Assembly: GCA_030527205.1 (NCBI GenBank)
Contig: JAUNBG010000001.1
Coordinates: 225,053-289,052 of the forward strand
DNA from: Planctomycetia bacterium
Lineage (GTDB): Bacteria > Planctomycetota > Planctomycetia > Pirellulales > Thermoguttaceae
Length of the DNA stretch: 64,000 bases
Reading direction: 5' to 3'
Below the pieces are notes generated by a model that was given only the letters and a program-made list of their open reading frames with translations, had not been told where the DNA came from and made no database searches. Below are positions 1 to 64,000 of the stretch, in pieces. The position numbers and the translations under genes are program-made. The number at the start of each line of letters is the position of its first letter. Position 1 is the stretch's first letter.

Positions 1-166
1 AAGAATTATTCCTTTGAGGAATTATTAAACGAATAACCGCAACGTTCAAACAATCTTATTCAGACGAACATTTTCAGAAAATCAACGCAACTTTTTGTTC
101 CGTTTGAATTTGTTATAATTCAAACGATATTTTGAAATCCCGACCCATTTGACGATAATAAGAATA

Positions 167-1561
167 ATGATAACCCGCAATTTGTTTTTTCAACCCGCCT
201 TTCAACATCCAAATGGATTTGAGGCAGACGAATATGTTCAACATCTGGAAATGGATCAGAGAATCAATTATAATGAAACTTCTTTAAACGAAGGTTCAAA
301 TCTAATTCGTAAACTGGTTATTTCCGGCTCCGGTTTAATGGGTTGCTCTATTGCCGCTTCCTTTTTGGCCAGCGATATTCCAGTTTGGATCTATGATATA
401 TCGGAAGAGTCATTGCGTTCGCTTGCAGGACGCCTCGCCAAAGAGTTATCGCTACAGGAATATATGTCTTGCGTTGATATTCAATCAAAAATCGACAAGC
501 TTTTGACAATAAGCAACTCGCCGGAATCATTGCAAAATAGTTCCGTTGTTATCGAAACAATTCCAGAAAAATTGCGAATCAAACAAAAACATTATCGCTT
601 TTTAGACTCGTTTTGTTCCAATAACGCTCTGTTGCTGACCAATACTTCAACCATCGAAATCAATCAGTTAGCGTCAACATTGAAAGAATGCCAACATTTT
701 AACGCCGAACATTTCTGCGGATTTCATTTTTTTCATCCTGTTCGCAAACGATCTCTTGTCGAAATCATTCGAGGCGTCCAAACGTCATCTCAAACAATAA
801 CCGAAGCCGTTTGGTTGTCTCATCAGATTCATAAAACGCCAATAATCGTTCAGGATGGCCCCGGCTTCCTGGTCAATCGCTTGCTGCATTCCTGGCTGAC
901 CGAATCGCTGACTCTATTAATGGAAGGGGTTCCAATGTCGAAAATCGAATCGGTATGCCAAAGATTTGGAATGGAAATGGGACCTTTTCGTATAATGGAT
1001 GAAATCGGTTTGGATGTTGTTCTTCATGGCGGTTGGACGCTTTATAAAGCATTTCCGGGTTCGGTCGATCCGAGGTCTTCGGAACTGCTGGCCTCAATGA
1101 TTCAAGACGGACGATTGGGACGAAAAAGTGGACACGGTTTCTATCGTTATCAAACCGTTGAAACTCAATGGTTGGATTCTCCGCTCAATGATCCGGACTT
1201 TGAAAAACTTCTTGAAAACGAACGGTCGAACAAAAACCTCTTCAGAGAATCTGAACTTTCGGAAGAAATGTTGATCGGGAGAATCATTTTGCGAATTCTT
1301 GCCGAAGCGTTTTCTATCAAAAATGACGAAATAGTTGCTTCTTTTGAGGATATTGATCGGGCTCTGATTTTGGGACTTGGGTTTCCCAAAAATAAAGGGG
1401 GGCTCTGTTTTTGGATTGATTCTCTTTCTTTTGATTTTCGAGAGGAATTAAAGAAAATTGCCTCAAAAGTGAAATTTTCTGTCGACATTCTTCAAAATTG
1501 GTTGACGGATCGCTCGAAACAGCTTCTTGTCAGTCAAATTATTTGTCAAAAAAGACCTTGA
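167..1561 (+). CDS. 3-hydroxyacyl-CoA dehydrogenase family protein
   Basis: Likely NAD-dependent oxidation of a 3-hydroxyacyl-CoA (or reduction of acetoacetyl-CoA) in fatty-acid or butyrate-type metabolism, in the cytoplasm. Seen: a Rossmann motif GSGLMG at about residue 54, a segment GFHFFHPV carrying the usual catalytic His, and DGPGFLVNRLL, the conserved linker into the helical C-terminal domain. A second C-terminal helical domain (GLGFPKNKGG, then IDSL) resembles the double 3HCDH tail of FadB/FadJ, but the hydratase half is absent. The frame is open from a TTG at 149. I chose the ATG at 167, and the ATG at 251 is also possible because the Rossmann fold starts only about 20 residues later. 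It stands alone, 100 bp before ispD. Family is sure; substrate is unknown. Confidence 0.85.
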   Translation: MITRNLFFQPAFQHPNGFEADEYVQHLEMDQRINYNETSLNEGSNLIRKLVISGSGLMGCSIAASFLASDIPVWIYDISEESLRSLAGRLAKELSLQEYMSCVDIQSKIDKLLTISNSPESLQNSSVVIETIPEKLRIKQKHYRFLDSFCSNNALLLTNTSTIEINQLASTLKECQHFNAEHFCGFHFFHPVRKRSLVEIIRGVQTSSQTITEAVWLSHQIHKTPIIVQDGPGFLVNRLLHSWLTESLTLLMEGVPMSKIESVCQRFGMEMGPFRIMDEIGLDVVLHGGWTLYKAFPGSVDPRSSELLASMIQDGRLGRKSGHGFYRYQTVETQWLDSPLNDPDFEKLLENERSNKNLFRESELSEEMLIGRIILRILAEAFSIKNDEIVASFEDIDRALILGLGFPKNKGGLCFWIDSLSFDFREELKKIASKVKFSVDILQNWLTDRSKQLLVSQIICQKRP

Positions 1562-1663
1562 AAGAAAATAATTGGAATTTTGGCCAATTTTCAATAATTT
1601 GTCTGTTTTGATCTGGTTTGCGGATATAAAATATTGAACTTAAACCCATTTGAGTATTAACCA

Positions 1664-2488
1664 ATGAAAAATTTTGCTGTAATTTTGGCTGCAGCCGGAC
1701 AAAGTCGTCGTTTTCTCGATAAGAAACGAACGTTCGTCGAATCGTTTTCGCGCAAAAAACCGTTTGTTCTTATCAATGGACGTTCCGTCTGGCTTTACAG
1801 CGTCGATCGTTTTGTTAAACGTCAAGACGTCAAACAGATTATTTTGATCGTTCCAGGAGAAAATCGAGAAGAAATCGAAAATAAATATTCAATGGATATT
1901 GCCTTTCATTCCATTGATTTGGTCGACGGCGGCCAGGAACGTTATGAATCCATTGAAAACGCATTAAAAATAGTTCGCAAGGATATCGATTTTATCGCAG
2001 TTCATGACGCCGCCCGGCCTTGTATTACGGATGCAGCCATTGCTTCCGTTTTTGAAAAAGCAATTCAGTTTGAGGCCGCAATCTTAGCCGTTCCTGTTGT
2101 CGGGACATTAAAGCAGGTTATGGAACAGGCTTCAACAGGAACATCAGAAATCGAAATGATTCAAAATCGGCTTCGCGGTTTTGATTCAAATTCCAGGGAA
2201 AAAGCGGATCATCCGAATCGCCGTTTTATTCAAGAAACAATTTCGCGACAAAATCTTTGGGAAGCTCAAACGCCGCAAGTTTTCAAAAAAGATATTCTTT
2301 TGAAAGCTTATAAAAATCGAGGCGATTTGCAACCGACTGATGACGCGCAACTCGTCGAAAAACAAGGGAATCAAATTTTTATTGTTCCGTCTGATCGAAC
2401 AAATATCAAAATAACATCTTCCGATGATTTGACTATTGCGGAAGCTTTATTAAAAAAACGTTCTCATAAACCAACTCTTTTTGAATAA
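1664..2488 (+). CDS. ispD: 2-C-methyl-D-erythritol 4-phosphate cytidylyltransferase IspD
   Basis: Transfers CMP from CTP to methylerythritol phosphate in the non-mevalonate isoprenoid pathway. Seen: the N-terminal nucleotide-binding loop VILAAAGQSRRF, the DGGQERYESI segment, VHDAARPC, and the C-terminal EAQTPQVFKK and TDDAQLVE motifs of the family. At 274 residues it is about 40 longer than typical IspD. The extra length lies in the N-terminal loop (residues 19-30) and in an insertion around residues 150-185, between the VPVVGTLKQV strand and the EAQTPQ motif. No ispF is fused or adjacent. The ATG at 1664 directly precedes the family N-terminus. Confidence is high. Confidence 0.93.
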   Translation: MKNFAVILAAAGQSRRFLDKKRTFVESFSRKKPFVLINGRSVWLYSVDRFVKRQDVKQIILIVPGENREEIENKYSMDIAFHSIDLVDGGQERYESIENALKIVRKDIDFIAVHDAARPCITDAAIASVFEKAIQFEAAILAVPVVGTLKQVMEQASTGTSEIEMIQNRLRGFDSNSREKADHPNRRFIQETISRQNLWEAQTPQVFKKDILLKAYKNRGDLQPTDDAQLVEKQGNQIFIVPSDRTNIKITSSDDLTIAEALLKKRSHKPTLFE

Positions 2489-2822
2489 ATATTGTTTCTT
2501 GTTTAATCGTTCTTTTGATGTCAAGGATTCTTTTTGTCGGAGAATGACTGATTTTGGGTCGAAATGAACTCCAAACTTGGAACAGCAACAGCTATTGAAC
2601 AAATAGAGGTTACTGATATAATTTTATAAGAGATCAACTTGATTTGTCCCATTTTTTGTGTGAGACGCAGAAAAGTAAAGAGATAATCCAGTTTTTTTCA
2701 GCTTTGATTTTTAAAAAGAGTCGGTTTTGTATTATCGTTTTAAAAATTGAAATCTATAAACAAAAAACGATTGCTTGAATAAGATCAGTTCTTGATTTAA
2801 AAAATGAACGAATGAGACTTTT
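2489..2822. other. intergenic region, no feature seen
   Basis: AT-rich spacer between ispD and guaA. I see no open frame with family character, no clear hairpin with a T-run and no member of the repeat families found elsewhere in the window. It must contain the guaA promoter, but none stands out. Confidence 0.5.
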
Positions 2823-4370
2823 ATGTCAGAATTGAATGAAACGATTCTTGTCTTGGATTTTGGGTCGCAATATAGTCAATTAATCGCGCGACGCATTCGA
2901 GAATGCAATGTTTTCAGTAAGGTTGTCCCTTATTCAATAACGGCAGACGAACTTCGACGGGAAAAACCTCAGGGAATAATTTTATCAGGGGGCCCCGCAA
3001 GCGTTTATCAGGAGAAAGCTCCTCAAATTGATCCCGAGCTTTTTGAATTGGGAATTCCTGTTTTGGGAATTTGTTATGGAATGCAGCTCATCATTCAAAC
3101 TCTTGGAGGGCGAGTTATTTCCGGTCAATCGCGGGAATATGGTCGGGCTTCTCTGCAAATATTATCCTCAGAGGGACTTTTTGACGACGTTCCTCATCAA
3201 ATCAATGTCTGGATGAGCCATGGGGATAAGGTTTCTCAAATTCCGGAAAATATAAAGACTTTAGCGACAACAAAGAATACAGAATTTGCGGCGATAAAAA
3301 TATTGGATCGCCCGATTTATGGAATTCAATTTCATCCGGAAGTCGTCCATTGCGAATCAGGAAAACAGATTTTTCAGAATTTTTGTCGACAAATTTGTCA
3401 AACTCAAGGTTTATGGACGATGAAATCGTTTATTGAAACCAGCGTTGAAAATATTCGTCGAACGGTCGGATCTTCGGAAGTCATTCTCGGACTTTCTGGC
3501 GGCGTCGATTCTTCTGTTGCGGCTGCATTAATTCATAAAGCGATTGGAAGTCAATTGAATTGCATTTTTGTTGACAATGGTCTGTTGCGGAAAGATGAAG
3601 CTCAAAGCGTTCAAAAACTTTTTGGCGACAGTTTTCAAATGAAATTGACAACGGTTGACGCTTCGCAACGTTTTCTTGAAAAATTGCAAGGAATCGAAGA
3701 ACCGGAAGCGAAACGAAAAATCATCGGCAAGGAATTTGTTGACGTTTTTAACGACGCGACTGCGAATATCAAGAACGCTGAATTTCTTGCCCAGGGAACG
3801 ACTTATCCCGACGTCATCGAAAGCATTTCTATTAATGGAAATCCTAGCGCCGTAATCAAGAGTCATCATAACGTCGGCGGTCTTCCTCAAAAAATGAAAT
3901 TCAAACTTTTGGAACCGCTTGCCTCTCTTTTCAAAGACGAAGTTCGAGAAGTCGGGCGTTGTCTCGGTCTTCCTGATTATGTTGTCAATCGTCAGCCTTT
4001 TCCCGGTCCCGGTTTAGCGGTTCGTCATCTCGGAGCGGTCAAAAAAGAGACGCTTGATATTTTGAGAGACGCGGACGCTATTATGGTTGAAGAAATCAAA
4101 AAAGCGAACCTTTATTACAAAATTTGGCAAACGTTTGCCATTTTTGTTCCGATGAGAACCGTCGGCGTTATGGGCGACTTGCGAACCTATGAATATATTA
4201 TCGCTTTAAGAGCCGTTGACAGTCAAGACGGAATGACCGCCGATTGGGTTGATCTTCCGCATTCTCTTGTTCAGAAGATTTCGAGCCGAATCATTAATGA
4301 AGTTCGCGGCGTCAATCGCGTCGTTTATGACGTTACAAGCAAGCCGCCAGGGACAATCGAATGGGAATAA
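2823..4370 (+). CDS. guaA: GMP synthase (glutamine-hydrolysing)
   Basis: Converts XMP to GMP using glutamine and ATP, the last step of guanine nucleotide synthesis. Seen: a class I glutamine amidotransferase domain (residues 1-195) with the nucleophile Cys84 in GICYGMQ and the His-Glu pair in QFHPEV. The ATP-pyrophosphatase domain follows with the PP-loop LGLSGGVDSS (about residue 223). The dimerisation domain ends in the typical KPPGTIEWE. The length of 515 residues matches the family exactly. Start is ATG at 2823. It is a single gene followed by a hairpin. Confidence 0.97.
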   Translation: MSELNETILVLDFGSQYSQLIARRIRECNVFSKVVPYSITADELRREKPQGIILSGGPASVYQEKAPQIDPELFELGIPVLGICYGMQLIIQTLGGRVISGQSREYGRASLQILSSEGLFDDVPHQINVWMSHGDKVSQIPENIKTLATTKNTEFAAIKILDRPIYGIQFHPEVVHCESGKQIFQNFCRQICQTQGLWTMKSFIETSVENIRRTVGSSEVILGLSGGVDSSVAAALIHKAIGSQLNCIFVDNGLLRKDEAQSVQKLFGDSFQMKLTTVDASQRFLEKLQGIEEPEAKRKIIGKEFVDVFNDATANIKNAEFLAQGTTYPDVIESISINGNPSAVIKSHHNVGGLPQKMKFKLLEPLASLFKDEVREVGRCLGLPDYVVNRQPFPGPGLAVRHLGAVKKETLDILRDADAIMVEEIKKANLYYKIWQTFAIFVPMRTVGVMGDLRTYEYIIALRAVDSQDGMTADWVDLPHSLVQKISSRIINEVRGVNRVVYDVTSKPPGTIEWE

Positions 4371-4409
4371 TATGCGCTCGCTGAGGCATTCTTTTTATTA
4401 ACTGCGTCG

Positions 4410-4478
4410 AAAATCCCTGATTTTTGTAATCTTTTAGCGAAGAGTCAGGGAATTTGAATAATTGGACTTTTTTTAAAA
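4410..4478 (+). terminator. possible terminator after guaA
   Basis: An inverted repeat AAATCCCTGA / TCAGGGAATT with a loop of about 26 bases lies 40 bp downstream of the guaA stop, and a T-run follows around 4468. The large loop makes this a moderate call. Confidence 0.4.
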
Positions 4479-4735
4479 CCGAAACATTTTTTGTGCTCAA
4501 ATTAAAAAAGACCGTTTCATTTATCTTCCGTCCAGACGCAGAGAAAAGGAAAGATGAGATCAAGAAATAGAGTCCTTTTCATTTCTGGTTCGATTGGCAA
4601 TTGCCGTTTTCGTTGGTTGCTTTATTCATCAATCAATAAAGCGGACATCAACGGGCAGATTTTTTAATGAGACAGAAGTTTGAAAAAAGCGACCTTTTTT
4701 ATTCCGTTTGAGTTATTATTTAACGAAGAATTGTT

Positions 4736-7700
4736 ATGACTTTTTTAAAGTTAGCGTTTCGTTCTCTTTGTTTCCAATGGGGAATTAATGCGACCATTTT
4801 TCTCGTTGTTGTCATTATATCAACTATTTTGACCGGGGCGCTTTTTATCGGCGATTCGATGAGAAATAGTCTTCGAGAAACGGCTTTGAAACGATTGGGT
4901 TGCGTCGATTCATTGATTCTGTCCGATCATTGGTTACCGGAGCAATCCTTCGAATCATTTTCGAATGATTTTTCGGCAATTTATCCGGAAATTATGATTC
5001 GAGGTTCCATTCGATCAAACAATTCGCAAGACAGTTTTAATGTTGTCATTTATGGCATTTCTGATTCCTTTTGGCAACTCAGTATTGCAAATGAATCCGG
5101 GATTCCTTCAAAATGGGAACCAAATGAGATCGTTGTCAATGAATCTCTTGCAAAAAAAATGGGAATTTCTGAATTGTCAAATGCCCAGGCAACGATTTAT
5201 TTAAACGACGCCAATATTTATCCAATGGAAAGCCTTTTTGCCGCTTCTGATGATTTGACTTATCGTTATAAAGCTTCTATTCGGAATATATTAAATGATC
5301 AGGATTGGCCTTCTAATTTTTCGCTTTTTCTCGATCAGCGCCCTCCGTTTAATATTTTTATTCCGCTCAGTCGTCTTCAACGACTTCTTCATTTGGATAA
5401 TAAAGTTAATATTTGTTTTTGTGTCAAAAATGAATGCTCTCCAAAAAAATTTGACAAAACTTTTGGCAATGAGAAACAGAGAAACTCAGACTCTTTTAGC
5501 TTCGACGACTTGAATCTTTATTTTGATGTTTTTTCAACCTCTGAAAATCAATTTGTTCAAATAAAAAATCGTCATTTTCTCTTCTCTGAAGAACAGGAAC
5601 AATTTCTCATTTCTCTGTTACAGAAAACGGTTTCGAAACAAAAAAAAGAGATTGGATCAAATGAATGGGAAACTCAAGCGAAGCCTCTGGTTCAAACAAC
5701 GTTGACTCATCTCGTTAATTCCATTCAATGCGAAAAATCAGATTCTTACTCAAATGCGCAGGAAACAAATGGAGAATCAGATCAAGCTTCTCCAAAAAAT
5801 GTTGCTTTAAACTCTTCAAGTTTGGAAACCCCTTATTCATTAATAACAGGCCTGAATGTTTCGAATCAGATTGTTTTATTGAAAACCATTGAGGATCAAT
5901 CCGTTCAAACGATCGAAGACGATGAGATTTATTTAAATTCATGGACGGCTGACGATCTGAACGCAAAGCCGGGAGATATTATTGTTTTGCGCTATTATTC
6001 TCCAGAGAATTCTTATAATCAACCGAAAGAACAAACGGTTCGTTTGCGTCTTGCTGGCATTTTAAAAATGGAGGAATTTGCGTCCAATGCGCAAATTGTT
6101 CCAGAAATAGAACATTTAACAGATGCGCAAAATCTTGCTGATTGGAACCCCCCTTTTCCCTTTGACGCAAAAAAAATTCGACCGAAAGACGAAGAATATT
6201 GGAATAATTATCGAACGACTCCCAAGGGATTTGTTTCTCTTCAAACTTCGCAAAAAATCTTTGGGAGTCGTTTCGGAAAATCGACCGCTCTTTTTATGGC
6301 GTTACCTCTTTCTTCGCAAATGGCGGATTTCATTCCAAAACAGCTCAAAACAACGGAATTTAACATTCAGAGCGCGTCTTTGTTTGGCATTTCCAGGATT
6401 CTTGTTCGCGAAAACTGTTTGAACGCTTCAAAAGGTTCGACGCCATTTGACATTCTTTTTTTATGTTTTAGCTTTTTTATTGTTATTTCCGTTTTAATTT
6501 TATTGGTTCTTTTTATCAGACTTTCTGTTGACTGCCAATCCAAACAGATTGGAATACTCAAGACTTTTGGCTTTTCGTCTCAACAAATAACGAATGTCAT
6601 TCTTTTGGAATATATTCCATTGACTCTTTTTGGCGCCTTTTTCGGAATTTTTTCCGCAATGTTGTTTACCAAAATAATGATTTATGCTCTTAATCATTAT
6701 TGGGTCAGCGCCATTGGAATTCCGTTTCTTAAATCGAGCGGATCAATTTGCTCTGCGCTTATCGGATTTGGAATAACAAATTTGACCGTTTTTCTAACTA
6801 TTTTTGGAACAATCAAATCTTACAGAAATTTATCGCAAAATGATCTTTTGAAACAAAGGCCGAACGGAACAACGATTCAAGGAACGGTTTGCCCCAAAAT
6901 GTTGTGGTCATTTTTATTGTTGGGCGGATTGTTCGCTTTGACTTGTCTGTTCTTTGGAATTTCTTTTGCTTGTCAGGATCAACAAATTCGAATGGCCTCT
7001 TTTTTTGGAACCGCTTGTTTGACTCTTGTCTTGCTCATTTTGACTCTTTTTCTGGCGTTGCGTCTTTATCAAAGAGGTCAAAAAAATTTAATGAAACTGT
7101 CCCGACTGTTTTTATCTTATCTTGCAGAGCATGCATTCCAAACCTCATTATCGATCGGACTTTTAGCCTCATCGTTATTTATTATTATTGCCGTTGGAAA
7201 TTTTAAACTGAAGGCGCCGTCGATTCTTTCATTTCAGGAAAACTCTCAAAATGAAGTTTTATTGAAACGAAATGACGGCGGATTTGCTCTTATAACCGAA
7301 ACGAGTCTTCCGTTTTTTGTTAATATGAATGAGTTTGAGTCAGAAGATCAGTCGTTTTTTTCGAAAGAAGATTCGAATGAAATAAAGCAATATCAACCCC
7401 GTTTCTTTCAATTGCGAGCAACATCCGGCGAAAATGTCGGTTGCTCGAATTTATATCAGGGAACGAATCCTCGAATTCTTGGCGTTCCTTCGACTCTTAG
7501 AAATCGCGACTCGTTTCTTTGGGCCGATTTTGATAAAAAAAACTTATCAAAGAGAAAGTTGGCAAATCCTTTTGAATTGTTGACAAACAATTCAAAATTA
7601 GAAAATAAGGATCAACTTTTAGACAACTCGGAAAAGCAAGCTCAAAAAGAGCAAAACGACTTTTCTGTTCCCGACGAGGTTCCCATTATTCTTGATCAAA

Positions 7701-8533
7701 ATACAGCGCTTTATTCGCTTCATTTATATGGCGGCGTTGGCGATATTTTTCCGATTAAACTTTCTTCCGGGAAAACCTTGAACGGCAAGGTTGTCGCGCT
7801 TTTATCGAACAGCATTTTTCAAGGCGAAATCTTAATGAGCGAAGAAAATCTGCTTCATTATTTTCCCCAAGTTGAAGGTTATCAGATTTTGCTGACAGAA
7901 ATCGGAAATTGGAACGACAATTTGTTAAGTTCGTCAGCCCAAATTGAACATCGAAATAGAATTCTGAAAACGATTTCAAACCAAATAAATCGAGGTTTTT
8001 TGGAAAATGGATCAACAACAGAAACAACAATAGATCGCTTGTCGCGGTTCAATTCCGTTCAAAATACATATATTGCCATTTTTCAAGCGCTGGGGGGACT
8101 GGGGATTTTGCTTGGAACATTTGGGCTTGCCATTGTTCGTTTGAGAAACTTTCTGGAAAGAAAATATGAATTCTGTTTATTGAGAATGCTTGGGTTTAGC
8201 CGCTTGAAAATTCTTGGACTCGTTTCTTTGGAAGCAGCGTTCATTATTTTCATTAGCCTTTCTATTGCATTAACAACGGCTCTGATTGCTCTTTGGCCGG
8301 AATTAACAATGATTTATGATGCCATAAATCAATTCAACAATGGCTTAACGTCTTCAAAAGTCATTGAAGGAGAGTTTCAGCAAATCATCCAATTAATGCT
8401 TGGTTTATTCGAACAATTTAAAAACTTCCATATAATCTTCTATGGAATTCTGTTGATCGGTTTTATTGCCGATTGGGTTTCGATGTTCTTTGTTCTTCGT
8501 TTGAACATTCTTCAAACAATGAAAAACCAATAA
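4736..8533 (+). CDS. very large FtsX/MacB-type ABC transporter permease
   Basis: Membrane permease subunit of an ABC exporter of the lipoprotein-release or antimicrobial-peptide type. At 1265 residues it has the duplicated layout. Seen: an N-terminal membrane helix (residues about 18-42, VVVIISTILTGALFIG) followed by a large extracytoplasmic MacB-like domain. A first block of three helices lies around residues 575-690 (the FtsX core, with KQIGILKTFGFS). Further helices follow around 720-830, then a second extracytoplasmic region and a last FtsX block from about 1120 to the end (EFCLLRMLGFSRLKILGL). The paired motifs IGILKTFGFS and FCLLRMLGFS are the cytoplasmic coupling helices that contact the ATPase. 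No ATPase gene is adjacent, so its partner must lie elsewhere. The substrate is unknown. Confidence 0.8.
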   Translation: MTFLKLAFRSLCFQWGINATIFLVVVIISTILTGALFIGDSMRNSLRETALKRLGCVDSLILSDHWLPEQSFESFSNDFSAIYPEIMIRGSIRSNNSQDSFNVVIYGISDSFWQLSIANESGIPSKWEPNEIVVNESLAKKMGISELSNAQATIYLNDANIYPMESLFAASDDLTYRYKASIRNILNDQDWPSNFSLFLDQRPPFNIFIPLSRLQRLLHLDNKVNICFCVKNECSPKKFDKTFGNEKQRNSDSFSFDDLNLYFDVFSTSENQFVQIKNRHFLFSEEQEQFLISLLQKTVSKQKKEIGSNEWETQAKPLVQTTLTHLVNSIQCEKSDSYSNAQETNGESDQASPKNVALNSSSLETPYSLITGLNVSNQIVLLKTIEDQSVQTIEDDEIYLNSWTADDLNAKPGDIIVLRYYSPENSYNQPKEQTVRLRLAGILKMEEFASNAQIVPEIEHLTDAQNLADWNPPFPFDAKKIRPKDEEYWNNYRTTPKGFVSLQTSQKIFGSRFGKSTALFMALPLSSQMADFIPKQLKTTEFNIQSASLFGISRILVRENCLNASKGSTPFDILFLCFSFFIVISVLILLVLFIRLSVDCQSKQIGILKTFGFSSQQITNVILLEYIPLTLFGAFFGIFSAMLFTKIMIYALNHYWVSAIGIPFLKSSGSICSALIGFGITNLTVFLTIFGTIKSYRNLSQNDLLKQRPNGTTIQGTVCPKMLWSFLLLGGLFALTCLFFGISFACQDQQIRMASFFGTACLTLVLLILTLFLALRLYQRGQKNLMKLSRLFLSYLAEHAFQTSLSIGLLASSLFIIIAVGNFKLKAPSILSFQENSQNEVLLKRNDGGFALITETSLPFFVNMNEFESEDQSFFSKEDSNEIKQYQPRFFQLRATSGENVGCSNLYQGTNPRILGVPSTLRNRDSFLWADFDKKNLSKRKLANPFELLTNNSKLENKDQLLDNSEKQAQKEQNDFSVPDEVPIILDQNTALYSLHLYGGVGDIFPIKLSSGKTLNGKVVALLSNSIFQGEILMSEENLLHYFPQVEGYQILLTEIGNWNDNLLSSSAQIEHRNRILKTISNQINRGFLENGSTTETTIDRLSRFNSVQNTYIAIFQALGGLGILLGTFGLAIVRLRNFLERKYEFCLLRMLGFSRLKILGLVSLEAAFIIFISLSIALTTALIALWPELTMIYDAINQFNNGLTSSKVIEGEFQQIIQLMLGLFEQFKNFHIIFYGILLIGFIADWVSMFFVLRLNILQTMKNQ

Positions 8534-8774
8534 AGGAGTCCTTTTAATCCTTTTTGTTTTCGGCTATTTATGCCCAAACCGGTTAAAGACGTTTCGAAAG
8601 CCCAGCAATCATAACAGGCAAGGAAAAACTTCATTTGGATCGGAATGCGAAAACAATCTTCTTGGAACCGATTTAAACGACGCGACTTTTCCCTTCATTT
8701 AAATTGAAGAAAAGATTCGCTTTTTGTCTGGTTTTATTAGGAATCAGACAATTATCTCTTTTGCGAAATTCTCA

Positions 8775-8887
8775 AAGGAAGTTCTAAAAATCTGTTTTTT
8801 ACAATAAACTCTATTCGTCAAACGTCGCGAAAACCTGTTTCTGAGGACGAGACATCCGCGTTCCCCGCGGTTTTTTAGAATTTCCTT
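8775..8887 (-). repeat. 110-bp palindromic element, copy A (inverted)
   Basis: Ends in AAGGAAGTTCTAAAAA on the left and TTTTTTAGAATTTCCTT on the right. The internal GGACGAGACATCC is the reverse complement of the core hairpin seen in the other copies, so this copy is in the opposite orientation. It lies just downstream of the hydG stop and fills most of the space between the permease and hydG. Confidence 0.75.
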
Positions 8888-8911
8888 CAAGTTATTGCCC
8901 GGAAGATAAAT

Positions 8912-10330
8912 TTAGAAATATAAATCTCGCGTTCCTGCGTTGACTTTTTCCAAACGTTCGATTAATTGCGGTTTAATATTCTCAATATTATATTTTTCCA
9001 ATTCCTTGCAAATCAATTTTTCGCCGATTTCTTTGGTTTCCGGCGAAGCATAATCGTTCAAATATTCGGAAAGAGTCAACAAAGCGTTTGGCGTACAATA
9101 TTTCTTAATGAAGCCGGGAATGGCAAATTCCATAAAATGTTCGCCGGTTCGCCCTTTGCGATAGCAGGATGTACAAAAACTTGGAACATAATCGCGAGAG
9201 ATCAACCAACGAATAACTTCGTCCAAATCGCGATCGTCGCCGACTTTAAACTGTTCGCGATCCAGTTGCTGTTCTTTGGTTTTTCGATCTTCCTGATAAG
9301 CGCCGATTTCTAATCGAGTTCCTGCGTCAATTTGGGAAACGCCGAAATCAATGACGTCATTTCGAATTTCTGCCGATTCGCGCGCCGTCATAATCAGACC
9401 GGTATAGGGAACGGCAAGCCGCAAAATGGCAACCAGGCGTTTGAATTGTTCGTCTGTTGTTTGATAATTAAGTTGTAATTCAAGCCCATGCGCTGGTTTG
9501 ATTCGCGGAAAACTGATTGTATGCGGACCGACATTATAATATTTCTGTAAATGCAACGCATGGGAAACGAGCGAAAGAACTTCATATTTCCAATTATAAA
9601 GACCAAACAGAACGCCGATTCCGACGTCGTCGCAACCTGCTTGAAGGGCTCGATCCATTGAATTCAAACGCCAGAAATAATCTGCTTTATGCGTTCCTGC
9701 CGGATGATATTTTGCATAAGATTCCCGATGATAAGTTTCCTGAAATATTTGATAGGTTCCAATTCCGGAGGCCTTAACTGTTCGAAAACCTTCAACCGAT
9801 AAGGGAGCGGCGTTGATATTGACGCGTCGAATTTCGCCATTTCCAACCTTGACTTGATAAGCAATCTCAACCGTATGAGCAATAAATTCCGGCGAATATT
9901 GGGGATGTTCGCCATAAACGAGAATAAGTCGTTTGTGACCAAATTTCTCAAGATTCTCAATTTCGCTGACGAGTTCTTGGTCGCTTAATGTTCGGCGAAC
10001 CGCTGTTCTTAAACTGCGACGAAAACCGCAATATTGACAATCGTTAATGCAATAATTTCCAATATAAAGCGGCGCAAAAAGAACAATTCGATTACCATAA
10101 ATTGTTTTTTTAAGAGTTCGAGCCGCTTCAAAAATTTCTTCGATTAAAGCGGGAGATTCTGCGGCGAGAAGAACGGCGGTTTCTTCCAGGGAAAGCGCCT
10201 CTTTATTTAAACTTTTGGCAATAACGTCGCGAACTTTTCCCGAATCTTCTTTCGTTTCAGCAACAAGTTTCTGCAACTTTAGATCATCTATAAAGTCAAT
10301 GGCATCTTTGGCAATAATATGCTCTTCCAT
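8912..10330 (-). CDS. hydG: [FeFe]-hydrogenase maturation radical SAM protein HydG
   Basis: Cleaves tyrosine to make the CO and cyanide ligands of the [FeFe]-hydrogenase H-cluster. Seen: the radical SAM cysteine motif CX3CX2C at Cys94, Cys98 and Cys101 (CINDCQYCGF). The C-terminal second-cluster motif CX2CX22C is at Cys386, Cys389 and Cys412 (FCTSCYRKGRTGEHF). This second motif separates HydG from the related ThiH. The length of 472 residues is normal and the start is ATG at 10330. hydE, hydF and the hydrogenase are not in the window, so the gene is away from its partners here. It implies an anaerobic, hydrogen-producing or hydrogen-using lifestyle. Confidence is high. Confidence 0.95.
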   Translation of the reverse strand: MEEHIIAKDAIDFIDDLKLQKLVAETKEDSGKVRDVIAKSLNKEALSLEETAVLLAAESPALIEEIFEAARTLKKTIYGNRIVLFAPLYIGNYCINDCQYCGFRRSLRTAVRRTLSDQELVSEIENLEKFGHKRLILVYGEHPQYSPEFIAHTVEIAYQVKVGNGEIRRVNINAAPLSVEGFRTVKASGIGTYQIFQETYHRESYAKYHPAGTHKADYFWRLNSMDRALQAGCDDVGIGVLFGLYNWKYEVLSLVSHALHLQKYYNVGPHTISFPRIKPAHGLELQLNYQTTDEQFKRLVAILRLAVPYTGLIMTARESAEIRNDVIDFGVSQIDAGTRLEIGAYQEDRKTKEQQLDREQFKVGDDRDLDEVIRWLISRDYVPSFCTSCYRKGRTGEHFMEFAIPGFIKKYCTPNALLTLSEYLNDYASPETKEIGEKLICKELEKYNIENIKPQLIERLEKVNAGTRDLYF

Positions 10331-10452
10331 TTGAGATTTTCGCTTTCAGTATATTGGGAATAGATATGGAACTTTTCAAAATCATCGAAAGGTCATTGTT
10401 GGTTGCCGTTATCAACAAATTGATAACGCAATCAAACGAAATTTAATTGCAT

Positions 10453-10476
10453 TAGTTTAATTATACGATTAAACTA
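10453..10476. promoter_or_regulatory. palindrome upstream of hydG
   Basis: A perfect 9-bp inverted repeat, TAGTTTAAT / ATTAAACTA, with a 6-base spacer lies about 125 bp before the hydG start. It has no T-run, so an operator is more likely than a terminator. The rest of 10331-11014 holds nothing I can identify. Confidence 0.3.
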
Positions 10477-11014
10477 GAAGACGTCAAGAACTCTCTCCCG
10501 GTTGTGACTCATTTTCTTTTTGAGAATGAATTGAAAAAGCCAAGCCAAATCAAATCTGTTGAAAATCTCAGATTGCATTAATCAGATCGCAAGCGAGCAA
10601 GCGTCAGAAGTAAACGAAAGTTCAAAGGGATTCAAACGAATCTGGAAAGCGACAGAATTTTGAATATCAAAAAATGAACAGAAGAGAAAAGAGAGATCAA
10701 ATAATTCAGAGAATCCAAATCATTGAAAACAGTCTGAAGAAAATGGCAAAACTCGCCAAAAAACTGTTTCAGATCATTTTTCCTTCAATTTGACTCAAGA
10801 AAAAAGCCAAAAATTGAAAAACGGAACCGAAACAGTTTCAAGAGTGTTTACAGTAATCGTCGTCTAAAAACAAACCCGAACGAATCAAACTTTCAATTCA
10901 AAATAATCAAATCCAAACTAAAAATGGACGTTAAAAAAAGGATCAAGGTTTTGGTGTTAAGATACCGATCATATTAGGTTGATTATATTTGATTATTTTA
11001 AAATGAAAAAAAGT

Positions 11015-11350
11015 TTAGCTTTCGAAAACGTTATTGTAAGAATTCAACAAAGAAGGACTGTTTTTATAATCATATTGAGCCAATTTATAATGACGAATTT
11101 TGTTATAAATCGTCTTTTCCGAAACTCGAAGTTTTTTGGCTGCCTTTGCCCGATTGCCTTGAAACATCATAAGCGTTTCAAAGATAGCGCAACACTCAAT
11201 CTGTTCCATGGTCAATCCAGCTAACCCCTTCATAATAAATAGCGACTGATTGTCAAGTCTGGAAGGATCTGTCGAGATTTCTGAAGAATCAGGAAATTCA
11301 TTTTTCGACAGCGTATCCAGATGAACCCTAATATTGATTAGTTTTACCAT
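11015..11350 (-). CDS. small Fis-type helix-turn-helix protein
   Basis: Probable DNA-binding protein. Residues about 47-92 match the Fis-family C-terminal HTH found in Fis and in NtrC-type regulators (FQGNRAKAAKKLRVSEKTIY, where the second helix begins at VSEKTIYNKI). The first 45 residues show no recognised domain, so there is no AAA+ or receiver domain. At 111 residues it is a stand-alone HTH protein with a 19-residue polar tail. It may have arisen from a truncated sigma-54 activator or act as a nucleoid-type factor. The start is ATG at 11350. It lies next to hydG on the same strand, about 700 bp upstream of it, and no functional link is shown. Confidence 0.7.
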   Translation of the reverse strand: MVKLINIRVHLDTLSKNEFPDSSEISTDPSRLDNQSLFIMKGLAGLTMEQIECCAIFETLMMFQGNRAKAAKKLRVSEKTIYNKIRHYKLAQYDYKNSPSLLNSYNNVFES

Positions 11351-12090
11351 ATTCTGCCTTTGAAAAATAAGGTTAATAATAATCAGTATCCGTTCACAAA
11401 ACTTAAAAGTTATTATAACAGCTTTTATTTCAAAATCAACAAATATTCTAAAAAATTTGGAATTATGATAAAAATTAATATGTAAATTTTACAGTTTATT
11501 CCCAAAAGGAAAAAAGTAATTCACGAAGAACTCAAAATGTAAAAATAAGGCTTGTTTTTTGGTCGAGCCGACAAAACTTCCTCGAATGCTGTTTAACGAC
11601 AAGAACGAAGAAGTCAAGAAAAGAGCCGTTTTGCCAAAAGAATATTGATTTCGCTCCGATTTTACAAAAAAAGAGCAAGACAATTAATAAACGCCGGTTC
11701 TTTTTAAAATGGACATTGAATCAATCTCTGATTTCAATACCGTTTTGTTGTTTGTTGAACTTTTCCCGCTTTTTAAATGAGCAATTTTGGATCGAACTGG
11801 CATTTTGTGGGCAATTTTATATTTTCAGAGTTGTCTTTTTGGTCTGTTTCGCTGAAAAAGCGATTCATTGAAATTCAAATGGAAAGGTTATTCGATTGGT
11901 TTCGATGAAAGGGGCGACGTTCAACCCGTTTGGACGACTGCCCATATAAAAGGCAAATCGTTTTGCGCTGACCCGAACTCAAGAGTCCTTTGGGATTATC
12001 GCAAATCAAAATTTTGTCTCCTTAATCTCCAAAACTTTCGCCGATTTTTCTTTTCGCGACACAGAATAGAACATGATTCGTCGGAAAAAT
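11351..12090. other. gene-poor region
   Basis: AT-rich DNA with only short unconvincing frames. A 74-codon frame at 11868-12092 (+) has no recognisable family and runs into the repeat at 12091. No RNA gene is recognised. Confidence 0.5.
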
Positions 12091-12302
12091 GATTTTCGTG
12101 CAGCAAACAGAATGAAAACTTCCAAAACAAGCGACGAAAACGCATCTTTTTCAAATGGAACAGCCGTTTTAAGGCGATTTAAATAACGACGAACTCGGAA
12201 GTTTCCAAAAGAAAGCGTCCTTGCGTTTCCGTTGCGCTGCCGCGCTGTTGCGTCGCTGAGCGAAACGCTTTAATATTGCTGCAAAAATCAGAGAAAGTGC
12301 AG
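12091..12302 (-). repeat. 200-bp TIR element, copy 3 (inverted)
   Basis: The reverse complement of this segment matches the elements near 42.4 kb and 45.9 kb. Shared blocks include GCAACGGAAACGCAAGGACG, the ATTTAAATCG core, AAAACGGCTGTTCCATTTGA and the GAAAATC end. The left end (GATTTTCGTGCAGC) and the right end (TTGCGTCGCTGAGCGAAACG) are degenerate terminal inverted repeats. It encodes no plausible protein. Confidence 0.7.
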
Positions 12303-12997
12303 TAATCTCAAGCCTGGGAAATTCAGTTTGTTATAATAACGCCATTTGGGGGCAGAGAAGGGCTTTGTATTATCCGTCCGTTTGCGAACCGAACAATTGT
12401 GAATTTGCAATAGACTTGAAAATGGAGTTTGTAATAAAAAAGGATCAAAACTGCTTTCATTTGTAAAAAACGACGTCATTTATTATTGTTATTGAGTTCG
12501 TTAACGAGTCAAATTCCTAAAATTCCCGCTTTTTTCTCTTTACGGAAACGACTCTTTTCTGACAAAACATCCTTATTGATTCAAGCAGAGTTTTCCCAAA
12601 GACTTCCTTCGTTCTCAATTTTTTTTAAAATATTTCAAAATATTTTTTATTTTTGTAAGTTTAGACTTGACTATTTGTTTTTTCTGTCATATAATCTGTC
12701 GAAAACAAGGCTTATGATAATGTTTCATAAAATGTTAAATTTTGTTTTTAACAAATGCAATTTTTCCCTTTTTTCCTATCTTTCTGTAATAAAAGAAGAA
12801 ACGATATATTTCAGAAAACTTGTTGTTTTGAGCATTATGTATAACGTTACTGAAGTCCAACTTCTTCAACTTCAAAACGAACTTCAAAACGTCGTCAACA
12901 GCAGAAGTTGGGAATGAAAGCTTCTGTAATTTGGATGGAAACAATATCATATGATTGTTCCTTTAATTAATCGTAAATGGAGATTGAAAAACTAATT

Positions 12998-13429
12998 ATG
13001 ACAAAGACTAAAAAAGACATTGCTTTGACCGTTGCGCAGGATATGAAAATTTCGCAACAAACAGCCAAAGAAGCGGTTCAAAAGACCTTTGATGCCATTT
13101 TGAAAGGCTTGAAATCGGACGGTCGCATTGAGTTAAGAAATTTTGGCGTTTTTATGGTTAAAACGCGACCGGGAAGAAATGCTCGTAATCCCCGAACAGG
13201 TCAGGAATTTTGGGTTGAGGAGCATCAAACCGTCGTTTTCCGACCAGGAAAAGGAATGCAATCAAAAGTCCAAATCGAAAAGGTTGAGAAAAAAGCGAAA
13301 AAAACGTCCAAAGCTGCTAAAGCAACAAAATCGACGTCAGCAAAAGCCGATGCTGCCGTTTCTAACGCCCAAAAAGCTGTTTCGCCTAAAACTGCCGCGA
13401 AAAAACCAGCCAAAAAAGCCAAGAAATAA
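12998..13429 (+). CDS. HU/IHF-family DNA-binding protein with Lys/Ala-rich tail
   Basis: Nucleoid-associated protein that bends and compacts DNA as a dimer. Seen: an HU fold over residues 1-90 with the conserved GRIELRNFGVF and the beta-arm RNPRTGQEF. A tail of about 50 residues follows, made almost only of Lys, Ala, Ser and Thr (KKAKKTSKAAKATKSTSAKA and the KKPAKKAKK end), like histone H1-type tails on some bacterial HU proteins. The frame is open from an ATG at 12977. I prefer the ATG at 12998 because the encoded MTKTKKDIA fits the HU N-terminus and a GGAG lies 15 bases upstream. It is a single gene followed by a strong hairpin. Confidence 0.9.
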   Translation: MTKTKKDIALTVAQDMKISQQTAKEAVQKTFDAILKGLKSDGRIELRNFGVFMVKTRPGRNARNPRTGQEFWVEEHQTVVFRPGKGMQSKVQIEKVEKKAKKTSKAAKATKSTSAKADAAVSNAQKAVSPKTAAKKPAKKAKK

Positions 13430-13448
13430 TGTTTCGCTTGTTTTGACG

Positions 13449-13476
13449 AAGATCAATTCTTTTGATCTTTTATCTT
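13449..13476 (+). terminator. terminator after the HU-like gene
   Basis: AAGATCAA and TTGATCTT form a perfect 8-bp stem with a 5-base loop (13457-13461), followed by TTTATCTT. It lies 20 bp after the stop codon. A second, wider inverted repeat (CTCAAGCC at 13482 and GGCTTGAG at 13521) follows. Confidence 0.7.
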
Positions 13477-13887
13477 ATGAGCTCAAGCCTTTTGATCATT
13501 TTTCTTTTTGATGTTCAACAGGCTTGAGTATTAATAGTGAATCGCAATTTCTATATCAAAACGAATCGAATCTTCAGAAAATTGATCTCGAAAATCTGTA
13601 TTCAATGTCAGAAAACGGGTTTCGCAATCGATTTATGTCGAATTGTTTGGGCAATTGCGCTCCTTTTTCGTCATTCGTCTGATTGCTTGCGATTTAAGAA
13701 AACAACGACTTTGTTTTTAAATAAGTTTGAATATCGAGCGGCGCAAAGGCAAATCGCTCCATTTTCGTCTTGAAAACAAGAAAACGCCCAAATTCTTTAA
13801 TCTCAAGAGATAAAAACGAGGCGTTTTTCAAGCGGTTTCATTTGGATTGGTTTTGCTGAATAAAAATGCTTCCATTAAAAGCGTTAA

Positions 13888-13998
13888 AAGGAAGTTCTAA
13901 AAACCCTTTAGGAACGCGACGTCTCGTCCGCAAGAACTAAACTTAATGACTTTATCCGAAATGTGTGAGTTGAAAAATCTGGTTTTTTGAACTTCCTT
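13888..13998 (+). repeat. 110-bp palindromic element, copy B
   Basis: Begins AAGGAAGTTCTAAAAA and ends TTGAACTTCCTT. The internal CGACGTCTCGTCCGC is the core hairpin with one base missing from its left arm. The right end overlaps the pyrD stop codon by two bases. Confidence 0.8.
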
Positions 13999-14932
13999 AA
14001 AGTTGAAGAGTTCCAATGAGTTCATTGATGGATTGAATTCCGTTATTTTTCAATTCAAAAGGGAGTTCGTTTAAAATATCCATTGTGATTCGAGGATGAT
14101 AAAAATTGGCCGTTCCAATTTGAACAGCAGTTGCTCCAGCAACGATAAACTCTAAAACATCCTGAGTCGAAGAAATGCCGCCAACTCCTATAACAGGGAT
14201 CTGAACCGCTTTATAAATCTGATGGATACAGCGAAGAGCGATCGGTTTGATTGCCGGGCCACTAAAACCTCCGCAACCATTTCCGAGTCGGGCGGAACGT
14301 TTTTTCCAGTCAACAGCAAGCCCGTAACAAGTATTGATTGCGGTTATCATATCGGCGCCGCCATTTTCGGCTGCTTTTGCCATATCCATAATTCGCGTAA
14401 CATTTGGAGATAATTTAACCGAAAAAGGCAAATCTGTATGACGACGAAGTTCGCTCGTTATTTTTTCACAAAGAACAGGATCCGTTCCAAAATCAACTCC
14501 GCCGCTGACATTGGGACAGCTGACATTTAATTCAAGAGCCGAAACAGAGGGAATAGAGTTCAACGCGTCTGCAAAAAGACGACATTCCGCAATCGTTTTG
14601 GCGGCAATACTGACAATAATGGGACAACCAATGGATTGTAAATAGGGCATTTTTTGAGAAATGAATTCATCTAAACCGTCGTTATCCAATCCAATGGCAT
14701 TTAAAAGACCCGCTGTTGTTTCAACGGTTCGAGGCGTTTTATTTCCGGCTCGCGGCACTATCGTTATTGTCTTGGGAATGATGCCGCCCAACTTTGACAA
14801 ATCGATCAATGACGCCATTTCGCGAGCATAACCGAACGTTCCTGAAGCAACCAAAATCGGATTCGCAAGTCGGAGTTGCCCCAAAGAAATTTCCAAAGAA
14901 ACAGAACTCGAAGATTGATTTTCTTTTATCAT
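13997..14932 (-). CDS. pyrD: dihydroorotate dehydrogenase, class 1B-like catalytic subunit
   Basis: Oxidises dihydroorotate to orotate in pyrimidine synthesis, using FMN. Seen: an N-terminal strand LANPILVASGTFGYA, the FMN/substrate motif ELNVSCPNV carrying the active-site Cys typical of class 1 enzymes, KLSPNVT, a segment INTCYGLAVDW and the phosphate-binding VGVGGISS ... GATAVQIGTANF. The length of 311 residues suits the PyrDB type that partners with an electron-transfer subunit PyrK. No pyrK is adjacent. The start is ATG at 14932. The stop codon lies inside the end of a repeat element. Confidence 0.92.
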   Translation of the reverse strand: MIKENQSSSSVSLEISLGQLRLANPILVASGTFGYAREMASLIDLSKLGGIIPKTITIVPRAGNKTPRTVETTAGLLNAIGLDNDGLDEFISQKMPYLQSIGCPIIVSIAAKTIAECRLFADALNSIPSVSALELNVSCPNVSGGVDFGTDPVLCEKITSELRRHTDLPFSVKLSPNVTRIMDMAKAAENGGADMITAINTCYGLAVDWKKRSARLGNGCGGFSGPAIKPIALRCIHQIYKAVQIPVIGVGGISSTQDVLEFIVAGATAVQIGTANFYHPRITMDILNELPFELKNNGIQSINELIGTLQL

Positions 14933-15063
14933 TGTTTATTCCTGTCAAACTCTTGTCATGATCGTTATCGTTGAGAGTCAAAACAGTTGAAATCTTTATA
15001 ACAAGAGCGATTATTATTTCCGGGGAATTGTATTCGCATTGACGGTTGATCCTTTGATCAATC

Positions 15064-15116
15064 AAAAAAGTCCGTCCAATCTTTCATTATTGAATAAAAT
15101 GAAAAATCAGACGGAC
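15064..15116 (-). terminator. terminator at the end of the BMC locus
   Basis: Read on the minus strand, GTCCGTC and GACGGAC form the outer stem (15110-15116 and 15070-15076), with an inner TTTCATT / AATGAAA stem. A run of six T follows. It lies about 310 bp downstream of the aldolase, in the right orientation to end the BMC transcript. Nothing else is recognised in 14933-15423. Confidence 0.65.
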
Positions 15117-15423
15117 AATTTTCATTTCAAAAAATCTCTTTTTCTGAAATCGCAAAATAAGTTTCAGCTAAGTTGTCTAATCAGTAATATTGTTGTTTTT
15201 TATTCAATTTTGTGATTAATCTTGAATCGCTTAAAAAAACTGATTGTCGGGACGCAAACCTGACAATGACAAACGGATTACGCAAGGGCAAAGGCATTTG
15301 TTTTTTGCGCTTTCGGAAAATCACAAAATCGATAAAAGCGTTTTGATGACAAAGTTATGAAAAACGAGTCATTAATGGAAAGCCAAATGTTTCCAAAAGA
15401 CATTTGGCAAACGCTTCATTATC

Positions 15424-16314
15424 TTATTTTTGTTTGAGGATACTGAGAACCCGATCAGCGATTGCCTTGACAAGTTCTTCTTGTTGAGGATTTTTATTCA
15501 ACTCGACGTCATTGGCCAAAATGGAATTGGAAACGCAACCGCAAGGTTCTGGTTCGTTTCGCTTAAAACGAGGCGGGTCAAAAGCGCGATGATTGACGCC
15601 CGTTTCTTTCCAGCTTTCCCGAAACATATCGTTGGCGCAAAGTTCGCAATTTTCGACATCGGCTCGCGGATCTTTGATTCCCCATTCCGATTTAAGTTTA
15701 AGAAGGGCTTCGGCTTCGTTCTTTTGGAAATAGCTGACTTTTCCCAAGTCGCGGGAAATTGTCAGAATTCGGCAATAAGCATCAAGTAATTCGGTCATCC
15801 AATACGCTTTTTCAACCGTTGGGCCCAAACTGACGGTTCCATGATTTGCCAAAACGATAATATCCGATTTATGAATATAAGGCAGAACCGTATCGGCAAA
15901 TTCTTGACCGCCAGGAATCGCGTATTTCGCAATAGGAACGTCTCCCATATAAATGTCAACTTCGGGAAGAACGCATTGCGGGATTGCTTCGCGAGCAATT
16001 CCAAACGCTGTTGCATAGGGCGGATGACAATGCAGAACCGATTTGACTTCCGGACGTTCCTTCATGATTGTTAAATGAAGGAAAATTTCGCTGGTTCGTT
16101 TGCGATGCCCGGCAATTTGGTTTCCGTCCATATCGACTACGCAAAGATCGTCTGGTTTCATGAAACCTTTACAAATCTGGGTTGGCGTACAAACAACGCG
16201 ATTTTCGTCAATTCGATAACTAATGTTGCCGTCGTTTGCTGCTGCAAAACCCTTATTATAAAGACGACGACCCATATCACAAATTTCTTCTTTGACTTGA
16301 TGCAGATTAAGCAT
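15424..16314 (-). CDS. BMC-associated class II aldolase (fuculose/rhamnulose-phosphate type)
   Basis: Zinc-dependent cleavage of a deoxy-ketose 1-phosphate into dihydroxyacetone phosphate and lactaldehyde, inside or at the microcompartment. Seen: a class II aldolase fold in residues 1-205 with the zinc ligands HCHPP and ANHG and the catalytic Glu in TSEIFLH. An extra C-terminal region of about 90 residues carries CELC and CGC cysteines and ends in an amphipathic helix (EELVKAIADRVLSILKQK), which looks like an encapsulation peptide. FucA alone is about 215 residues, so this tail is special to BMC versions. It is the last gene of the locus, about 200 bp after a EutN gene. In planctomycete loci the substrates are fuculose- and rhamnulose-phosphate; applying that here is inference. 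Confidence 0.88.
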   Translation of the reverse strand: MLNLHQVKEEICDMGRRLYNKGFAAANDGNISYRIDENRVVCTPTQICKGFMKPDDLCVVDMDGNQIAGHRKRTSEIFLHLTIMKERPEVKSVLHCHPPYATAFGIAREAIPQCVLPEVDIYMGDVPIAKYAIPGGQEFADTVLPYIHKSDIIVLANHGTVSLGPTVEKAYWMTELLDAYCRILTISRDLGKVSYFQKNEAEALLKLKSEWGIKDPRADVENCELCANDMFRESWKETGVNHRAFDPPRFKRNEPEPCGCVSNSILANDVELNKNPQQEELVKAIADRVLSILKQK

Positions 16315-16523
16315 AATTTTCTCCGATGTCCGATATAATAACAGGAAAGATTTCTTTTGGTTTTAAAATGTGTCGATTTGGAATTTCCCGTTCGATTTCA
16401 TTAGTCCGAAGCTGTTTCTGACAACAGGCGTTGTCATTGGGAATCCCCGACTCGCTTATTGGTTTGCAAACTGACGTTTTGGATTTTCAACAGTTCAACA
16501 GGTTTGAGTAAATAACAGTTTGA

Positions 16524-16907
16524 TTATTTTGAGAACCGGCAGAGTTCTTGAACTGCGCCCTGATCTATTTCCAATGAATCGATAATGGCGGCAGCATAAG
16601 CGTCAATAGGTTTCATGTCTGGATAAAACGGCATTGCGGCTTCTGCTCCTTCGCTAAAAGCGATCCATTCGCCAACTCCTGCGGACAGTTCATCGTAAAC
16701 AACGAGTTCTGTTCCCCGACTTTTCAGAACTTTCTCCTGAAAGGAATGTTCGACAGTCGAAGCTGTATAATCGTTTTTAACATAAACAGGTTCGTCGCCA
16801 ACTAAATCATTAAACGTTAAAGGAACGACGATTTTTAATTGACCGCTTCTCAGGTCTGGATGAATTTTCCCTAACGTTACTGTTCCGATAACCTTCCCGA
16901 TTCTCAT
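16524..16907 (-). CDS. EutN/CcmL-family BMC vertex protein (1)
   Basis: Pentameric protein that caps the vertices of the microcompartment shell. Seen: the family start MRIGKVIGTVTL and the segments LKIVVPLTF, ELVVYDELSAGVGEWIAFSEG and AAIIDSLEID. At 127 residues it is longer than the usual 90-100. The extra residues are an insertion with acidic and aromatic character around residues 38-65 and a short tail. It is one of three EutN-type genes in the locus, each different, as expected for planctomycete BMCs. The start is ATG at 16907. Confidence 0.9.
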   Translation of the reverse strand: MRIGKVIGTVTLGKIHPDLRSGQLKIVVPLTFNDLVGDEPVYVKNDYTASTVEHSFQEKVLKSRGTELVVYDELSAGVGEWIAFSEGAEAAMPFYPDMKPIDAYAAAIIDSLEIDQGAVQELCRFSK

Positions 16908-17117
16908 AATATTGATATTTGCTTTTAAGGTTTAATAAATGACAAATTTCAAAACCTTCAGGAAATTTGTGTTGCCTTCTGTCTGTCAAGCCTGTTGGGC
17001 ATTCCGGTTTCTGTATAAATCGTTTCAAGTTGTCAATTGTTTAATTTGTCAAAAGCAATGAAAACAGGCAATTTGAAAGGAAATGATAAAAAGAACCAAT
17101 TGACGGCTCAATCTTGA

Positions 17118-18251
17118 TCAACGGCATTTTGAACGAAACATTTCTGGCAGTTCGACCTTTCCCAATGTAATAAAACGCTGAACTATTTGTTGCAACTGAA
17201 ATGGATTCGTTTGTTTGGGATCCAAAATCAAAATATTGGCGCCCATTGTTAATGTTTCTCTTGAAACCTGATCGGGCGAAAAACCGACAATGGCTCGAAG
17301 AGTTGGATGTCGATTGAACAGCAAAGAAGCCAATGCGGCGTAATGCGTCAGAACCATTCCCCGCTGTTCCTGATTCTTTTGAAACAGTTCGTCAAGTTTT
17401 TCTGTTGTTTGAATAATGCAGGAAATATCGAATATTAATAAATTTGTATTATTTTCAATCCATTTTAAAACGGAGAGAGGCAATCCTTCCGATTTCGATA
17501 AATGATTGACAACGACAAAGTCATTTTTGATATTTGAACTTAACGAATCGCGCAAATCGTTTTCTTTTGAGGAATTTTTGGAATTTTGTTGAAAATCGGA
17601 TTGTTGTTGGGAAACAAAAGGTTGCGACGCAAAAACTTCAACCGGATTTATTTCCATTTGATTCGTCAAAAAAGGGGGACGGTCTGAATCTTTTTTATCG
17701 AAATGGGAAAAACGGTTTGAATTCGAATAGGTTATATGACCTTTATTGGGATTGTTTTCAATCTGCGAGTTATTCTGAGAATGTTGGGATTCAAAAACGA
17801 CACGGATTCCCCTTTTTTTGAGTTCGTCTTTGGCTGAAGGAGTTAAAATGGCCCCCCAGGCAAGACGGATTGTTTGGGCGTTCAAATTCTGTTTCAGCAG
17901 AGTTGCGCAACTTTGTTGAATGATTTCCAAAGTTATAACTTTATTTGTCAATCGCAAAACATTAACTGCGGAATTGTTCGAATCATTGGAAACCTGATCC
18001 ATTTTTGCAAAAGTTGCTTTTTTATCTTCCGGAGTCGATAAGTTTGATGAAGTTGAAATTTCTGAATTGGAATCGTTTTGCGAATGAGAACTTGAAGGGG
18101 AGAGGGGAAGGGAAGGGAGAATTCCTAAATCTTTAAGGACAAGTTGAACCAAATGATCAATGTCGTCGGAAGAAAACTTTTTTTCGAACAACGGCGCATT
18201 AATCAAACCGCGAACGTCATTGGAACCTGGTTGTTTCAAATTGTCATTCAT
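17118..18251 (-). CDS. BMC-locus protein of unknown function with a degenerate RpiB/LacA-like domain
   Basis: No confident function. Seen: a short N-terminal helical part (residues 30-45, DDIDHLVQLVLKDLG) that could be an encapsulation peptide, then a Ser/Asn-rich linker. A motif around residues 105-150 (TIRLAWGAILTPSAKDEL, then KKRGIRVVFE) resembles the 'ITP.A.D.L...GI' segment shared by several BMC-associated enzymes. A long Gln/Asn/Ser-rich linker runs to about 235. The last 130 residues end with NRHPTLRAIVGFSPDQV and ETLTMGANILIL, which follow the pattern of ribose-5-phosphate isomerase B. The catalytic Cys-Gly-Thr-Gly and His-Asn of RpiB are absent, so it is probably not an active isomerase. 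A scaffold or cargo-organising role is possible. Confidence 0.65.
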   Translation of the reverse strand: MNDNLKQPGSNDVRGLINAPLFEKKFSSDDIDHLVQLVLKDLGILPSLPLSPSSSHSQNDSNSEISTSSNLSTPEDKKATFAKMDQVSNDSNNSAVNVLRLTNKVITLEIIQQSCATLLKQNLNAQTIRLAWGAILTPSAKDELKKRGIRVVFESQHSQNNSQIENNPNKGHITYSNSNRFSHFDKKDSDRPPFLTNQMEINPVEVFASQPFVSQQQSDFQQNSKNSSKENDLRDSLSSNIKNDFVVVNHLSKSEGLPLSVLKWIENNTNLLIFDISCIIQTTEKLDELFQKNQEQRGMVLTHYAALASLLFNRHPTLRAIVGFSPDQVSRETLTMGANILILDPKQTNPFQLQQIVQRFITLGKVELPEMFRSKCR

Positions 18252-18591
18252 GGTTCGTTTCTATTCAATTATTATATTGATATGATATTAAGATCCGATT
18301 ATCTGTATCGAATCTGATTTTCAAAAGGCAGGAAGTCAAAATTCAATCTAACCTCAAAGGCTTTGTGCGGCGCTTTATTCGAGTTTTGGAATTTCCGAAT
18401 TCATAAATCGAGTTTATGTCAACCGAAAGGGGATATTTTCAACGACGAAAATGATTTTAAAGCCCGTTCAAGTTTGTTGCAAATCTCGCTGATCAAGCGG
18501 ATAATAAAAAGGGAAACGCGTTCCTTTAAGGCTTCGGAATCATTTTATCAAACCGTTTGATTTCGTTCTTTTATCAAAAATAAGAACAGGA
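18252..18591. other. intergenic region in the BMC locus
   Basis: A long spacer for an operon. I see no promoter, hairpin or repeat copy that I can name; a 65-codon frame on the + strand has no recognisable family. Confidence 0.45.
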
Positions 18592-18906
18592 TTAATCGGT
18601 TTGATTATTGACTTCCTGGGAAATATCCGACGTTTCAAGCGGTCTTTTGTCAATAATTCCAACGACTCCCCAACGAGCAGGCGTAACCCGGGTTCCAAGC
18701 AGAACGCCCCCTGTATAAGAGCCGTCGCTTGAAATCAAAACCATATCGCCAACGCCTGCGCCAAGATTATCAAAAACAAGCATTAGTTCGCCCTCGGGAC
18801 GCAAACCGTCGCCCGATAATCCAATCGCCAGAAGCAATTTCTGTTTTTCCAACGACTCATGTTTGACGATTGACGTTGCTGTTCCGATTATTTTTGCTCG
18901 AAGCAT
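18592..18906 (-). CDS. EutN/CcmL-family BMC vertex protein (2)
   Basis: Second pentamer-forming shell protein. Seen: MLRAKIIGTATSIVKH at the start, then KLLLAIGLSGDG, LMLVFDNLGAGVGDMVLISS and the closing GVVGIIDKR. These are the usual beta-barrel strands and the GAGxGDxV loop that lines the pentamer pore. The frame is open from an ATG at 18936, but the ATG at 18906 places the family N-terminus (MLRAKIIG) at residue 1. Its length is then 104 residues, normal for the family. A short acidic tail of about 15 residues follows the last strand. Confidence 0.9.
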   Translation of the reverse strand: MLRAKIIGTATSIVKHESLEKQKLLLAIGLSGDGLRPEGELMLVFDNLGAGVGDMVLISSDGSYTGGVLLGTRVTPARWGVVGIIDKRPLETSDISQEVNNQTD

Positions 18907-19023
18907 ATTCTCGATTTCTATCTGGGGGCGTTTCAAAATCCGTTGTCCTTTTTGACCTCAATTTTTATAAAGTCAAATCAACTTAAAATCTGTTATGAAA
19001 CAACTTCCAGGAAAGTCCAATTG

Positions 19024-19341
19024 TTATTCTTTTGATTTCTTCTTTTTTTTAACAAATAAACAAAGACCAAAGTCTGTCAATACAATTAAAAAAAGAAAGG
19101 AATAAAGCAATATTACAATATCAAGATGATAAAACAGTTTATGAAAAATCCCAAACAAATAACCGATCATAACAAGCCCCAAAAAAACGAAACTTTTTCC
19201 TTCGCAACTTTGGGTTCGCCAAACTTTAAAAATCGAAAATGGCCAACTTGCCCCAAAACAAATCAGCATTCCGACTTCAAACCAGCTCATTTGAAAAGCG
19301 GTTTGCCAAAATTCTGACCAATCAATATTAAAAATCGTCAT
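19024..19341 (-). CDS. small PQ-loop-like membrane protein in the BMC locus
   Basis: Unknown function. This 105-residue protein has three hydrophobic segments: GMLICFGASWPFSIF (about 24-38), FVFLGLVMIGYLFGIFHKLF (50-70) and LLYSFLFLIVLTDFGLCLFV (77-97). It ends in a Lys/Ser tail. The segment GASWPFSIFKVWRTQSCEGKS resembles half-transporter proteins of the PQ-loop/SemiSWEET type found in anaerobes, where a WP or PQ pair kinks the first helix. The gene lies inside the BMC gene order on the same strand, between a EutN gene and the aldehyde dehydrogenase. A role in bringing in the substrate or exporting the alcohol or acid product is inference. The start is ATG at 19341. Confidence 0.6.
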   Translation of the reverse strand: MTIFNIDWSEFWQTAFQMSWFEVGMLICFGASWPFSIFKVWRTQSCEGKSFVFLGLVMIGYLFGIFHKLFYHLDIVILLYSFLFLIVLTDFGLCLFVKKKKKSKE

Positions 19342-19371
19342 TTTTTGATAACTGATTCGTTTATCTTCTCT

Positions 19372-19482
19372 GGATGTTCTAAAAACTCCTCAGGAACGCA
19401 GACGTCTCGTCCGCAAGAACTCGTTTTAACGATTTTATCCGAAATGCGTTTGTTGAAAAATCTGGGGGGTTAGAACTTCCTT
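19372..19482 (+). repeat. 110-bp palindromic element, copy C
   Basis: The left end is degenerate (GGATGTTCTAAAAA) and the right end is TTAGAACTTCCTT. The internal GCAGACGTCTCGTCCGC is the core hairpin with one mismatch. It lies in the spacer between the aldehyde dehydrogenase and the small membrane protein of the BMC locus. The remaining 300 bp of the spacer show no other feature. Confidence 0.8.
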
Positions 19483-19798
19483 CTCAATCAAATGCTTTTA
19501 AAATTTTTTACAAAAATCGAAAAATTCCTAATCAGAAAATATCTGATCCATTTCATAATCCTTTTTTAAACATTTGATCGTCTAAAATCGAAGTCTGAAA
19601 AGTTCAAAATAACAAGGCGTCGCCAAGCCGGGAAGGGCAAAAGGATTTCCTGATTCCGCCCCGCTCTTTATCGGAATGACAAATTGCAAATCCGAAATGA
19701 TTCATTGCATTCGAACATCGCGATCGGTCATTTTTATGAGGTTTGAATTTCAACCCAAAATCCGATTCAGGAAGCGATTTGTTTCATTATCGAATGAT

Positions 19799-21250
19799 CT
19801 ATTTGCCTAAAATATGTAAACTCTCAACCATTGCGCAACGACGACTTCGAGTAAACGTTAAAGGACAGGTTATTCCTTCGCCGGTTGGTCCCGCAATTGA
19901 ATAAGAGCCGAAACCTTCGCCGCCGCCGCCATTGCCAGCTGTACTCGGGCCATTCTTGACAAAAATGGTTGTATCCAGCGCTTTGCCCATTTTTGTCATA
20001 TTAACAACATTGTTTGAATGAATCATTGCCGTATGACGGAAGCCATGCTCCGAAATGCGAGCCCGTTCAATTGCTTCGTCAACATTTTTACAACGAACAA
20101 ATGGCAGGAACGGCATCATTTGCTCAACAGGAACGAATGGATTTTCAAAATCGGTTTCGCCAAAAAGCATAAGAATATCATCGGAAACGCTTTTGCCAAT
20201 TCCTGCGGCCAGGACAGAGGCGTCTTTGCCCAAAAATTCCCGACAGGGAGCGTCATGACGATTCGCGCCTTCGCCAACTTTGACAATTCCGCGTTGCGTG
20301 ATCAAATCGGTTTCCTTTGAATTCAAACGAACTGCTCCCGCTCGTTCCATTGCGGCCATTAAAGCGTCGAAAACAGATTCAACAACAAAGACCTCTTTTT
20401 CGGCCAGACAGAGAAGATTATTGTCATAAGCTCCGCCGGCGATCATACAGCGAGCAGCTCGATCAAGATCTGCTGTTTCATCAACAACGACCGGCGGATT
20501 CCCGGGGCCTGCGACAATAGCTCGTTTTTTCTGCGAAAGAGCCGCTTGAGCAACCCCTGGCCCGCCTGTGACAACAAGCAAACCGACATTCGGATGTTTG
20601 AAAAGCTGATCGGCTGTTTCCAGCGTCGGTTCAACCATTAAACAGGCAAGGTTATCGATTCCGTGTTCTGCAAAAATCGACTGATTGAAACGGCGAACTC
20701 CTTCGGCGGCAACTTTTTTTCCGCCCGGATGAGGATTGAAGACGACCGTATTTCCTGCCGCAATCATATTGATCGAATTGTTGGCAATGGTTGGCAAGGA
20801 ATGCGTAACAGGCGTTACGGCTCCAATGACGCCAAACGGGGCATGTTCGATAACGGTCAATCCGTAATCGCCGCTAAAAACCTCACTCGAAAGCGCTTCG
20901 ACTCCCTGAGCGTTATAACCAACGTTGAGAAGCTTGTCGATTTTATGTTCAAGCCGACCGATTTTCGTTTCATTCATTTCCATTGTACCGAGTTCAACGG
21001 AATCTTCGATACAAATTCGACGAAAATGCTGCAAAATCTTTTTTCGTTCGGCGAGAGTTCGACGAGAAAGTTCTTCAAAAGCTTCTCGCGCTGCAGCGAC
21101 AGCTTCATTGACATCTGTAAACAACCCATATCGACCTTTATAAGATGTCGTTGAGCTCCCCAATTGATTCAAAGAGGCTGGCGCATTTCCCAGTTTTGAC
21201 AATACTTCTTCAATAACGCTGCGAACGAGCGATTCATTTATCTCTTGCAT
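19799..21250 (-). CDS. CoA-acylating aldehyde dehydrogenase, BMC type (PduP/EutE-like)
   Basis: Oxidises the enclosed aldehyde (lactaldehyde, propionaldehyde or acetaldehyde) with NAD+ and CoA to acyl-CoA inside the microcompartment. Seen: an N-terminal amphipathic helix (residues 5-21, NESLVRSVIEEVLSKLG), typical of BMC encapsulation peptides and followed by a flexible linker. An aldehyde dehydrogenase fold follows, with the NAD-binding FGVIGAVTPVTH, NPHPGGKK and VTGGPGV, and the catalytic Cys281 in DNNLLCLAEK. No aldehyde oxidase or alcohol dehydrogenase is adjacent. The start is ATG at 21250. Family is sure; the exact aldehyde is inferred from the locus. Confidence 0.92.
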   Translation of the reverse strand: MQEINESLVRSVIEEVLSKLGNAPASLNQLGSSTTSYKGRYGLFTDVNEAVAAAREAFEELSRRTLAERKKILQHFRRICIEDSVELGTMEMNETKIGRLEHKIDKLLNVGYNAQGVEALSSEVFSGDYGLTVIEHAPFGVIGAVTPVTHSLPTIANNSINMIAAGNTVVFNPHPGGKKVAAEGVRRFNQSIFAEHGIDNLACLMVEPTLETADQLFKHPNVGLLVVTGGPGVAQAALSQKKRAIVAGPGNPPVVVDETADLDRAARCMIAGGAYDNNLLCLAEKEVFVVESVFDALMAAMERAGAVRLNSKETDLITQRGIVKVGEGANRHDAPCREFLGKDASVLAAGIGKSVSDDILMLFGETDFENPFVPVEQMMPFLPFVRCKNVDEAIERARISEHGFRHTAMIHSNNVVNMTKMGKALDTTIFVKNGPSTAGNGGGGEGFGSYSIAGPTGEGITCPLTFTRSRRCAMVESLHILGK

Positions 21251-21433
21251 CTTTTTGAACCTTATATATTTTAAGCCTCTGGCAAGTCATTTCTTCAATG
21301 TTTCCGAAAATGTTTCCGAACAAGAAATTTGAAATGAAACTTTTAGGGGTCTGGATTGTAACGAAAAATGATGATTGGAAAATTAATCCTTAAAAATTTG
21401 AAAATGATATTCTATTTTTTTGAAAAATACAAT

Positions 21434-21544
21434 AAGGAAGTTCTAAAACCCCTTAAAAACGCGGACGTCTCGTCCGCAAGAACTCGTTTTAACGACTTTA
21501 TCCAAAATGCCTTTATTAAAAAATCCTGATTTTTAGGACTTTCT
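21434..21544 (+). repeat. 110-bp palindromic element, copy D
   Basis: Begins AAGGAAGTTCTAAAA and ends TTTTTAGGACTTTCT. The core GCGGACGTCTCGTCCGC is a perfect 7-bp hairpin with a TCT loop. It lies in the BMC locus between a EutN gene and the aldehyde dehydrogenase. Confidence 0.85.
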
Positions 21545-21590
21545 GATAATTAGTTCGCAAAAACAAAATTGTCCCAATAAAAAAGAACAA

Positions 21591-21896
21591 TTATTGAAAA
21601 GCGATTGGTTTTCGTTCAATATGAACGGAGTCGACAATGCCAACGACGGTTGCATCGACCGGCAAAGGTTTTGTTTCTGGAGTCATTCTTGCGCTTGAAC
21701 CTTGAACAACCAATACAAATTCGTTTTCTCCCGCTCCAACAGTATCGACGGCAACGAGCGAACGACTTGTCGTAACCATTGAATTACGAGTTTGGGGGTC
21801 AATAACGTAAGGCTCTATCAACAAAAGTCGATGACCGACCATTGTTGCGGTTTTTTGGGTTGAGACAACGGAACCGACAACTTTTGCAATAAACAT
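21591..21896 (-). CDS. EutN/CcmL-family BMC vertex protein (3)
   Basis: Third pentamer shell protein, and the one closest to the standard family. Seen: MFIAKVVGSVVSTQK, then HRLLLIEPYVI, SLVAVDTVGAGENEFVLVVQG and a closing VVGIVDSVHIE. At 101 residues it has the classic length and the GAGENE loop. The start is ATG at 21896. It lies between ackA and the aldehyde dehydrogenase. Confidence 0.93.
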   Translation of the reverse strand: MFIAKVVGSVVSTQKTATMVGHRLLLIEPYVIDPQTRNSMVTTSRSLVAVDTVGAGENEFVLVVQGSSARMTPETKPLPVDATVVGIVDSVHIERKPIAFQ

Positions 21897-22185
21897 TCTA
21901 TTTGAATTCTTTATACGATTTTTATCTTCAAAAAAGGAATGATTTCCGCTGTTTTAACCCGAATTGGATCGTTTGGGATTTCGCATTGATAATTGTCGTT
22001 TCTTTTATATTTGCAAAATAAATGTTTTTTGCGAAAATGGGACGGCAAAATTATAAAACGAAGCCGTTATGAACTCGCCTTTTCCTGATCTGTCTGTCGT
22101 TGAGTTGGAAAATTGTTGATCAGGAAATCAACTGACTTGAACAGAACAGGCTAAAGCATAAAACAAGTCGGGATAAACAAAGCGA

Positions 22186-23385
22186 TTATTGATTTTCTTT
22201 TTCTCGCAATTTGGCAACGGTTTGGCGGGCAACAATGATTTCTTCGTTTGTTGGAACAACCCAAATTTGAGTTCGGCTTGAATCTTTATGAACGGGAGAT
22301 TCCGTTCCTGAAACCGAAGCGTTTTTCTCCGAATCCAATTCGATACCAAGTTCCTCGAGGCCAGCGCAAGCCATTTCTCGAATTTGGGGTTGTCTTTCGC
22401 CGATTCCGCCTGTAAAAACAATTAAGTCAGCGCCTCCCAATTCAACGAGAAAAGCGCCAAGATAACGACGAATATCGCCGATAAAAACGTCAACAGCGAT
22501 TTTGGCCTGTTCGTTTCCAGAGTCAATCGCATCCATAACGTCGCGAAAATCTGAACTGACGCCGCTCAAACCGAGAAGTCCGCATTGCGTTGAAAAAAGT
22601 TCGAGCATTTCATCAAACGACTTGCCAAGTTTCTTCATCAAATGCGACGTCATAAAAGGATCAAAATCTCCGATCCGATTATTATTGAAAAGACCGGTTT
22701 GAGCGCTGCATCCCATACTTGAACCGCAGCTTTTCCCGTCGGCAATAGCGCAAATGGAACTTGAACCGCCTAAATGACAGGAAATCACGCGAAGATCATT
22801 TCGACCAAAAAGTTCAGCTGTTCGCGTTGCGATATAACGATGACTGGCTCCATGAAACCCGAAACGTTTGACGGAATATTTTTCTGCCCATTCAAATGGG
22901 ACGCCATAATATCGATTCCTGGTCGGGATTGTTTCATGAAAACCGGTTTCAAACGCCGCAACCAACGGAATATCAGGAAGCTGTTCGTTTAAGAGTCGCA
23001 TTGCTCGAACATAAGGCGGATTATGCGCCGGCATGACATTATTCAACTCTTCCATTGCGTCGAGAAGTTCCTTCGTAACCCATTGAACTCCTGTATAGCC
23101 GCTGGCAAGAACCGCTTTAAAACCGATTCCTTCAACCTCTTGAGCTGATTGCAGACAACCGGTTTTCGGATCGGTCAGTTGAGCAAGACATTGACGCACT
23201 GCAACAGCATGATTGGGAATTGAAGCCGTTATTTTTTCCTGAAAATCGCCGATTTCGACTGAACAAAGACTTTCTGATTCTCCGATTCGTTCGACTTTTC
23301 CTCGAGCCAATAAAGTCTCGTTTGCCATATCATACAAACTGTATTTGAAGCTGGTTGAACCAAGATTCGCAACTAATATCTTCAT
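22186..23385 (-). CDS. ackA: acetate (propionate/lactate) kinase of the BMC locus
   Basis: Uses acyl-phosphate to make ATP, the energy-yielding last step after PduL. Seen: the N-terminal ILVANLGSTSFKYSLYD, the catalytic RFGFHGASHRYIA segment, SCHLGGSSSICAI and VFTGGIGERQPQIRE, all hallmark sequences of the acetokinase family. Length is 399 residues. N-terminal LGSTS replaces the more common NSGSSS-type sequence. The start is ATG at 23385. It lies downstream of the two BMC-H genes on the same strand, so its acyl-phosphate most likely comes from the BMC pathway. Confidence 0.93.
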   Translation of the reverse strand: MKILVANLGSTSFKYSLYDMANETLLARGKVERIGESESLCSVEIGDFQEKITASIPNHAVAVRQCLAQLTDPKTGCLQSAQEVEGIGFKAVLASGYTGVQWVTKELLDAMEELNNVMPAHNPPYVRAMRLLNEQLPDIPLVAAFETGFHETIPTRNRYYGVPFEWAEKYSVKRFGFHGASHRYIATRTAELFGRNDLRVISCHLGGSSSICAIADGKSCGSSMGCSAQTGLFNNNRIGDFDPFMTSHLMKKLGKSFDEMLELFSTQCGLLGLSGVSSDFRDVMDAIDSGNEQAKIAVDVFIGDIRRYLGAFLVELGGADLIVFTGGIGERQPQIREMACAGLEELGIELDSEKNASVSGTESPVHKDSSRTQIWVVPTNEEIIVARQTVAKLREKENQ

Positions 23386-23845
23386 TTCAATTGTTTCCGA
23401 TGAACTTCGAACTCTTAACGATTGCCAAATAAAAAAACAGTAACGGGAAATAAAATTATCGACCGGAAAAACATTGCAAAACTCTGATTTATATTAAAGT
23501 TATTCTGGCGATAACAGTCCCAATCCTTAAATATTATCATTGATATCGCGATTTTAAATCAAAATTGATTGACATTTCATGAATCCTGCGATCCATTTAT
23601 ATTATTCTCAAACTTAATTCCGACGATAAAAAGTCATTGCCAGAAATGATTCGGGAAGAGTTGATAAAAGGACAATCAGGACGCTATCTTTGAATAATAT
23701 TATCAGGAGTTGAAAAATTAAACTTATGAAAAATAAGCGATCATCAAAAATATTCCATTTTATCGAATACGCTTATTGCCTGCGCATTGCATTTTGCTCT
23801 TTATTGTTTTCCTGTTCAACTTTCGAAACGTCAAAAGGAATCTTA
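23386..23845. other. intergenic region in the BMC locus
   Basis: 460 bp of AT-rich spacer between ackA and the second BMC-H gene. No coding frame, hairpin with T-run or repeat copy is recognised. Confidence 0.45.
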
Positions 23846-24115
23846 TCAAGCAATAAAAGCGGAAATAACGCCTTCTGCCGGACGCGGAATAACATGAGCG
23901 CCAACCAATTCTCCGACCTGTTGAGCTGCTGCGGAACCTGCTTCGACGGCAGCGCGAACGCTTCCAACATCGCCGCGAACAACTGTCGTAACCAAACCGC
24001 CGCCGATTTGAATCCGTTTCACAACTTCGACATTAGCGGCTTTCGCCATGGCATCCGTTGCTTCAACTAAAGCCAACAAACCTTTTGTTTCAATCAATCC
24101 GATTGCATCGTTCAT
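23846..24115 (-). CDS. BMC-H hexameric shell protein (1)
   Basis: Forms the hexameric tiles of the microcompartment facets. Seen: [20 protein letters not shown], the conserved first strand and helix, then [37 protein letters not shown] and the closing VIPRP. At 89 residues it is the minimal single-domain BMC-H. The start is ATG at 24115. Together with the next gene it gives two BMC-H proteins. I see no BMC-T gene, in line with the simple shells of planctomycete BMCs. Confidence 0.96.
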
Positions 24116-24336
24116 TTTCGTTTCCTTATATATTGAAAATAAGAAGTTGTTTATCTATTCTTTAACCATATCGAATACTTTGTCATAACTCCAATCGGTT
24201 CCGATTGGAAAGTCTCCCGTCAAAAAGAATCAAAACATTTTTCTTGGTTATTGCAAAAAAGAACGTTTTCTTCGTTTTTTATAAGGACAAAAGACCTGTA
24301 TTTCCCGTAAAACAGACGACAAAGAAACTCGGGCAT

Positions 24337-24636
24337 TTATTTTGACGGTTTAATAAGTGTCGCAGGAAGAACTTTTGTAACATCGCCATGCGGACGCGGA
24401 ATAACCTGAACTCCGGAAATTTCGCCAACGCGACTTCCTGCTGCGGCTCCTGCGTCGGTTGCTGCTTTAACTGCGGCAACGTCTCCTGTAATAAAAACGG
24501 TTACGATTCCGCTTCCAACTTTATCCCAACCCAGAAACTCAACGTTTGCTGCCTTCATCATTGCATCCGTTGCTTCAAAAAGAGTAATGAAGCCTTTGCC
24601 TTCAACCATTCCCAATGCTTCCATCGGTTTTGCCAT
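24337..24636 (-). CDS. BMC-H hexameric shell protein (2)
   Basis: Second facet protein. Seen: [20 protein letters not shown], then [37 protein letters not shown] and VIPRPHGDV. It is 99 residues long, with a short extension after the core ([12 protein letters not shown]). The pore-region loop is KVGSG rather than the IGGG of its neighbour, so the two pores probably differ. The start is ATG at 24636, next to pduL at the front of the operon. Confidence 0.96.
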
Positions 24637-24777
24637 TTCAATCTCCCGTTTAAATGAATTTCAATTTAATTTGAACTATTCAATATTATATATATTATAT
24701 TAATTATATTTGGTTTGATGAATAAAAACAGTTCCATTTATTTAAAAGAAACCGTTAAAAATGAAAAATCAAACGAA

Positions 24778-25446
24778 TTATTTGAAAAGTTCGATTTTCG
24801 TTGCGTGTTCCAGATCAACGGCGTTTCCCTCATCTGTATCCAAATGAACTTCCAGTTTAATTCCTTCGCCGATACGAACCAAAACGTTTTCAAATGTCGT
24901 TGAACATCCAGACGCTTCAATTCGCAGTTTCATTCGTTCTTTATCTTTAACTCCATAAAAAGCCGCATCGGACGGCCCCATATGAACATGCCGCTCGGCT
25001 CGAATAACCCCTTCTTTCAGTTCGACAACTCCTGCCGGTCCAACTAAAACGCAACCTGGAGAACCGGACAATTGGCCGCTTTCACGAACCGGAGGATCAA
25101 GTCCTAAAGAAATGGCGTCGGTAAAAGAGAGTTCAACCTGCGAAGCTTTTCGAGTCGGACCTAAAATACGAACGGAGGGAAGCATTCTTTTGCGGGGCCC
25201 AATCAGCATGACCGTTTCTTCGGCTGCGAAAAAACCGTCTTGATAAAGGTCTTTCATTTTCGTTAATCTTCGACCTTTGCCAAAAAGCGTTTCGACATCT
25301 TCGTCGGTTAAATGAATATGTCGCGCTGAAATGCTAACGATTAATTCCGGTCGTTGAACGGTTGATTGAAAGGAATTCCCGAATTTTTCCGCTAAAATGT
25401 GACGGATAATCGCCTCAAGCGTATTTCGATCCATAGCATCATCCAT
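24778..25446 (-). CDS. pduL: phosphate propanoyltransferase PduL
   Basis: Exchanges CoA for phosphate on the acyl group, which recycles CoA inside the microcompartment. Seen: an N-terminal amphipathic helix (residues 8-23, [16 protein letters not shown]), probably an encapsulation peptide. The zinc-binding [17 protein letters not shown] and the second [13 protein letters not shown] give the His ligands of the two PTAC domains. [12 protein letters not shown] and [12 protein letters not shown] are also typical. Length is 222 residues. I kept the ATG at 25446; a second Met is at residue 5. It is the first gene of the BMC locus. Confidence 0.95.
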
Positions 25447-25513
25447 AAAATCTTGATAAATGAACTGCTTGATAAGTTAAAACTTTGCCTTGTTTCGCTG
25501 ATTTATTTATTCT

Positions 25514-25519
25514 ATTATA
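25514..25519 (-). promoter_or_regulatory. -10 box of a probable BMC-locus promoter
   Basis: On the minus strand a perfect TATAAT lies about 70 bp before the pduL start codon. A weak -35-like TTTCAA is 17 bp upstream of it. No operator or regulator gene is seen nearby. Confidence 0.5.
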
Positions 25520-25733
25520 GCAAAAAGAAAATCTGTTGAAACTGGGTATAGCGACTTTATCGAAAAAATATTACAGTCAGATTGACTTTCTTTGTCTTAA
25601 AAAGAAAAAATGAAGACGAATATTTATCTTTCATAACATAAATAAAGAATAAATAAAACGATTATTATCTTGCAATTGTTATGAAAAAAATGATCAATCG
25701 AGATAATCTCTTAAATCGGCAGAAACAAAAGAA

Positions 25734-25774
25734 GCCTGCTTTTTATTTGTTGTATCGTTAAACAAAAAGCAGGC
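25734..25774 (-). terminator. terminator after the small secreted protein gene
   Basis: GCCTGCTTTTT and AAAAAGCAGGC form a perfect 11-bp stem with a 19-base loop. It lies 60 bp beyond the stop of the gene at 25835-26185, on its downstream side, and separates it from the BMC promoter. Confidence 0.65.
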
Positions 25775-25834
25775 AACATTTCAAAAATAAGTTTATAACG
25801 CTTCCATTAATATCAGCTTTAAATAATATTAAAA

Positions 25835-26185
25835 TTAGAAGATGTCAAGAACAAAATGTTTTCCTTCATGAAAACGTCGAGGAACCGGATAATAATTCTG
25901 CCAATACGGATTATACATCGGAACCTGCATGTTCGGAGCATAACGATAATAAAGGCTGTCTGCGCTTCGATAAGCTGAGGCCGGAGCAAAATTCTGCGGA
26001 TAATAAACATAGGGATAATGATAAAAACGAACCCAATCTTGAGTATTCGTTGCGCTGTAACCAATGGGGCGATTCATGCCCAGCGGCGATTGAGCCAATA
26101 ATTCATTGGCGTCAAAAGCGAAAAAAAGTCCCGCAAAAAGCAATAACGCTGCGATTTTCGACTTCATTGTTTTCCTCGTTTTCAT
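25835..26185 (-). CDS. small secreted Tyr-rich planctomycete protein
   Basis: Function unknown. Seen: a signal peptide (residues 1-32, with IAALLLFAGLFFAFDANELL and a likely cleavage near LLAQS), then a mature part rich in Tyr, Pro and Asn. It carries DWVRFYHYPYVYYPQNF in the middle and ends with RRFHEGKHFVLDIF. From memory, similar short proteins with the YHYPYVYYPQNF pattern are common in Pirellula-type planctomycetes and are sometimes named calmodulin-binding, without evidence that I know of. An envelope or structural role is inference. The start is ATG at 26185; a Met at residue 7 is an alternative. It is a single gene with its own terminator. Confidence 0.7.
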   Translation of the reverse strand: MKTRKTMKSKIAALLLFAGLFFAFDANELLAQSPLGMNRPIGYSATNTQDWVRFYHYPYVYYPQNFAPASAYRSADSLYYRYAPNMQVPMYNPYWQNYYPVPRRFHEGKHFVLDIF

Positions 26186-26370
26186 GGTTGATATTTTATT
26201 TGAAATATTTTTACTGACTTAATATTTTCATTTTATATATTATATATTATTTATCGATCAATATAAAGAATAATTTTATTTATATTATATATTTTTGCTA
26301 AATTGTTTGTTTTGTTTGGCTGACATTTCTTATTATATCAAAAATAACAATAATCGAAGTTGTAGCAAGA

Positions 26371-26414
26371 GCCGCCGTTTGCCCATAATAAAGCCGCCGT
26401 TTGCGCATGATAAA
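26371..26414. repeat. two tandem 22-bp direct repeats upstream of the BY-kinase gene
   Basis: GCCGCCGTTTGCCCATAATA and GCCGCCGTTTGCGCATGATA head two adjacent 22-bp units that differ at two positions. They are GC-rich islands inside a 650-bp AT-rich intergenic region (26186-26835) and lie about 420 bp before the gene at 26836. A regulator-binding site is possible. Nothing else is recognised in this region. Confidence 0.55.
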
Positions 26415-26835
26415 ATTAACTATTCGTTACTGTCTTGCTATTCAATGTGATTCATATTTCTTGCGCTAAATAAATAGTCTGTTTTATGGGAAAATACTGT
26501 TTATTTTTCTTGTTTTGCCTTGATGAATTTTGACTATAACCCCTTATTTAACAAAGAAAAAGAAGACTCTTTTTTTTTGTTAAAATTTATTAAAACCGTT
26601 ATGATAAGCCTTGTAAAAAATGTTAATAAAATGTATGATTCTAATATATTTTATTGAGAAATCATTAAAATTTGTTCAATCGTCATGCCGATAAATCAGA
26701 AGGCCGTTGTTGTTGTCCAATAACGAATTTTGAACGATATTTGTTCGTTGATTTTTTCAATTACGTTTCTGGAAAAAATATCTGGAAATATGTATTGAGT
26801 TCAGGACGTCACCATTTAATAAAATAAGAGAAAAA

Positions 26836-29361
26836 ATGAGCACAGGATCCCCCCTTACATCTAGACGAAGCAATGTCGCTCCTCAAGCAGCGCCGCAAGT
26901 TATGCCAATGATGGCACGCGAACTTAATCTTTTCGATATTGTGAACATCTTACGACGACAATATTGGATTATTATCTTATGCCTGATTGTTGGAACGGGG
27001 TTGGCTGTTTATAAGTATTTTATCACGGAACCAACTTATTCCGCAAGAGCTGTTGTTTATGTTGCCTCTCGAAGTGAGGCCGTTTTGGTCAGCAATGATA
27101 CGAACAGCGCAAGATTCTATCAGGATTCTCTGCGCGGCGATAATCTTGAGACTCAAGCTTCCCGTATGAAAAGTGACGCTCTTTTGACAAATGTCTGGAA
27201 GGCTTTGCTTGAAGATCCGGATAAAGCTAAATATGTTGTCGACATTGATATTCCCAGGGATACCGAAACAACGCTCGCTTCAAAATTACTTTCGTCCATG
27301 ATTACTGTTAAAGTCGGAGGCGAAAAAGATTTTAAAATGACGACGACAATAACAATCGCTTGTACTTCCAAAAGTCCCGAAGGCGCTGCGATAATCGTTT
27401 CTGAAATTATTGCGCAGTACGAAAAATTCTTTTCGGAACAATATACGCAACAAACGCAGAATATCATTGCGACCATCAATAAAGCGAAGACGGAAATTAA
27501 TGATGCTATCAAAAAAGCGGATGAAGATATGAAATTGTATATGGAGAATTCTCCTGTCCGCTTTATAGGTGACGATAACAGCAATCCGCTTTTGACGACT
27601 TTGAACGAAATGTCCAAAGTTCTGGTTGAAATTGATTTTTCTATTTTGCGTTACCAAAATCGATTGGACCTGCTTGAAGACAGTATTGCCGGTCGAAACA
27701 TGGATGAACTTACTGAAAAAGAAATCATCAGTATATTGAGCTCGTGTTCCGGCGAAGATGATACAATTCTTCAAACGATGACAACCTTGGCTCGAGGCGA
27801 CCAAATGGAAAATACGATGTCCAATGTCGCTTTGAATACGGCTACAAGACTTGATACAGATCAAATTTTGGAGTTGAAACTGAAAAAGGCTCATCTTGAA
27901 AAGCAATATGCTTCAGATTATCCGGAATTAGAAGCCATTAAACAACAACTTGCTTTATTGGAAGAAGCTCGCGATTCTTCTTCCGGACAGGTTAATGACG
28001 AAAAACGTCTTGGTCTGTTGAATTATCATGATATGCTGGATTCCTATCGATCCATTGTCAAAGGTCGAATTATGGAATTGTTGAGTCAACAACAACAGAT
28101 CAGGGATTATATAACCAGTAAAAATGATGACATTCGCGCTATTGAAGAGTATCGACAAACTTTGGATACAATGCGATTTAATATCGAATCGCAAAAAGGG
28201 GTCGAAGAAAAATTGGCGGCAAAGCTGGATGATTTAAGCCTTGTCGGAAGCGTTGACAATTATAATTGTCAGATTTTGGATACGCCGGTTCCTAATGATA
28301 AACCTGTTTGGCCGAATCTGCCGTTATTTATCGTTATTGGAATGGGGCTCGGAATTGTTGCAGGAAGCGGATTGGCTTATTTGATTGATGTGACCGACGC
28401 AACATTCAGAACTCCGGAAGAAGTTTATCGAACGCTTCATTTTCCCATTCTTGCCCAATTTCCTTCCTTTATGGGGAGTGGACGAAAAGGCGGGTTGAAA
28501 AATCGGAAAAATGAATTCAAACAAGGCGAACTTTATTCCTCTTTGATTGCTTATCACAACCCCAACTCTCCGTTATGTGAATCGTTCCGAATTTTGCGAA
28601 CCAAACTGTTTTTCAATACAAATCGAATTACGCATCAGGTTATTCAAATAACAAGTCCGCATCCGAGCGACGGAAAAACAATGATCCTTTGTAATTTTGC
28701 CATCAAAGTTGCTGATGCGGATAAAAAAGTTTTGTTACTCGACTGCGACCTTCGAAAACCGGATATTCATAAATGGTTCGGTTATAAAAATGTTGAAGGC
28801 GTTTCCAATATTTTGGCAGGGGAAAAAAGTTTGAGTGAGGTTGTTTTGCCAACTAAAGTTAATAATCTTTCCTTGATTACTGCTGGAACAATGCGAAAAA
28901 ATCCGGCTGAGTTATTGACTTCAAAAGCTTTTGAAAATATGATTGCTGAAGCTCGAACAATGTATGATGTCGTTTTGATCGACTCGTCTCCCATTCTTTA
29001 TGTTTCTGACGCAACGATTATTGCCTCAAAAGTTGATGGACTCCTTTATACATTCCGTGTTCGTCGGCGAGGACGAAATGATGTCATTCAAGGGGCTCAA
29101 CTTCTGCATGAAGTTGGAACCAATATTTTGGGAAGTATTGTAAACTGTTACGAAAAACATCGCTTCTATAACGAATTTGCTTTGAGCGAATCAACGTCGC
29201 AATATGGTTATGGCTATGGGAATTCTTATGGCTATGGATACGGCGCGGGTTATGGTTACGGAGCTGGATATGGTTATGGCGCTGGTGACGACGAGAATCA
29301 AAATGAATCTTCAAACGAGTCAAAAAAAGAGCCGTCGAAACAAACGCGTAAGACTGGTTGA
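26836..29361 (+). CDS. Wzz-type chain-length regulator fused to a bacterial tyrosine kinase
   Basis: Controls polymerisation and export of an exopolysaccharide from the inner membrane. Seen: a Wzz domain with a first membrane helix (about residues 44-62, WIIILCLIVGTGLAVYKY), a long coiled-coil periplasmic part and a second helix near 500-518 preceded by the Pro-rich DTPVPNDKPVWPNLP. The BY-kinase domain follows, with Walker A HPSDGKTMIL (about 608), Walker A' VLLLDCDLRKPD (about 632) and Walker B VVLIDSSP (about 709). The C-terminus has a YG/YGAG repeat cluster (about 790-815), the usual site of tyrosine autophosphorylation. Walker A has SDGKT instead of the common GEGKS/T. It is a single gene with a strong terminator. 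Confidence 0.92.
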   Translation: MSTGSPLTSRRSNVAPQAAPQVMPMMARELNLFDIVNILRRQYWIIILCLIVGTGLAVYKYFITEPTYSARAVVYVASRSEAVLVSNDTNSARFYQDSLRGDNLETQASRMKSDALLTNVWKALLEDPDKAKYVVDIDIPRDTETTLASKLLSSMITVKVGGEKDFKMTTTITIACTSKSPEGAAIIVSEIIAQYEKFFSEQYTQQTQNIIATINKAKTEINDAIKKADEDMKLYMENSPVRFIGDDNSNPLLTTLNEMSKVLVEIDFSILRYQNRLDLLEDSIAGRNMDELTEKEIISILSSCSGEDDTILQTMTTLARGDQMENTMSNVALNTATRLDTDQILELKLKKAHLEKQYASDYPELEAIKQQLALLEEARDSSSGQVNDEKRLGLLNYHDMLDSYRSIVKGRIMELLSQQQQIRDYITSKNDDIRAIEEYRQTLDTMRFNIESQKGVEEKLAAKLDDLSLVGSVDNYNCQILDTPVPNDKPVWPNLPLFIVIGMGLGIVAGSGLAYLIDVTDATFRTPEEVYRTLHFPILAQFPSFMGSGRKGGLKNRKNEFKQGELYSSLIAYHNPNSPLCESFRILRTKLFFNTNRITHQVIQITSPHPSDGKTMILCNFAIKVADADKKVLLLDCDLRKPDIHKWFGYKNVEGVSNILAGEKSLSEVVLPTKVNNLSLITAGTMRKNPAELLTSKAFENMIAEARTMYDVVLIDSSPILYVSDATIIASKVDGLLYTFRVRRRGRNDVIQGAQLLHEVGTNILGSIVNCYEKHRFYNEFALSESTSQYGYGYGNSYGYGYGAGYGYGAGYGYGAGDDENQNESSNESKKEPSKQTRKTG

Positions 29362-29455
29362 GGTTAACCGGATCAGGTTGGGAATCCAATTTGGGACGAC
29401 TTTGCCTTTATTATCGTGTTCGTAAAATAGAAAACAGGATCAATGTTTTTCATAA

Positions 29456-29492
29456 AAACTCTGTCGGATTCAAGATCGACAGAGTTTTTTTT
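29456..29492 (+). terminator. terminator after the Wzz/BY-kinase gene
   Basis: AAACTCTGTCG and CGACAGAGTTT form a perfect 11-bp stem with a 10-base loop, followed directly by a T-run. This is one of the clearest rho-independent terminators in the window. Confidence 0.85.
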
Positions 29493-29725
29493 ATCAATCA
29501 AAAAGTAAACGAAACGTCGATCCTGTTTTTTCTCTGCGCCGCGTTGTTTCAGCAAAAAAGAACCAAACCGTCATTTACTGTTTGAGTTTATTGATTAAAT
29601 GGGACATCAGAAATGAATGATTGCGCAGAATGGGAAGAATTGGACTTCAAGATCCGCATAAGATGGCTTGCTGCGGATATATTTGTCTGACGTTGCTTGA
29701 TCGGAAGCGGAAAGGCGAGGGGATT

Positions 29726-30718
29726 CTATTCTTCGAGTCGATGATCAACGGTTGAAAGCAAGACTTTTTGACCTGAGGGAAGGTTTTTCTTATATTGAGA
29801 TCGAATGAACATATCATTGCTTGTCAAAAGAAAACGTTGAGATTCTTTGGATGAATAACGTTGACGAATTGAGTCTTGAAGCATATCGGAGAGCTTTTGT
29901 TTATGAAAACCGGGCGTATGACTGGTTAAAAGAAGAAAAGGGATCGGGTCGGAAAGCAAGGAAATGCAGTCATTCAAAAGTTTGGGGAGATCTCGCGAAA
30001 TCCGCCAAACTTCTCCCCGCGTTCCGTGTCCGTAAGAAGGGGGATCAAGAATAATGCCGTCATATTCATTTTGACGTTTTAATTCGCGACGCACAAATTT
30101 TAAAACGTCATCTGCTATAAATCGAATCGAGAGAGACGTCGAGGATTGTTGTTCTGTTAAATTTGCGTTTTTTTGAGCTTGAATAACGATATTTCGAGCC
30201 GCATCCAAATGAACAACGTCTGCTCCAGACATTGCGGCGGCCAGGGAACTCGCTCCTGTATAAGCAAAGAGATTCAGTATTTTGACGCGACGTCCCAATT
30301 GTTTTTGAGCCGTTCGACAATATCGATAAATATATTCCCAATTGGGCATTTGTTCTGGAAATACGCCTAAATGTCCAAAAGGGGATCCTTTTAATTCCAA
30401 AAAAAACGAAGTCTGTTGAGCTTGTTGCGACGAATCAAGATCGCAACGAAGCGTTAAAACTTCAAAATCTGTTGACTCCAAAAAAAAATGTCCTTTTTCT
30501 GTTAAAGGAATCCAATTGCCGCGCTCGCTGTTTCCTTTTTTTCCTGGCAAATTTGAGTCAGGAATAAAACGCGCGTCTGCCGTTTTCCATATCGTTGACG
30601 CTGTTTGGAGAATATGGGTAACCGCTGGACATAAACGGTCGAGAATAAATCCGTTCCATTGTTCCAAACGACGCCCATTTCCAAAATCGAGCAATAAATA
30701 TTGATCTCTGGCGAACAT
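29726..30718 (-). CDS. class I SAM-dependent methyltransferase, RlmI-like
   Basis: Probable 23S rRNA cytosine methyltransferase or a close relative. Seen: the SAM-binding motif LNLFAYTGASSLAAAMSGA (about residue 150), then VVHLDAARNIVIQAQKN, and the catalytic IILDPPSYGHG, followed by LLLTSHTPGF. The N-terminal part has no PUA domain, which RlmI has, so this is the shorter type often called RlmI- or YccW-like. The frame is open from a TTG at 30727. I chose the ATG at 30718. It stands alone, with no neighbour closer than 200 bp. The exact RNA target is not known. Confidence 0.8.
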   Translation of the reverse strand: MFARDQYLLLDFGNGRRLEQWNGFILDRLCPAVTHILQTASTIWKTADARFIPDSNLPGKKGNSERGNWIPLTEKGHFFLESTDFEVLTLRCDLDSSQQAQQTSFFLELKGSPFGHLGVFPEQMPNWEYIYRYCRTAQKQLGRRVKILNLFAYTGASSLAAAMSGADVVHLDAARNIVIQAQKNANLTEQQSSTSLSIRFIADDVLKFVRRELKRQNEYDGIILDPPSYGHGTRGEVWRISRDLPKLLNDCISLLSDPIPFLLLTSHTPGFHKQKLSDMLQDSIRQRYSSKESQRFLLTSNDMFIRSQYKKNLPSGQKVLLSTVDHRLEE

Positions 30719-30920
30719 TTTATTCAAAGATTTTCTTTATATTATAATGCTGACGCTTAGGTTTTTCCGATTTGCCGCCGCATAACCTTTAACAATGCGG
30801 CTCCATGAATCGCCGCGTTTCGAAAAACGCAGGGAAAACGCGTCTATTAAATGGCAAAAACGAAACGTCAAACGGTTTCAGACCGACTTCAATAACCGAT
30901 TCGGAAGGTCTCTTAAGAAT

Positions 30921-31142
30921 TTAATGAGCGGTTTGTTCCAAAGTCGGCGTCGAAGACGTTTCGCTTCCCTTTTGAACCGACGATTTTTCGCGTTGTTCTC
31001 GCATACGCCGTCGCTCTTTTCGTTTTTTTTGGACTTGAACGCGAATGCCGTCCGCCCATTCCGTTTGGCTGACAGGATAAGAAATCGAAATCATTAGAAC
31101 CCCGACCAGAAATAAAATCAATATTTTTCCAATATTTTTCAT
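30921..31142 (-). CDS. small basic protein with an N-terminal signal or anchor helix
   Basis: Function unknown. The 73-residue product starts with MKNIGKILILFLVGVLMISI, a signal peptide or membrane anchor. A very basic stretch (KKRKERRRMREQREKS) and a Ser/Thr-rich tail follow. Its ATG overlaps the stop codon of the DUF4405-like gene by one base (TAATG), so the two are translationally coupled and probably work together. Confidence 0.55.
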   Translation of the reverse strand: MKNIGKILILFLVGVLMISISYPVSQTEWADGIRVQVQKKRKERRRMREQREKSSVQKGSETSSTPTLEQTAH

Positions 31143-31657
31143 TATTTCGACTCCTTTTGTTCTTGCAATTCTTTTGATTCTTTATTCGAAAGCGTTTGGG
31201 TTCGAGGCGAACCTTTTCCAAAATAAAGCGAACAGCATTGAAAAATCCAACGATAATGAATAATGAGATGAACGCCAATCATTACAAAAAGAATTTTGGG
31301 AAGTTGATGATGAACATAGGACATAAATGGATCGTTTACGATTTTGATATTGAACCCGGGAGTAAAAACCCTTGAAATCAGGATTCCTGTAAAAACCATA
31401 ATGCAAAGAATCCAATAAAGAAAAATGTTCCAGATAAAATTTAATCTTGTTTTCAAAGGGAGTTTGCCAAAAAACTTGCGACTGCATAAAGCAATCCAGT
31501 TCCAATTTAAACAAAGATGCCAAAGCAAAAGAAGAAAAAGAAGAATTCCTGTCCATTCATGAACGGCGTGTCCGGTTCCTTTTTCAAAATAAAGAAGAAT
31601 CAAACCGAGTAACAGAACAATGTCGACCATGAATTTGTGAAATCTGATATCATTCAT
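31142..31657 (-). CDS. DUF4405-like membrane protein (cytochrome b561 type fold)
   Basis: Four predicted membrane helices: FMVDIVLLLGLILLYFEKGT, EWTGILLFLLLLWHLCLNW, IFLYWILCIMVFTGILIS and ILFVMIGVHLIIHYRWIF. His residues in the second and fourth helices (LLWHLCLNW, GVHLIIHY) and in a connecting loop (VHHQLPK) fit a haem-binding helix bundle of the DUF4405 type, though haem is not proven. The 171-residue length and polar C-terminal tail are normal. It is the first gene of a two-gene unit with the small basic protein. An electron-transfer role at the membrane is inference. Confidence 0.65.
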   Translation of the reverse strand: MNDIRFHKFMVDIVLLLGLILLYFEKGTGHAVHEWTGILLFLLLLWHLCLNWNWIALCSRKFFGKLPLKTRLNFIWNIFLYWILCIMVFTGILISRVFTPGFNIKIVNDPFMSYVHHQLPKILFVMIGVHLIIHYRWIFQCCSLYFGKGSPRTQTLSNKESKELQEQKESK

Positions 31658-31815
31658 AGGCTTTTTCCATTTTCTTTGATTAATAATGCGATTTCTGACA
31701 AAATAAACAATACGATAAAAATCGTTTTAAACGTTGTTTTTCTTTAATTCTTTGCGCTGCATTGAGAGAAAATGTTTGAGTTCAATCTTTCAAACGATAA
31801 CAGACGAAAAGAATT

Positions 31816-32466
31816 TTATGATATAAATGGATTGTTTGTTTTTTCGGTTTCGACGGTTGTTCGAGCTCCGTGACCAGGAAGAAGAACCGTTTTATTGGGG
31901 AGCGTCATTAATTTTTCCCGAATTCCGGTTATCAATTGGCGATGATTTCCGTCGCCAAAATCAGTGCGGCCAATGCTTCCTTGAAAAATAACGTCGCCGA
32001 CAAAAACAATCGTTCCGTCCAGCGTTTCAATCATATAAACGAGATGACCGCAACTGTGACCGGGGATTTTCATAACTTTAAAAGACATTCCAGCGATAAA
32101 TAATTCTTCATTATCGTCAAGCGTTCGATCCGCATTGGGAGCGGTCATCGGAAGGCCAAACATTTCTGATAGATTTCCTTTCGGATCATTCAATTTATAT
32201 TCTTCATCTTTGCTGATGAGAATTTCGAGATCAGGCCAAACTCTTGTCAAATCGAAAATGCCGCCAATATGATCATAATGTCCATGCGTGATCAGAATCG
32301 CTTGAGGCGTTAAACGATTCATTTTGAGAAATTCGATCAATTCCTGTGGTTCGAGACCCGGATCAATGATAACGCAGTCGTTACGATTTTTGAGGCGAAC
32401 AACATAAGCGTTTTCTTGAAAATCGGAGAGAACAAACATTTTGACTTCCAGATCGCTCAATTTCAT
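31816..32466 (-). CDS. metallo-beta-lactamase-fold hydrolase (glyoxalase II-like)
   Basis: Likely hydrolase of a thioester or related small metabolite. Seen: the metal-binding THGHYDHIGG, later ligands in PGHSCGHLVY and DVIFQGSIGRTDFGDGN, and a last His in LLPGHGARTT. The layout matches the small glyoxalase II-like proteins of about 215 residues. The frame is open from 32586, but the ATG at 32466 gives the family start (MKLSDLEVKMFVLSDF). This start overlaps the stop codon of the upstream glycosyltransferase by four bases (ATGA), so translation is coupled. Confidence 0.85.
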   Translation of the reverse strand: MKLSDLEVKMFVLSDFQENAYVVRLKNRNDCVIIDPGLEPQELIEFLKMNRLTPQAILITHGHYDHIGGIFDLTRVWPDLEILISKDEEYKLNDPKGNLSEMFGLPMTAPNADRTLDDNEELFIAGMSFKVMKIPGHSCGHLVYMIETLDGTIVFVGDVIFQGSIGRTDFGDGNHRQLITGIREKLMTLPNKTVLLPGHGARTTVETEKTNNPFIS

Positions 32467-33911
32467 AAAATAACCTCTTTCTGCTTTGCAACGATAAAAT
32501 AGTTGGCTCCTAAATTTTTCAAATAAGGGATATTTCGTCCAAAATTTCCCAACCAATCCGACCAGGGAAGAAATGTATCGAAACATTTGAGCGAAAAACG
32601 GCCAAATCGGGTTTCGTTTTGAGAATCAAACAAACGTTTTCCCTCCCAAAGAATTTGACCAGGAAAATTGAAGGTTTCGCAGACTTCGAGTTGAAATCCG
32701 GATTGATCAAGTAAATTTCGAATCGATTTTTTTGAGAAACGTCTTTGTAAACCGCCAAACGTTTTAAGCGGTTTGATCAAACCGCATTCTTTCGCAATAA
32801 TCATAATCAGGCGGCCATCTTGACCCAAAAAAGAACGAATATAACGCAATGTCTTGACAGGGTCTGCGGAATGTTCCAATTGATTATAAAGTAAAACGGT
32901 ATCATAAGCGGATTCAAATGACGGCGAAGAATCAAAATCGATTTTCTGAATATCAACGATAGCATTTCCTTCATAGGAATTTCGAAGAATTGTTAAATTT
33001 TCTTCTTTGTCGTCCGAAAGAGTTAATCGTTCTTTTTGCGGAAGAAGTTTGGAAATATTACCGATTCCTGATCCGATTTCCAAAATTTTCAATCCGAAAT
33101 AGGGAACCGATTTTTTGATAATCAGTCGCGAAAAATTGCGACATTGTTCCATCGAATGATGAAGCTGAGGATTTTGCGCCGAATCAATAAAACAGTCGTC
33201 AATGATCCAATATTTCAAAATGGTCATCAAGGCGCTGATGCCGTCCTTCCAGCCGATTTTTTTTCCTTCTGAATAGCGACGCCCATGATAACTGATTGGA
33301 ACTTCGTAAACGGAAAGTCCTCGTTTCGCTATCTTGGCCGTTATTTCCGGTTCAATGCCAAAACGGTTCGATCGAAGCGGAATCGATTTAAGGATTTTGC
33401 CGCGAAACGCTTTATAACAGGTTTCCATATCCGTTAAATCAAGTCCGGTCGTTAAATTGGAAAGATGCGTCAGAAATAAATTGCCCAGCTTATGATGATA
33501 AAAAAGGACTTTGCGCATTTCCCGCGTCGCAAATCGGGAACCGTAAACAACGTCGGCATAACCTTCCAGCAAAGGACGCAAAACGATCGGATATTCGTTT
33601 GGATCATATTCAAGATCGGCGTCCTGAATGATCGCAAAATCGCCGTTCATTTCTTGAATGGCCCGACGTATGGCGGCTCCCTTCCCTTGATTAAACGGTT
33701 GATGAAAAATGCGAATCAGATCCGGATATTTGTTTTGCAATGATTCCATAACTTCAACCGTTCGGTCCGTCGAAGCGTCGTTGACCATAACGATTTCGCG
33801 CCGCAGATTTTCCGAAATCGGAGCCTGAATAACCCGATCAACGATTTTGGCCAAATAAGCCTGCTCATTGTAAACAGGAATCAAAATGGATAATAATTGT
33901 GTCTTGTTCAT
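32463..33911 (-). CDS. GT2 glycosyltransferase fused to a SAM methyltransferase
   Basis: N-terminal half (residues 1-235): a polyprenyl-phosphate sugar transferase of the DPM1-like GT2 type, with LSILIPVYNEQ, VNDASTDRT, the GKGAAIRRA segment and the metal-binding QDADLEYD. The C-terminal half (about 250-482) is a class I methyltransferase with the SAM motif LKILEIGSGIGN, then YDTVLLYNQLEHSADP and a following DGRLIMII strand. Free-standing versions of each are common; the fusion suggests that the transferred sugar or its lipid carrier is methylated in the same step, which is inference. The start is ATG at 33911. The downstream hydrolase start lies inside its stop codon. Confidence 0.85.
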   Translation of the reverse strand: MNKTQLLSILIPVYNEQAYLAKIVDRVIQAPISENLRREIVMVNDASTDRTVEVMESLQNKYPDLIRIFHQPFNQGKGAAIRRAIQEMNGDFAIIQDADLEYDPNEYPIVLRPLLEGYADVVYGSRFATREMRKVLFYHHKLGNLFLTHLSNLTTGLDLTDMETCYKAFRGKILKSIPLRSNRFGIEPEITAKIAKRGLSVYEVPISYHGRRYSEGKKIGWKDGISALMTILKYWIIDDCFIDSAQNPQLHHSMEQCRNFSRLIIKKSVPYFGLKILEIGSGIGNISKLLPQKERLTLSDDKEENLTILRNSYEGNAIVDIQKIDFDSSPSFESAYDTVLLYNQLEHSADPVKTLRYIRSFLGQDGRLIMIIAKECGLIKPLKTFGGLQRRFSKKSIRNLLDQSGFQLEVCETFNFPGQILWEGKRLFDSQNETRFGRFSLKCFDTFLPWSDWLGNFGRNIPYLKNLGANYFIVAKQKEVIL

Positions 33912-34325
33912 TTATTTTCAGATAACTCAAATTTTGTCAAATGAATCGAAAAATATTTATTGAGGCATATTTCAAGAAGTTTAAATTGTTGGAAAATTGC
34001 CATTTTGAAGAAACTTTCCCATTCAAACGGGGTTGAATCTATAAATTTTGTTTATAAAAAGTAATTCAAAAAAACTTATTTTCATTATAAATGAAAAAAG
34101 TCAAAGATTCAACTGTTTCAGAAAAAGAAAAGTAATAACGAAAAAATAACATATTTTCATCTTTTGACAACCTGGCAATGAAAAACGATGCAAAATATTG
34201 TTGTTGCTTCGATAAACAAAAGAAGATGGCCCATCGAAAAAAATAATACATGTAATAATTGGTCAGATAAAGGGTTAGAAAAAACAGAATTTTGTTTATT
34301 TTTAAAAAAATAAGACGCTGTTCTG
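33912..34325. other. intergenic region, no gene seen
   Basis: A very AT-rich divergent spacer between the GT2-methyltransferase gene and the DUF1559 gene. No RNA or repeat is recognised apart from the promoter listed separately. Confidence 0.5.
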
Positions 34326-34354
34326 TTGACAGTCCTGAAAGAACTGTTTAATAT
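34326..34354 (+). promoter_or_regulatory. sigma-70-type promoter of the DUF1559 gene
   Basis: A perfect TTGACA (34326-34331) and a TAATAT (34349-34354) are separated by 17 bp. This is the best promoter match seen in the window. It lies about 80 bp before the chosen start codon at 34435. Confidence 0.65.
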
Positions 34355-34434
34355 GAATGTAATTAGTTATTGTTAATTTTTCCAGATAAGTTATTTTGGA
34401 AAATTCATCTCAAAATTTTATGGGGTTACTTATT

Positions 34435-35580
34435 ATGCAAAAAGTTTCTGTTGTCAATGAATGGATGAAAACGAAAGGGAATAAAAAAAACCGTCATGGT
34501 TTTACTCTTGTTGAACTTCTTGTCGTTATCGCCATTATCGGAATTTTAATTGGTCTTTTACTTCCTGCCGTTCAAGCCGCTCGAGAAGCTGCCCGTCGTA
34601 TGCAGTGTACAAATAATATGAAGCAGGTCATGCTTTCTATCCATAATTATCATGACGTCAATAACGCCTGTCCTGCGAGTACGACAATTTATGCCAACTA
34701 TACAGGCTGCTTTCCAAGCATTACTCCATTCATTGGAGCGAAAGTCGTTCTTTTACCTTTTATGGAACAGGGCGCTATTTGGGATACATTCTGCAATGAA
34801 GCCAAAAGCGTTGCCGTCGGAAGTTTTCCCTGGGTCGGTTTGGGAACTGGCGGCGTTGCCAACTTTAGCTATAAAGTTAAAATTACTTCATACATTTGTC
34901 CGTCCGACAGTAACGGTCAAACAATGACTAATGCCGGCGGATCAACTATGGAAACCGGACGCGCCAGTGTTATCTTCTGTACAGGCGACTCTCCTTGGGC
35001 CTGCCAATATGCGGAACGTTATGAGGGAATGCCTGCTGGCAAAACCTCAAGCCGCGGAATGTTTCGACCGGAAGAATGGAAAAACTTCTCCGTTTGTGCC
35101 GACGGAACGAGTAATACATTAGGAATTTCTGAAACCTGTACGGGCGATAATTATACATCGACCGTTAAGGGAGGCGTTTCCGTTGTTAATGCTCTTTATA
35201 ACGGAAATGTTATTCCGGGTAACTGCTTGGTTAATGGATATGATCCAAACGATCGAACGATGATTCAAAACCCGTCGAATACTTGGCGCGGAACGTTATG
35301 GTATGACGGTCGTGCCGCAAGCGCCTGCTTCACAGCCAATATTCCGCCGAACTCCCCGACCTGTATTTGGGATAATAATTATCCTTGGATCGCGGGCGGA
35401 GCTCAAAGTAATCATTCCGGCGGCGTCAATGTTGCGATGATGGACGGTTCTGTTCATTTCGTTTCCGATACAATCGACTGCGGAAATCCGAATGATCCCC
35501 AAGTTAATTCCGGCAAAAGCCCGTATGGCATTTGGGGCGGTCTTTCAACTCCTCAAGGGGGCGAAGCGGTTTCGCTTTAA
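34435..35580 (+). CDS. DUF1559 prepilin-like protein
   Basis: Planctomycete-specific envelope protein with a type IV pilin-like N-terminus; its function is unknown. Seen: a short basic leader ending KKNRHG, then FTLVELLVVIAIIGILIGLL, the prepilin cleavage site and hydrophobic helix, followed by LPAVQAAREAARRMQC. The rest is the DUF1559 domain, ending with the usual NVAMMDGSVHFVSDTID. The frame is open from a TTG at 34396. I chose the ATG at 34435, which has a GGGG about 10 bases upstream; an ATG at 34465 is also possible. It follows a strong promoter and ends before a terminator, so it is transcribed alone. Confidence 0.93.
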   Translation: MQKVSVVNEWMKTKGNKKNRHGFTLVELLVVIAIIGILIGLLLPAVQAAREAARRMQCTNNMKQVMLSIHNYHDVNNACPASTTIYANYTGCFPSITPFIGAKVVLLPFMEQGAIWDTFCNEAKSVAVGSFPWVGLGTGGVANFSYKVKITSYICPSDSNGQTMTNAGGSTMETGRASVIFCTGDSPWACQYAERYEGMPAGKTSSRGMFRPEEWKNFSVCADGTSNTLGISETCTGDNYTSTVKGGVSVVNALYNGNVIPGNCLVNGYDPNDRTMIQNPSNTWRGTLWYDGRAASACFTANIPPNSPTCIWDNNYPWIAGGAQSNHSGGVNVAMMDGSVHFVSDTIDCGNPNDPQVNSGKSPYGIWGGLSTPQGGEAVSL

Positions 35581-35748
35581 TCGTTGCTGCTGATCAAGCG
35601 ACCAACAGGAACGGTTGTTCCTGAATTTAAAGCATACGCCCGGCTGGTTTTCATTTTGCTTCTTTTTGATGAACCATTCCTTGATTTGGAAAGAAATAAC
35701 AGCCTATTCATTCTGTTTTCTGGAATATTTTTTCAAAAATTTCAAAAT

Positions 35749-35790
35749 AAGAATAAACGTCATGGGGCGTTTATTCTTACTTTATTATTA
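35749..35790 (+). terminator. terminator after the DUF1559 gene
   Basis: AAGAATAAACG and CGTTTATTCTT form a perfect 11-bp stem with an 8-base loop (35760-35767), followed by ACTTTATTATTAG. It lies 170 bp after the stop and 35 bp before the next start. Confidence 0.75.
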
Positions 35791-35823
35791 GTTTATGATT
35801 CATATTTTTAAAGGATAATATTA

Positions 35824-37035
35824 ATGGATTATTCAAGACGTTCATTTTTGACCAAAAGCGTTTTAACGGGAGCGGCGGCTTCCGTTTTTGGAAATGCTCT
35901 TTTCGCCCAGGAAAAACCAGTCATTCAAGGTTTCGATCAAACCGATACGGATATTGACGCCTCGCAGGAATGGAAACCATTTTCTGACCGCAAAATCAAA
36001 ATGGGAATCGTCGGTTTCGGCGTTTGTCAATTTGGAGCGGCCTTTGGTCTGCAAGATCATCCGAATGTCGAAGTTGTCGCCGTCAGCGATTTGTTCGAAG
36101 ATCGTTGCGCCGGCTTGGCCAAAGCCTGCAAATGCGAAAAGACTTATCCTTCGTTGGAAGAGATGATTAAAGACGATTCCATTGAAGCAATCTTTTTGGC
36201 AACCGATGCTCCAAGTCATGCAGATCATGTTATGAAGGTCTTGAATTCCGGGAAACATGCCGCAAGCGCCGTTCCGGCCGTTTGGGGGAGTCTGGAAGAC
36301 GCCGAAAAAATGTTCGAAACCGTCAAGAAAACCGGTCTCAAGTATGAAATGTTCGAAACCTCTTCGTTCCATGATCAGGTTTATGCGTCTCGCAAAATCT
36401 ATAAAGCGGGCGGTTTCGGTCAAATGATTTATACCGAAGGCGAATATTATCATTATGGCGCCGGAACCATTCCGGGGCATCGCGATTGGCGAAAAGGTCT
36501 GCCGCCGCAATGGTATCCGACCCATTCCAATGCGTATTATACATGCGTTACAGGCAACAGTTTTACAGAAGTTTCTTGCGTCGGTCATATCAGCAAAATG
36601 CCGGAATATCAAAAGGGAGCCAATCCTTACGATAACCCGTTCGGCACGGAACATGCGCTCTTCAAAACCAGCGAAGGCGGATCTGCTCGTATGATCGTCA
36701 GTTGGGACAGCGCCGGTTGGGGGGCTGAAGCCGGTCGTAACCGCGGCGAAATCGGCGCTTATATGGACAGCTTTTATCCGCTTAACGACGAAGCTCAAAA
36801 TATTGTCAATAATATGAATGTCCTTAAACCGGCTCTTCCGCCTGGCGTTGGAGCAGGCGGTCATGGCGGTTCGCATGGTTATATTTCCAATGATTTCGTT
36901 GATTCCATTTTGCGCGATCGACTTCCATTGGTCAATATCGCTGTTGCATTGAATACAACCGTCTCTGGTATTGTCGCTCATCAATCCGCACTGAAAGACG
37001 GCGAATTGATGAAGATTCCGCAATATTTCATGTAA
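35824..37035 (+). CDS. Tat-exported Gfo/Idh/MocA-family oxidoreductase
   Basis: Probable NAD(P)-dependent sugar oxidoreductase outside the cytoplasm. Seen: a twin-arginine signal (SRRSFLTKS, then a hydrophobic VLTGAAASVFGNALFAQ). The Rossmann strand MGIVGFGVCQFGAAFG is at about residue 60. The usual lysine motif EKP is replaced here by GKHAASAVPAV, as seen in some planctomycete members. The C-terminal catalytic domain is complete (GGHGGSHGYISNDFVDSI). At 403 residues it matches the family. It sits before a lipoprotein and a DUF1080 gene, a group planctomycetes often place together for sugar breakdown. The substrate is unknown. Confidence 0.88.
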   Translation: MDYSRRSFLTKSVLTGAAASVFGNALFAQEKPVIQGFDQTDTDIDASQEWKPFSDRKIKMGIVGFGVCQFGAAFGLQDHPNVEVVAVSDLFEDRCAGLAKACKCEKTYPSLEEMIKDDSIEAIFLATDAPSHADHVMKVLNSGKHAASAVPAVWGSLEDAEKMFETVKKTGLKYEMFETSSFHDQVYASRKIYKAGGFGQMIYTEGEYYHYGAGTIPGHRDWRKGLPPQWYPTHSNAYYTCVTGNSFTEVSCVGHISKMPEYQKGANPYDNPFGTEHALFKTSEGGSARMIVSWDSAGWGAEAGRNRGEIGAYMDSFYPLNDEAQNIVNNMNVLKPALPPGVGAGGHGGSHGYISNDFVDSILRDRLPLVNIAVALNTTVSGIVAHQSALKDGELMKIPQYFM

Positions 37036-37175
37036 TCGTCAAAACCGGAATGTTAATGGCATTGAATGTATAACTTGATTTAATGTCATTGACTTTTGGG
37101 GCAATATGTTCTTCTCAAATGGAGACCTGAAACAGTCTGTTTATTTTTCTTTCGTATAATGAAAAGGATTTTTGT

Positions 37176-37685
37176 ATGAATCTCAAGTATTGTCTGCTTA
37201 TTTTAATTCTGATAGGCGGAATGATTCCTGGTTGTAATAAAAAGCAGCGACCGGAAGGATTGCCCGAATTATATCCTTTTGCAATAAAGGTTATTCAGGA
37301 CGGTCAGCCGCTCGCGGGAGCGAATATTTCTCTGGTTGCCCAAGACCCGGCTCTGATGCGTTGGCCTTGCGGCGGAAATACAAACGAAGAGGGAATTGTC
37401 AAATTGACAACCTATGGGTTCGAGGGCGTTCCAGCAGGACAATTTAAGGTCCTGATCATGAAGACCGAAACCATTGGCGGCGTTCATAATGCGGAAGAAG
37501 CAAAACGCCAAAGGGAAGGCGAAGATTTCGGTAAGGAAGAAATCTTCAATTTAATTGATCCGATTTATCGCGATCAATCGACGTCTCCATTTGTTATTGA
37601 CGTTAAAGCTTCCTACGATAACCCGATCTCGGAATTTGACGTCGGCGAAGCGGTTAAAGTTCCGATTAAAATGCCTGGAGAATGA
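37176..37685 (+). CDS. lipoprotein with a carboxypeptidase-regulatory-like domain
   Basis: Function unknown. Seen: a signal peptide with a lipobox-like end (LILIGGMIPGC, Cys20) and a mature domain of about 140 residues. This includes VIQDGQPLAGANISLVAQD and NTNEEGIVKLTTYGFEGVPA, the beta-sandwich pattern of planctomycete lipoproteins of this type. It ends with a polar, acidic stretch. The start is ATG at 37176. It is followed by a clear terminator, so it is its own unit or the last gene of the oxidoreductase unit. Confidence 0.75.
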   Translation: MNLKYCLLILILIGGMIPGCNKKQRPEGLPELYPFAIKVIQDGQPLAGANISLVAQDPALMRWPCGGNTNEEGIVKLTTYGFEGVPAGQFKVLIMKTETIGGVHNAEEAKRQREGEDFGKEEIFNLIDPIYRDQSTSPFVIDVKASYDNPISEFDVGEAVKVPIKMPGE

Positions 37686-37731
37686 GCTTGCTTTAAAAAA
37701 CGATGAAAATTTGTTTTTCATGACGAAATAG

Positions 37732-37770
37732 AACGTCGGACTGACTCTTGTCAGGACCGACGTTTTTTGT
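37732..37770 (+). terminator. terminator after the lipoprotein gene
   Basis: AACGTCGG and CCGACGTT form the outer stem, CTGAC and GTCAG the inner stem, with a TCTT loop. A run of T follows. It lies 45 bp after the stop codon. Confidence 0.8.
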
Positions 37771-37871
37771 TATAATGTAAAAATAAGTAATATAGATAAA
37801 ATGGTTTGTGCGTTTGATAACGTTCCAAAATGTTGCTTTTGGGAAATGGAATATGATTTTGGAGAGATAAA

Positions 37872-38654
37872 ATGTTTCATCGTTGTTCTTTTTCGACAGC
37901 TTTATTGGGAATGCTGTTTTTTGTCATTGTTATCCTGGATTTTTCTCAGATGAATCAGGCCGATGCTCAAATGTTTCGAATGCGATCCGCTTTGAGAAAC
38001 AGATTTTGTTATCCGGCTTTTAATGTCGGAGGAAGAACGGAATTTGAGTTGGGAGCCAAAGTTCCTTTGTTCAATGGAACCGATCTTTCCGGTTGGACAA
38101 ATGCCGAAGGAAATGAGTCCGATAATTGGAAAGCGGAAGAGAATATGATCGTTCGCCAAAAAGAAGGGGGCGATCTTTATACTGCTAATCAGTACGAAAA
38201 TTTTATTCTTGAATTTGAATTCAAAATCAGCGAAAAAGGAAACAGCGGAGTTAAATATCGTAGTTGGAATCCTTCGGGCTTTGGACTCGGTTATGAATAT
38301 CAGATTTTCGATGATATTAATATTCCCGATAATCCCCCCAAATATCGAACGGCGTCGCTTTATGACGTTTATGTTCCCGAAACAGACGTTTCGCTTTTAA
38401 AAATGGACGATTTTAATCAGGCGAAAATCGTTGTTATGGGCAATTATATTGAACATTGGCTCAATGGTCAGCGAACCTGTTGGGCTTTTATCGGATCAGA
38501 CGATTGGAATGAGAAAGTCGCTCAAAGCAAGTTTGCCGAGACAAAAGAATATGGAACAACGCCGGTTGGTCGCATTTTGCTTCAGGATCATGGAAATCAG
38601 GTTTGGTTTCGAAATATTTCAATAACGGAGCTCAAAGCAGTTCAAACTTATTGA
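37872..38654 (+). CDS. DUF1080 (3-keto-disaccharide hydrolase-type) secreted protein
   Basis: Likely secreted glycoside-processing protein with a lectin-like jelly-roll fold. Seen: a signal peptide (residues about 8-32), then the DUF1080 pattern PLFNGTDLSGWTN, ENFILEFEFKISEKGNSGVK, GLGYEYQIFDD, then NYIEHWLNGQRTC and a closing RILLQDHGNQVWFRNISI. The length of 260 residues is normal. A ribosome-binding GGAGAG lies 5 bases before the ATG at 37872. It follows the Tat oxidoreductase and a lipoprotein, as in other planctomycete sugar-degradation groups. Confidence 0.9.
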   Translation: MFHRCSFSTALLGMLFFVIVILDFSQMNQADAQMFRMRSALRNRFCYPAFNVGGRTEFELGAKVPLFNGTDLSGWTNAEGNESDNWKAEENMIVRQKEGGDLYTANQYENFILEFEFKISEKGNSGVKYRSWNPSGFGLGYEYQIFDDINIPDNPPKYRTASLYDVYVPETDVSLLKMDDFNQAKIVVMGNYIEHWLNGQRTCWAFIGSDDWNEKVAQSKFAETKEYGTTPVGRILLQDHGNQVWFRNISITELKAVQTY

Positions 38655-38770
38655 ATTGTGCAGGAAAGAAGAAATTTGAAACAAAACGATTTGCCGAAAT
38701 TTTCCCCGGTTTTGATATTGAAGAGAAAAATGGGGAATAGCGAGACAATCGCGATTCGGATCTTTTGAAC

Positions 38771-38813
38771 GTTGTCCTTTTCTGCGAAAAAGGCAAAAGG
38801 ACAACAATTTGAT
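38771..38813 (+). terminator. possible terminator after the DUF1080 gene
   Basis: GTTGTCCTTTT and AAAAGGACAAC form a perfect 11-bp stem with a 13-base loop, followed by AATTTGATCTTT. It lies between two convergent genes and may serve the uppP side as well. Confidence 0.55.
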
Positions 38814-38914
38814 CTTTGGTTATTATAGACGTTTCCCTTGAATTTTTCCGAAATGCGGCGAAGCGGAAAATCCAAGCGTCGGCATTATCAATCATTGAAA
38901 TTGGTTGTCAACAA

Positions 38915-39841
38915 TTATTTTTGCAGAAAATTCATAAGAAACTCGTTAATGAAAGGATGACTGGAAATAATTTCCCAAAGTTGCCAGGCAACGACGGCAG
39001 GTCCAAGAATCAATAACCAATAACCGAAATACTGAAGCCGTCCTTCTTTTAACCATTTCAACAAAAAGATGAGCGAAACTAAACCGACGCCAAAACTGAC
39101 AAGGCTTCCCAATAAAAAGATATGCATATTGGGGTCGGATAAAAGAGCGGGGCCCTGATCTTTCCAAAGCACTAAAACTTCTAAAAGAGTCGCGCCGGCA
39201 ATTGCGGGAAGAGCGATTAAAAATGAAAACGAAGCTGCGGCGTCTTGATTTAAACGACGAAGTATTCCTGCGCTGATTGTAAATCCGCTGCGCGAACAGC
39301 CTGGCAGAATTGCAATCGTTTGAAAACAACCGACGATAAAAGCGTCTCGATAGGTCATGGTTTTTAATGTTTTGAGCGGCGGCGAAGTCGATAATTCGTT
39401 TTCTTCGTTGCTCAATTCTTCGATTTCGTCAAAATAACGTTCATAATCCGATTTCTTTTTCGGGGCAATAACGTTAAATAATAACCAGGCAGTCAATAAA
39501 AAACCGATTCCGGCAATTAAAACGTTCTGTTCAAGAAAATTGAAATATTTATGAATTATTATTCCAAAGATTCCAGTTGGTATTGAAGCAACGATAATCA
39601 AAAGCATTAATCTGCGGTTATCGCTGAGCATTTCCCAAATTTGACGACGAAAAATAATCAAAATGGAGAGAAGCGTTCCAGTATGAAGTAAAATGCCAAG
39701 CGTTCCGAGTTCGTCTTCGATGTCTGAACCGCCAAATAAGAGATTTCCCAAAACCAGAAGATGACCAGATGAACTAATGGGAAGAAATTCGCCAATCCCT
39801 TGAACAATCGCTAAAAAAAAGACCTTAATTGTTTCGAGCAT
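38915..39841 (-). CDS. uppP: undecaprenyl-diphosphatase UppP
   Basis: Recycles the lipid carrier of cell-wall and polysaccharide synthesis by removing a phosphate. Seen: the active-site motif GIGEFLPISSSGHLLVLG near the N-terminus, the second motif LPGCSRSG around residue 180, and about eight membrane helices. At 308 residues it is longer than usual because of a charged loop at about 130-155 (KKKSDYERYFDEIEELS). The start is ATG at 39841. A role in the polysaccharide pathways nearby is plausible. Confidence 0.93.
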   Translation of the reverse strand: MLETIKVFFLAIVQGIGEFLPISSSGHLLVLGNLLFGGSDIEDELGTLGILLHTGTLLSILIIFRRQIWEMLSDNRRLMLLIIVASIPTGIFGIIIHKYFNFLEQNVLIAGIGFLLTAWLLFNVIAPKKKSDYERYFDEIEELSNEENELSTSPPLKTLKTMTYRDAFIVGCFQTIAILPGCSRSGFTISAGILRRLNQDAAASFSFLIALPAIAGATLLEVLVLWKDQGPALLSDPNMHIFLLGSLVSFGVGLVSLIFLLKWLKEGRLQYFGYWLLILGPAVVAWQLWEIISSHPFINEFLMNFLQK

Positions 39842-40491
39842 ATTTGACTTTCCTCTAATATCAATTGATTTGCTGAACTATTTCTTAACCCAGTTATTCG
39901 TTGCCGTTATTTCGTCGATGTTATGGTCAAAAATCTTTGAACTTCCTGATTTGTTCGTTCTTGTTTCATTCAAAAAGGAAGAATTGGAGATTTTCAACAG
40001 TCAGGAACACAGAACTTGGAATACAAGAAAAGTTTATATTGAAGCCGGCTGTGTGAAAGGTTTGCCCCTTTGTAATTATCTGATCGCATAGGGGCTTGCG
40101 AACTCAACATCTGGAATCTTAAATTGGCTTGAAAATACAGGACGATTGTGATTGTGAATTTTGTGTTGCAAGAAATGAATTTCGTTGTCGTATTAAATAT
40201 TTGAATGTTTAAGATTTCCGTAATCCATCATAAATATTGTTGTTGACTTTTGACTGTTCTAAAAACGTCCATTCTGATTCCGACTCAATTTTACAGAGCC
40301 GTATTTTACAAAAGGCGCAAACGAAACGTTCGCGATCCCGACCGGATTGGGAACCGTTCTTTTCATTTTAAGTCGTTTCATAACTCTTTTTTCTTAATAA
40401 TTCGTATTTAGAGAGTCAAATTGCCAACAAACTGCAAAGCGGCTTAAAATAATCGTTCCCAAACCAGTCAAAGCGCAAATGGTTCCGGATT
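39842..40491. other. intergenic region, no feature confirmed
   Basis: 650 bp between uppP and purA. A 73-codon frame (39870-40091, +) has no family resemblance. A TGTTCTAAAAACG at 40256 recalls the left end of the 110-bp element, but no core hairpin or right end follows. Confidence 0.45.
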
Positions 40492-41790
40492 TCAAGGGCA
40501 AACAATCGTTTGCTCGCGGCTTGGCCCGACAGAAACAATTCTGACGGGAATTTTGATTATTTCTGAAAGCCGAGCGATATATTTTCGGGCGTTTTCCGGA
40601 AGATTGTTGAAAGAGTTGATGGAAGAAATATCGTCAGCCCAACCGGGAAGCGTTTCGTAAACCGGCTTAACCCGACTCAAATCGTCAACGTTGCTGGGAA
40701 AATATTCAATATATTTTCCGTCAAGTTCGTAAGCTGTACAAACTTTGATTTCGTCAAAAGTACTCAAAACGTCAAGCAGCATTAATGAAAGTTCGGTAAC
40801 GCCGCTCAGGCGACTTGTATAGCGAACGGCAACGGCGTCAAACCAACCGCAGCGCCGCGGTCGCTTGGTTACTGTTCCATATTCATTTCCGCGGTCGCGT
40901 ATTTTTTGACCGAGTTCGTTGTTGAGTTCTGTTGGAAAAGGTCCGCCGCCGACTCGAGTTGTATAGGCTTTAACAATTCCGATCATTCGTTTTATGAAAG
41001 AAGCAGGAACGCCAGATCCGCTTGAAACTCCAACGCCTGAACTGTTGCTGCTTGTTACATAAGGAAATGTTCCGTGATCAATATCCAATAAAGCGCCTTG
41101 AGCGCCTTCGAATAAAATCGCTTTTCCGGCGTCAACTGCGTCGAGTAAATAATTGGTTGTATCGGCAAGGAAAGGTCGAAGCTTGTTCGCGTATTCCGAA
41201 TATTGTTGATAGATTTCTGTTGCATTAAGGGGGGGGACAGTGTCTTTCAAGGCATCGGAAGCTAAAGCAGGAAGATATCGATTTTTGGCGGCAACGATCC
41301 CTTCGACTTTCTCGCGAAAATCGCTTCGGAACATATCTCCAAAACGAATGGCCAAAGAACGACCGACTTTATCTCGATAGCAAGGTCCGATGCCGCGCAT
41401 TGTTGTTCCAATCGCTTCAGAGCGAATACCCATATTATTCATAAGTCGATCTTCCTCAAAATGCCAGGGGAAGATGACATGAGCCCGGTCGCTGATCATC
41501 AAATTGGAACCGATATGGATTCCGTTGGCCGTCAGCTGAGTTATTTCCTGAAGAATGGAAGCGGGATTAATAACGACTCCGTTTGCAACAATACATTGAA
41601 CTTGAGGACGAAAAATTCCGCTTGGAATCAACGAAAGTTTAAATTTTTGACCGTCAAAAACAATCGTATGGCCTGCATTGGCCCCCCCTTGATACCGAAC
41701 GACGATTTCGTTCTGTTCTGTTAAAAAATCAACAATTTTTCCTTTGGCTTCGTCGCCCCATTGTAATCCGATAACGCAAGTCGCAGACAC
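40492..41790 (-). CDS. purA: adenylosuccinate synthetase
   Basis: Joins IMP and aspartate, using GTP, in AMP synthesis. Seen: the N-terminal P-loop-like QWGDEAKGKIVDFL with the catalytic Asp, GGANAGHTI with the catalytic His, TMRGIGPCYRDKVGR, FEGAQGALLDIDHGTFPYVT and the closing TRVGGGPFPTE ... KRPRRCGWFDA. The length of 432 residues is normal. The start codon is GTG at 41790, supported by an AAAGGG 6-7 bases upstream. Confidence 0.97.
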   Translation of the reverse strand: MSATCVIGLQWGDEAKGKIVDFLTEQNEIVVRYQGGANAGHTIVFDGQKFKLSLIPSGIFRPQVQCIVANGVVINPASILQEITQLTANGIHIGSNLMISDRAHVIFPWHFEEDRLMNNMGIRSEAIGTTMRGIGPCYRDKVGRSLAIRFGDMFRSDFREKVEGIVAAKNRYLPALASDALKDTVPPLNATEIYQQYSEYANKLRPFLADTTNYLLDAVDAGKAILFEGAQGALLDIDHGTFPYVTSSNSSGVGVSSGSGVPASFIKRMIGIVKAYTTRVGGGPFPTELNNELGQKIRDRGNEYGTVTKRPRRCGWFDAVAVRYTSRLSGVTELSLMLLDVLSTFDEIKVCTAYELDGKYIEYFPSNVDDLSRVKPVYETLPGWADDISSINSFNNLPENARKYIARLSEIIKIPVRIVSVGPSREQTIVCP

Positions 41791-42416
41791 TGAAAACCCT
41801 TTGAATATCTAAAAATTAAACATAATGACTTTGATTTCCAATTTTTTTCGCCTTAAAAATGTCGTTTCATTTTTTGTTCGACGACATTTTTAAGGTTAAT
41901 AAAACAATAATAGAATTCAATTGGACGTTTCAATTCAACAAAAATTTAACGAAACAAAAACCAAACAAACGAGTTTGGCTTCCTTTGGCATTTGAAATTT
42001 TTTTGGAATTAAGCATTTGTTTTTCTTTCAATCAGGTTTACAGGTTTAACTGTGAACGTCGATAAACGAATCATTCTTTTCGTCAACGAAAACAGTTTCG
42101 CGAACAGAAACAAATGTCCATTGAAAATCGATCCTGAAATCGTTATAAACGACGGGGCTTGCCTGCTGTATCTGGCAGCCAGAGCCTGAGGTTGTGAACG
42201 CAAAAAACGAGGATTAATCGGCTTGGAGTTAAGGATCAATTTAAAGACGTCGAACAAGTTCCTGGTTTATTCAGGAATTGTTTAACCCCGATTTTTTAAA
42301 AAACAAAAGGAAACTTCCCGCAATACAAACTCAATAATTTTATCATTATTTTCTTTTTTGGGAAGTCCTGGGAAAAACAAATCATTCGCTGAATATTTTT
42401 TCAGCAATACGATTAT
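41791..42416. other. intergenic region, no feature seen
   Basis: Part of a 1.5-kb stretch without a convincing gene upstream of purA. It must hold the purA promoter. No RNA is recognised. Confidence 0.45.
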
Positions 42417-42632
42417 GCTGCGCTTTCTCCGAATTTTGTAATGAAATTGGAAATTTTTGCGCAACGACGCGGCGGCGCAACGGAAACGCAAGGACGCTTT
42501 CTTTTTGGAACTTCCGATTTTATCCTTATTTAAATCGTTGTTAAAACGGCTGTTTCATTTGAAAAATATTCGTTTCCGTCGTTCTTTTTGGGAGTTTTTA
42601 TTCTATTCGCTGCGTCGCTGCGCGAAAATCCT
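42417..42632 (+). repeat. 200-bp TIR element, copy 1
   Basis: The ends form an imperfect terminal inverted repeat: GGAAATTTTTGCGCAACGAC on the left and, read in reverse complement, GGATTTTCGCGCAGCGACGC on the right. Internal blocks shared with the copies near 12.1 kb and 45.9 kb include GCAACGGAAACGCAAGGACG and CGTTTCCGTCG. The conserved part extends left to the CTGCGCTTTCTCCG block. No protein is encoded. Confidence 0.75.
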
Positions 42633-43022
42633 TTTTTCCGACTAATCTCCTATTCTGTGCAGGGAAAAGAAAAATCGGCAAAAGTACAGGATTATTTATA
42701 GGGTTATTCATTTTGGGTTTAAGTTTTTAATATTATTATAAAATAAATTTTATTTTTTTAACGATATTGTCGATTATACAGAATAGACCATATGTTTTTT
42801 TCGTTAAAGAATGATTAGGCGTATCGAAAATCATATTTAATAACGAGAATGGAAAACATTTCAACAATAAGTTTATCAAGAATGATCGAATCCGGAATGA
42901 GTGAACAGATATTGCCTTTGCGCAATTTGTCCCTCATTAATAGTTTCAAACGCAGACTTGAATTTTTCAACAGATTTGCGTATATTGTTTTTTCAGTTAG
43001 AATATTCAAGCAAATATTGTCA

Positions 43023-43132
43023 AAGGAAGTTCGAAAAACCGGTTGGGAACGCGGACGTCTCGACCGCAGGAAATGGTTTTCGTGACGTTTTCCGAATGGA
43101 ATTTAATGCAAACAGGTTTTTAGGACTTCCTT
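43023..43132 (+). repeat. 110-bp palindromic element, copy E
   Basis: Begins AAGGAAGTTCGAAAAA and ends TTTTTAGGACTTCCTT. The internal GCGGACGTCTCGACCGC is the core hairpin with one mismatch. It lies upstream of the large envelope-protein gene. Confidence 0.85.
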
Positions 43133-43331
43133 CAATATATTTTGATAAACAGACAGAATTTCCCGAAGCTGCCGTTTAAAAGTCGTCGCCGTTGAATCGG
43201 GGCGAAGAGGACTTGGGAAAGTTGTTTTAAAAAAGTTTTTTGAATTTTCAAACGCCAAGGCGAAAGGATGGACAAGGATGTCCTCAAAACTTTTCAATGA
43301 AATCAAAAATAATCAGGGAAACCAGTTTTTT

Positions 43332-45521
43332 ATGAATTTTCGATTATTGAACGATCTGTTTTTTCTGTTGCTTTTGGTTGGCGGGACGTTAACGTTTTGT
43401 TCCTGTCGATCTGGAGCGACAGGGCAACTTTATCAGCCGAAAGCTGATGATCCCTATGCTCAGAATGCTCCCAAGAACGCAGCAGAAGAAGCCTATTATA
43501 AAGACGTTTATTCCGGCGGTTGGAAAGAACAACAAAATCCTTTTGGAATGGGCAAGTCGATTATCAAAAAGACTGGATCAACTTCGATGCCAGAGCATTG
43601 GGCAACGATTCCGGAAGGAGCCGTTCCAATGTCGCAAATTCGGGCCGAAGCTTCGAACAGAAAACAGCAGGCTGTTTTTCAACGAACGCCTCAGGTTACT
43701 TATCCAAACAATGTTCCTGTTTCCGGAATGGAAAACAGAACGATGAATCAAGGTTTAATAAATCCTCAGGAAACATCGACCAATCCGGCAATGATGAACG
43801 GTTCTTCGATGAATAATCAGTTGCCGTTAATCAATAATTCAACGAATTCCCCTCAACCGAGCGTTCATTCCCCTTTGTCCATAAACGACCGTTTTGATAT
43901 TAATGGCTCTTTTAATCATTTGCAGACATCTTTTTCAAATGAGTTGAGGCCTCGAATTATTCGAGGTCAAATGTCGAATTCTGAAGAAACAGGCGAATCT
44001 GAAGAAGTAAACGAATCTGAAGAAGCAGACGAAAAGGATCAGGATTTTTTCAACGACGATTCTGACGATGCGTCAGAAGAATTAGCCGAAGAAACCGAAA
44101 TTACAAAGGCAAATGAAGCGGATGAATCCAGCGAAACAATGAATCAGGAAAAGAAGGTTGATGAATCGAAAAGAGCCATTTTGAAATCGTCGAATGTGAC
44201 CGTTGTCAAGTTTGCTCAAGATGTTTCCAATCTTTTTGATCAGTTTGATGAAAATGTTGAGGAACCAAACGTTGCGGAATCGCCTGTGATTGAAGAACAA
44301 AATGATTCTGCCGCAACGTTAAGCGCTCCTGTTCAAAATGCGGAAACGACGACAGAGTCGAAGACGCAAACAATTCAAACAACGAGTGATCTGCAAGAAC
44401 AGTCCGCAGCGACAAGTTCGATGACAACTGGTCAATCAACTGGATCGCAAACGTTGACTGTTGCTGTTCCGCAAAATGATTCTGTGTCTCAGGAAACACG
44501 AAGAATTGGCGGTCAAGTTCAACCGTTAAACATTGATCCAACGATTGCTGAACCTTGGAAAAAAGTTCAACGCCCGGCAACGGGAGCTCTTCCAGGCGAT
44601 TTGCGAGTTCAGGAGCTTGACGAATATATTGTCAGCGGAGCGGATAGCAAGGCAGAAGCGTATTCAATGCCGGACTGGTCTGTTCATCATTTGGATCGCG
44701 AGGACACAATCGCTCATTTCGATACAATCGACGGTCAAATTTTAGTTGAGCCGTCCAATCAGGTTCAAATTTACAGTCCCCGATTCGGGTCCGTTCGTCA
44801 GGTTGTCCGACCTCAAGAAGGCGAATTTGACATTATGCTTCATAATGCTCAAACCAAAATTGAACCGGTTCAAAAAACAGAAACGTTAGGAATTGATGTT
44901 CGTTTTCAAGAAGAAAAAACGAATTTAACCCGCGGAAATCAACGAATTTCCGGAACGGAATCCAAAGTTGCCGGATTGGGGGTTTCCAATGAAGAAGGAG
45001 TTATGGAAGCCGAATCTGAAATCAAGTTGGGCGATATGATTGCCCTTTTAACATCGAACTATATTGCTCAAAACGACAAAGCTCTCTTGACCGGCGGTTC
45101 GCTTGCCGCTCAAAGTTGGGGCGAACTTCAAAGCGTTAAAGTTGCCCTCGATATGACCAATGCTCAATCCAATGTTTATAATGAAGGCGTTGAAACGGTT
45201 TATGTCGTTGATGACGGAACGAAGACATCAAAATTACAATTGATCAAAATCGCTTCAAAAGAGGCGGCTCAACCTGGCGAACTTGTCGAGTTTACGATTC
45301 GCTTTGAGAACGTCGGCGATCAAGTTATCGGCAATATTACCATTCTTGACAATCTTTCCGGAAGACTTGTTTATTTGGAAAATTCCGCAAAATCGTCGGT
45401 TCCTGCTGAATTCCTGGCCGATCAAAACGAAAACGGTTCACTAATCCTTCGTTGGGAAATAACAGAACCGCTCGAACCAGGCGATTTTGGCGTCGTTCAA
45501 TTTTTGTGTAAGGTTCGATAA
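43332..45521 (+). CDS. large exported protein with a C-terminal DUF11-like domain
   Basis: Probable envelope or cell-surface protein of unknown function. Seen: a signal peptide or anchor (MNFRLLNDLFFLLLLVGGTL, then TFCSC, a poor lipobox) and a long low-complexity middle part (about 80-430). The middle is rich in Asn, Gln, Ser and Thr, with a strongly acidic stretch (EETGESEEVNESEEADEKD). A more ordered region follows. The last 100 residues show the DUF11 pattern: AAQPGELVEFTIRFENVGDQ, then ITILDNLSGRLVYLEN and LRWEITEPLEPG. The frame is open from an ATG at 43278. I prefer the ATG at 43332 because the signal peptide then starts at residue 1. A single gene with a terminator. Confidence 0.75.
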   Translation: MNFRLLNDLFFLLLLVGGTLTFCSCRSGATGQLYQPKADDPYAQNAPKNAAEEAYYKDVYSGGWKEQQNPFGMGKSIIKKTGSTSMPEHWATIPEGAVPMSQIRAEASNRKQQAVFQRTPQVTYPNNVPVSGMENRTMNQGLINPQETSTNPAMMNGSSMNNQLPLINNSTNSPQPSVHSPLSINDRFDINGSFNHLQTSFSNELRPRIIRGQMSNSEETGESEEVNESEEADEKDQDFFNDDSDDASEELAEETEITKANEADESSETMNQEKKVDESKRAILKSSNVTVVKFAQDVSNLFDQFDENVEEPNVAESPVIEEQNDSAATLSAPVQNAETTTESKTQTIQTTSDLQEQSAATSSMTTGQSTGSQTLTVAVPQNDSVSQETRRIGGQVQPLNIDPTIAEPWKKVQRPATGALPGDLRVQELDEYIVSGADSKAEAYSMPDWSVHHLDREDTIAHFDTIDGQILVEPSNQVQIYSPRFGSVRQVVRPQEGEFDIMLHNAQTKIEPVQKTETLGIDVRFQEEKTNLTRGNQRISGTESKVAGLGVSNEEGVMEAESEIKLGDMIALLTSNYIAQNDKALLTGGSLAAQSWGELQSVKVALDMTNAQSNVYNEGVETVYVVDDGTKTSKLQLIKIASKEAAQPGELVEFTIRFENVGDQVIGNITILDNLSGRLVYLENSAKSSVPAEFLADQNENGSLILRWEITEPLEPGDFGVVQFLCKVR

Positions 45522-45566
45522 ATCAAAGAATTGAATCTCTCTGAATTCAAGTTGTTAAAAGAGCAG

Positions 45567-45614
45567 AAACGATCTCCCGGAAAAAATCAGTTTTGTTCGG
45601 AAGATCGTTTTTTC
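45567..45614 (+). terminator. terminator after the DUF11-like gene
   Basis: AAACGATCT and AGATCGTTT form a 9-bp stem, extended by CCG/CGG pairs, with a long AT-rich loop. TTTTCG follows. It lies 45 bp after the stop codon. Confidence 0.6.
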
Positions 45615-45689
45615 GTGTTGATGTCTGTCGACTTCCAGGTCAGTTAAAGCAGAAAAGTTTATAATGTAATCATGTAATAACAACGAGGT

Positions 45690-45934
45690 TTGGGGGACTT
45701 CCTTTTAGTTTTTGACGATCCGGAAATCGAGTGTATTTGGATGAATGGAAAATTTGTCCCGAAAACGAGCGAACGAATGTTGGCGATTGCCCGGCAACAA
45801 AGTCATACATTTATTACACAACCGAAAGTGCCGCGTTGTTGGCTCTGGCGTTGGGACTCGTTTTCATCCTTGTTGCCGGGGACCCGTTCACGGGAACTTC
45901 GTCGAATTCAAGAAATAGCGGCCGCGATTAAGTA
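45690..45934 (+). pseudogene. possible gene remnant
   Basis: Two overlapping frames of 81 and 66 codons share this segment, and neither is a full gene. One contains ESAALLALALGLVFILVAGD, which looks like a membrane helix. It recalls the N-terminal part of UPF0324/YeiH-type sulfate exporters, but the match is weak. The 200-bp element starts directly after it. Confidence 0.25.
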
Positions 45935-46150
45935 GACAGCGTTTTCCCCTATTTTTGTAATGATATTGGAAATTTTCGCGCAGCGGCGCGACGGAAACGC
46001 AAAGAGGCTTTCCTTTTTGTCTCTTCCGATGTCGTTGTTAATTTAAATCGCTTTAAAACGGCAGTTCCATTAATAATATTCGTTTCCGTCGCTCGTTTGG
46101 GGAGTTATTCTCATCGCTGCGCCGCCGCGTCGCTGTGCGAAAATCTTTTT
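45935..46150 (+). repeat. 200-bp TIR element, copy 2
   Basis: Left end GGAAATTTTCGCGCAGCGGC (at 45968), preceded by the TTTTTGTAATGATATT block also found in copy 1. The right end, in reverse complement, is AGATTTTCGCACAGCGACGC. The internal GACGGAAACGCAAAG and CGTTTCCGTCGC blocks match copies 1 and 3. No protein is encoded. The remaining 230 bp to the next gene show no feature. Confidence 0.75.
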
Positions 46151-46377
46151 TAAAAATTTTTTCGAACTTGATCGCGAAAAAAAATCGTTGTGAACGGTTA
46201 CTTTTCGGACGCGGACGTCGAAAATATCGTTTCGCGATGTTGGAGAACACACGAAAAAAGTTCGAGTAAACAACGGCATCCGAAGCCATTAGTTGAATCT
46301 CCGTTTGGGGATCTCATCATTTTTTAGTGTCGGCCCGGTATCAATTCAATTCACGATACCAACAAATAAATGGCAGA

Positions 46378-47544
46378 TCAGTCCATAACCTCGTGAGTAA
46401 GAAATTCTGTCAATGCGCGAAACGCCCAGGCCTGACTCCAACGCATATACGGCGTTTTGATCGTGAAACGTTTCGCTTTTCGGAAATAGAACGTTCCGCG
46501 TTTCGCATCGCGCATATTCATCAACGTCCAGTGAAGAATTCGTTCGACCAATTCGCGATAACGTTGACCTTCGCCGGAAAAAAAGTAAATCGCTTCTGCC
46601 GGCGCATGAATATCGACCAAATACAAACGGTCGTGATAATATTTCGGCGTTCCATCGTCGAGAAAAAATCGATCAGCGTAAAACTCGACGCCGCGTCGAT
46701 ATGCGTCTTGATATTCTGGCGTTAAATCGAACTGCAAAAAGCGGCGAAGCGCTTCGAGATTGAAACCGGTATGGAAACTGTCGATCCAACTTTGTGCTTT
46801 TGTTTCCGCGTAAAACCAGGAGCCGTCGTCATGTTGGTATTTCATGCTGTATCGCAGCGCACAAAGCGCCGGGTCGAGCAACTCTCTGCGATCGTATTGA
46901 GCCGCAAGCCGGGCCAAAAGCGATGCGCCGAGCATATTCGCATTGTGAACGTAATTGACGTCGAGCGGCGTATAGCTGAAACAAAATGAATCGCCTTCTG
47001 TTTTACGACGTAAATCGTTCAAGAAAAACGCCGGAATACTTTGGGCAATGTCGAGCGCTTCGACGATGTCGGTTGCTTCGTAATAATCGAGCAGGGCGTG
47101 TCCGATGAAAGAGCTGTTGACGATCGTCGGCGTCCAGCGCGGCGTCAGTTGAACGCGGCTCTGCCAGGGAAAGTTGTATCCCCATGCAGCGCCCGAAACG
47201 TCAGGAGATCGAAGCTCCAAAAGTTTCTGAAAAAGTTCGTTCAGTACGACTTTTGTTTGGGGATTCTGCGAACGACGATATTCCTTTGTATAACCTTCGA
47301 GAAACAAGCCGATTGCTTTCGGATTGACGCCGGGGCGAATCCCCAAAAGAGGCCGACAATTGATCGGCGAACGTCGACCGAATTGCGTCAACGCCATACG
47401 TCCCCAGCGTGTGCCTAACGTCAAAAGACTCACAAGCGGAGAATTTAGAGAATCATAGGGGTCAATTCCAGCAAAGCCACGACTTCGGCACCAATGTTCC
47501 AAACGATCGATAACTTCTTCGATTTCCTGCATTTGATATGTCAT
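46378..47544 (-). CDS. uncharacterised alpha/alpha-barrel-like protein of polysaccharide clusters
   Basis: Function unknown. The 388-residue cytoplasmic-type sequence has no signal peptide and no membrane helix. It shows repeated helical pairs typical of six-hairpin glycosidase or polysaccharide-lyase-like barrels. Examples are NFPWQSRVQLTPRWTPTIVN, SFIGHALLDYYEA, DVNYVHNANMLGASLLARLA and QHDDGSWFYAE followed by SWIDSFHTGFNLEALRRFL. Such proteins are found beside Gfo/Idh-dehydrogenase fusions in exopolysaccharide loci. It lies 250 bp downstream of such a fusion gene on the same strand. An epimerase or lyase on a polysaccharide is inference. The start is ATG at 47544. Confidence 0.7.
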   Translation of the reverse strand: MTYQMQEIEEVIDRLEHWCRSRGFAGIDPYDSLNSPLVSLLTLGTRWGRMALTQFGRRSPINCRPLLGIRPGVNPKAIGLFLEGYTKEYRRSQNPQTKVVLNELFQKLLELRSPDVSGAAWGYNFPWQSRVQLTPRWTPTIVNSSFIGHALLDYYEATDIVEALDIAQSIPAFFLNDLRRKTEGDSFCFSYTPLDVNYVHNANMLGASLLARLAAQYDRRELLDPALCALRYSMKYQHDDGSWFYAETKAQSWIDSFHTGFNLEALRRFLQFDLTPEYQDAYRRGVEFYADRFFLDDGTPKYYHDRLYLVDIHAPAEAIYFFSGEGQRYRELVERILHWTLMNMRDAKRGTFYFRKAKRFTIKTPYMRWSQAWAFRALTEFLTHEVMD

Positions 47545-47725
47545 CTCCGCTCTTTTCTTTTAAATAAAGGGATAGAAAGGTTCGCGATGCTTTCACATAA
47601 AATTTTTTATAGAGGGGTTCCTTGAGTTTTTCCGAAAAGCGGCGTGTTAAATAGCTTTATGACCGAAGATTATACAACGGTGAAGCGAAAAAAACGAAGC
47701 GTATAAACAAACTCTTGACAATTCA

Positions 47726-47760
47726 AATATTCGACCGAATCAAATATTTGATCGAATATT
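47726..47760. promoter_or_regulatory. nested palindrome between two exopolysaccharide genes
   Basis: ATCAAATATTTGAT, a perfect 14-bp palindrome, sits inside a wider inverted repeat AATATTCG / CGAATATT. It lies about 180 bp before the start of the gene at 46378-47544 (minus strand). No T-run follows, so it may be an operator. Confidence 0.4.
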
Positions 47761-47797
47761 AAATCGGAAATAGAGAGTTTTGCTGCTCATGGAAAAT

Positions 47798-49981
47798 TCA
47801 GGCGATATCGGAATGAAAACAACGATCGATTTGTATCTCCTGGCCACTGGCAAGCGATTCCTGAACGGCGAAACAGGCAAGCGTATTACGGAATATATCA
47901 TCAGCGGAAATCGGACACTCTTTTCCCAAACGGATACTGTCAAGAAAAGCGCTCATCATGGCGGCTTGACCCTTATTCTGACTCGTCGTTTTACCGAGTT
48001 TTGGCGAACCGTTCCCATAAAAATCCAACGATTTGAAATCTTTTAAGACTCCCGTTTGACCGGCCTGATAAACTTCGACATACTCTTTCGGCAATTCTTT
48101 AGAGCCGTTGGCAAAATAATGAACCGTTCCTATTGATCCATTTTCAAATTTGAGCGAGATTGAAACGATGTCGTTTAAATGATCAGGATCGGGCAGAGCC
48201 GTCGCATAAACGCTCTTTGGAAGCGAACCACAAAGCCAGGAAAGGAAATCGATAAAGTGGCAAACCTCGCCAAGGATGCGGCCGCCGCCTATCGTTACGT
48301 CCTGAATCCAAGTGTCTTTCGGAATCGATCCGGAATTGATGCGATAAATCGCCGATATGGGAACGTTTCCCAATTTTTTCTTAAGTTCGACAGCATGAGG
48401 CGCAAAACGACGATTAAAACCGACCATTAAACGCGGACAAGACGGTTCTTGCGCAAGTTGCGAATAAACGCCGTGTATTTCAACAAGCTCATCAAGTGTC
48501 AGACAAATCGGTTTTTCGACAAAAACGTTCTTGTGACGTTTGAGACCGTCCAGAACATATTGGGCGTGAGTGTTGTGCCGTGTTGCAATAAACAATGTGT
48601 TGACATCGTCATTATCTAAGATATCATTCGCATTCGATGTGCAGAAACCAAAGCGGAATTTTTCGGCGACACGCTTTGACGTGGTTCCGGAATTGGTCAT
48701 GATCCCAATCGGCACAATGTCGGCGTTGGAATGGATATTCGGCAGCAGATTTCCTTGCGCATAACTTCCGGCGCCGATAAATGCGAATCCTATTTTCGGC
48801 GACGTCGAAAAATTTTTCGGTTGGATCGTAACAGGCGTCTGTTGAAGCGGTTTAGCGACGTCGTATTTGAGCATAACCCCCAAATAGGGCTCTGTTCGCT
48901 TAAGAATCATATTGTATGCAGCAGGCGCATCGTCTAATTTAAATTCGTGTGTTGTCAATCGTTCAAGCGAAATTCTTCCGGAATGAATGAGTTCCTGAAA
49001 TGCCTGCATATTGCGATTTTCCGTCCAACGAACGTAAGCGGCGGGATAATTTTCGCCTTTTTCTTCATAAGACAAATCGTAACGTCCCGGTCCATAGGAA
49101 CAGGACATTCGTACTTCCAATTCTTTGGGGTAATAATAAGGATTACGCTCGAAACCGGTTGGAACGGCACCAACAACAACGACACGACCTTTTTTGCGAA
49201 CAATTTCTCCCGCAAAGTTAATGGGATCCAGACTACTCGTTCCTGCTGTAATGATGACAGCATCCACGCCCAAACCATGTGTTTGTTGAAGAATACTTTG
49301 GCCAATTGACGCATCGGAACGAGGCCAGGCATCGTCGATACCGATTTCTTTTGCCGATTGAACGGCCTCCGGATTGACGTCGATTCCAAATGTTTTGACG
49401 CCACTGGCTTTCAACATAAGACAGACAAGTTCGCCGAGTAAACCGAGTCCGATCACGGCGCAACTTTCGCCGAGACGAAGGTCGGCCTGTCGAATTCCTT
49501 GAAGAGCAATGGCGCCCAAAGTATTGTAGGCCGCATATTTAAGATTGGCATCGGCGGGAAGTTTGACGCAAAGGTTGACTGGAACGCACACGATTTCCGC
49601 ATGATTGGCGTATCCGGCGCCGGCACACGCGACACGGTCGCCGACAGCGAATTCAGTTACGCCTTCGCCGACCCCGATCACTTCCCCCGCCGAACTGTAG
49701 CCAAGCGGCGAATAAGCGTCGAGCTTCTTCATCACAGCGCGATAGGTCTGAACCGGCCCCTGTTTGCGGAGCATGTCGAGAACCATTTTCACATCTTTGG
49801 GACGTTCTTTCGCCTTGGCAAGAAGGCTCTTACGCGCCGACTTGACCGTTGTGCTCTCCGTGCCTGCACTGATAAGCGAATAATGGTTGCGAACTAAAAC
49901 CATACCCGGCGAAAGCGTCGGCATGGGGAGTTCCTGAATCGTCATTTCACCGTTCGAAAGTTTTTGTGTGAGTTGTTCCAT
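47798..49981 (-). CDS. zinc-type dehydrogenase fused to a Gfo/Idh/MocA oxidoreductase
   Basis: Two-domain sugar oxidoreductase of exopolysaccharide loci. Residues 1-365 form a medium-chain dehydrogenase with PLGYSSAGEVIGVGEGV, VGDRVACAGAGYANHAEIV and the Rossmann motif VIGLGLLGELVCLM. Its catalytic-zinc Cys is not obvious. Residues about 385-727 are a Gfo/Idh/MocA domain with FAFIGAGSYAQGNLLP and the NAD-linked catalytic segment KNVFVEKPICL, ending with a full C-terminal sheet domain. The order N-dehydrogenase-Gfo/Idh is a known fusion in such clusters. It probably makes or changes an activated sugar. The start is ATG at 49981. It lies 40 bp before the end of a CapK-type gene. Confidence 0.88.
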   Translation of the reverse strand: MEQLTQKLSNGEMTIQELPMPTLSPGMVLVRNHYSLISAGTESTTVKSARKSLLAKAKERPKDVKMVLDMLRKQGPVQTYRAVMKKLDAYSPLGYSSAGEVIGVGEGVTEFAVGDRVACAGAGYANHAEIVCVPVNLCVKLPADANLKYAAYNTLGAIALQGIRQADLRLGESCAVIGLGLLGELVCLMLKASGVKTFGIDVNPEAVQSAKEIGIDDAWPRSDASIGQSILQQTHGLGVDAVIITAGTSSLDPINFAGEIVRKKGRVVVVGAVPTGFERNPYYYPKELEVRMSCSYGPGRYDLSYEEKGENYPAAYVRWTENRNMQAFQELIHSGRISLERLTTHEFKLDDAPAAYNMILKRTEPYLGVMLKYDVAKPLQQTPVTIQPKNFSTSPKIGFAFIGAGSYAQGNLLPNIHSNADIVPIGIMTNSGTTSKRVAEKFRFGFCTSNANDILDNDDVNTLFIATRHNTHAQYVLDGLKRHKNVFVEKPICLTLDELVEIHGVYSQLAQEPSCPRLMVGFNRRFAPHAVELKKKLGNVPISAIYRINSGSIPKDTWIQDVTIGGGRILGEVCHFIDFLSWLCGSLPKSVYATALPDPDHLNDIVSISLKFENGSIGTVHYFANGSKELPKEYVEVYQAGQTGVLKDFKSLDFYGNGSPKLGKTTSQNKGQAAMMSAFLDSIRLGKECPISADDIFRNTLACFAVQESLASGQEIQIDRCFHSDIA

Positions 49982-50019
49982 AAAACGAATCCTATCTATC
50001 GTCGATTTTGTCGCGTATT

Positions 50020-51381
50020 TTATTTTTTCAAGTTGGCGTTAATTTTTAACGGAATTTTTCCAATTTTTGTTCGGAACGGTTTATCGACTATTTGGTAAGA
50101 GAAATCAATGTCGATTCCGTCCAAACTGAAATAGGCCGACGGTTGGAAATCGGACGACGGATTGTCCATAACGATATACATTACGGCTTTTCCCGGTTCC
50201 GTTTGTTCGATTTGAATATGACTTGCCATTTGATAAATCGAATGATGTCGTCCGAAAAAGAGCGCGGTAAGCGAAATGTTTTGACCTTTTTTGTCCTGTA
50301 CGAAATCAACGGATCGCGCCTCGTTAATCGCAAACGTTTGCAAAACGCCGTTTGAATCGTATTGAATCGGTTCAACAAAATCTTCGGTATCGTAACGAAT
50401 AAGAGGAAACGCCGTATTGTCGTAAGATGTGCCAATCAAATGAAATTTTTCGTCGTTTTGCTTGATCGCTTCTGTAAAACCGTAAGTTTGAAACGGCCAA
50501 TAGACGAATTTTTCGTTACGTTCCCAGGCAAGAATAATTCGTTCGGAATGTCCATACCAGGAAACCGTTGGAACTTGAAAAACTTCTTCGATTTTATCAC
50601 GATAAATCGGCACAGGATATTCCGAACTTAAAAAAACGCCTTTTAAATTTTTTCTCAAAACGGCCAATTCGTTTTCCGGAAGCGTCTCGCAAAACCTTGC
50701 GTAATCGTAAATACTGCCCGGGTATCCGTGAAGAAATTCGATGGGATACCTTTTTGCATATTTTAAAAGGACTTGCGTCGATTTTTCGTAATCGATATAA
50801 ATATTGAATAAAAATCGATTGCGCAACGCATCATAACAAACGAATTTTTTGTCGATTCCTTTAATCGAACGCCCAACAATCGAAAGATAGATTTTTCGTT
50901 GCGTATAACCGAACTTTTTCCAAATCAAGTGCATATGCGCCCATTCGTTGGCGTTTGTTCTCGACGAAAGATAGAAACAAAACGGCGAGCCAGACGTTCC
51001 GCCTGTATTGGCCGCAAAACGACCAGGTTCGGCATGTTCGACGTCGGCGGGCGCCGCTTCACGGAGAATTTGTTTGTTAACGATTGGAATGCGTTTCATA
51101 TCGTCGAGCGTTTTCAGGTTGTCACTGCAGAAACCGTTTTTTTTGTATAATTGTGCGTAAAACGGAATTTGGCTTTCGGCAAAGCGAACGATTTTTTTGA
51201 CGTTTTCCAGAATATAACGTTCTTTCGGAAAATCGGGCGATTCCAAATAACGAATCGCGTTCGACTGGAGCAACGAATAGCGCCTTCCGAGTCCGGGACG
51301 CAGACCAAAAGGAACGGCGGAAAGAATTCGTCCGATCGGAATCGGCAACGTTTCAATTTTTTTCAAAATGGAGGAGGTCAT
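50020..51381 (-). CDS. CapK/PaaK-like adenylate-forming enzyme (1)
   Basis: Member of the phenylacetate-CoA ligase/CapK family found in capsule clusters; the true substrate is unknown. Seen: the nucleotide-binding loop AANTGGTSGSPFCFYLS at about residue 130, then the HGYPGSIYDYARFCE and SSEYPVPIYRDKIEEVF segments and SWYGHSERIILAWE, all typical of the family. At 453 residues it is complete. It starts with ATG at 51381, close after the decayed copy of the same family on its upstream side. Confidence 0.85.
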   Translation of the reverse strand: MTSSILKKIETLPIPIGRILSAVPFGLRPGLGRRYSLLQSNAIRYLESPDFPKERYILENVKKIVRFAESQIPFYAQLYKKNGFCSDNLKTLDDMKRIPIVNKQILREAAPADVEHAEPGRFAANTGGTSGSPFCFYLSSRTNANEWAHMHLIWKKFGYTQRKIYLSIVGRSIKGIDKKFVCYDALRNRFLFNIYIDYEKSTQVLLKYAKRYPIEFLHGYPGSIYDYARFCETLPENELAVLRKNLKGVFLSSEYPVPIYRDKIEEVFQVPTVSWYGHSERIILAWERNEKFVYWPFQTYGFTEAIKQNDEKFHLIGTSYDNTAFPLIRYDTEDFVEPIQYDSNGVLQTFAINEARSVDFVQDKKGQNISLTALFFGRHHSIYQMASHIQIEQTEPGKAVMYIVMDNPSSDFQPSAYFSLDGIDIDFSYQIVDKPFRTKIGKIPLKINANLKK

Positions 51382-51387
51382 GGCAGT

Positions 51388-51640
51388 CTAATCGTTAAAT
51401 GTTGAATATAGTGTTTTAATTACTTCTGAATGAGCGGCGCAGCGATGTGTCAAGCCAATATTCTGGCGACCCCATTTCGACTGAAAGAACCGCGTTATAT
51501 CGAAACCGAATTTGTTTAAATAATAAAAATAACGACTGAAACCATCTAATAATGCATTGTAAGTTGATTTATGTTTTAAACAATGTTCAAGCCACATCGC
51601 ATTGTAAGCCGATTCATCGTATAAAATTCGATTGACTCGT
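51388..51640 (-). pseudogene. C-terminal fragment of a capA gene
   Basis: The frame reads FDELKRVNRILYDESAY, then GFSRYFYYLNKFGFDITRFF and CAAHSEVIKTLYSTFND. It aligns with the last 80 residues of the intact CapA protein encoded at 56753-57889 (KILADEDAYKKEW, GFRRIVFLFNKYTGLSLLRV, CPAHHEVLKTIF). The N-terminal two thirds of capA are missing. It is joined at about 51650 to the broken capK remnant. Confidence 0.7.
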
Positions 51641-52488
51641 TTTAATTCGTCAAATATAACTCGTCGCTTTGACCGTAATGCGAATAAACACGACAGTTAA
51701 AAATCTTTTGTATTTGATCTTTATATTCCTCGGGACATCCTTCGGAACATAAAAACACCGCCTTGATTGGGGACAATTCCCTTTGTAAATCGGCTTCTGT
51801 AATCAAGTCGGTAAAACAACGGATCGCAGAAGGATAACCGTGAACGAATTCGGGCGAAAATTTCCGAAAATGTTTTACATAGGTTTCCATATTGCCAATA
51901 TTTAAATGAAACGGAGAGAGGAACAATTCGCGAAAAACAGGGCTCTCTTTCCAGTAAATCTTTTGAGCTTTGTGGAAAGGAGACACCGCGAAAGGTAACT
52001 TTTCGTGAATCTGGAGTATAGCCAACTCGTTTCCATTGATAATGAATTGAGGCAATTTCTTTTGGAATCGTCGTCCAATCTTCATAAAATTGAAGTTGAT
52101 TTCCTGTCGAGCCGCCGGTTTGTGATGTTCGATGAGGAATCGAATGAATACAATCAGGAACAAAAGAGCTGAAATCGTTCTGAATAACATCCTTCATAAT
52201 CAACGGAAAAAATTTGATCGCTTCCGAAGCAGGATATTTTTCGACATATTGTTTATACGATCTGTAAAAAGGAACATGATCAGTCGCAAAGGTTAATATT
52301 TTTGTTAATTGTGCCGCTTGATAAGCGTCGATCTCTTCTTTGGAGGCATAGTCCCATTGTTTTAATACTTTTGCTGTGTTACGATATTCTCTTCCTGCCA
52401 TCCAAGTGAAAGGAAGGAGGTAAAGAGCGTCTTTGACACAAGACGGCGACGATTCGTAAAGGGTCTTTAAATAAGAAAAAATTGACAT
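51641..52488 (-). pseudogene. frameshifted and truncated CapK/PaaK-like gene
   Basis: The N-terminal part starts with MSIFSYLKTLYESSP at the ATG 52488 and runs through TGGSTGNQLQFYEDW. About residue 170 (near 51975-51985, at VSFP) the frame must shift. It then continues as HKAQKIYWKESPVF, PEFVHGYPSAIRCF, LCSEGCPEEYKDQIQKIF and YSHYGQSDELYL, where it stops. Compared with intact CapK proteins of the cluster, the last third is missing. A sequencing error could explain the single shift, but not the truncation. Confidence 0.75.
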
Positions 52489-52717
52489 ATTACAAATAAA
52501 CCAGTAAAAGTATGAAAAAATTACCAATGTTGATTTTTGTTATGTTTATCCGTTGGATCTCCAAGCTGCCTACTGTTGCGACGGGCGTTGGGGAAATATC
52601 GGAAAAAGTAACGTATTACCGGCTTGCTTACAGTAACGAACAAAACGCAAAAACCAACGCGTCTATTTTGCGTAGTTTTTCTTCGGTTTGGACAATGTTG
52701 ACCGTCGCCAAAGGACG

Positions 52718-53797
52718 TTAAACAAGATACCCTTTTAATTTTTCTGCAACTAACGAAGCGCGAAAATGATTTCTTGCATATTCGCGATTGTATTTTCCAA
52801 AGGTCTCCAGCAAAGACGGATTGTTAAGTAATTCTGCAATTCGATTGGCAAAATCTTGCGGCGAAACGCTATCGACCATAAATCCCATTTCATTATTTTT
52901 AAAGAAATCCGGCAAGCCTCCGACGCGAGTCGTTATAATAGGCAACCCCAACGCCATCGCTTCAAGGACGACGTTAGGCATTCCCTCGATAAACGACGGG
53001 AAAAAAAAGATGTCCGCTTCTTGAAATGTTTCGATTTTTTTTTCTCCGGCAACATACCCCTTAAAATCAACGTTTTGGAGATGAAGTTCCTCGATTTTTT
53101 TTAAAACTTCATCGACGCAATCTCCGTAACCGGCAATGGTAAAACGAAAGTTTAATTTCATTTCCTGTTGGAGAATGCGAACGGTTTCCAAGGCGGGAAA
53201 AATTCCCTTAAGTTTAGTGATACGAGAAAGATACAAGACGTTATAACATTTTTTTTGCGCGTCGTAAGTTCTTGGATAATCAAGAAAGGAATCTTCCGTC
53301 GTCGTCGTCATCATTTTTATCGGTCCTTTATATCCCCAACGGAGAAGAGTATCGCGGAAAGGACTGGCTAAAACAAACATTCCGTCCGTTTTGAAGAGGA
53401 TGAATTTAAAAATCCTTTTGGCTTTTTTTTCTAATTTTTCAACATAAGACAAGCGCCATCCTCGCCAAAAAATGTAGACTTTTTTCCCAAAGAGAAATTT
53501 TGCAATAACGCAATACGCCTGGTCTCGCCATACCGACATAGGCGCGAACGTTGGATTCAACACAACAATGTTATAACGGCGATGATGAAATAAGAGGAGA
53601 AAGAAAAAACGAACGAGATCATAAAAAAAGTAAAACAGTTTCAAAAATGAAAGGCCCCCCATATTGTTTGAAGACTCGGGATTATAACTATTAGTAAAAT
53701 AATCGGCGGAATCGCTGAGATACGGTTGTAATATACGATAGTAATTACTGATGCCTCCCGCTTGATGGATGTCCCTAACGTTAATGAGTATTTTCAT
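52718..53797 (-). CDS. GT4-family glycosyltransferase
   Basis: Probably adds a sugar to a lipid-linked repeat unit on the cytoplasmic face of the membrane. Seen: the N-terminal INVRDIHQAGGISNYYR, the nucleotide-binding part NVLYLSRITKLKGIFPALE, and the C-terminal FFFPSFIEGMPNVVLEAM followed by GLPIITTRVGGLPDF, the family's EX7E-type motif. A membrane-associating hydrophobic segment lies around 57-72. At 359 residues it is complete. The start is ATG at 53797. It lies between two CapK-type genes. Confidence 0.9.
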   Translation of the reverse strand: MKILINVRDIHQAGGISNYYRILQPYLSDSADYFTNSYNPESSNNMGGLSFLKLFYFFYDLVRFFFLLLFHHRRYNIVVLNPTFAPMSVWRDQAYCVIAKFLFGKKVYIFWRGWRLSYVEKLEKKAKRIFKFILFKTDGMFVLASPFRDTLLRWGYKGPIKMMTTTTEDSFLDYPRTYDAQKKCYNVLYLSRITKLKGIFPALETVRILQQEMKLNFRFTIAGYGDCVDEVLKKIEELHLQNVDFKGYVAGEKKIETFQEADIFFFPSFIEGMPNVVLEAMALGLPIITTRVGGLPDFFKNNEMGFMVDSVSPQDFANRIAELLNNPSLLETFGKYNREYARNHFRASLVAEKLKGYLV

Positions 53798-53852
53798 ATT
53801 ATTTCACAATCATTCAATATCAAGACGCAATCCAGCGTCGCGAAAAAAAGTC

Positions 53853-55202
53853 CTATATTTCCGACACAACATAACGTAATTTACCGCGATCATGTTTAAT
53901 TTCGTCGGTTTGCACAAGTCTGAATTCCGTTCCCTTTATTTTTTCTTTGAGTAAATTCGCGACCTTTTCGATTTCTTTATCGGCCAAAGGATAATTTACG
54001 TTGGGAACAACTAAAAGCGTTACAGAATAATCCTTGTTCTGACGAACCTGAAACCCGGTAACGCATTCAGGATTATTATCGAACAAGGTTGTAAGATAAT
54101 CCCCTGCGATATACGAACCGTCGGCAAAGCGCAAATTATCCGTGACGCGTCCCTTGACCGTATCCATCAATGGAAAAGGAAGTCCGCAAGGGCAAGCGCC
54201 TCGCATTTTTCGTCCCATATCGCCGTTTTGATAACGAATCAACGGAAAAACATGATTTTCCAGGTCCGTTACGGCGATTTTTCCATACGTTTCGTCTTCG
54301 ACGCAACGATTGTTATCGTCTAAAAATTCAATGCAGCGAATATCGTTAAAAATGTGCATATGTTGCCGGCGATGGCATTGCGCGGCCAGCCAGGTGATTT
54401 CACTGCATCCGTATTGATCGTAAACAGGGACGCCAAAGACTTTTTCGATTTCTGTTCGAATCGGTTTCAACAAGGGCGAAGAGCTTGTTTTTATCGCTTT
54501 CAAGGAATCAATATGAATATTGTTCTGATCGCAAAACAAAGCGAATTGGTGTACGGCGCCGGTATATCCCTGTAAGAAAACAACCTTTTTCTCTTGAAGG
54601 GTTTTCGCGAAATCAAGCATATCTTGTTCGGTGACGAACGAAGAATCCAAAAGAATCGTGAGCGAAGGAAATAACGTCAGCGAATGAATGAGTTTCGATA
54701 TTCTGGACGAAATGTCGCGTGAGGTTCGCCAAATCTTCGCACGGTTTTCGCCGGGGCCGATTCCCCACCAGCGAAGAAGTCGCCAGCTAATGGCCTCGGA
54801 AAAAAAGCGTCGATCATGATAAACGGCGGTCGGCGTTCCCGTCGAACCGCCTGTCGTCGAGAGCGAACACAAATTTTTCGATATTCCGGTTACGACAATT
54901 TTGTCGAAACAATGCCGAAGATCGTCTTTCGTCAAAACAGGAACGTCTTGCCAGTCTTTTTCCTCTTTAACGTCGAGCGGATTAAACCCTAGCGAATCAA
55001 ACCGTTCTTTATAAAAAGGCGATTTTTCGTAAGCGTAACGAAGTATGTCGACTTTGCGTAAAAAGGAATAACGTTCCAATTCGTCGGCGGACATATTTTC
55101 GTGCGACAGGTATTCATGAAATTGTTTCCAGGAACGTCGGCGAAACAATTGAACCTTTAAAAAATAAACGCTTGTTTTCCAGCTTTTAATTGTGTAATCC
55201 AT
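53853..55202 (-). CDS. CapK/PaaK-like adenylate-forming enzyme (2)
   Basis: Second intact member of the capsule-associated ligase family. Seen: SLSTTGGSTGTPTAVYHD, the AMP-binding loop around residue 110, FLQGYTGAVHQFALFCD, then VYDQYGCSEITWLAAQCH and the cysteine pair ACPCGLPFP that may bind zinc. Length is 449 residues. Its start (ATG at 55202) lies 17 bases inside the upstream polymerase gene, so translation is probably coupled. The substrate is unknown. Confidence 0.87.
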   Translation of the reverse strand: MDYTIKSWKTSVYFLKVQLFRRRSWKQFHEYLSHENMSADELERYSFLRKVDILRYAYEKSPFYKERFDSLGFNPLDVKEEKDWQDVPVLTKDDLRHCFDKIVVTGISKNLCSLSTTGGSTGTPTAVYHDRRFFSEAISWRLLRWWGIGPGENRAKIWRTSRDISSRISKLIHSLTLFPSLTILLDSSFVTEQDMLDFAKTLQEKKVVFLQGYTGAVHQFALFCDQNNIHIDSLKAIKTSSSPLLKPIRTEIEKVFGVPVYDQYGCSEITWLAAQCHRRQHMHIFNDIRCIEFLDDNNRCVEDETYGKIAVTDLENHVFPLIRYQNGDMGRKMRGACPCGLPFPLMDTVKGRVTDNLRFADGSYIAGDYLTTLFDNNPECVTGFQVRQNKDYSVTLLVVPNVNYPLADKEIEKVANLLKEKIKGTEFRLVQTDEIKHDRGKLRYVVSEI

Positions 55203-56457
55203 AATAATTATCTCGGGATATTAACTGAATATTTTCCGTACGTTCGATATAATTCATGCAAAGATAAACGATCATAACATAGAACATCGAATAGGTAAAT
55301 ACACTTTCCATTAATCCGGATACGAAAGAACAAACTCCCAGCGAAACAAAGGCGCAGCGTATTAATAACAATTCCCGACTTCCCTTTTCGAACATCGTCG
55401 ACGTTTGTCTCCAAAACAAATAATAAATATATAAATAAACGAGCAGCCCAATAATTCCATAGCCAAGCCAGAAATCAAAGAAGTCCGAATGTGTATGTAA
55501 TGCAATGCCTAGAGAACTTTCGGTAACATTAAAAATCCCTGATATCCCAACGCCAAACAAAATCGCGTTGATATTTGCTTCGTTCAATTCATAATCGATG
55601 ACGACTTTTTGAATTTCGTTGCGACCACTGCCGCCGTCCTCTTCAACCATCATCCAACGTACTAAATAGTTTTGTCCGTAAGTAAAAAGAAAGGAAAATA
55701 AAAGAACCGCCGCTATTGTTACTCCAATTAATTGCGAGACTTTAAAATTCTTTAAATTGACGAAAACCGCATAAAAAATCGCCATACAGATGGCCAATTG
55801 AGTTGTGCGTTGATAGCTGCGAAAAAGGAAAACTATAGCTGAACCAATCACCAAATAAAATATTAACCGTTTAAAAAGGGTATTATTTTTCGCCCAATAG
55901 AGCGATAAAATCATAACAAAGGGAATACATCCGGTAAATCCTTTATTCGACATTGCCCTGCCGGACAAATTACCTTCAATCATTTCTCCGTCGGCCGTCT
56001 TGTAAAATCCTTCCTGAAGACCGGAATCGGCAATAAAAAAGGTCATGAAAATACTGATCACCATTCCCCACCAGAAACAGAACATTAAGCGTTTTATAAA
56101 AACTGAATCCAAGTTGATTTGATTCAGAACATAAATCATAAACAACCAAATTGCGGGCTTTGAAAAATTACCTAATTCCTGGAAATACAATGAAGAAGGT
56201 TTTGAAATCAAGATAGAAATAAAACAGAAACTCAAGGCAAGAATACATAAAAACCATGGATCGATAACATGTTTATTTCTGTTTTTATTTGTTAATAATA
56301 AAAACAATAGAGAGAAAAATAAAAGAGCATGAATCAACTGATAAACAGAACTGTTTTCAGAAATCGCTCTCGTCGTATTGAGAATACGAATTATAATCTG
56401 GTAAAATAAAGCATAAAAGCAGATATAAAAGTAACAAATATTCTTTATGGATAACAT
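55186..56457 (-). CDS. O-antigen ligase/polymerase-like membrane protein (Wzy type)
   Basis: Likely joins polysaccharide repeat units on the outer face of the inner membrane. Seen: about ten or more hydrophobic segments (for example LIHALLFFSLLFLLLTN, WFLCILALSFCFISILIS and VTIAAVLLFSFLFTYG). A large extracytoplasmic loop carries GRNEIQKVVIDYELNE and HTHSDFFDFWLGYGIIGLLV, the pattern of the Wzy_C/O-antigen ligase family. The length of 423 residues is normal. The start is ATG at 56457. It overlaps the downstream CapK gene by 17 bases. Confidence 0.8.
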   Translation of the reverse strand: MLSIKNICYFYICFYALFYQIIIRILNTTRAISENSSVYQLIHALLFFSLLFLLLTNKNRNKHVIDPWFLCILALSFCFISILISKPSSLYFQELGNFSKPAIWLFMIYVLNQINLDSVFIKRLMFCFWWGMVISIFMTFFIADSGLQEGFYKTADGEMIEGNLSGRAMSNKGFTGCIPFVMILSLYWAKNNTLFKRLIFYLVIGSAIVFLFRSYQRTTQLAICMAIFYAVFVNLKNFKVSQLIGVTIAAVLLFSFLFTYGQNYLVRWMMVEEDGGSGRNEIQKVVIDYELNEANINAILFGVGISGIFNVTESSLGIALHTHSDFFDFWLGYGIIGLLVYLYIYYLFWRQTSTMFEKGSRELLLIRCAFVSLGVCSFVSGLMESVFTYSMFYVMIVYLCMNYIERTENIQLISRDNYYGLHN

Positions 56458-56752
56458 ATGTGTATAGGGGCTATAAAATTTGTCAATAATAAAATAAAAA
56501 TTACATTTCCAATATCGTAGAAAAACAAAGGAAGCTAAAAATCAATGGAGATAAAGTATGTATGCTTTTTTGTAAATGATCAAGAATAGCATCGTTTGGT
56601 TTTACACAATCAAACATTCTCTAAGTATTTTATCAATTGACAAACGATTGGAAAACAAAAAAAATTTTTTTCAATTCGCATCGCCGTCGTTTAATCGTTT
56701 GCAAAAAACACACACTTTTATGTTGCAATCTTATTTGACGATAAATCAAAAG

Positions 56753-57889
56753 TCATCTATCGCGATCAAAAATCGTTTTAAGCACTTCGTGGTGAGCGGG
56801 ACAACGCAAAAGATTTTCGGTACAACGCAGACCATCCTTCGATTGCAAAACTCGAAGGAGAGATAAACCGGTATATTTGTTAAAGAGAAATACTATTCTT
56901 CTAAAACCAACTAAAGCCCCAGCGTATCTTTGTCGAAGTTGCATACAAAAATTGTTCCATTCTTTCTTATACGCGTCTTCGTCGGCAAGAATTTTATCAT
57001 ACCCTTCCATTTTTTCGAGGTATTGATCGCGTTTATCGCCTTGCGCTATGGAAAAAAGCGTGTCGGCGTCTCTTTCGATTGGTATTTTTTCAACGGATAT
57101 GAGCCGATTATTTTCGATTTGAACCGCTACCAACAACCCGTTATTCCAAAAATTTGCCCTTTCCTCGCTCATATTTTTGCGGAGCGGCGTAAAAATAAAA
57201 TTACCCAACCCATAGAAAATGGGATGCGACTCATAAATTTCGCTTGCGCAGATACAATGGGAATGATGGCAAATAATCAGTTCGGCTCCGAGTTCCGTCA
57301 ATAATCTCAATGACTCGCGCAAAGCAGGATAAGGGTATCGAAAATATTCGTTACCGCCATGAATAACTACAATTTTAAAGTAGTCCGACGGAATTGATTT
57401 TAATTGTCTAATGACGTAGGGTAAATCGAATGGATTTGCTCCAGCGCCGTCTTTTGTCGCGTACGAAAATTCTCGTTCTGCAAATGATAAAATGGCAATT
57501 TTTGAATCGCCATAAGACAAAAAAAGAGGTTGCGAAGCTTCTTCCAAATTGCGACCAGCGCCAAGGCGATTGATTCCCGCCCGATCCAATGCGGCGCAAG
57601 TAGAAAGAACCCCGGCATTTCCATGATCGCGAATATGATTATTTGCTAAAGTAACTCCGTTAATCCCAAGGGCACGTATTCCGTGAACCATTTTCGTCGT
57701 TCCGCTCAAAACCGGTCCGCTTTTTTTTATGGGGGAAGGCGCGTCGATCAGCGGCATTTCAAGGTTTGCCAACACGTAATCGTAAGAACGGAAGAACGTT
57801 CCTCTTTTTTTCAGCAATTCGCTGTTATTTTCAAAAACGGCTCTGTCCGAACCGGAAGGCGCCAAATCGCCTGCAAATAAAATTTTCAT
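56753..57889 (-). CDS. CapA-family metallophosphatase-like protein
   Basis: Family linked to poly-gamma-glutamate and capsule synthesis. Seen: the metal-binding strands LFAGDLAPSGSD, VLANLEMPLID, VTLANNHIRDHG and the closing VIHGGNEYFRYPYP, LIICHHSHCICASEI and YGLGNFIF, all conserved in the CapA domain. The last 100 residues form a separate helical tail, part of which is also found as a fragment at 51388-51640. Length is 378 residues and the start is ATG at 57889. No signal peptide is seen. A role in anchoring or modifying the polymer is inference. Confidence 0.88.
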   Translation of the reverse strand: MKILFAGDLAPSGSDRAVFENNSELLKKRGTFFRSYDYVLANLEMPLIDAPSPIKKSGPVLSGTTKMVHGIRALGINGVTLANNHIRDHGNAGVLSTCAALDRAGINRLGAGRNLEEASQPLFLSYGDSKIAILSFAEREFSYATKDGAGANPFDLPYVIRQLKSIPSDYFKIVVIHGGNEYFRYPYPALRESLRLLTELGAELIICHHSHCICASEIYESHPIFYGLGNFIFTPLRKNMSEERANFWNNGLLVAVQIENNRLISVEKIPIERDADTLFSIAQGDKRDQYLEKMEGYDKILADEDAYKKEWNNFCMQLRQRYAGALVGFRRIVFLFNKYTGLSLLRVLQSKDGLRCTENLLRCPAHHEVLKTIFDRDR

Positions 57890-58049
57890 AGCTGTATTCT
57901 ATTATTTGTCAATAAATTATGAATTGTATTATTAATTCTTTTATGATATAAAAAACAATCCGAACCGAAGATATTGATAAAAAACTAAATGAGTTTCAAA
58001 TCTTGGGACGCACTCTTGAATTGAACAGCAAACTCGTATAAATATATCT

Positions 58050-58162
58050 AAGGAAGTTCTAAAAATCTGTCGGGAACGCGGACGTCTCGTTCGCAGGAAC
58101 AGGTTTTTAAAACGCTTAATGAATTGGGGTTATTGCACAAAACAGGTTTTTAGAAATTCCTC
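58050..58162 (+). repeat. 110-bp palindromic element, copy F
   Basis: Begins AAGGAAGTTCTAAAAA and ends TTTTTAGAAATTCCTCC. The internal GCGGACGTCTCGTTCGC is the core hairpin with one G-T pair. It lies between capA and the first GT2 gene. The rest of 57890-58224 shows nothing else. Confidence 0.85.
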
Positions 58163-58224
58163 CTACGGACTCTTCGTTAAACTTAAAAAACAGGAATCGA
58201 CAGAAACTTGCAGGAAAGAAAAAA

Positions 58225-59439
58225 CTATACGTCTTTTTGGGTAAAAAAGAAATATCTTATGGGAAAGGACGATTTAATCGACAACAAAAAAAGTTTTAAT
58301 TTAAACTGCGAACGTATAAAAAACGATAAAATATGTAGTTTGTATGCCATGACTTGCCAAGAAGAGCACAGCGAGTACTTGTTGCCAAAATCCATTGTTT
58401 TTTGTAAAGCGACGGCGTTTTTTTCCCAGGACGCGGCTAAAAGACGAGCTTTAAAAACTCTTCTTAGGATTATCTTCGCGTCAATATTCAATCGGCCTTG
58501 AATGTGAAAATAATACCATATCAGCATAGCGTCGATCGTTATAAAAAAACGTCGTTTTCCTATTTTATTTGTCGCGCTATTACCGTGACGTCTGTATACG
58601 GCCATTTTTTCATTGATATAACCTAACGACCAACCGCGACAGAGCATATCCCAGCGAAGTATCGTGTCACCCAGAGCAAAACGTCTGAGGAACATTGGGT
58701 TTTCGATTATTCCTATTCGATAGAGTTCTTTTGGGTACAATATTGTAAGCGTACCGATTCGGGAATTGTCGGGATTTTTTGTCATATCGTTAAGCGTTCT
58801 GACAGACTTGACGCCACAAAGTTTTTGTTTTTTAAAAAGATGAATTTCGTCTTGATATACTGAGTAATTGGTACTAACCAATCCCATTTTGGAATGCCGT
58901 TCAATAAATTCAACTTGCTTTTGCAGTTTTTTCATGTCCGTCCAATAATCATCACCTTCGCAATGGGCGATATATTTTCCGCGACATGATAATAATGTTC
59001 GTATTCCGTTACTGCTTCCGTTTTGGGTTAGATTTTTTTCCGAAATCAAAACGCGAATCAAATGCGGATATTTTTTTTGATATTCGAAAATAATTTCTCG
59101 CGTCTTATCCGTCGAACAGTCTTCGCCGATCACCAATTCAAAGGGAAAGTCCGTTTCCTGATTAACAACCCCTTCGATCGCCTGTCGAATGTACTTTTCA
59201 TGATTGTACGCTAGCATGTCAACGCTGACGAGCGGTTCAATTTGGCGAACGGCTTCATCACTGATTTCTGTGCAAGGAATGTTATGAATATCCGTAAACG
59301 TAATCGGACAACCGCGAAGCTCTTCTAATTCCGCTAAAACAGCGGGATCCATTTGAGGAATGGGAAAATCCTTAATCTCTTGATAGAGCGTTTTTCCCAC
59401 CATTGGAGGAGCATCTTGCAACAGAGGTTCGTTTGACAT
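58225..59439 (-). CDS. GT2-family glycosyltransferase with N-terminal extension (1)
   Basis: Cytoplasmic sugar transferase of the polysaccharide cluster. Seen: a GT-A fold from about residue 65 with DMLAYNHEKYIRQAIEGV, LVIGEDCSTDKTREI and the metal-binding CEGDDYWTD. A 55-residue extension comes before it (ELRGCPITFTDIHNIPC), which is not part of the usual fold. The C-terminal half differs strongly from the paralogue at 61303-62514. The frame is open from a TTG at 59451. I chose the ATG at 59439, which has a GGAG at good spacing. It starts 17 bp after the flippase stop. Confidence 0.87.
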   Translation of the reverse strand: MSNEPLLQDAPPMVGKTLYQEIKDFPIPQMDPAVLAELEELRGCPITFTDIHNIPCTEISDEAVRQIEPLVSVDMLAYNHEKYIRQAIEGVVNQETDFPFELVIGEDCSTDKTREIIFEYQKKYPHLIRVLISEKNLTQNGSSNGIRTLLSCRGKYIAHCEGDDYWTDMKKLQKQVEFIERHSKMGLVSTNYSVYQDEIHLFKKQKLCGVKSVRTLNDMTKNPDNSRIGTLTILYPKELYRIGIIENPMFLRRFALGDTILRWDMLCRGWSLGYINEKMAVYRRHGNSATNKIGKRRFFITIDAMLIWYYFHIQGRLNIDAKIILRRVFKARLLAASWEKNAVALQKTMDFGNKYSLCSSWQVMAYKLHILSFFIRSQFKLKLFLLSIKSSFPIRYFFFTQKDV

Positions 59440-59455
59440 ATTTTGCTCCAAATAA

Positions 59456-60934
59456 TTACGAAAGATGAAATATTCGTTTAACGCCAGGAAATTTATGTCC
59501 TAAAAGTCCGACCAAATCGATAAAAGCAGGGGTTCGAAAATAATGATTCAGCAACAAATAACAAACTGTCCCTATTATAGCAGGAACGATCAATCCTGTC
59601 CAGTGGGAATAGGGATAAATTAAACGATAGGCTCCCCAGGCGACGAAGCACGAAGCCGCCGCGAGCAGGGCGTAAAAATAAACGCTTTTTAATTGTTTCC
59701 AAAGATTAAACTTGATTTCCTTCCCGACGTAATATGAATTCAAATAAGCAGAAATACAAGAAGAAAAAATCCCGAAACAGAGCATTGGAATTAACCCGCA
59801 AAAATATAAAATGCCAATACTAACAACGGCAAGGCATTTTTTAAGGATTTCCAACCATAAAAAAAGGTCGGAACGTCCGCGAGCGTTCAAGATTTGCAAG
59901 TTAAGAACATGAATGGGATAAAGAACGACCGTACAGGTCAGCAGCCACCAATACGGAATGCAGGGAAGCCATTTTGGCGTCAAGACGAGTTCGATAAACG
60001 GATACGACAGTACGCAAATCAAATAGGCCGGAAAAACGATCGTAAAAACGGAAACGCAAAGCGCTCGTTTAAAGGCGTCACGCAGACGAGGAATGTCGTC
60101 TTGAATCTTCGAGAAGGCGGGAAACAAAACTGTCGATATCGCGCTTTGAATACTGTGTGGCCAAAGTGTCGAATAACGTCGCGCCTGTTCGTAATACCCC
60201 AATGTTTGGGCCGAATAGAATTTTCCGATCGTTACATTATAGATGTTGACAAAAAAACTGTCCAAAAGACCGGCGACAAGAAGTTTTGAACCGAATTGAA
60301 AGAGGTTTCCCAACGCTTTAAGACTGAACGCAAGGGAAGGCAGCCAACGAACAAACATAAAAACGAAAACCGTTCCAAACGCCGTCGCGAGAAACGTTTG
60401 CCAGACCAGTGCCCAAACGCCGTAACCTTTCCAGGCCAGCCAGAGAGCGACAAGACCGCTTATCAGAATACCAAATAATTTACTTGCGTTAATATAACCT
60501 TGACGTAATTGGCGTCCCAGGATGATATGTTGTATCGAACCGAGAGCCCCGACAGGAAGAGCCCAGGCGGAAACCATAATCGTCTTGCTGAGAATCGGTT
60601 GATGATAAAAATCAGCGATGTAAGGGGCCGCGATGATCATCAGGAAGCAGCAAAGGAAACTTAACAGCATATTATAGTAGAAAACGGACGAAAGATCGAT
60701 TTGTGTTACATCTTTCCGTTGCAACAACGCTTGTGAAAATCCGCCGTTGATAAAAACCTGGCTGACTGCCCAAAAGATCGTCAACATCCCGAGAACGCCA
60801 TAGTCGTCCGGACTAAGGAGCCTCGCCATGAAGATTCCTAATAAAATTTGGATAAACTGACTGGCAAACTGGAAAATCAGAACCCAACTCGCCGCTTTAA
60901 AGGATCGCTTCGCTAAGTTTTTATCGTCGGACAT
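59456..60934 (-). CDS. Wzx-type lipid-linked oligosaccharide flippase
   Basis: Moves lipid-linked repeat units across the inner membrane. Seen: the polysaccharide-synthesis start KRSFKAASWVLIFQFASQFI, then QILLGIFMARLLSPDDYGVL and about 12-14 hydrophobic helices over 492 residues, as in MATE-like Wzx proteins. A second conserved part is VLFPAFSKIQDDIPRLRDAF. The start is ATG at 60934. It leads the unit with the GT2 gene that follows 17 bp downstream. A decayed, nearly identical copy lies at 62529-63389. Confidence 0.9.
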   Translation of the reverse strand: MSDDKNLAKRSFKAASWVLIFQFASQFIQILLGIFMARLLSPDDYGVLGMLTIFWAVSQVFINGGFSQALLQRKDVTQIDLSSVFYYNMLLSFLCCFLMIIAAPYIADFYHQPILSKTIMVSAWALPVGALGSIQHIILGRQLRQGYINASKLFGILISGLVALWLAWKGYGVWALVWQTFLATAFGTVFVFMFVRWLPSLAFSLKALGNLFQFGSKLLVAGLLDSFFVNIYNVTIGKFYSAQTLGYYEQARRYSTLWPHSIQSAISTVLFPAFSKIQDDIPRLRDAFKRALCVSVFTIVFPAYLICVLSYPFIELVLTPKWLPCIPYWWLLTCTVVLYPIHVLNLQILNARGRSDLFLWLEILKKCLAVVSIGILYFCGLIPMLCFGIFSSCISAYLNSYYVGKEIKFNLWKQLKSVYFYALLAAASCFVAWGAYRLIYPYSHWTGLIVPAIIGTVCYLLLNHYFRTPAFIDLVGLLGHKFPGVKRIFHLS

Positions 60935-61203
60935 GAAATTGTTATAATAAAGGATGCTTTGTAACGCAAATCGTTTATTGCGGGTCGTTGATCAGGATCA
61001 TTCTTTTCATGACTTTAACGCTGTATCGCCGTTAAACGACTCGGGATACTATACGCTCATCTTTTTACCCATTTTAACGAAAACGCCGCAAATAGTGTTC
61101 CGTAAAATTTCTATTTATCGATTGCCTCCGTTGCGAAACAGCAGGTTACCGGCATAGAACCGAAAGAATAATGTCCGTCCGATCCTGGATTCGTTTCAAG
61201 GAA

Positions 61204-61247
61204 CAATGTTTTTGACAAAATCTTTCACGGACTTAAAAAAACATTGT
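61204..61247. other. inverted repeat downstream of the second GT2 gene
   Basis: ACAATGTTTTT and AAAAACATTGT, separated by about 22 bases, form an 11-bp stem in the 368-bp spacer after the GT2 gene. No clear T-run follows on the minus strand, so a terminator is only possible. No gene is seen in 60935-61302. Confidence 0.35.
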
Positions 61248-61302
61248 GATCTGAAATCGATCATCGTAAACCATTATATTAAATAACTTGTATAATCGAT
61301 AA

Positions 61303-62514
61303 CTAATCTGGCTTTCGTTTTATGTAGCGGATAACTTTGTTTAAGAAAAAATTCAGATGATTCAATGGACGATAAATACAACATTTTAAAGCCAGTCTTT
61401 TACACCAATATTTAAACACAGATGTTATGTTGTTTTTGCGTTCGAGTTCAAATATAAGAGCAAGGTTGTCTTTATGTTGCATTAACGCGTTTAATTTTCT
61501 GTTTTTAAAAATCTTTTTCAGAAAATAGGTTTCAAGCTGTTTTTTTTCTATGTTGGAATAATATTGGCAGAGCCTGTTTTTCCAGAAATAATAACGAAGA
61601 ACGTATGCGTCTCGCGTAATCTCAAAAGGAAATCGACTTGAGATGCCCTCTTTGTGTCTTCGATAAATGGCGGTCTTCTCTTGAAGTTTAAAGATTCCGC
61701 CTTTTGAAATAATTCCCAACCATAACGTCAGATCTCCCAATGAAAAAAGTCTGTTAAAAATGGGATCATTGATATAACATTGACAAATTAAATCTTTTCT
61801 GCATAACGATGTCAAGGTTCCAATTGTTGATTTATTGACAAGTTGTGTTATGGCATCTAAACCATAAAGCGGCGACTTAAAAGCAATATCCTCGATTGGT
61901 TCCGGCCCGAATTGTTTGGTTTTTTCATAATAGATTTGATAATTCGAGGTCACCATTCCGAGTTTTTTATTGTTTTCCATTAAATCGACCTGTTTTTGCA
62001 GTTTTTTCTTATCGATCCAATAATCGTCTCCTTCGCAAAAGGCGATATATTTTCCTCGACATGATAAAACAGTTCGTTTTCCGTTGCTGCTTCCGTTTTG
62101 GGTTAGATTTTTTTCCGAAATCAAAACGCGAATCAAATGCGGATACTTCTTTTGATATTCCAAAATAATCTCGCGTGTTTTATCCGTCGAACAATCCTCG
62201 CCGATGACCAGTTCAAAGGGAAAATCCGTCTCTTGATTAACGACGCCATCGATCGCCTCACGAATAAACTTTTCGTGATTATAAGTGATCATGCAAACGC
62301 TGACCAATGGATCAAGTTGACGAACGACTTCGCTACTGATTTCTGTGCAGGAAATATTATGAATATCGGTAAACGGAATCGGACAACCGCGCAACTCTTC
62401 CAATTCTGCCAATAAGGAAGACTCCATTTGCGGAACGGGAAAATCCTTAATCTCTTGATAGATCGTTTTTCCTGACATCGCCGGAGCGTCTTGCAAAAGG
62501 GGCTCTTTTGTCAT
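61303..62514 (-). CDS. GT2-family glycosyltransferase with N-terminal extension (2)
   Basis: Paralogue of the gene at 58225-59439. Seen: the same 55-residue N-terminal extension (ELRGCPIPFTDIHNISC), the GT-A core with MITYNHEKFIREAIDGVVNQ and EDCSTDKTREI, and the metal motif CEGDDYWIDKK. The first 170 residues are nearly identical in both proteins; from about 175 on the sequences separate, which suggests a different acceptor or sugar. I chose the ATG at 62514 by comparison with the paralogue; an ATG at 62526 is also in frame. It directly follows the flippase pseudogene, as its paralogue follows the intact flippase. Confidence 0.85.
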   Translation of the reverse strand: MTKEPLLQDAPAMSGKTIYQEIKDFPVPQMESSLLAELEELRGCPIPFTDIHNISCTEISSEVVRQLDPLVSVCMITYNHEKFIREAIDGVVNQETDFPFELVIGEDCSTDKTREIILEYQKKYPHLIRVLISEKNLTQNGSSNGKRTVLSCRGKYIAFCEGDDYWIDKKKLQKQVDLMENNKKLGMVTSNYQIYYEKTKQFGPEPIEDIAFKSPLYGLDAITQLVNKSTIGTLTSLCRKDLICQCYINDPIFNRLFSLGDLTLWLGIISKGGIFKLQEKTAIYRRHKEGISSRFPFEITRDAYVLRYYFWKNRLCQYYSNIEKKQLETYFLKKIFKNRKLNALMQHKDNLALIFELERKNNITSVFKYWCKRLALKCCIYRPLNHLNFFLNKVIRYIKRKPD

Positions 62515-62528
62515 TATTATTGTCATTA

Positions 62529-63389
62529 TTATTTGCCGGGTTGCGAAAGTCGAAATATTCGTTTAACGCCAGGGAATTTATCTCCTAAAAGTCCGACCAA
62601 ATCGATAAAAGCGGGGGTTCGAAAATAATGATTCAGCAACAAACAACAAACAGTCCCGATTATAGCAGGAACGATCAATCCTGTCCAGTGGGAACAGGGA
62701 TAAATTGAACGATAGGCTCCCCAGGCGACGAAGCACGAAGCCGCCGCAAGCAAGGCGTAAAGATAAACGCTTTTTAATTGTTTCCAAAGATTAAACTCGA
62801 TTTCCTTCCCGACGTTATATGAATTCAAATAAGCAGAAATACAAGAAGAAAATATCATAAAAATCAACATCGGAATTAACCCGCAAAAATATAAAATGCC
62901 AATACTAACAACGGCAAGGCATTTTTTAAGGATTTCCAACCATAAAAAAAGGTCGGAACGTCCGCGAGCGTTCAAGATTTGCAAGTTAAGAACATGAATG
63001 GGATAAAGAACGACCGTACAGGTCAGCAGCCACCAATACGGAATGCAGGGAAGCCATTTTGGCGTCAAGACGAGTTCGATAAACGGATACGACAGTACGC
63101 AAATCAAATAGGCCGGAAAAACGATCGTAAAAACGGAAACGCAAAGCGCTCGTTTAAAGGCGTCACGCAGACGAGGAATGTCGTCTTGAATCTTTGAAAA
63201 AGGCGGGAAACAAAACCGTTGCGAGAAATATTGGCCAAACCAGCGTCCAAATGCCGTCGTCGTCCGGACTAAGGAGCCGCGCCATAAAGATTCCAAGCAG
63301 AATCTGTATGAATTGGCTCGCAAACTGGAAAATCAGAACCCAACTCGCCGCTTTAAAGGATCGCTTCGCTAAGTTTTATCGTCGGACAT
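62529..63389 (-). pseudogene. decayed duplicate of the Wzx-type flippase gene
   Basis: The 3' part is nearly identical in DNA and protein to the intact flippase at 59456-60934 (from KIQDDIPRLRDAF to the end). The 5' part is broken: MSDDKT is followed at once by a stop, because one A of an A-run is missing. The segment FKAASWVLIFQFASQFIQIL then joins, after an internal deletion at SPDDDG, to a piece matching GVWALVWQTFLATA, and after another deletion to VLFPAF. About 620 bp are lost in total. Confidence 0.85.
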
Positions 63390-63402
63390 GAATGTATTTT
63401 AC

Positions 63403-64000
63403 TTATAACGGAATATTTCCGTGTTTTTTTATCAACGGATTTTGCGATTTGTTTTCTAAACATTGAAGAGCAGCCTCGATTTTTGAACGGGTTTCTTCCG
63501 GACGAATGACTTCGTCGATAAAACCTCTTTGCGCGGCATAATATGGATTGAGAAACTGTCGTTCATAATCGTCAATAAGATTTTTACGTTCCTGATCGGG
63601 TTGAGAGGATTCGTTCAAGCGTTTCCGATAGACGACGTTGACGGCTCCTTCCGCCCCCATGACCGCAATTTCTGCAATAGGCCACGCGTAAACGATGTCC
63701 GCCCCAAGTCCTTTGCCACACATCGCACAGTAAGCTCCGCCGTAAGCTTTTCGCATAATGAGTGTTATTTTGGGAACAGTCGCTTCCGAATAAGCGTATA
63801 ACAATTTGCTTCCGTGCCGTAAAATTCCTCGATGTTCCTGATCCAAACCGGGCAAAAATCCAGGCACATCGACCAACGTTAGAAGCGGTATGTTAAAGCA
63901 ATCGCAGAAACGAATGAATCGAGCAGCTTTATCGGCGGCATTGCATTCCAACGCTCCGCCCAGAAAGTTCGGTTGATTGGCGATAAGTCCGACACTTCGC
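63403..64000 (-). CDS. acyl-CoA carboxylase carboxyltransferase subunit (partial)
   Basis: Beta-type carboxyltransferase of a biotin-dependent propionyl-CoA/acetyl-CoA carboxylase or a methylmalonyl-CoA decarboxylase. The gene continues beyond the right edge, so the N-terminal half is not visible. Seen: VGLIANQPNFLGGALECNAA, then KAARFIRFCDCFNIPLLTLV, DVPGFLPGLDQEHRGILRHG, ITLIMRKAYGGAYCAMCGKG and a closing YDDYERQ-like region (LIDDYERQFLNPYYAAQRGF), all hallmark parts of the CT domain. It lies beside the polysaccharide cluster but has a metabolic role. Confidence 0.9.
   Translation of the reverse strand, partial: RSVGLIANQPNFLGGALECNAADKAARFIRFCDCFNIPLLTLVDVPGFLPGLDQEHRGILRHGSKLLYAYSEATVPKITLIMRKAYGGAYCAMCGKGLGADIVYAWPIAEIAVMGAEGAVNVVYRKRLNESSQPDQERKNLIDDYERQFLNPYYAAQRGFIDEVIRPEETRSKIEAALQCLENKSQNPLIKKHGNIPL

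Follow-up and report, generated by a model that had tools for sequence, protein, structure and literature searches.

The question raised by this locus is what kind of element the 110-bp palindromic sequence at positions 21435 to 21544 (forward strand) represents and what moves it, given that similar sequences recur in the window, that is, in the whole stretch of 64,000 nucleotides analysed here. The original prediction had listed six intergenic copies of a family without coding capacity, and proposed either a MITE or REP-type element or a conserved structured RNA. All six copies were found in their places, no copy of the family has an open reading frame, and the core hairpin GCGGACG-TCT-CGTCCGC yielded seven matches in the window (one of them being its own mirror) against 0.03 expected. 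The limits given for the copies were too wide by one or two bases, since the outermost bases belong to the target-site duplication (TSD). With the corrected limits, four copies are bordered by a perfect 4-bp TSD: copy A (8776 to 8886, reverse strand; TTGA in element orientation), copy B (13889 to 13997, forward strand; TAAA on both sides), copy C (19371 to 19481, forward strand; TCTC on both sides), and copy E (43024 to 43131, forward strand; TCAA on both sides). The flanks of the feature under study, copy D, read AATA and GATA, and those of copy F (58051 to 58161, forward strand) read TCTA and CCTA, with three of the four positions matching in each case. The original prediction had listed target-site duplications among its checks but had missed those in the window.

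The left terminal inverted repeat (TIR) of copy D lies at 21435 to 21451 on the forward strand (AGGAAGTTCTAAAACCC; family consensus AGGAAGTTCTAAAAACC), and the right one, at 21530 to 21544 on the reverse strand, is degenerate. The REP-like hairpin follows at 21461 to 21477 on the forward strand, with its 5' GGARC tag mutated to AAAAC; its counterparts are located at 8843 to 8859 on the reverse strand in copy A and, on the forward strand, at 13915 to 13931 in copy B (where one base is deleted), 19398 to 19414 in copy C, 43051 to 43067 in copy E, and 58078 to 58094 in copy F. Length and ends had been described as constant; the ends are not perfectly so, those of copies C and D being degenerate. 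The variation reported for the central third is real, yet it falls into two loose sequence types instead of being free. As had been noted, copies C and D are placed between genes of the BMC locus (EutN/CcmL, aldehyde dehydrogenase, acetate kinase, and class II aldolase surround them), and copy B lies just outside, directly downstream of a dihydroorotate-dehydrogenase-like gene. With about one copy per 8.6 kb genome-wide, two copies in this locus are expected by chance, and we attach no special meaning to them.

The size of the family was estimated with a profile that was built from the six window copies and run over nine contigs of this genome (together 1.167 Mb, 30% of an assembly of 102 contigs and 3.95 Mb that is 79% coding). 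This census identified 135 separate loci, with full-length copies at 113, and the reversed-sequence control on the nine contigs gave no matches; the element is therefore clearly not confined to the six copies, a possibility that had been named as counting against the prediction. Extrapolation gives approximately 450 copies (about 457) per 3.95-Mb genome, and the family makes up about 1.2% of the sampled sequence. A direct count of patterns over the whole genome found 231 cores (two mismatches allowed) and 334 end sequences (one allowed), and none with the reversed patterns. The TIR sequence was absent from the three genus-mates searched, which indicates that the expansion is lineage-specific. 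Copies range from 103 to 113 bp, with a mode of 110 bp, and their median pairwise identity of 74% indicates that most of them are old.

The unit is bounded by AGGAA and TTCCT, its full ends being AGGAAGTTCTAAAAACC…GGTTTTTAGAACTTCCT, and the 17-bp TIRs diverge from their consensus by 8-11% on average. Immediately outside these limits, a perfect 4-bp direct repeat occurs in 45 of 104 copies and a match at three of four positions in a further 31; when the flanks of different copies were paired as a control, only 2.3% were perfect and 13.1% matched at three of four (p~1e-45). A scan of offsets and lengths placed the strongest excess at exactly these limits, with 4 bp as the longest length that keeps it. 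The target sequence has a preference for T at the first position, A at the fourth, and A or T between them (TWWA). The family thus presents the features by which a MITE is recognised: it is short, non-coding, and multi-copy, it has TIRs and a TSD of fixed length, and, as described below, an autonomous element with matching ends exists.

A transposase with matching ends had been suggested as a further check, and IS5-family loci with the same inverted ends are indeed present in the genome. We retrieved its DDE_Tnp_1 loci and compared their ends with those of the MITE. At C33:135625-136818 (1,194 bp), a frameshifted transposase locus is enclosed by inverted copies of the MITE's ends. The C75 locus (L193:861-2200, approximately 1.34 kb) also has MITE-type inverted ends and an open frame of 346 amino acids, without an in-frame ATG start and without a matching TSD, and the left end is found as well on C65 and C37, which are further partial or decayed copies of the partner. 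The start regions of the two transposases (L193:975-1030 and C33:135735-135790) were observed to differ in a T run, which is longer in C75 by two extra T after ATGGAAAGTTGGC; consequently, the C75 copy would need a TTG start or slippage for in-frame reading. The partner transposase scores 245.5 bits against the NCBIfam IS5 family NF033581 (cut-off 140) and belongs to Pfam DDE_Tnp_1. Over 1.15 Mb, just five TIR-like 17-mers with up to two mismatches lie outside the MITE loci, where 0.4 would be expected; the C33 element accounts for two of them, one at each end and in inverted orientation. None of the other DDE_Tnp_1 loci examined (L192, L194, L195, L197-L199, and L201-L203) has matching ends, so the match is not a general property of transposase loci. 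Only about 17 bp per end are common to the MITE and the IS5 elements; hence, the MITE is not a plain deletion derivative of the IS, and its interior is not IS-derived. Based on these shared ends, the MITE is most likely mobilised by the transposase of a larger transposon of the IS5 family.

A sequence-model search over 119 genomes of the same taxonomic family gave weak MITE-like matches, mainly in the sister genus g9, and a separate transposase search identified IS5 relatives in g9 at 37-40% identity. The g9 IS5 relative (37% identity) has the TIR GGGAACTTCTAAAAACC, which is shared by the g9 MITEs; the latter have the ends GGGAACTTCTAAAAA and lengths of 109, about 122, and about 130 bp. In many cases they are bordered by perfect 4-bp TSDs (TATA, TTAT, TTTA, TTAG, CTTT, TGAT, ACAA, TAAA, TCTT, TCAA, and TGTA). 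The complete g9 IS5 relatives L275 and L276 carry the g9 MITE ends, L276 with TTAA on both sides. Two genera therefore show the same association between this type of transposase and this type of MITE; in g9, an IS5 relative, a variant of the ends peculiar to the genus, and young MITEs make up an independent replicate of the pattern. Tagged hairpins are numerous in this genus, with about 800 in genome G157 and 773 in G045 and none in the reversed control; the G157 loci that were read lie inside IS5-type MITEs, and those of G045 lie in other repeats without those ends.

From these sequence comparisons, we consider it very probable that the family consists of IS5-type MITEs of about 110 bp that are mobilised by an IS5-family enzyme and amplified together with a captured REP-like passenger hairpin. 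A DDE transposase of the IS5 family, encoded at another site in the genome, would recognise the inverted ends of about 17 bp, and the element would insert into AT-rich intergenic targets, preferably TWWA, of which 4 bp would be duplicated. A few source copies would have transposed repeatedly and then decayed neutrally, leaving the copy number estimated above. Most likely, the ancestor of the MITE captured a REP-like unit once, and the hairpin would then have been amplified passively; it may have arrived by means of a RAYT or by recombination, and would now be a passenger, a status in favour of which we counted its nearest-neighbour divergence of 0.128, compared with 0.132 for the body of the element.

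The same data can be read differently, the whole element being a REP or REPIN moved by a RAYT and its inverted ends merely part of the palindrome. The element does contain a tagged hairpin of REP-like form, REPINs likewise occupy intergenic DNA in similar copy number, and the g9 MITEs hold the tagged hairpin as two complete inverted units, the arrangement that defines a REPIN (PMC3116915). Nevertheless, perfect 4-bp TSDs at the outer ends and identical ends on elements with a DDE transposase are signatures of DDE transposons, and the g9 elements L300 and L269 have the same ends without this REP, which fits a secondary capture of the hairpin. IS200/RAYT-type elements are not known to generate target-site duplications, and we regard RAYT-driven movement of the whole element as very improbable. 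Thus, of the two possibilities joined in the original prediction, the MITE assignment is strongly supported by the TIRs, the 4-bp TSDs, the high copy number, and the IS5-family elements with matching ends, and REP-type applies to the internal hairpin only, not to the element as a whole.

A conserved structured or cis-regulatory RNA (a terminator or stabiliser), spread through the genome and retained because selection favours its fold, is even less credible, and we rejected it. In its favour, the consensus folds far better than shuffled sequences (z -6.4), and across the family the hairpin is nearer to the consensus than the body (divergence of 0.132 against 0.219). The folding score, however, results from the consensus being palindromic, and between nearest neighbours the hairpin decays like the body, with the ends diverging slightly less, at 0.10-0.115. 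RNAalifold on 40 copies found 0 pairs and no common structure. At the hairpin pairs, 15 double changes were counted, close to the 13.6 that single-site rates predict; the pair at column 31/42 has them above expectation, and a formal pair count gave a slight excess over shuffles that is within what relatedness alone can yield. The lack of covariation in the core hairpin, which had been named as speaking against the prediction, is therefore largely true, but it bears on the RNA reading and leaves the MITE reading intact. No Rfam family matched the element. With respect to genomic context, the copies are intergenic (109 of 116 are at most half coding) and distributed in proportion to the space available, with no orientation preference relative to neighbouring genes (32 against 31). 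This pattern is what neutral insertions leave when selection removes those that disrupt genes, and it is not that of a regulatory RNA or terminator.

Judged by architecture, the hairpin and its tag constitute a REP-like unit, composed of the 5' tag GGA[AG]C and the 17-base hairpin, and it probably belongs to a widespread repeat class that flanks RAYT-type tyrosine transposase genes. Because exact 17-base matches in other genomes mix true repeats with chance matches inside genes, we used the tag as the statistic: a GGNNY tag is found 5' of the hairpin at 70 of 117 sites in other genomes, compared with 7 of 117 on the mirrored side. The observed tags are GGAGC, GGAAC, GGTGC, and similar ones, and not the canonical GTAG/GTRG of REPs. 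In other phyla, the tagged hairpin is an intergenic repeat, and the genus-mates of the studied genome have it in other contexts. RAYT-like Y1 transposase genes flanked by such hairpins were identified in five genomes of different lineages (L239, L258, L249, L259, and L243), in L239 and L258 as symmetrical inverted pairs; these genomes were selected for holding the hairpin, and the link between hairpin and RAYT is an association. The studied genome has a RAYT-like Y1 gene of its own (L131, C98:15865-19092) with five flanking GGAG[CT]-tagged units whose hairpin, GGGAACA-CTCY-TGTTCCC (GGGAACACTCYTGTTCCC), shares the architecture of the MITE hairpin and differs in the stem. The L131 reading frame was observed to stay open through the repeats, giving an open frame of 873 amino acids. 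No RAYT with the exact MITE hairpin was found in this genome or its taxonomic family, and none flanked by such a hairpin in g9.

The tagged hairpin is also part of a second repeat family in the same genome, whose members are unrelated to the MITE, measure about 200 bp, and number about 15 in the sampled contigs. This family has imperfect inverted ends, CTCTGTTGAATTTCTATTTATCGGTTG ... CAACCGACGTCTATTTATAACATTC, and contains the GGAGC-tagged hairpin; copies lie at C71:62614-62814, C6:116766-116964, and C79:79794-79982, and a fragment is located in the window at 61092 to 61156 on the forward strand. At C6:137565-137874 and C79:79772-80034, sequence of the second family interrupts a MITE copy or is fused to it, at the hairpin that both share or close to it, in a nested or recombined arrangement.

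These repeats lead to a third alternative, in which the hairpin is an active second module of mobility or recombination: a RAYT would insert REPs, or shared hairpins would recombine MITE families, and composites would keep forming. The occurrence of one tagged hairpin in two unrelated families of this genome and in the g9 MITEs points in this direction, as do the loci of the C6:137565-137874 type, where a MITE and a second-family copy look joined. There is also a precedent in Anabaena variabilis, in which GTAG-15 REP dimers lie within long palindromes (Di Nocera 2013, PMC3733652). On the other hand, the data are explained equally well if each family captured the hairpin once and then amplified it, and the RAYT that would act on this exact REP was not found in the studied genome; we consider an active module unlikely. 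Slightly less doubtful, though still tentative, is the broader suggestion that two unrelated mobility systems have been fused repeatedly in this bacterial family, RAYT-type REPs and REPINs entering IS5-type MITEs to form composites that either enzyme may move or reshuffle. If so, REPs and REPINs would acquire a further means of amplification, driven by a DDE enzyme, resulting in composite selfish elements. As for the captured passenger hairpin that we favour, both the direction of capture and any RAYT activity on the hairpin are matters that we infer.

Compared with known systems, the family resembles the IS5-family insertion sequences (NF033581) and their MITEs in its transposase family, its short inverted ends, its 4-bp TSD with a T..A target, and the matching ends on complete elements of the same genome, and differs from those MITEs in an interior that is not IS-derived and carries a foreign REP-like hairpin. 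It shares with REPs and REPINs that have RAYT (TnpA-REP) transposases the short tagged hairpin, the intergenic location, the high copy number, the inverted pairs of g9, and the neighbourhood of RAYT genes in other phyla; in contrast, the tag is GGA[AG]C-like instead of GTAG, and the hairpin is carried within a MITE of DDE-transposon type that has TSDs. The A. variabilis GTAG-15 dimers are likewise REP units within a longer palindrome with conserved ends, but in the portion of that paper available the outer palindrome is not assigned to a transposase and no TSDs are reported, and both the sequences and the phylum differ (PMC3733652). CGTC-tagged REPs are also hairpin repeats, and the letters CGTC do occur in the MITE hairpin; in the published definition, however, the CGTC tag is unpaired and terminal, with AT pairs at the base of the stem, whereas here CGTC belongs to the paired stem, and we rejected this identity (PMC3733652). 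ERIC, Correia/NEMIS, and comparable MITE-like repeats of bacteria are, like this family, palindromic, non-coding intergenic elements of about 100 bp in hundreds of copies, of unrelated sequence, and the MITE described here differs from them in having an IS5-type partner that can be named.

MITEs and REPs are both known classes, and the element described here is best read as an IS5-type MITE that took up a REP. We found no published description of this repeat family in this lineage, and searches of the open literature for the letters of the hairpin returned nothing. A high-copy family that occupies about 1% of the sampled genome has been identified together with its probable transposase. The combination suggests that REP-like hairpins can spread by DDE transposons and not by RAYTs alone, in which case REP copy number by itself is no proof of RAYT activity. 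The young g9 copies with perfect TSDs make the capture of REPs by MITEs directly testable. Within the window, the profile search returned the same six copies and one very weak match at 40256 to 40354 (E 0.007), which includes the hairpin-like stretch GGCGCAAACGAAACGTTCGCGATCCC and is probably a chance match or a decayed copy.
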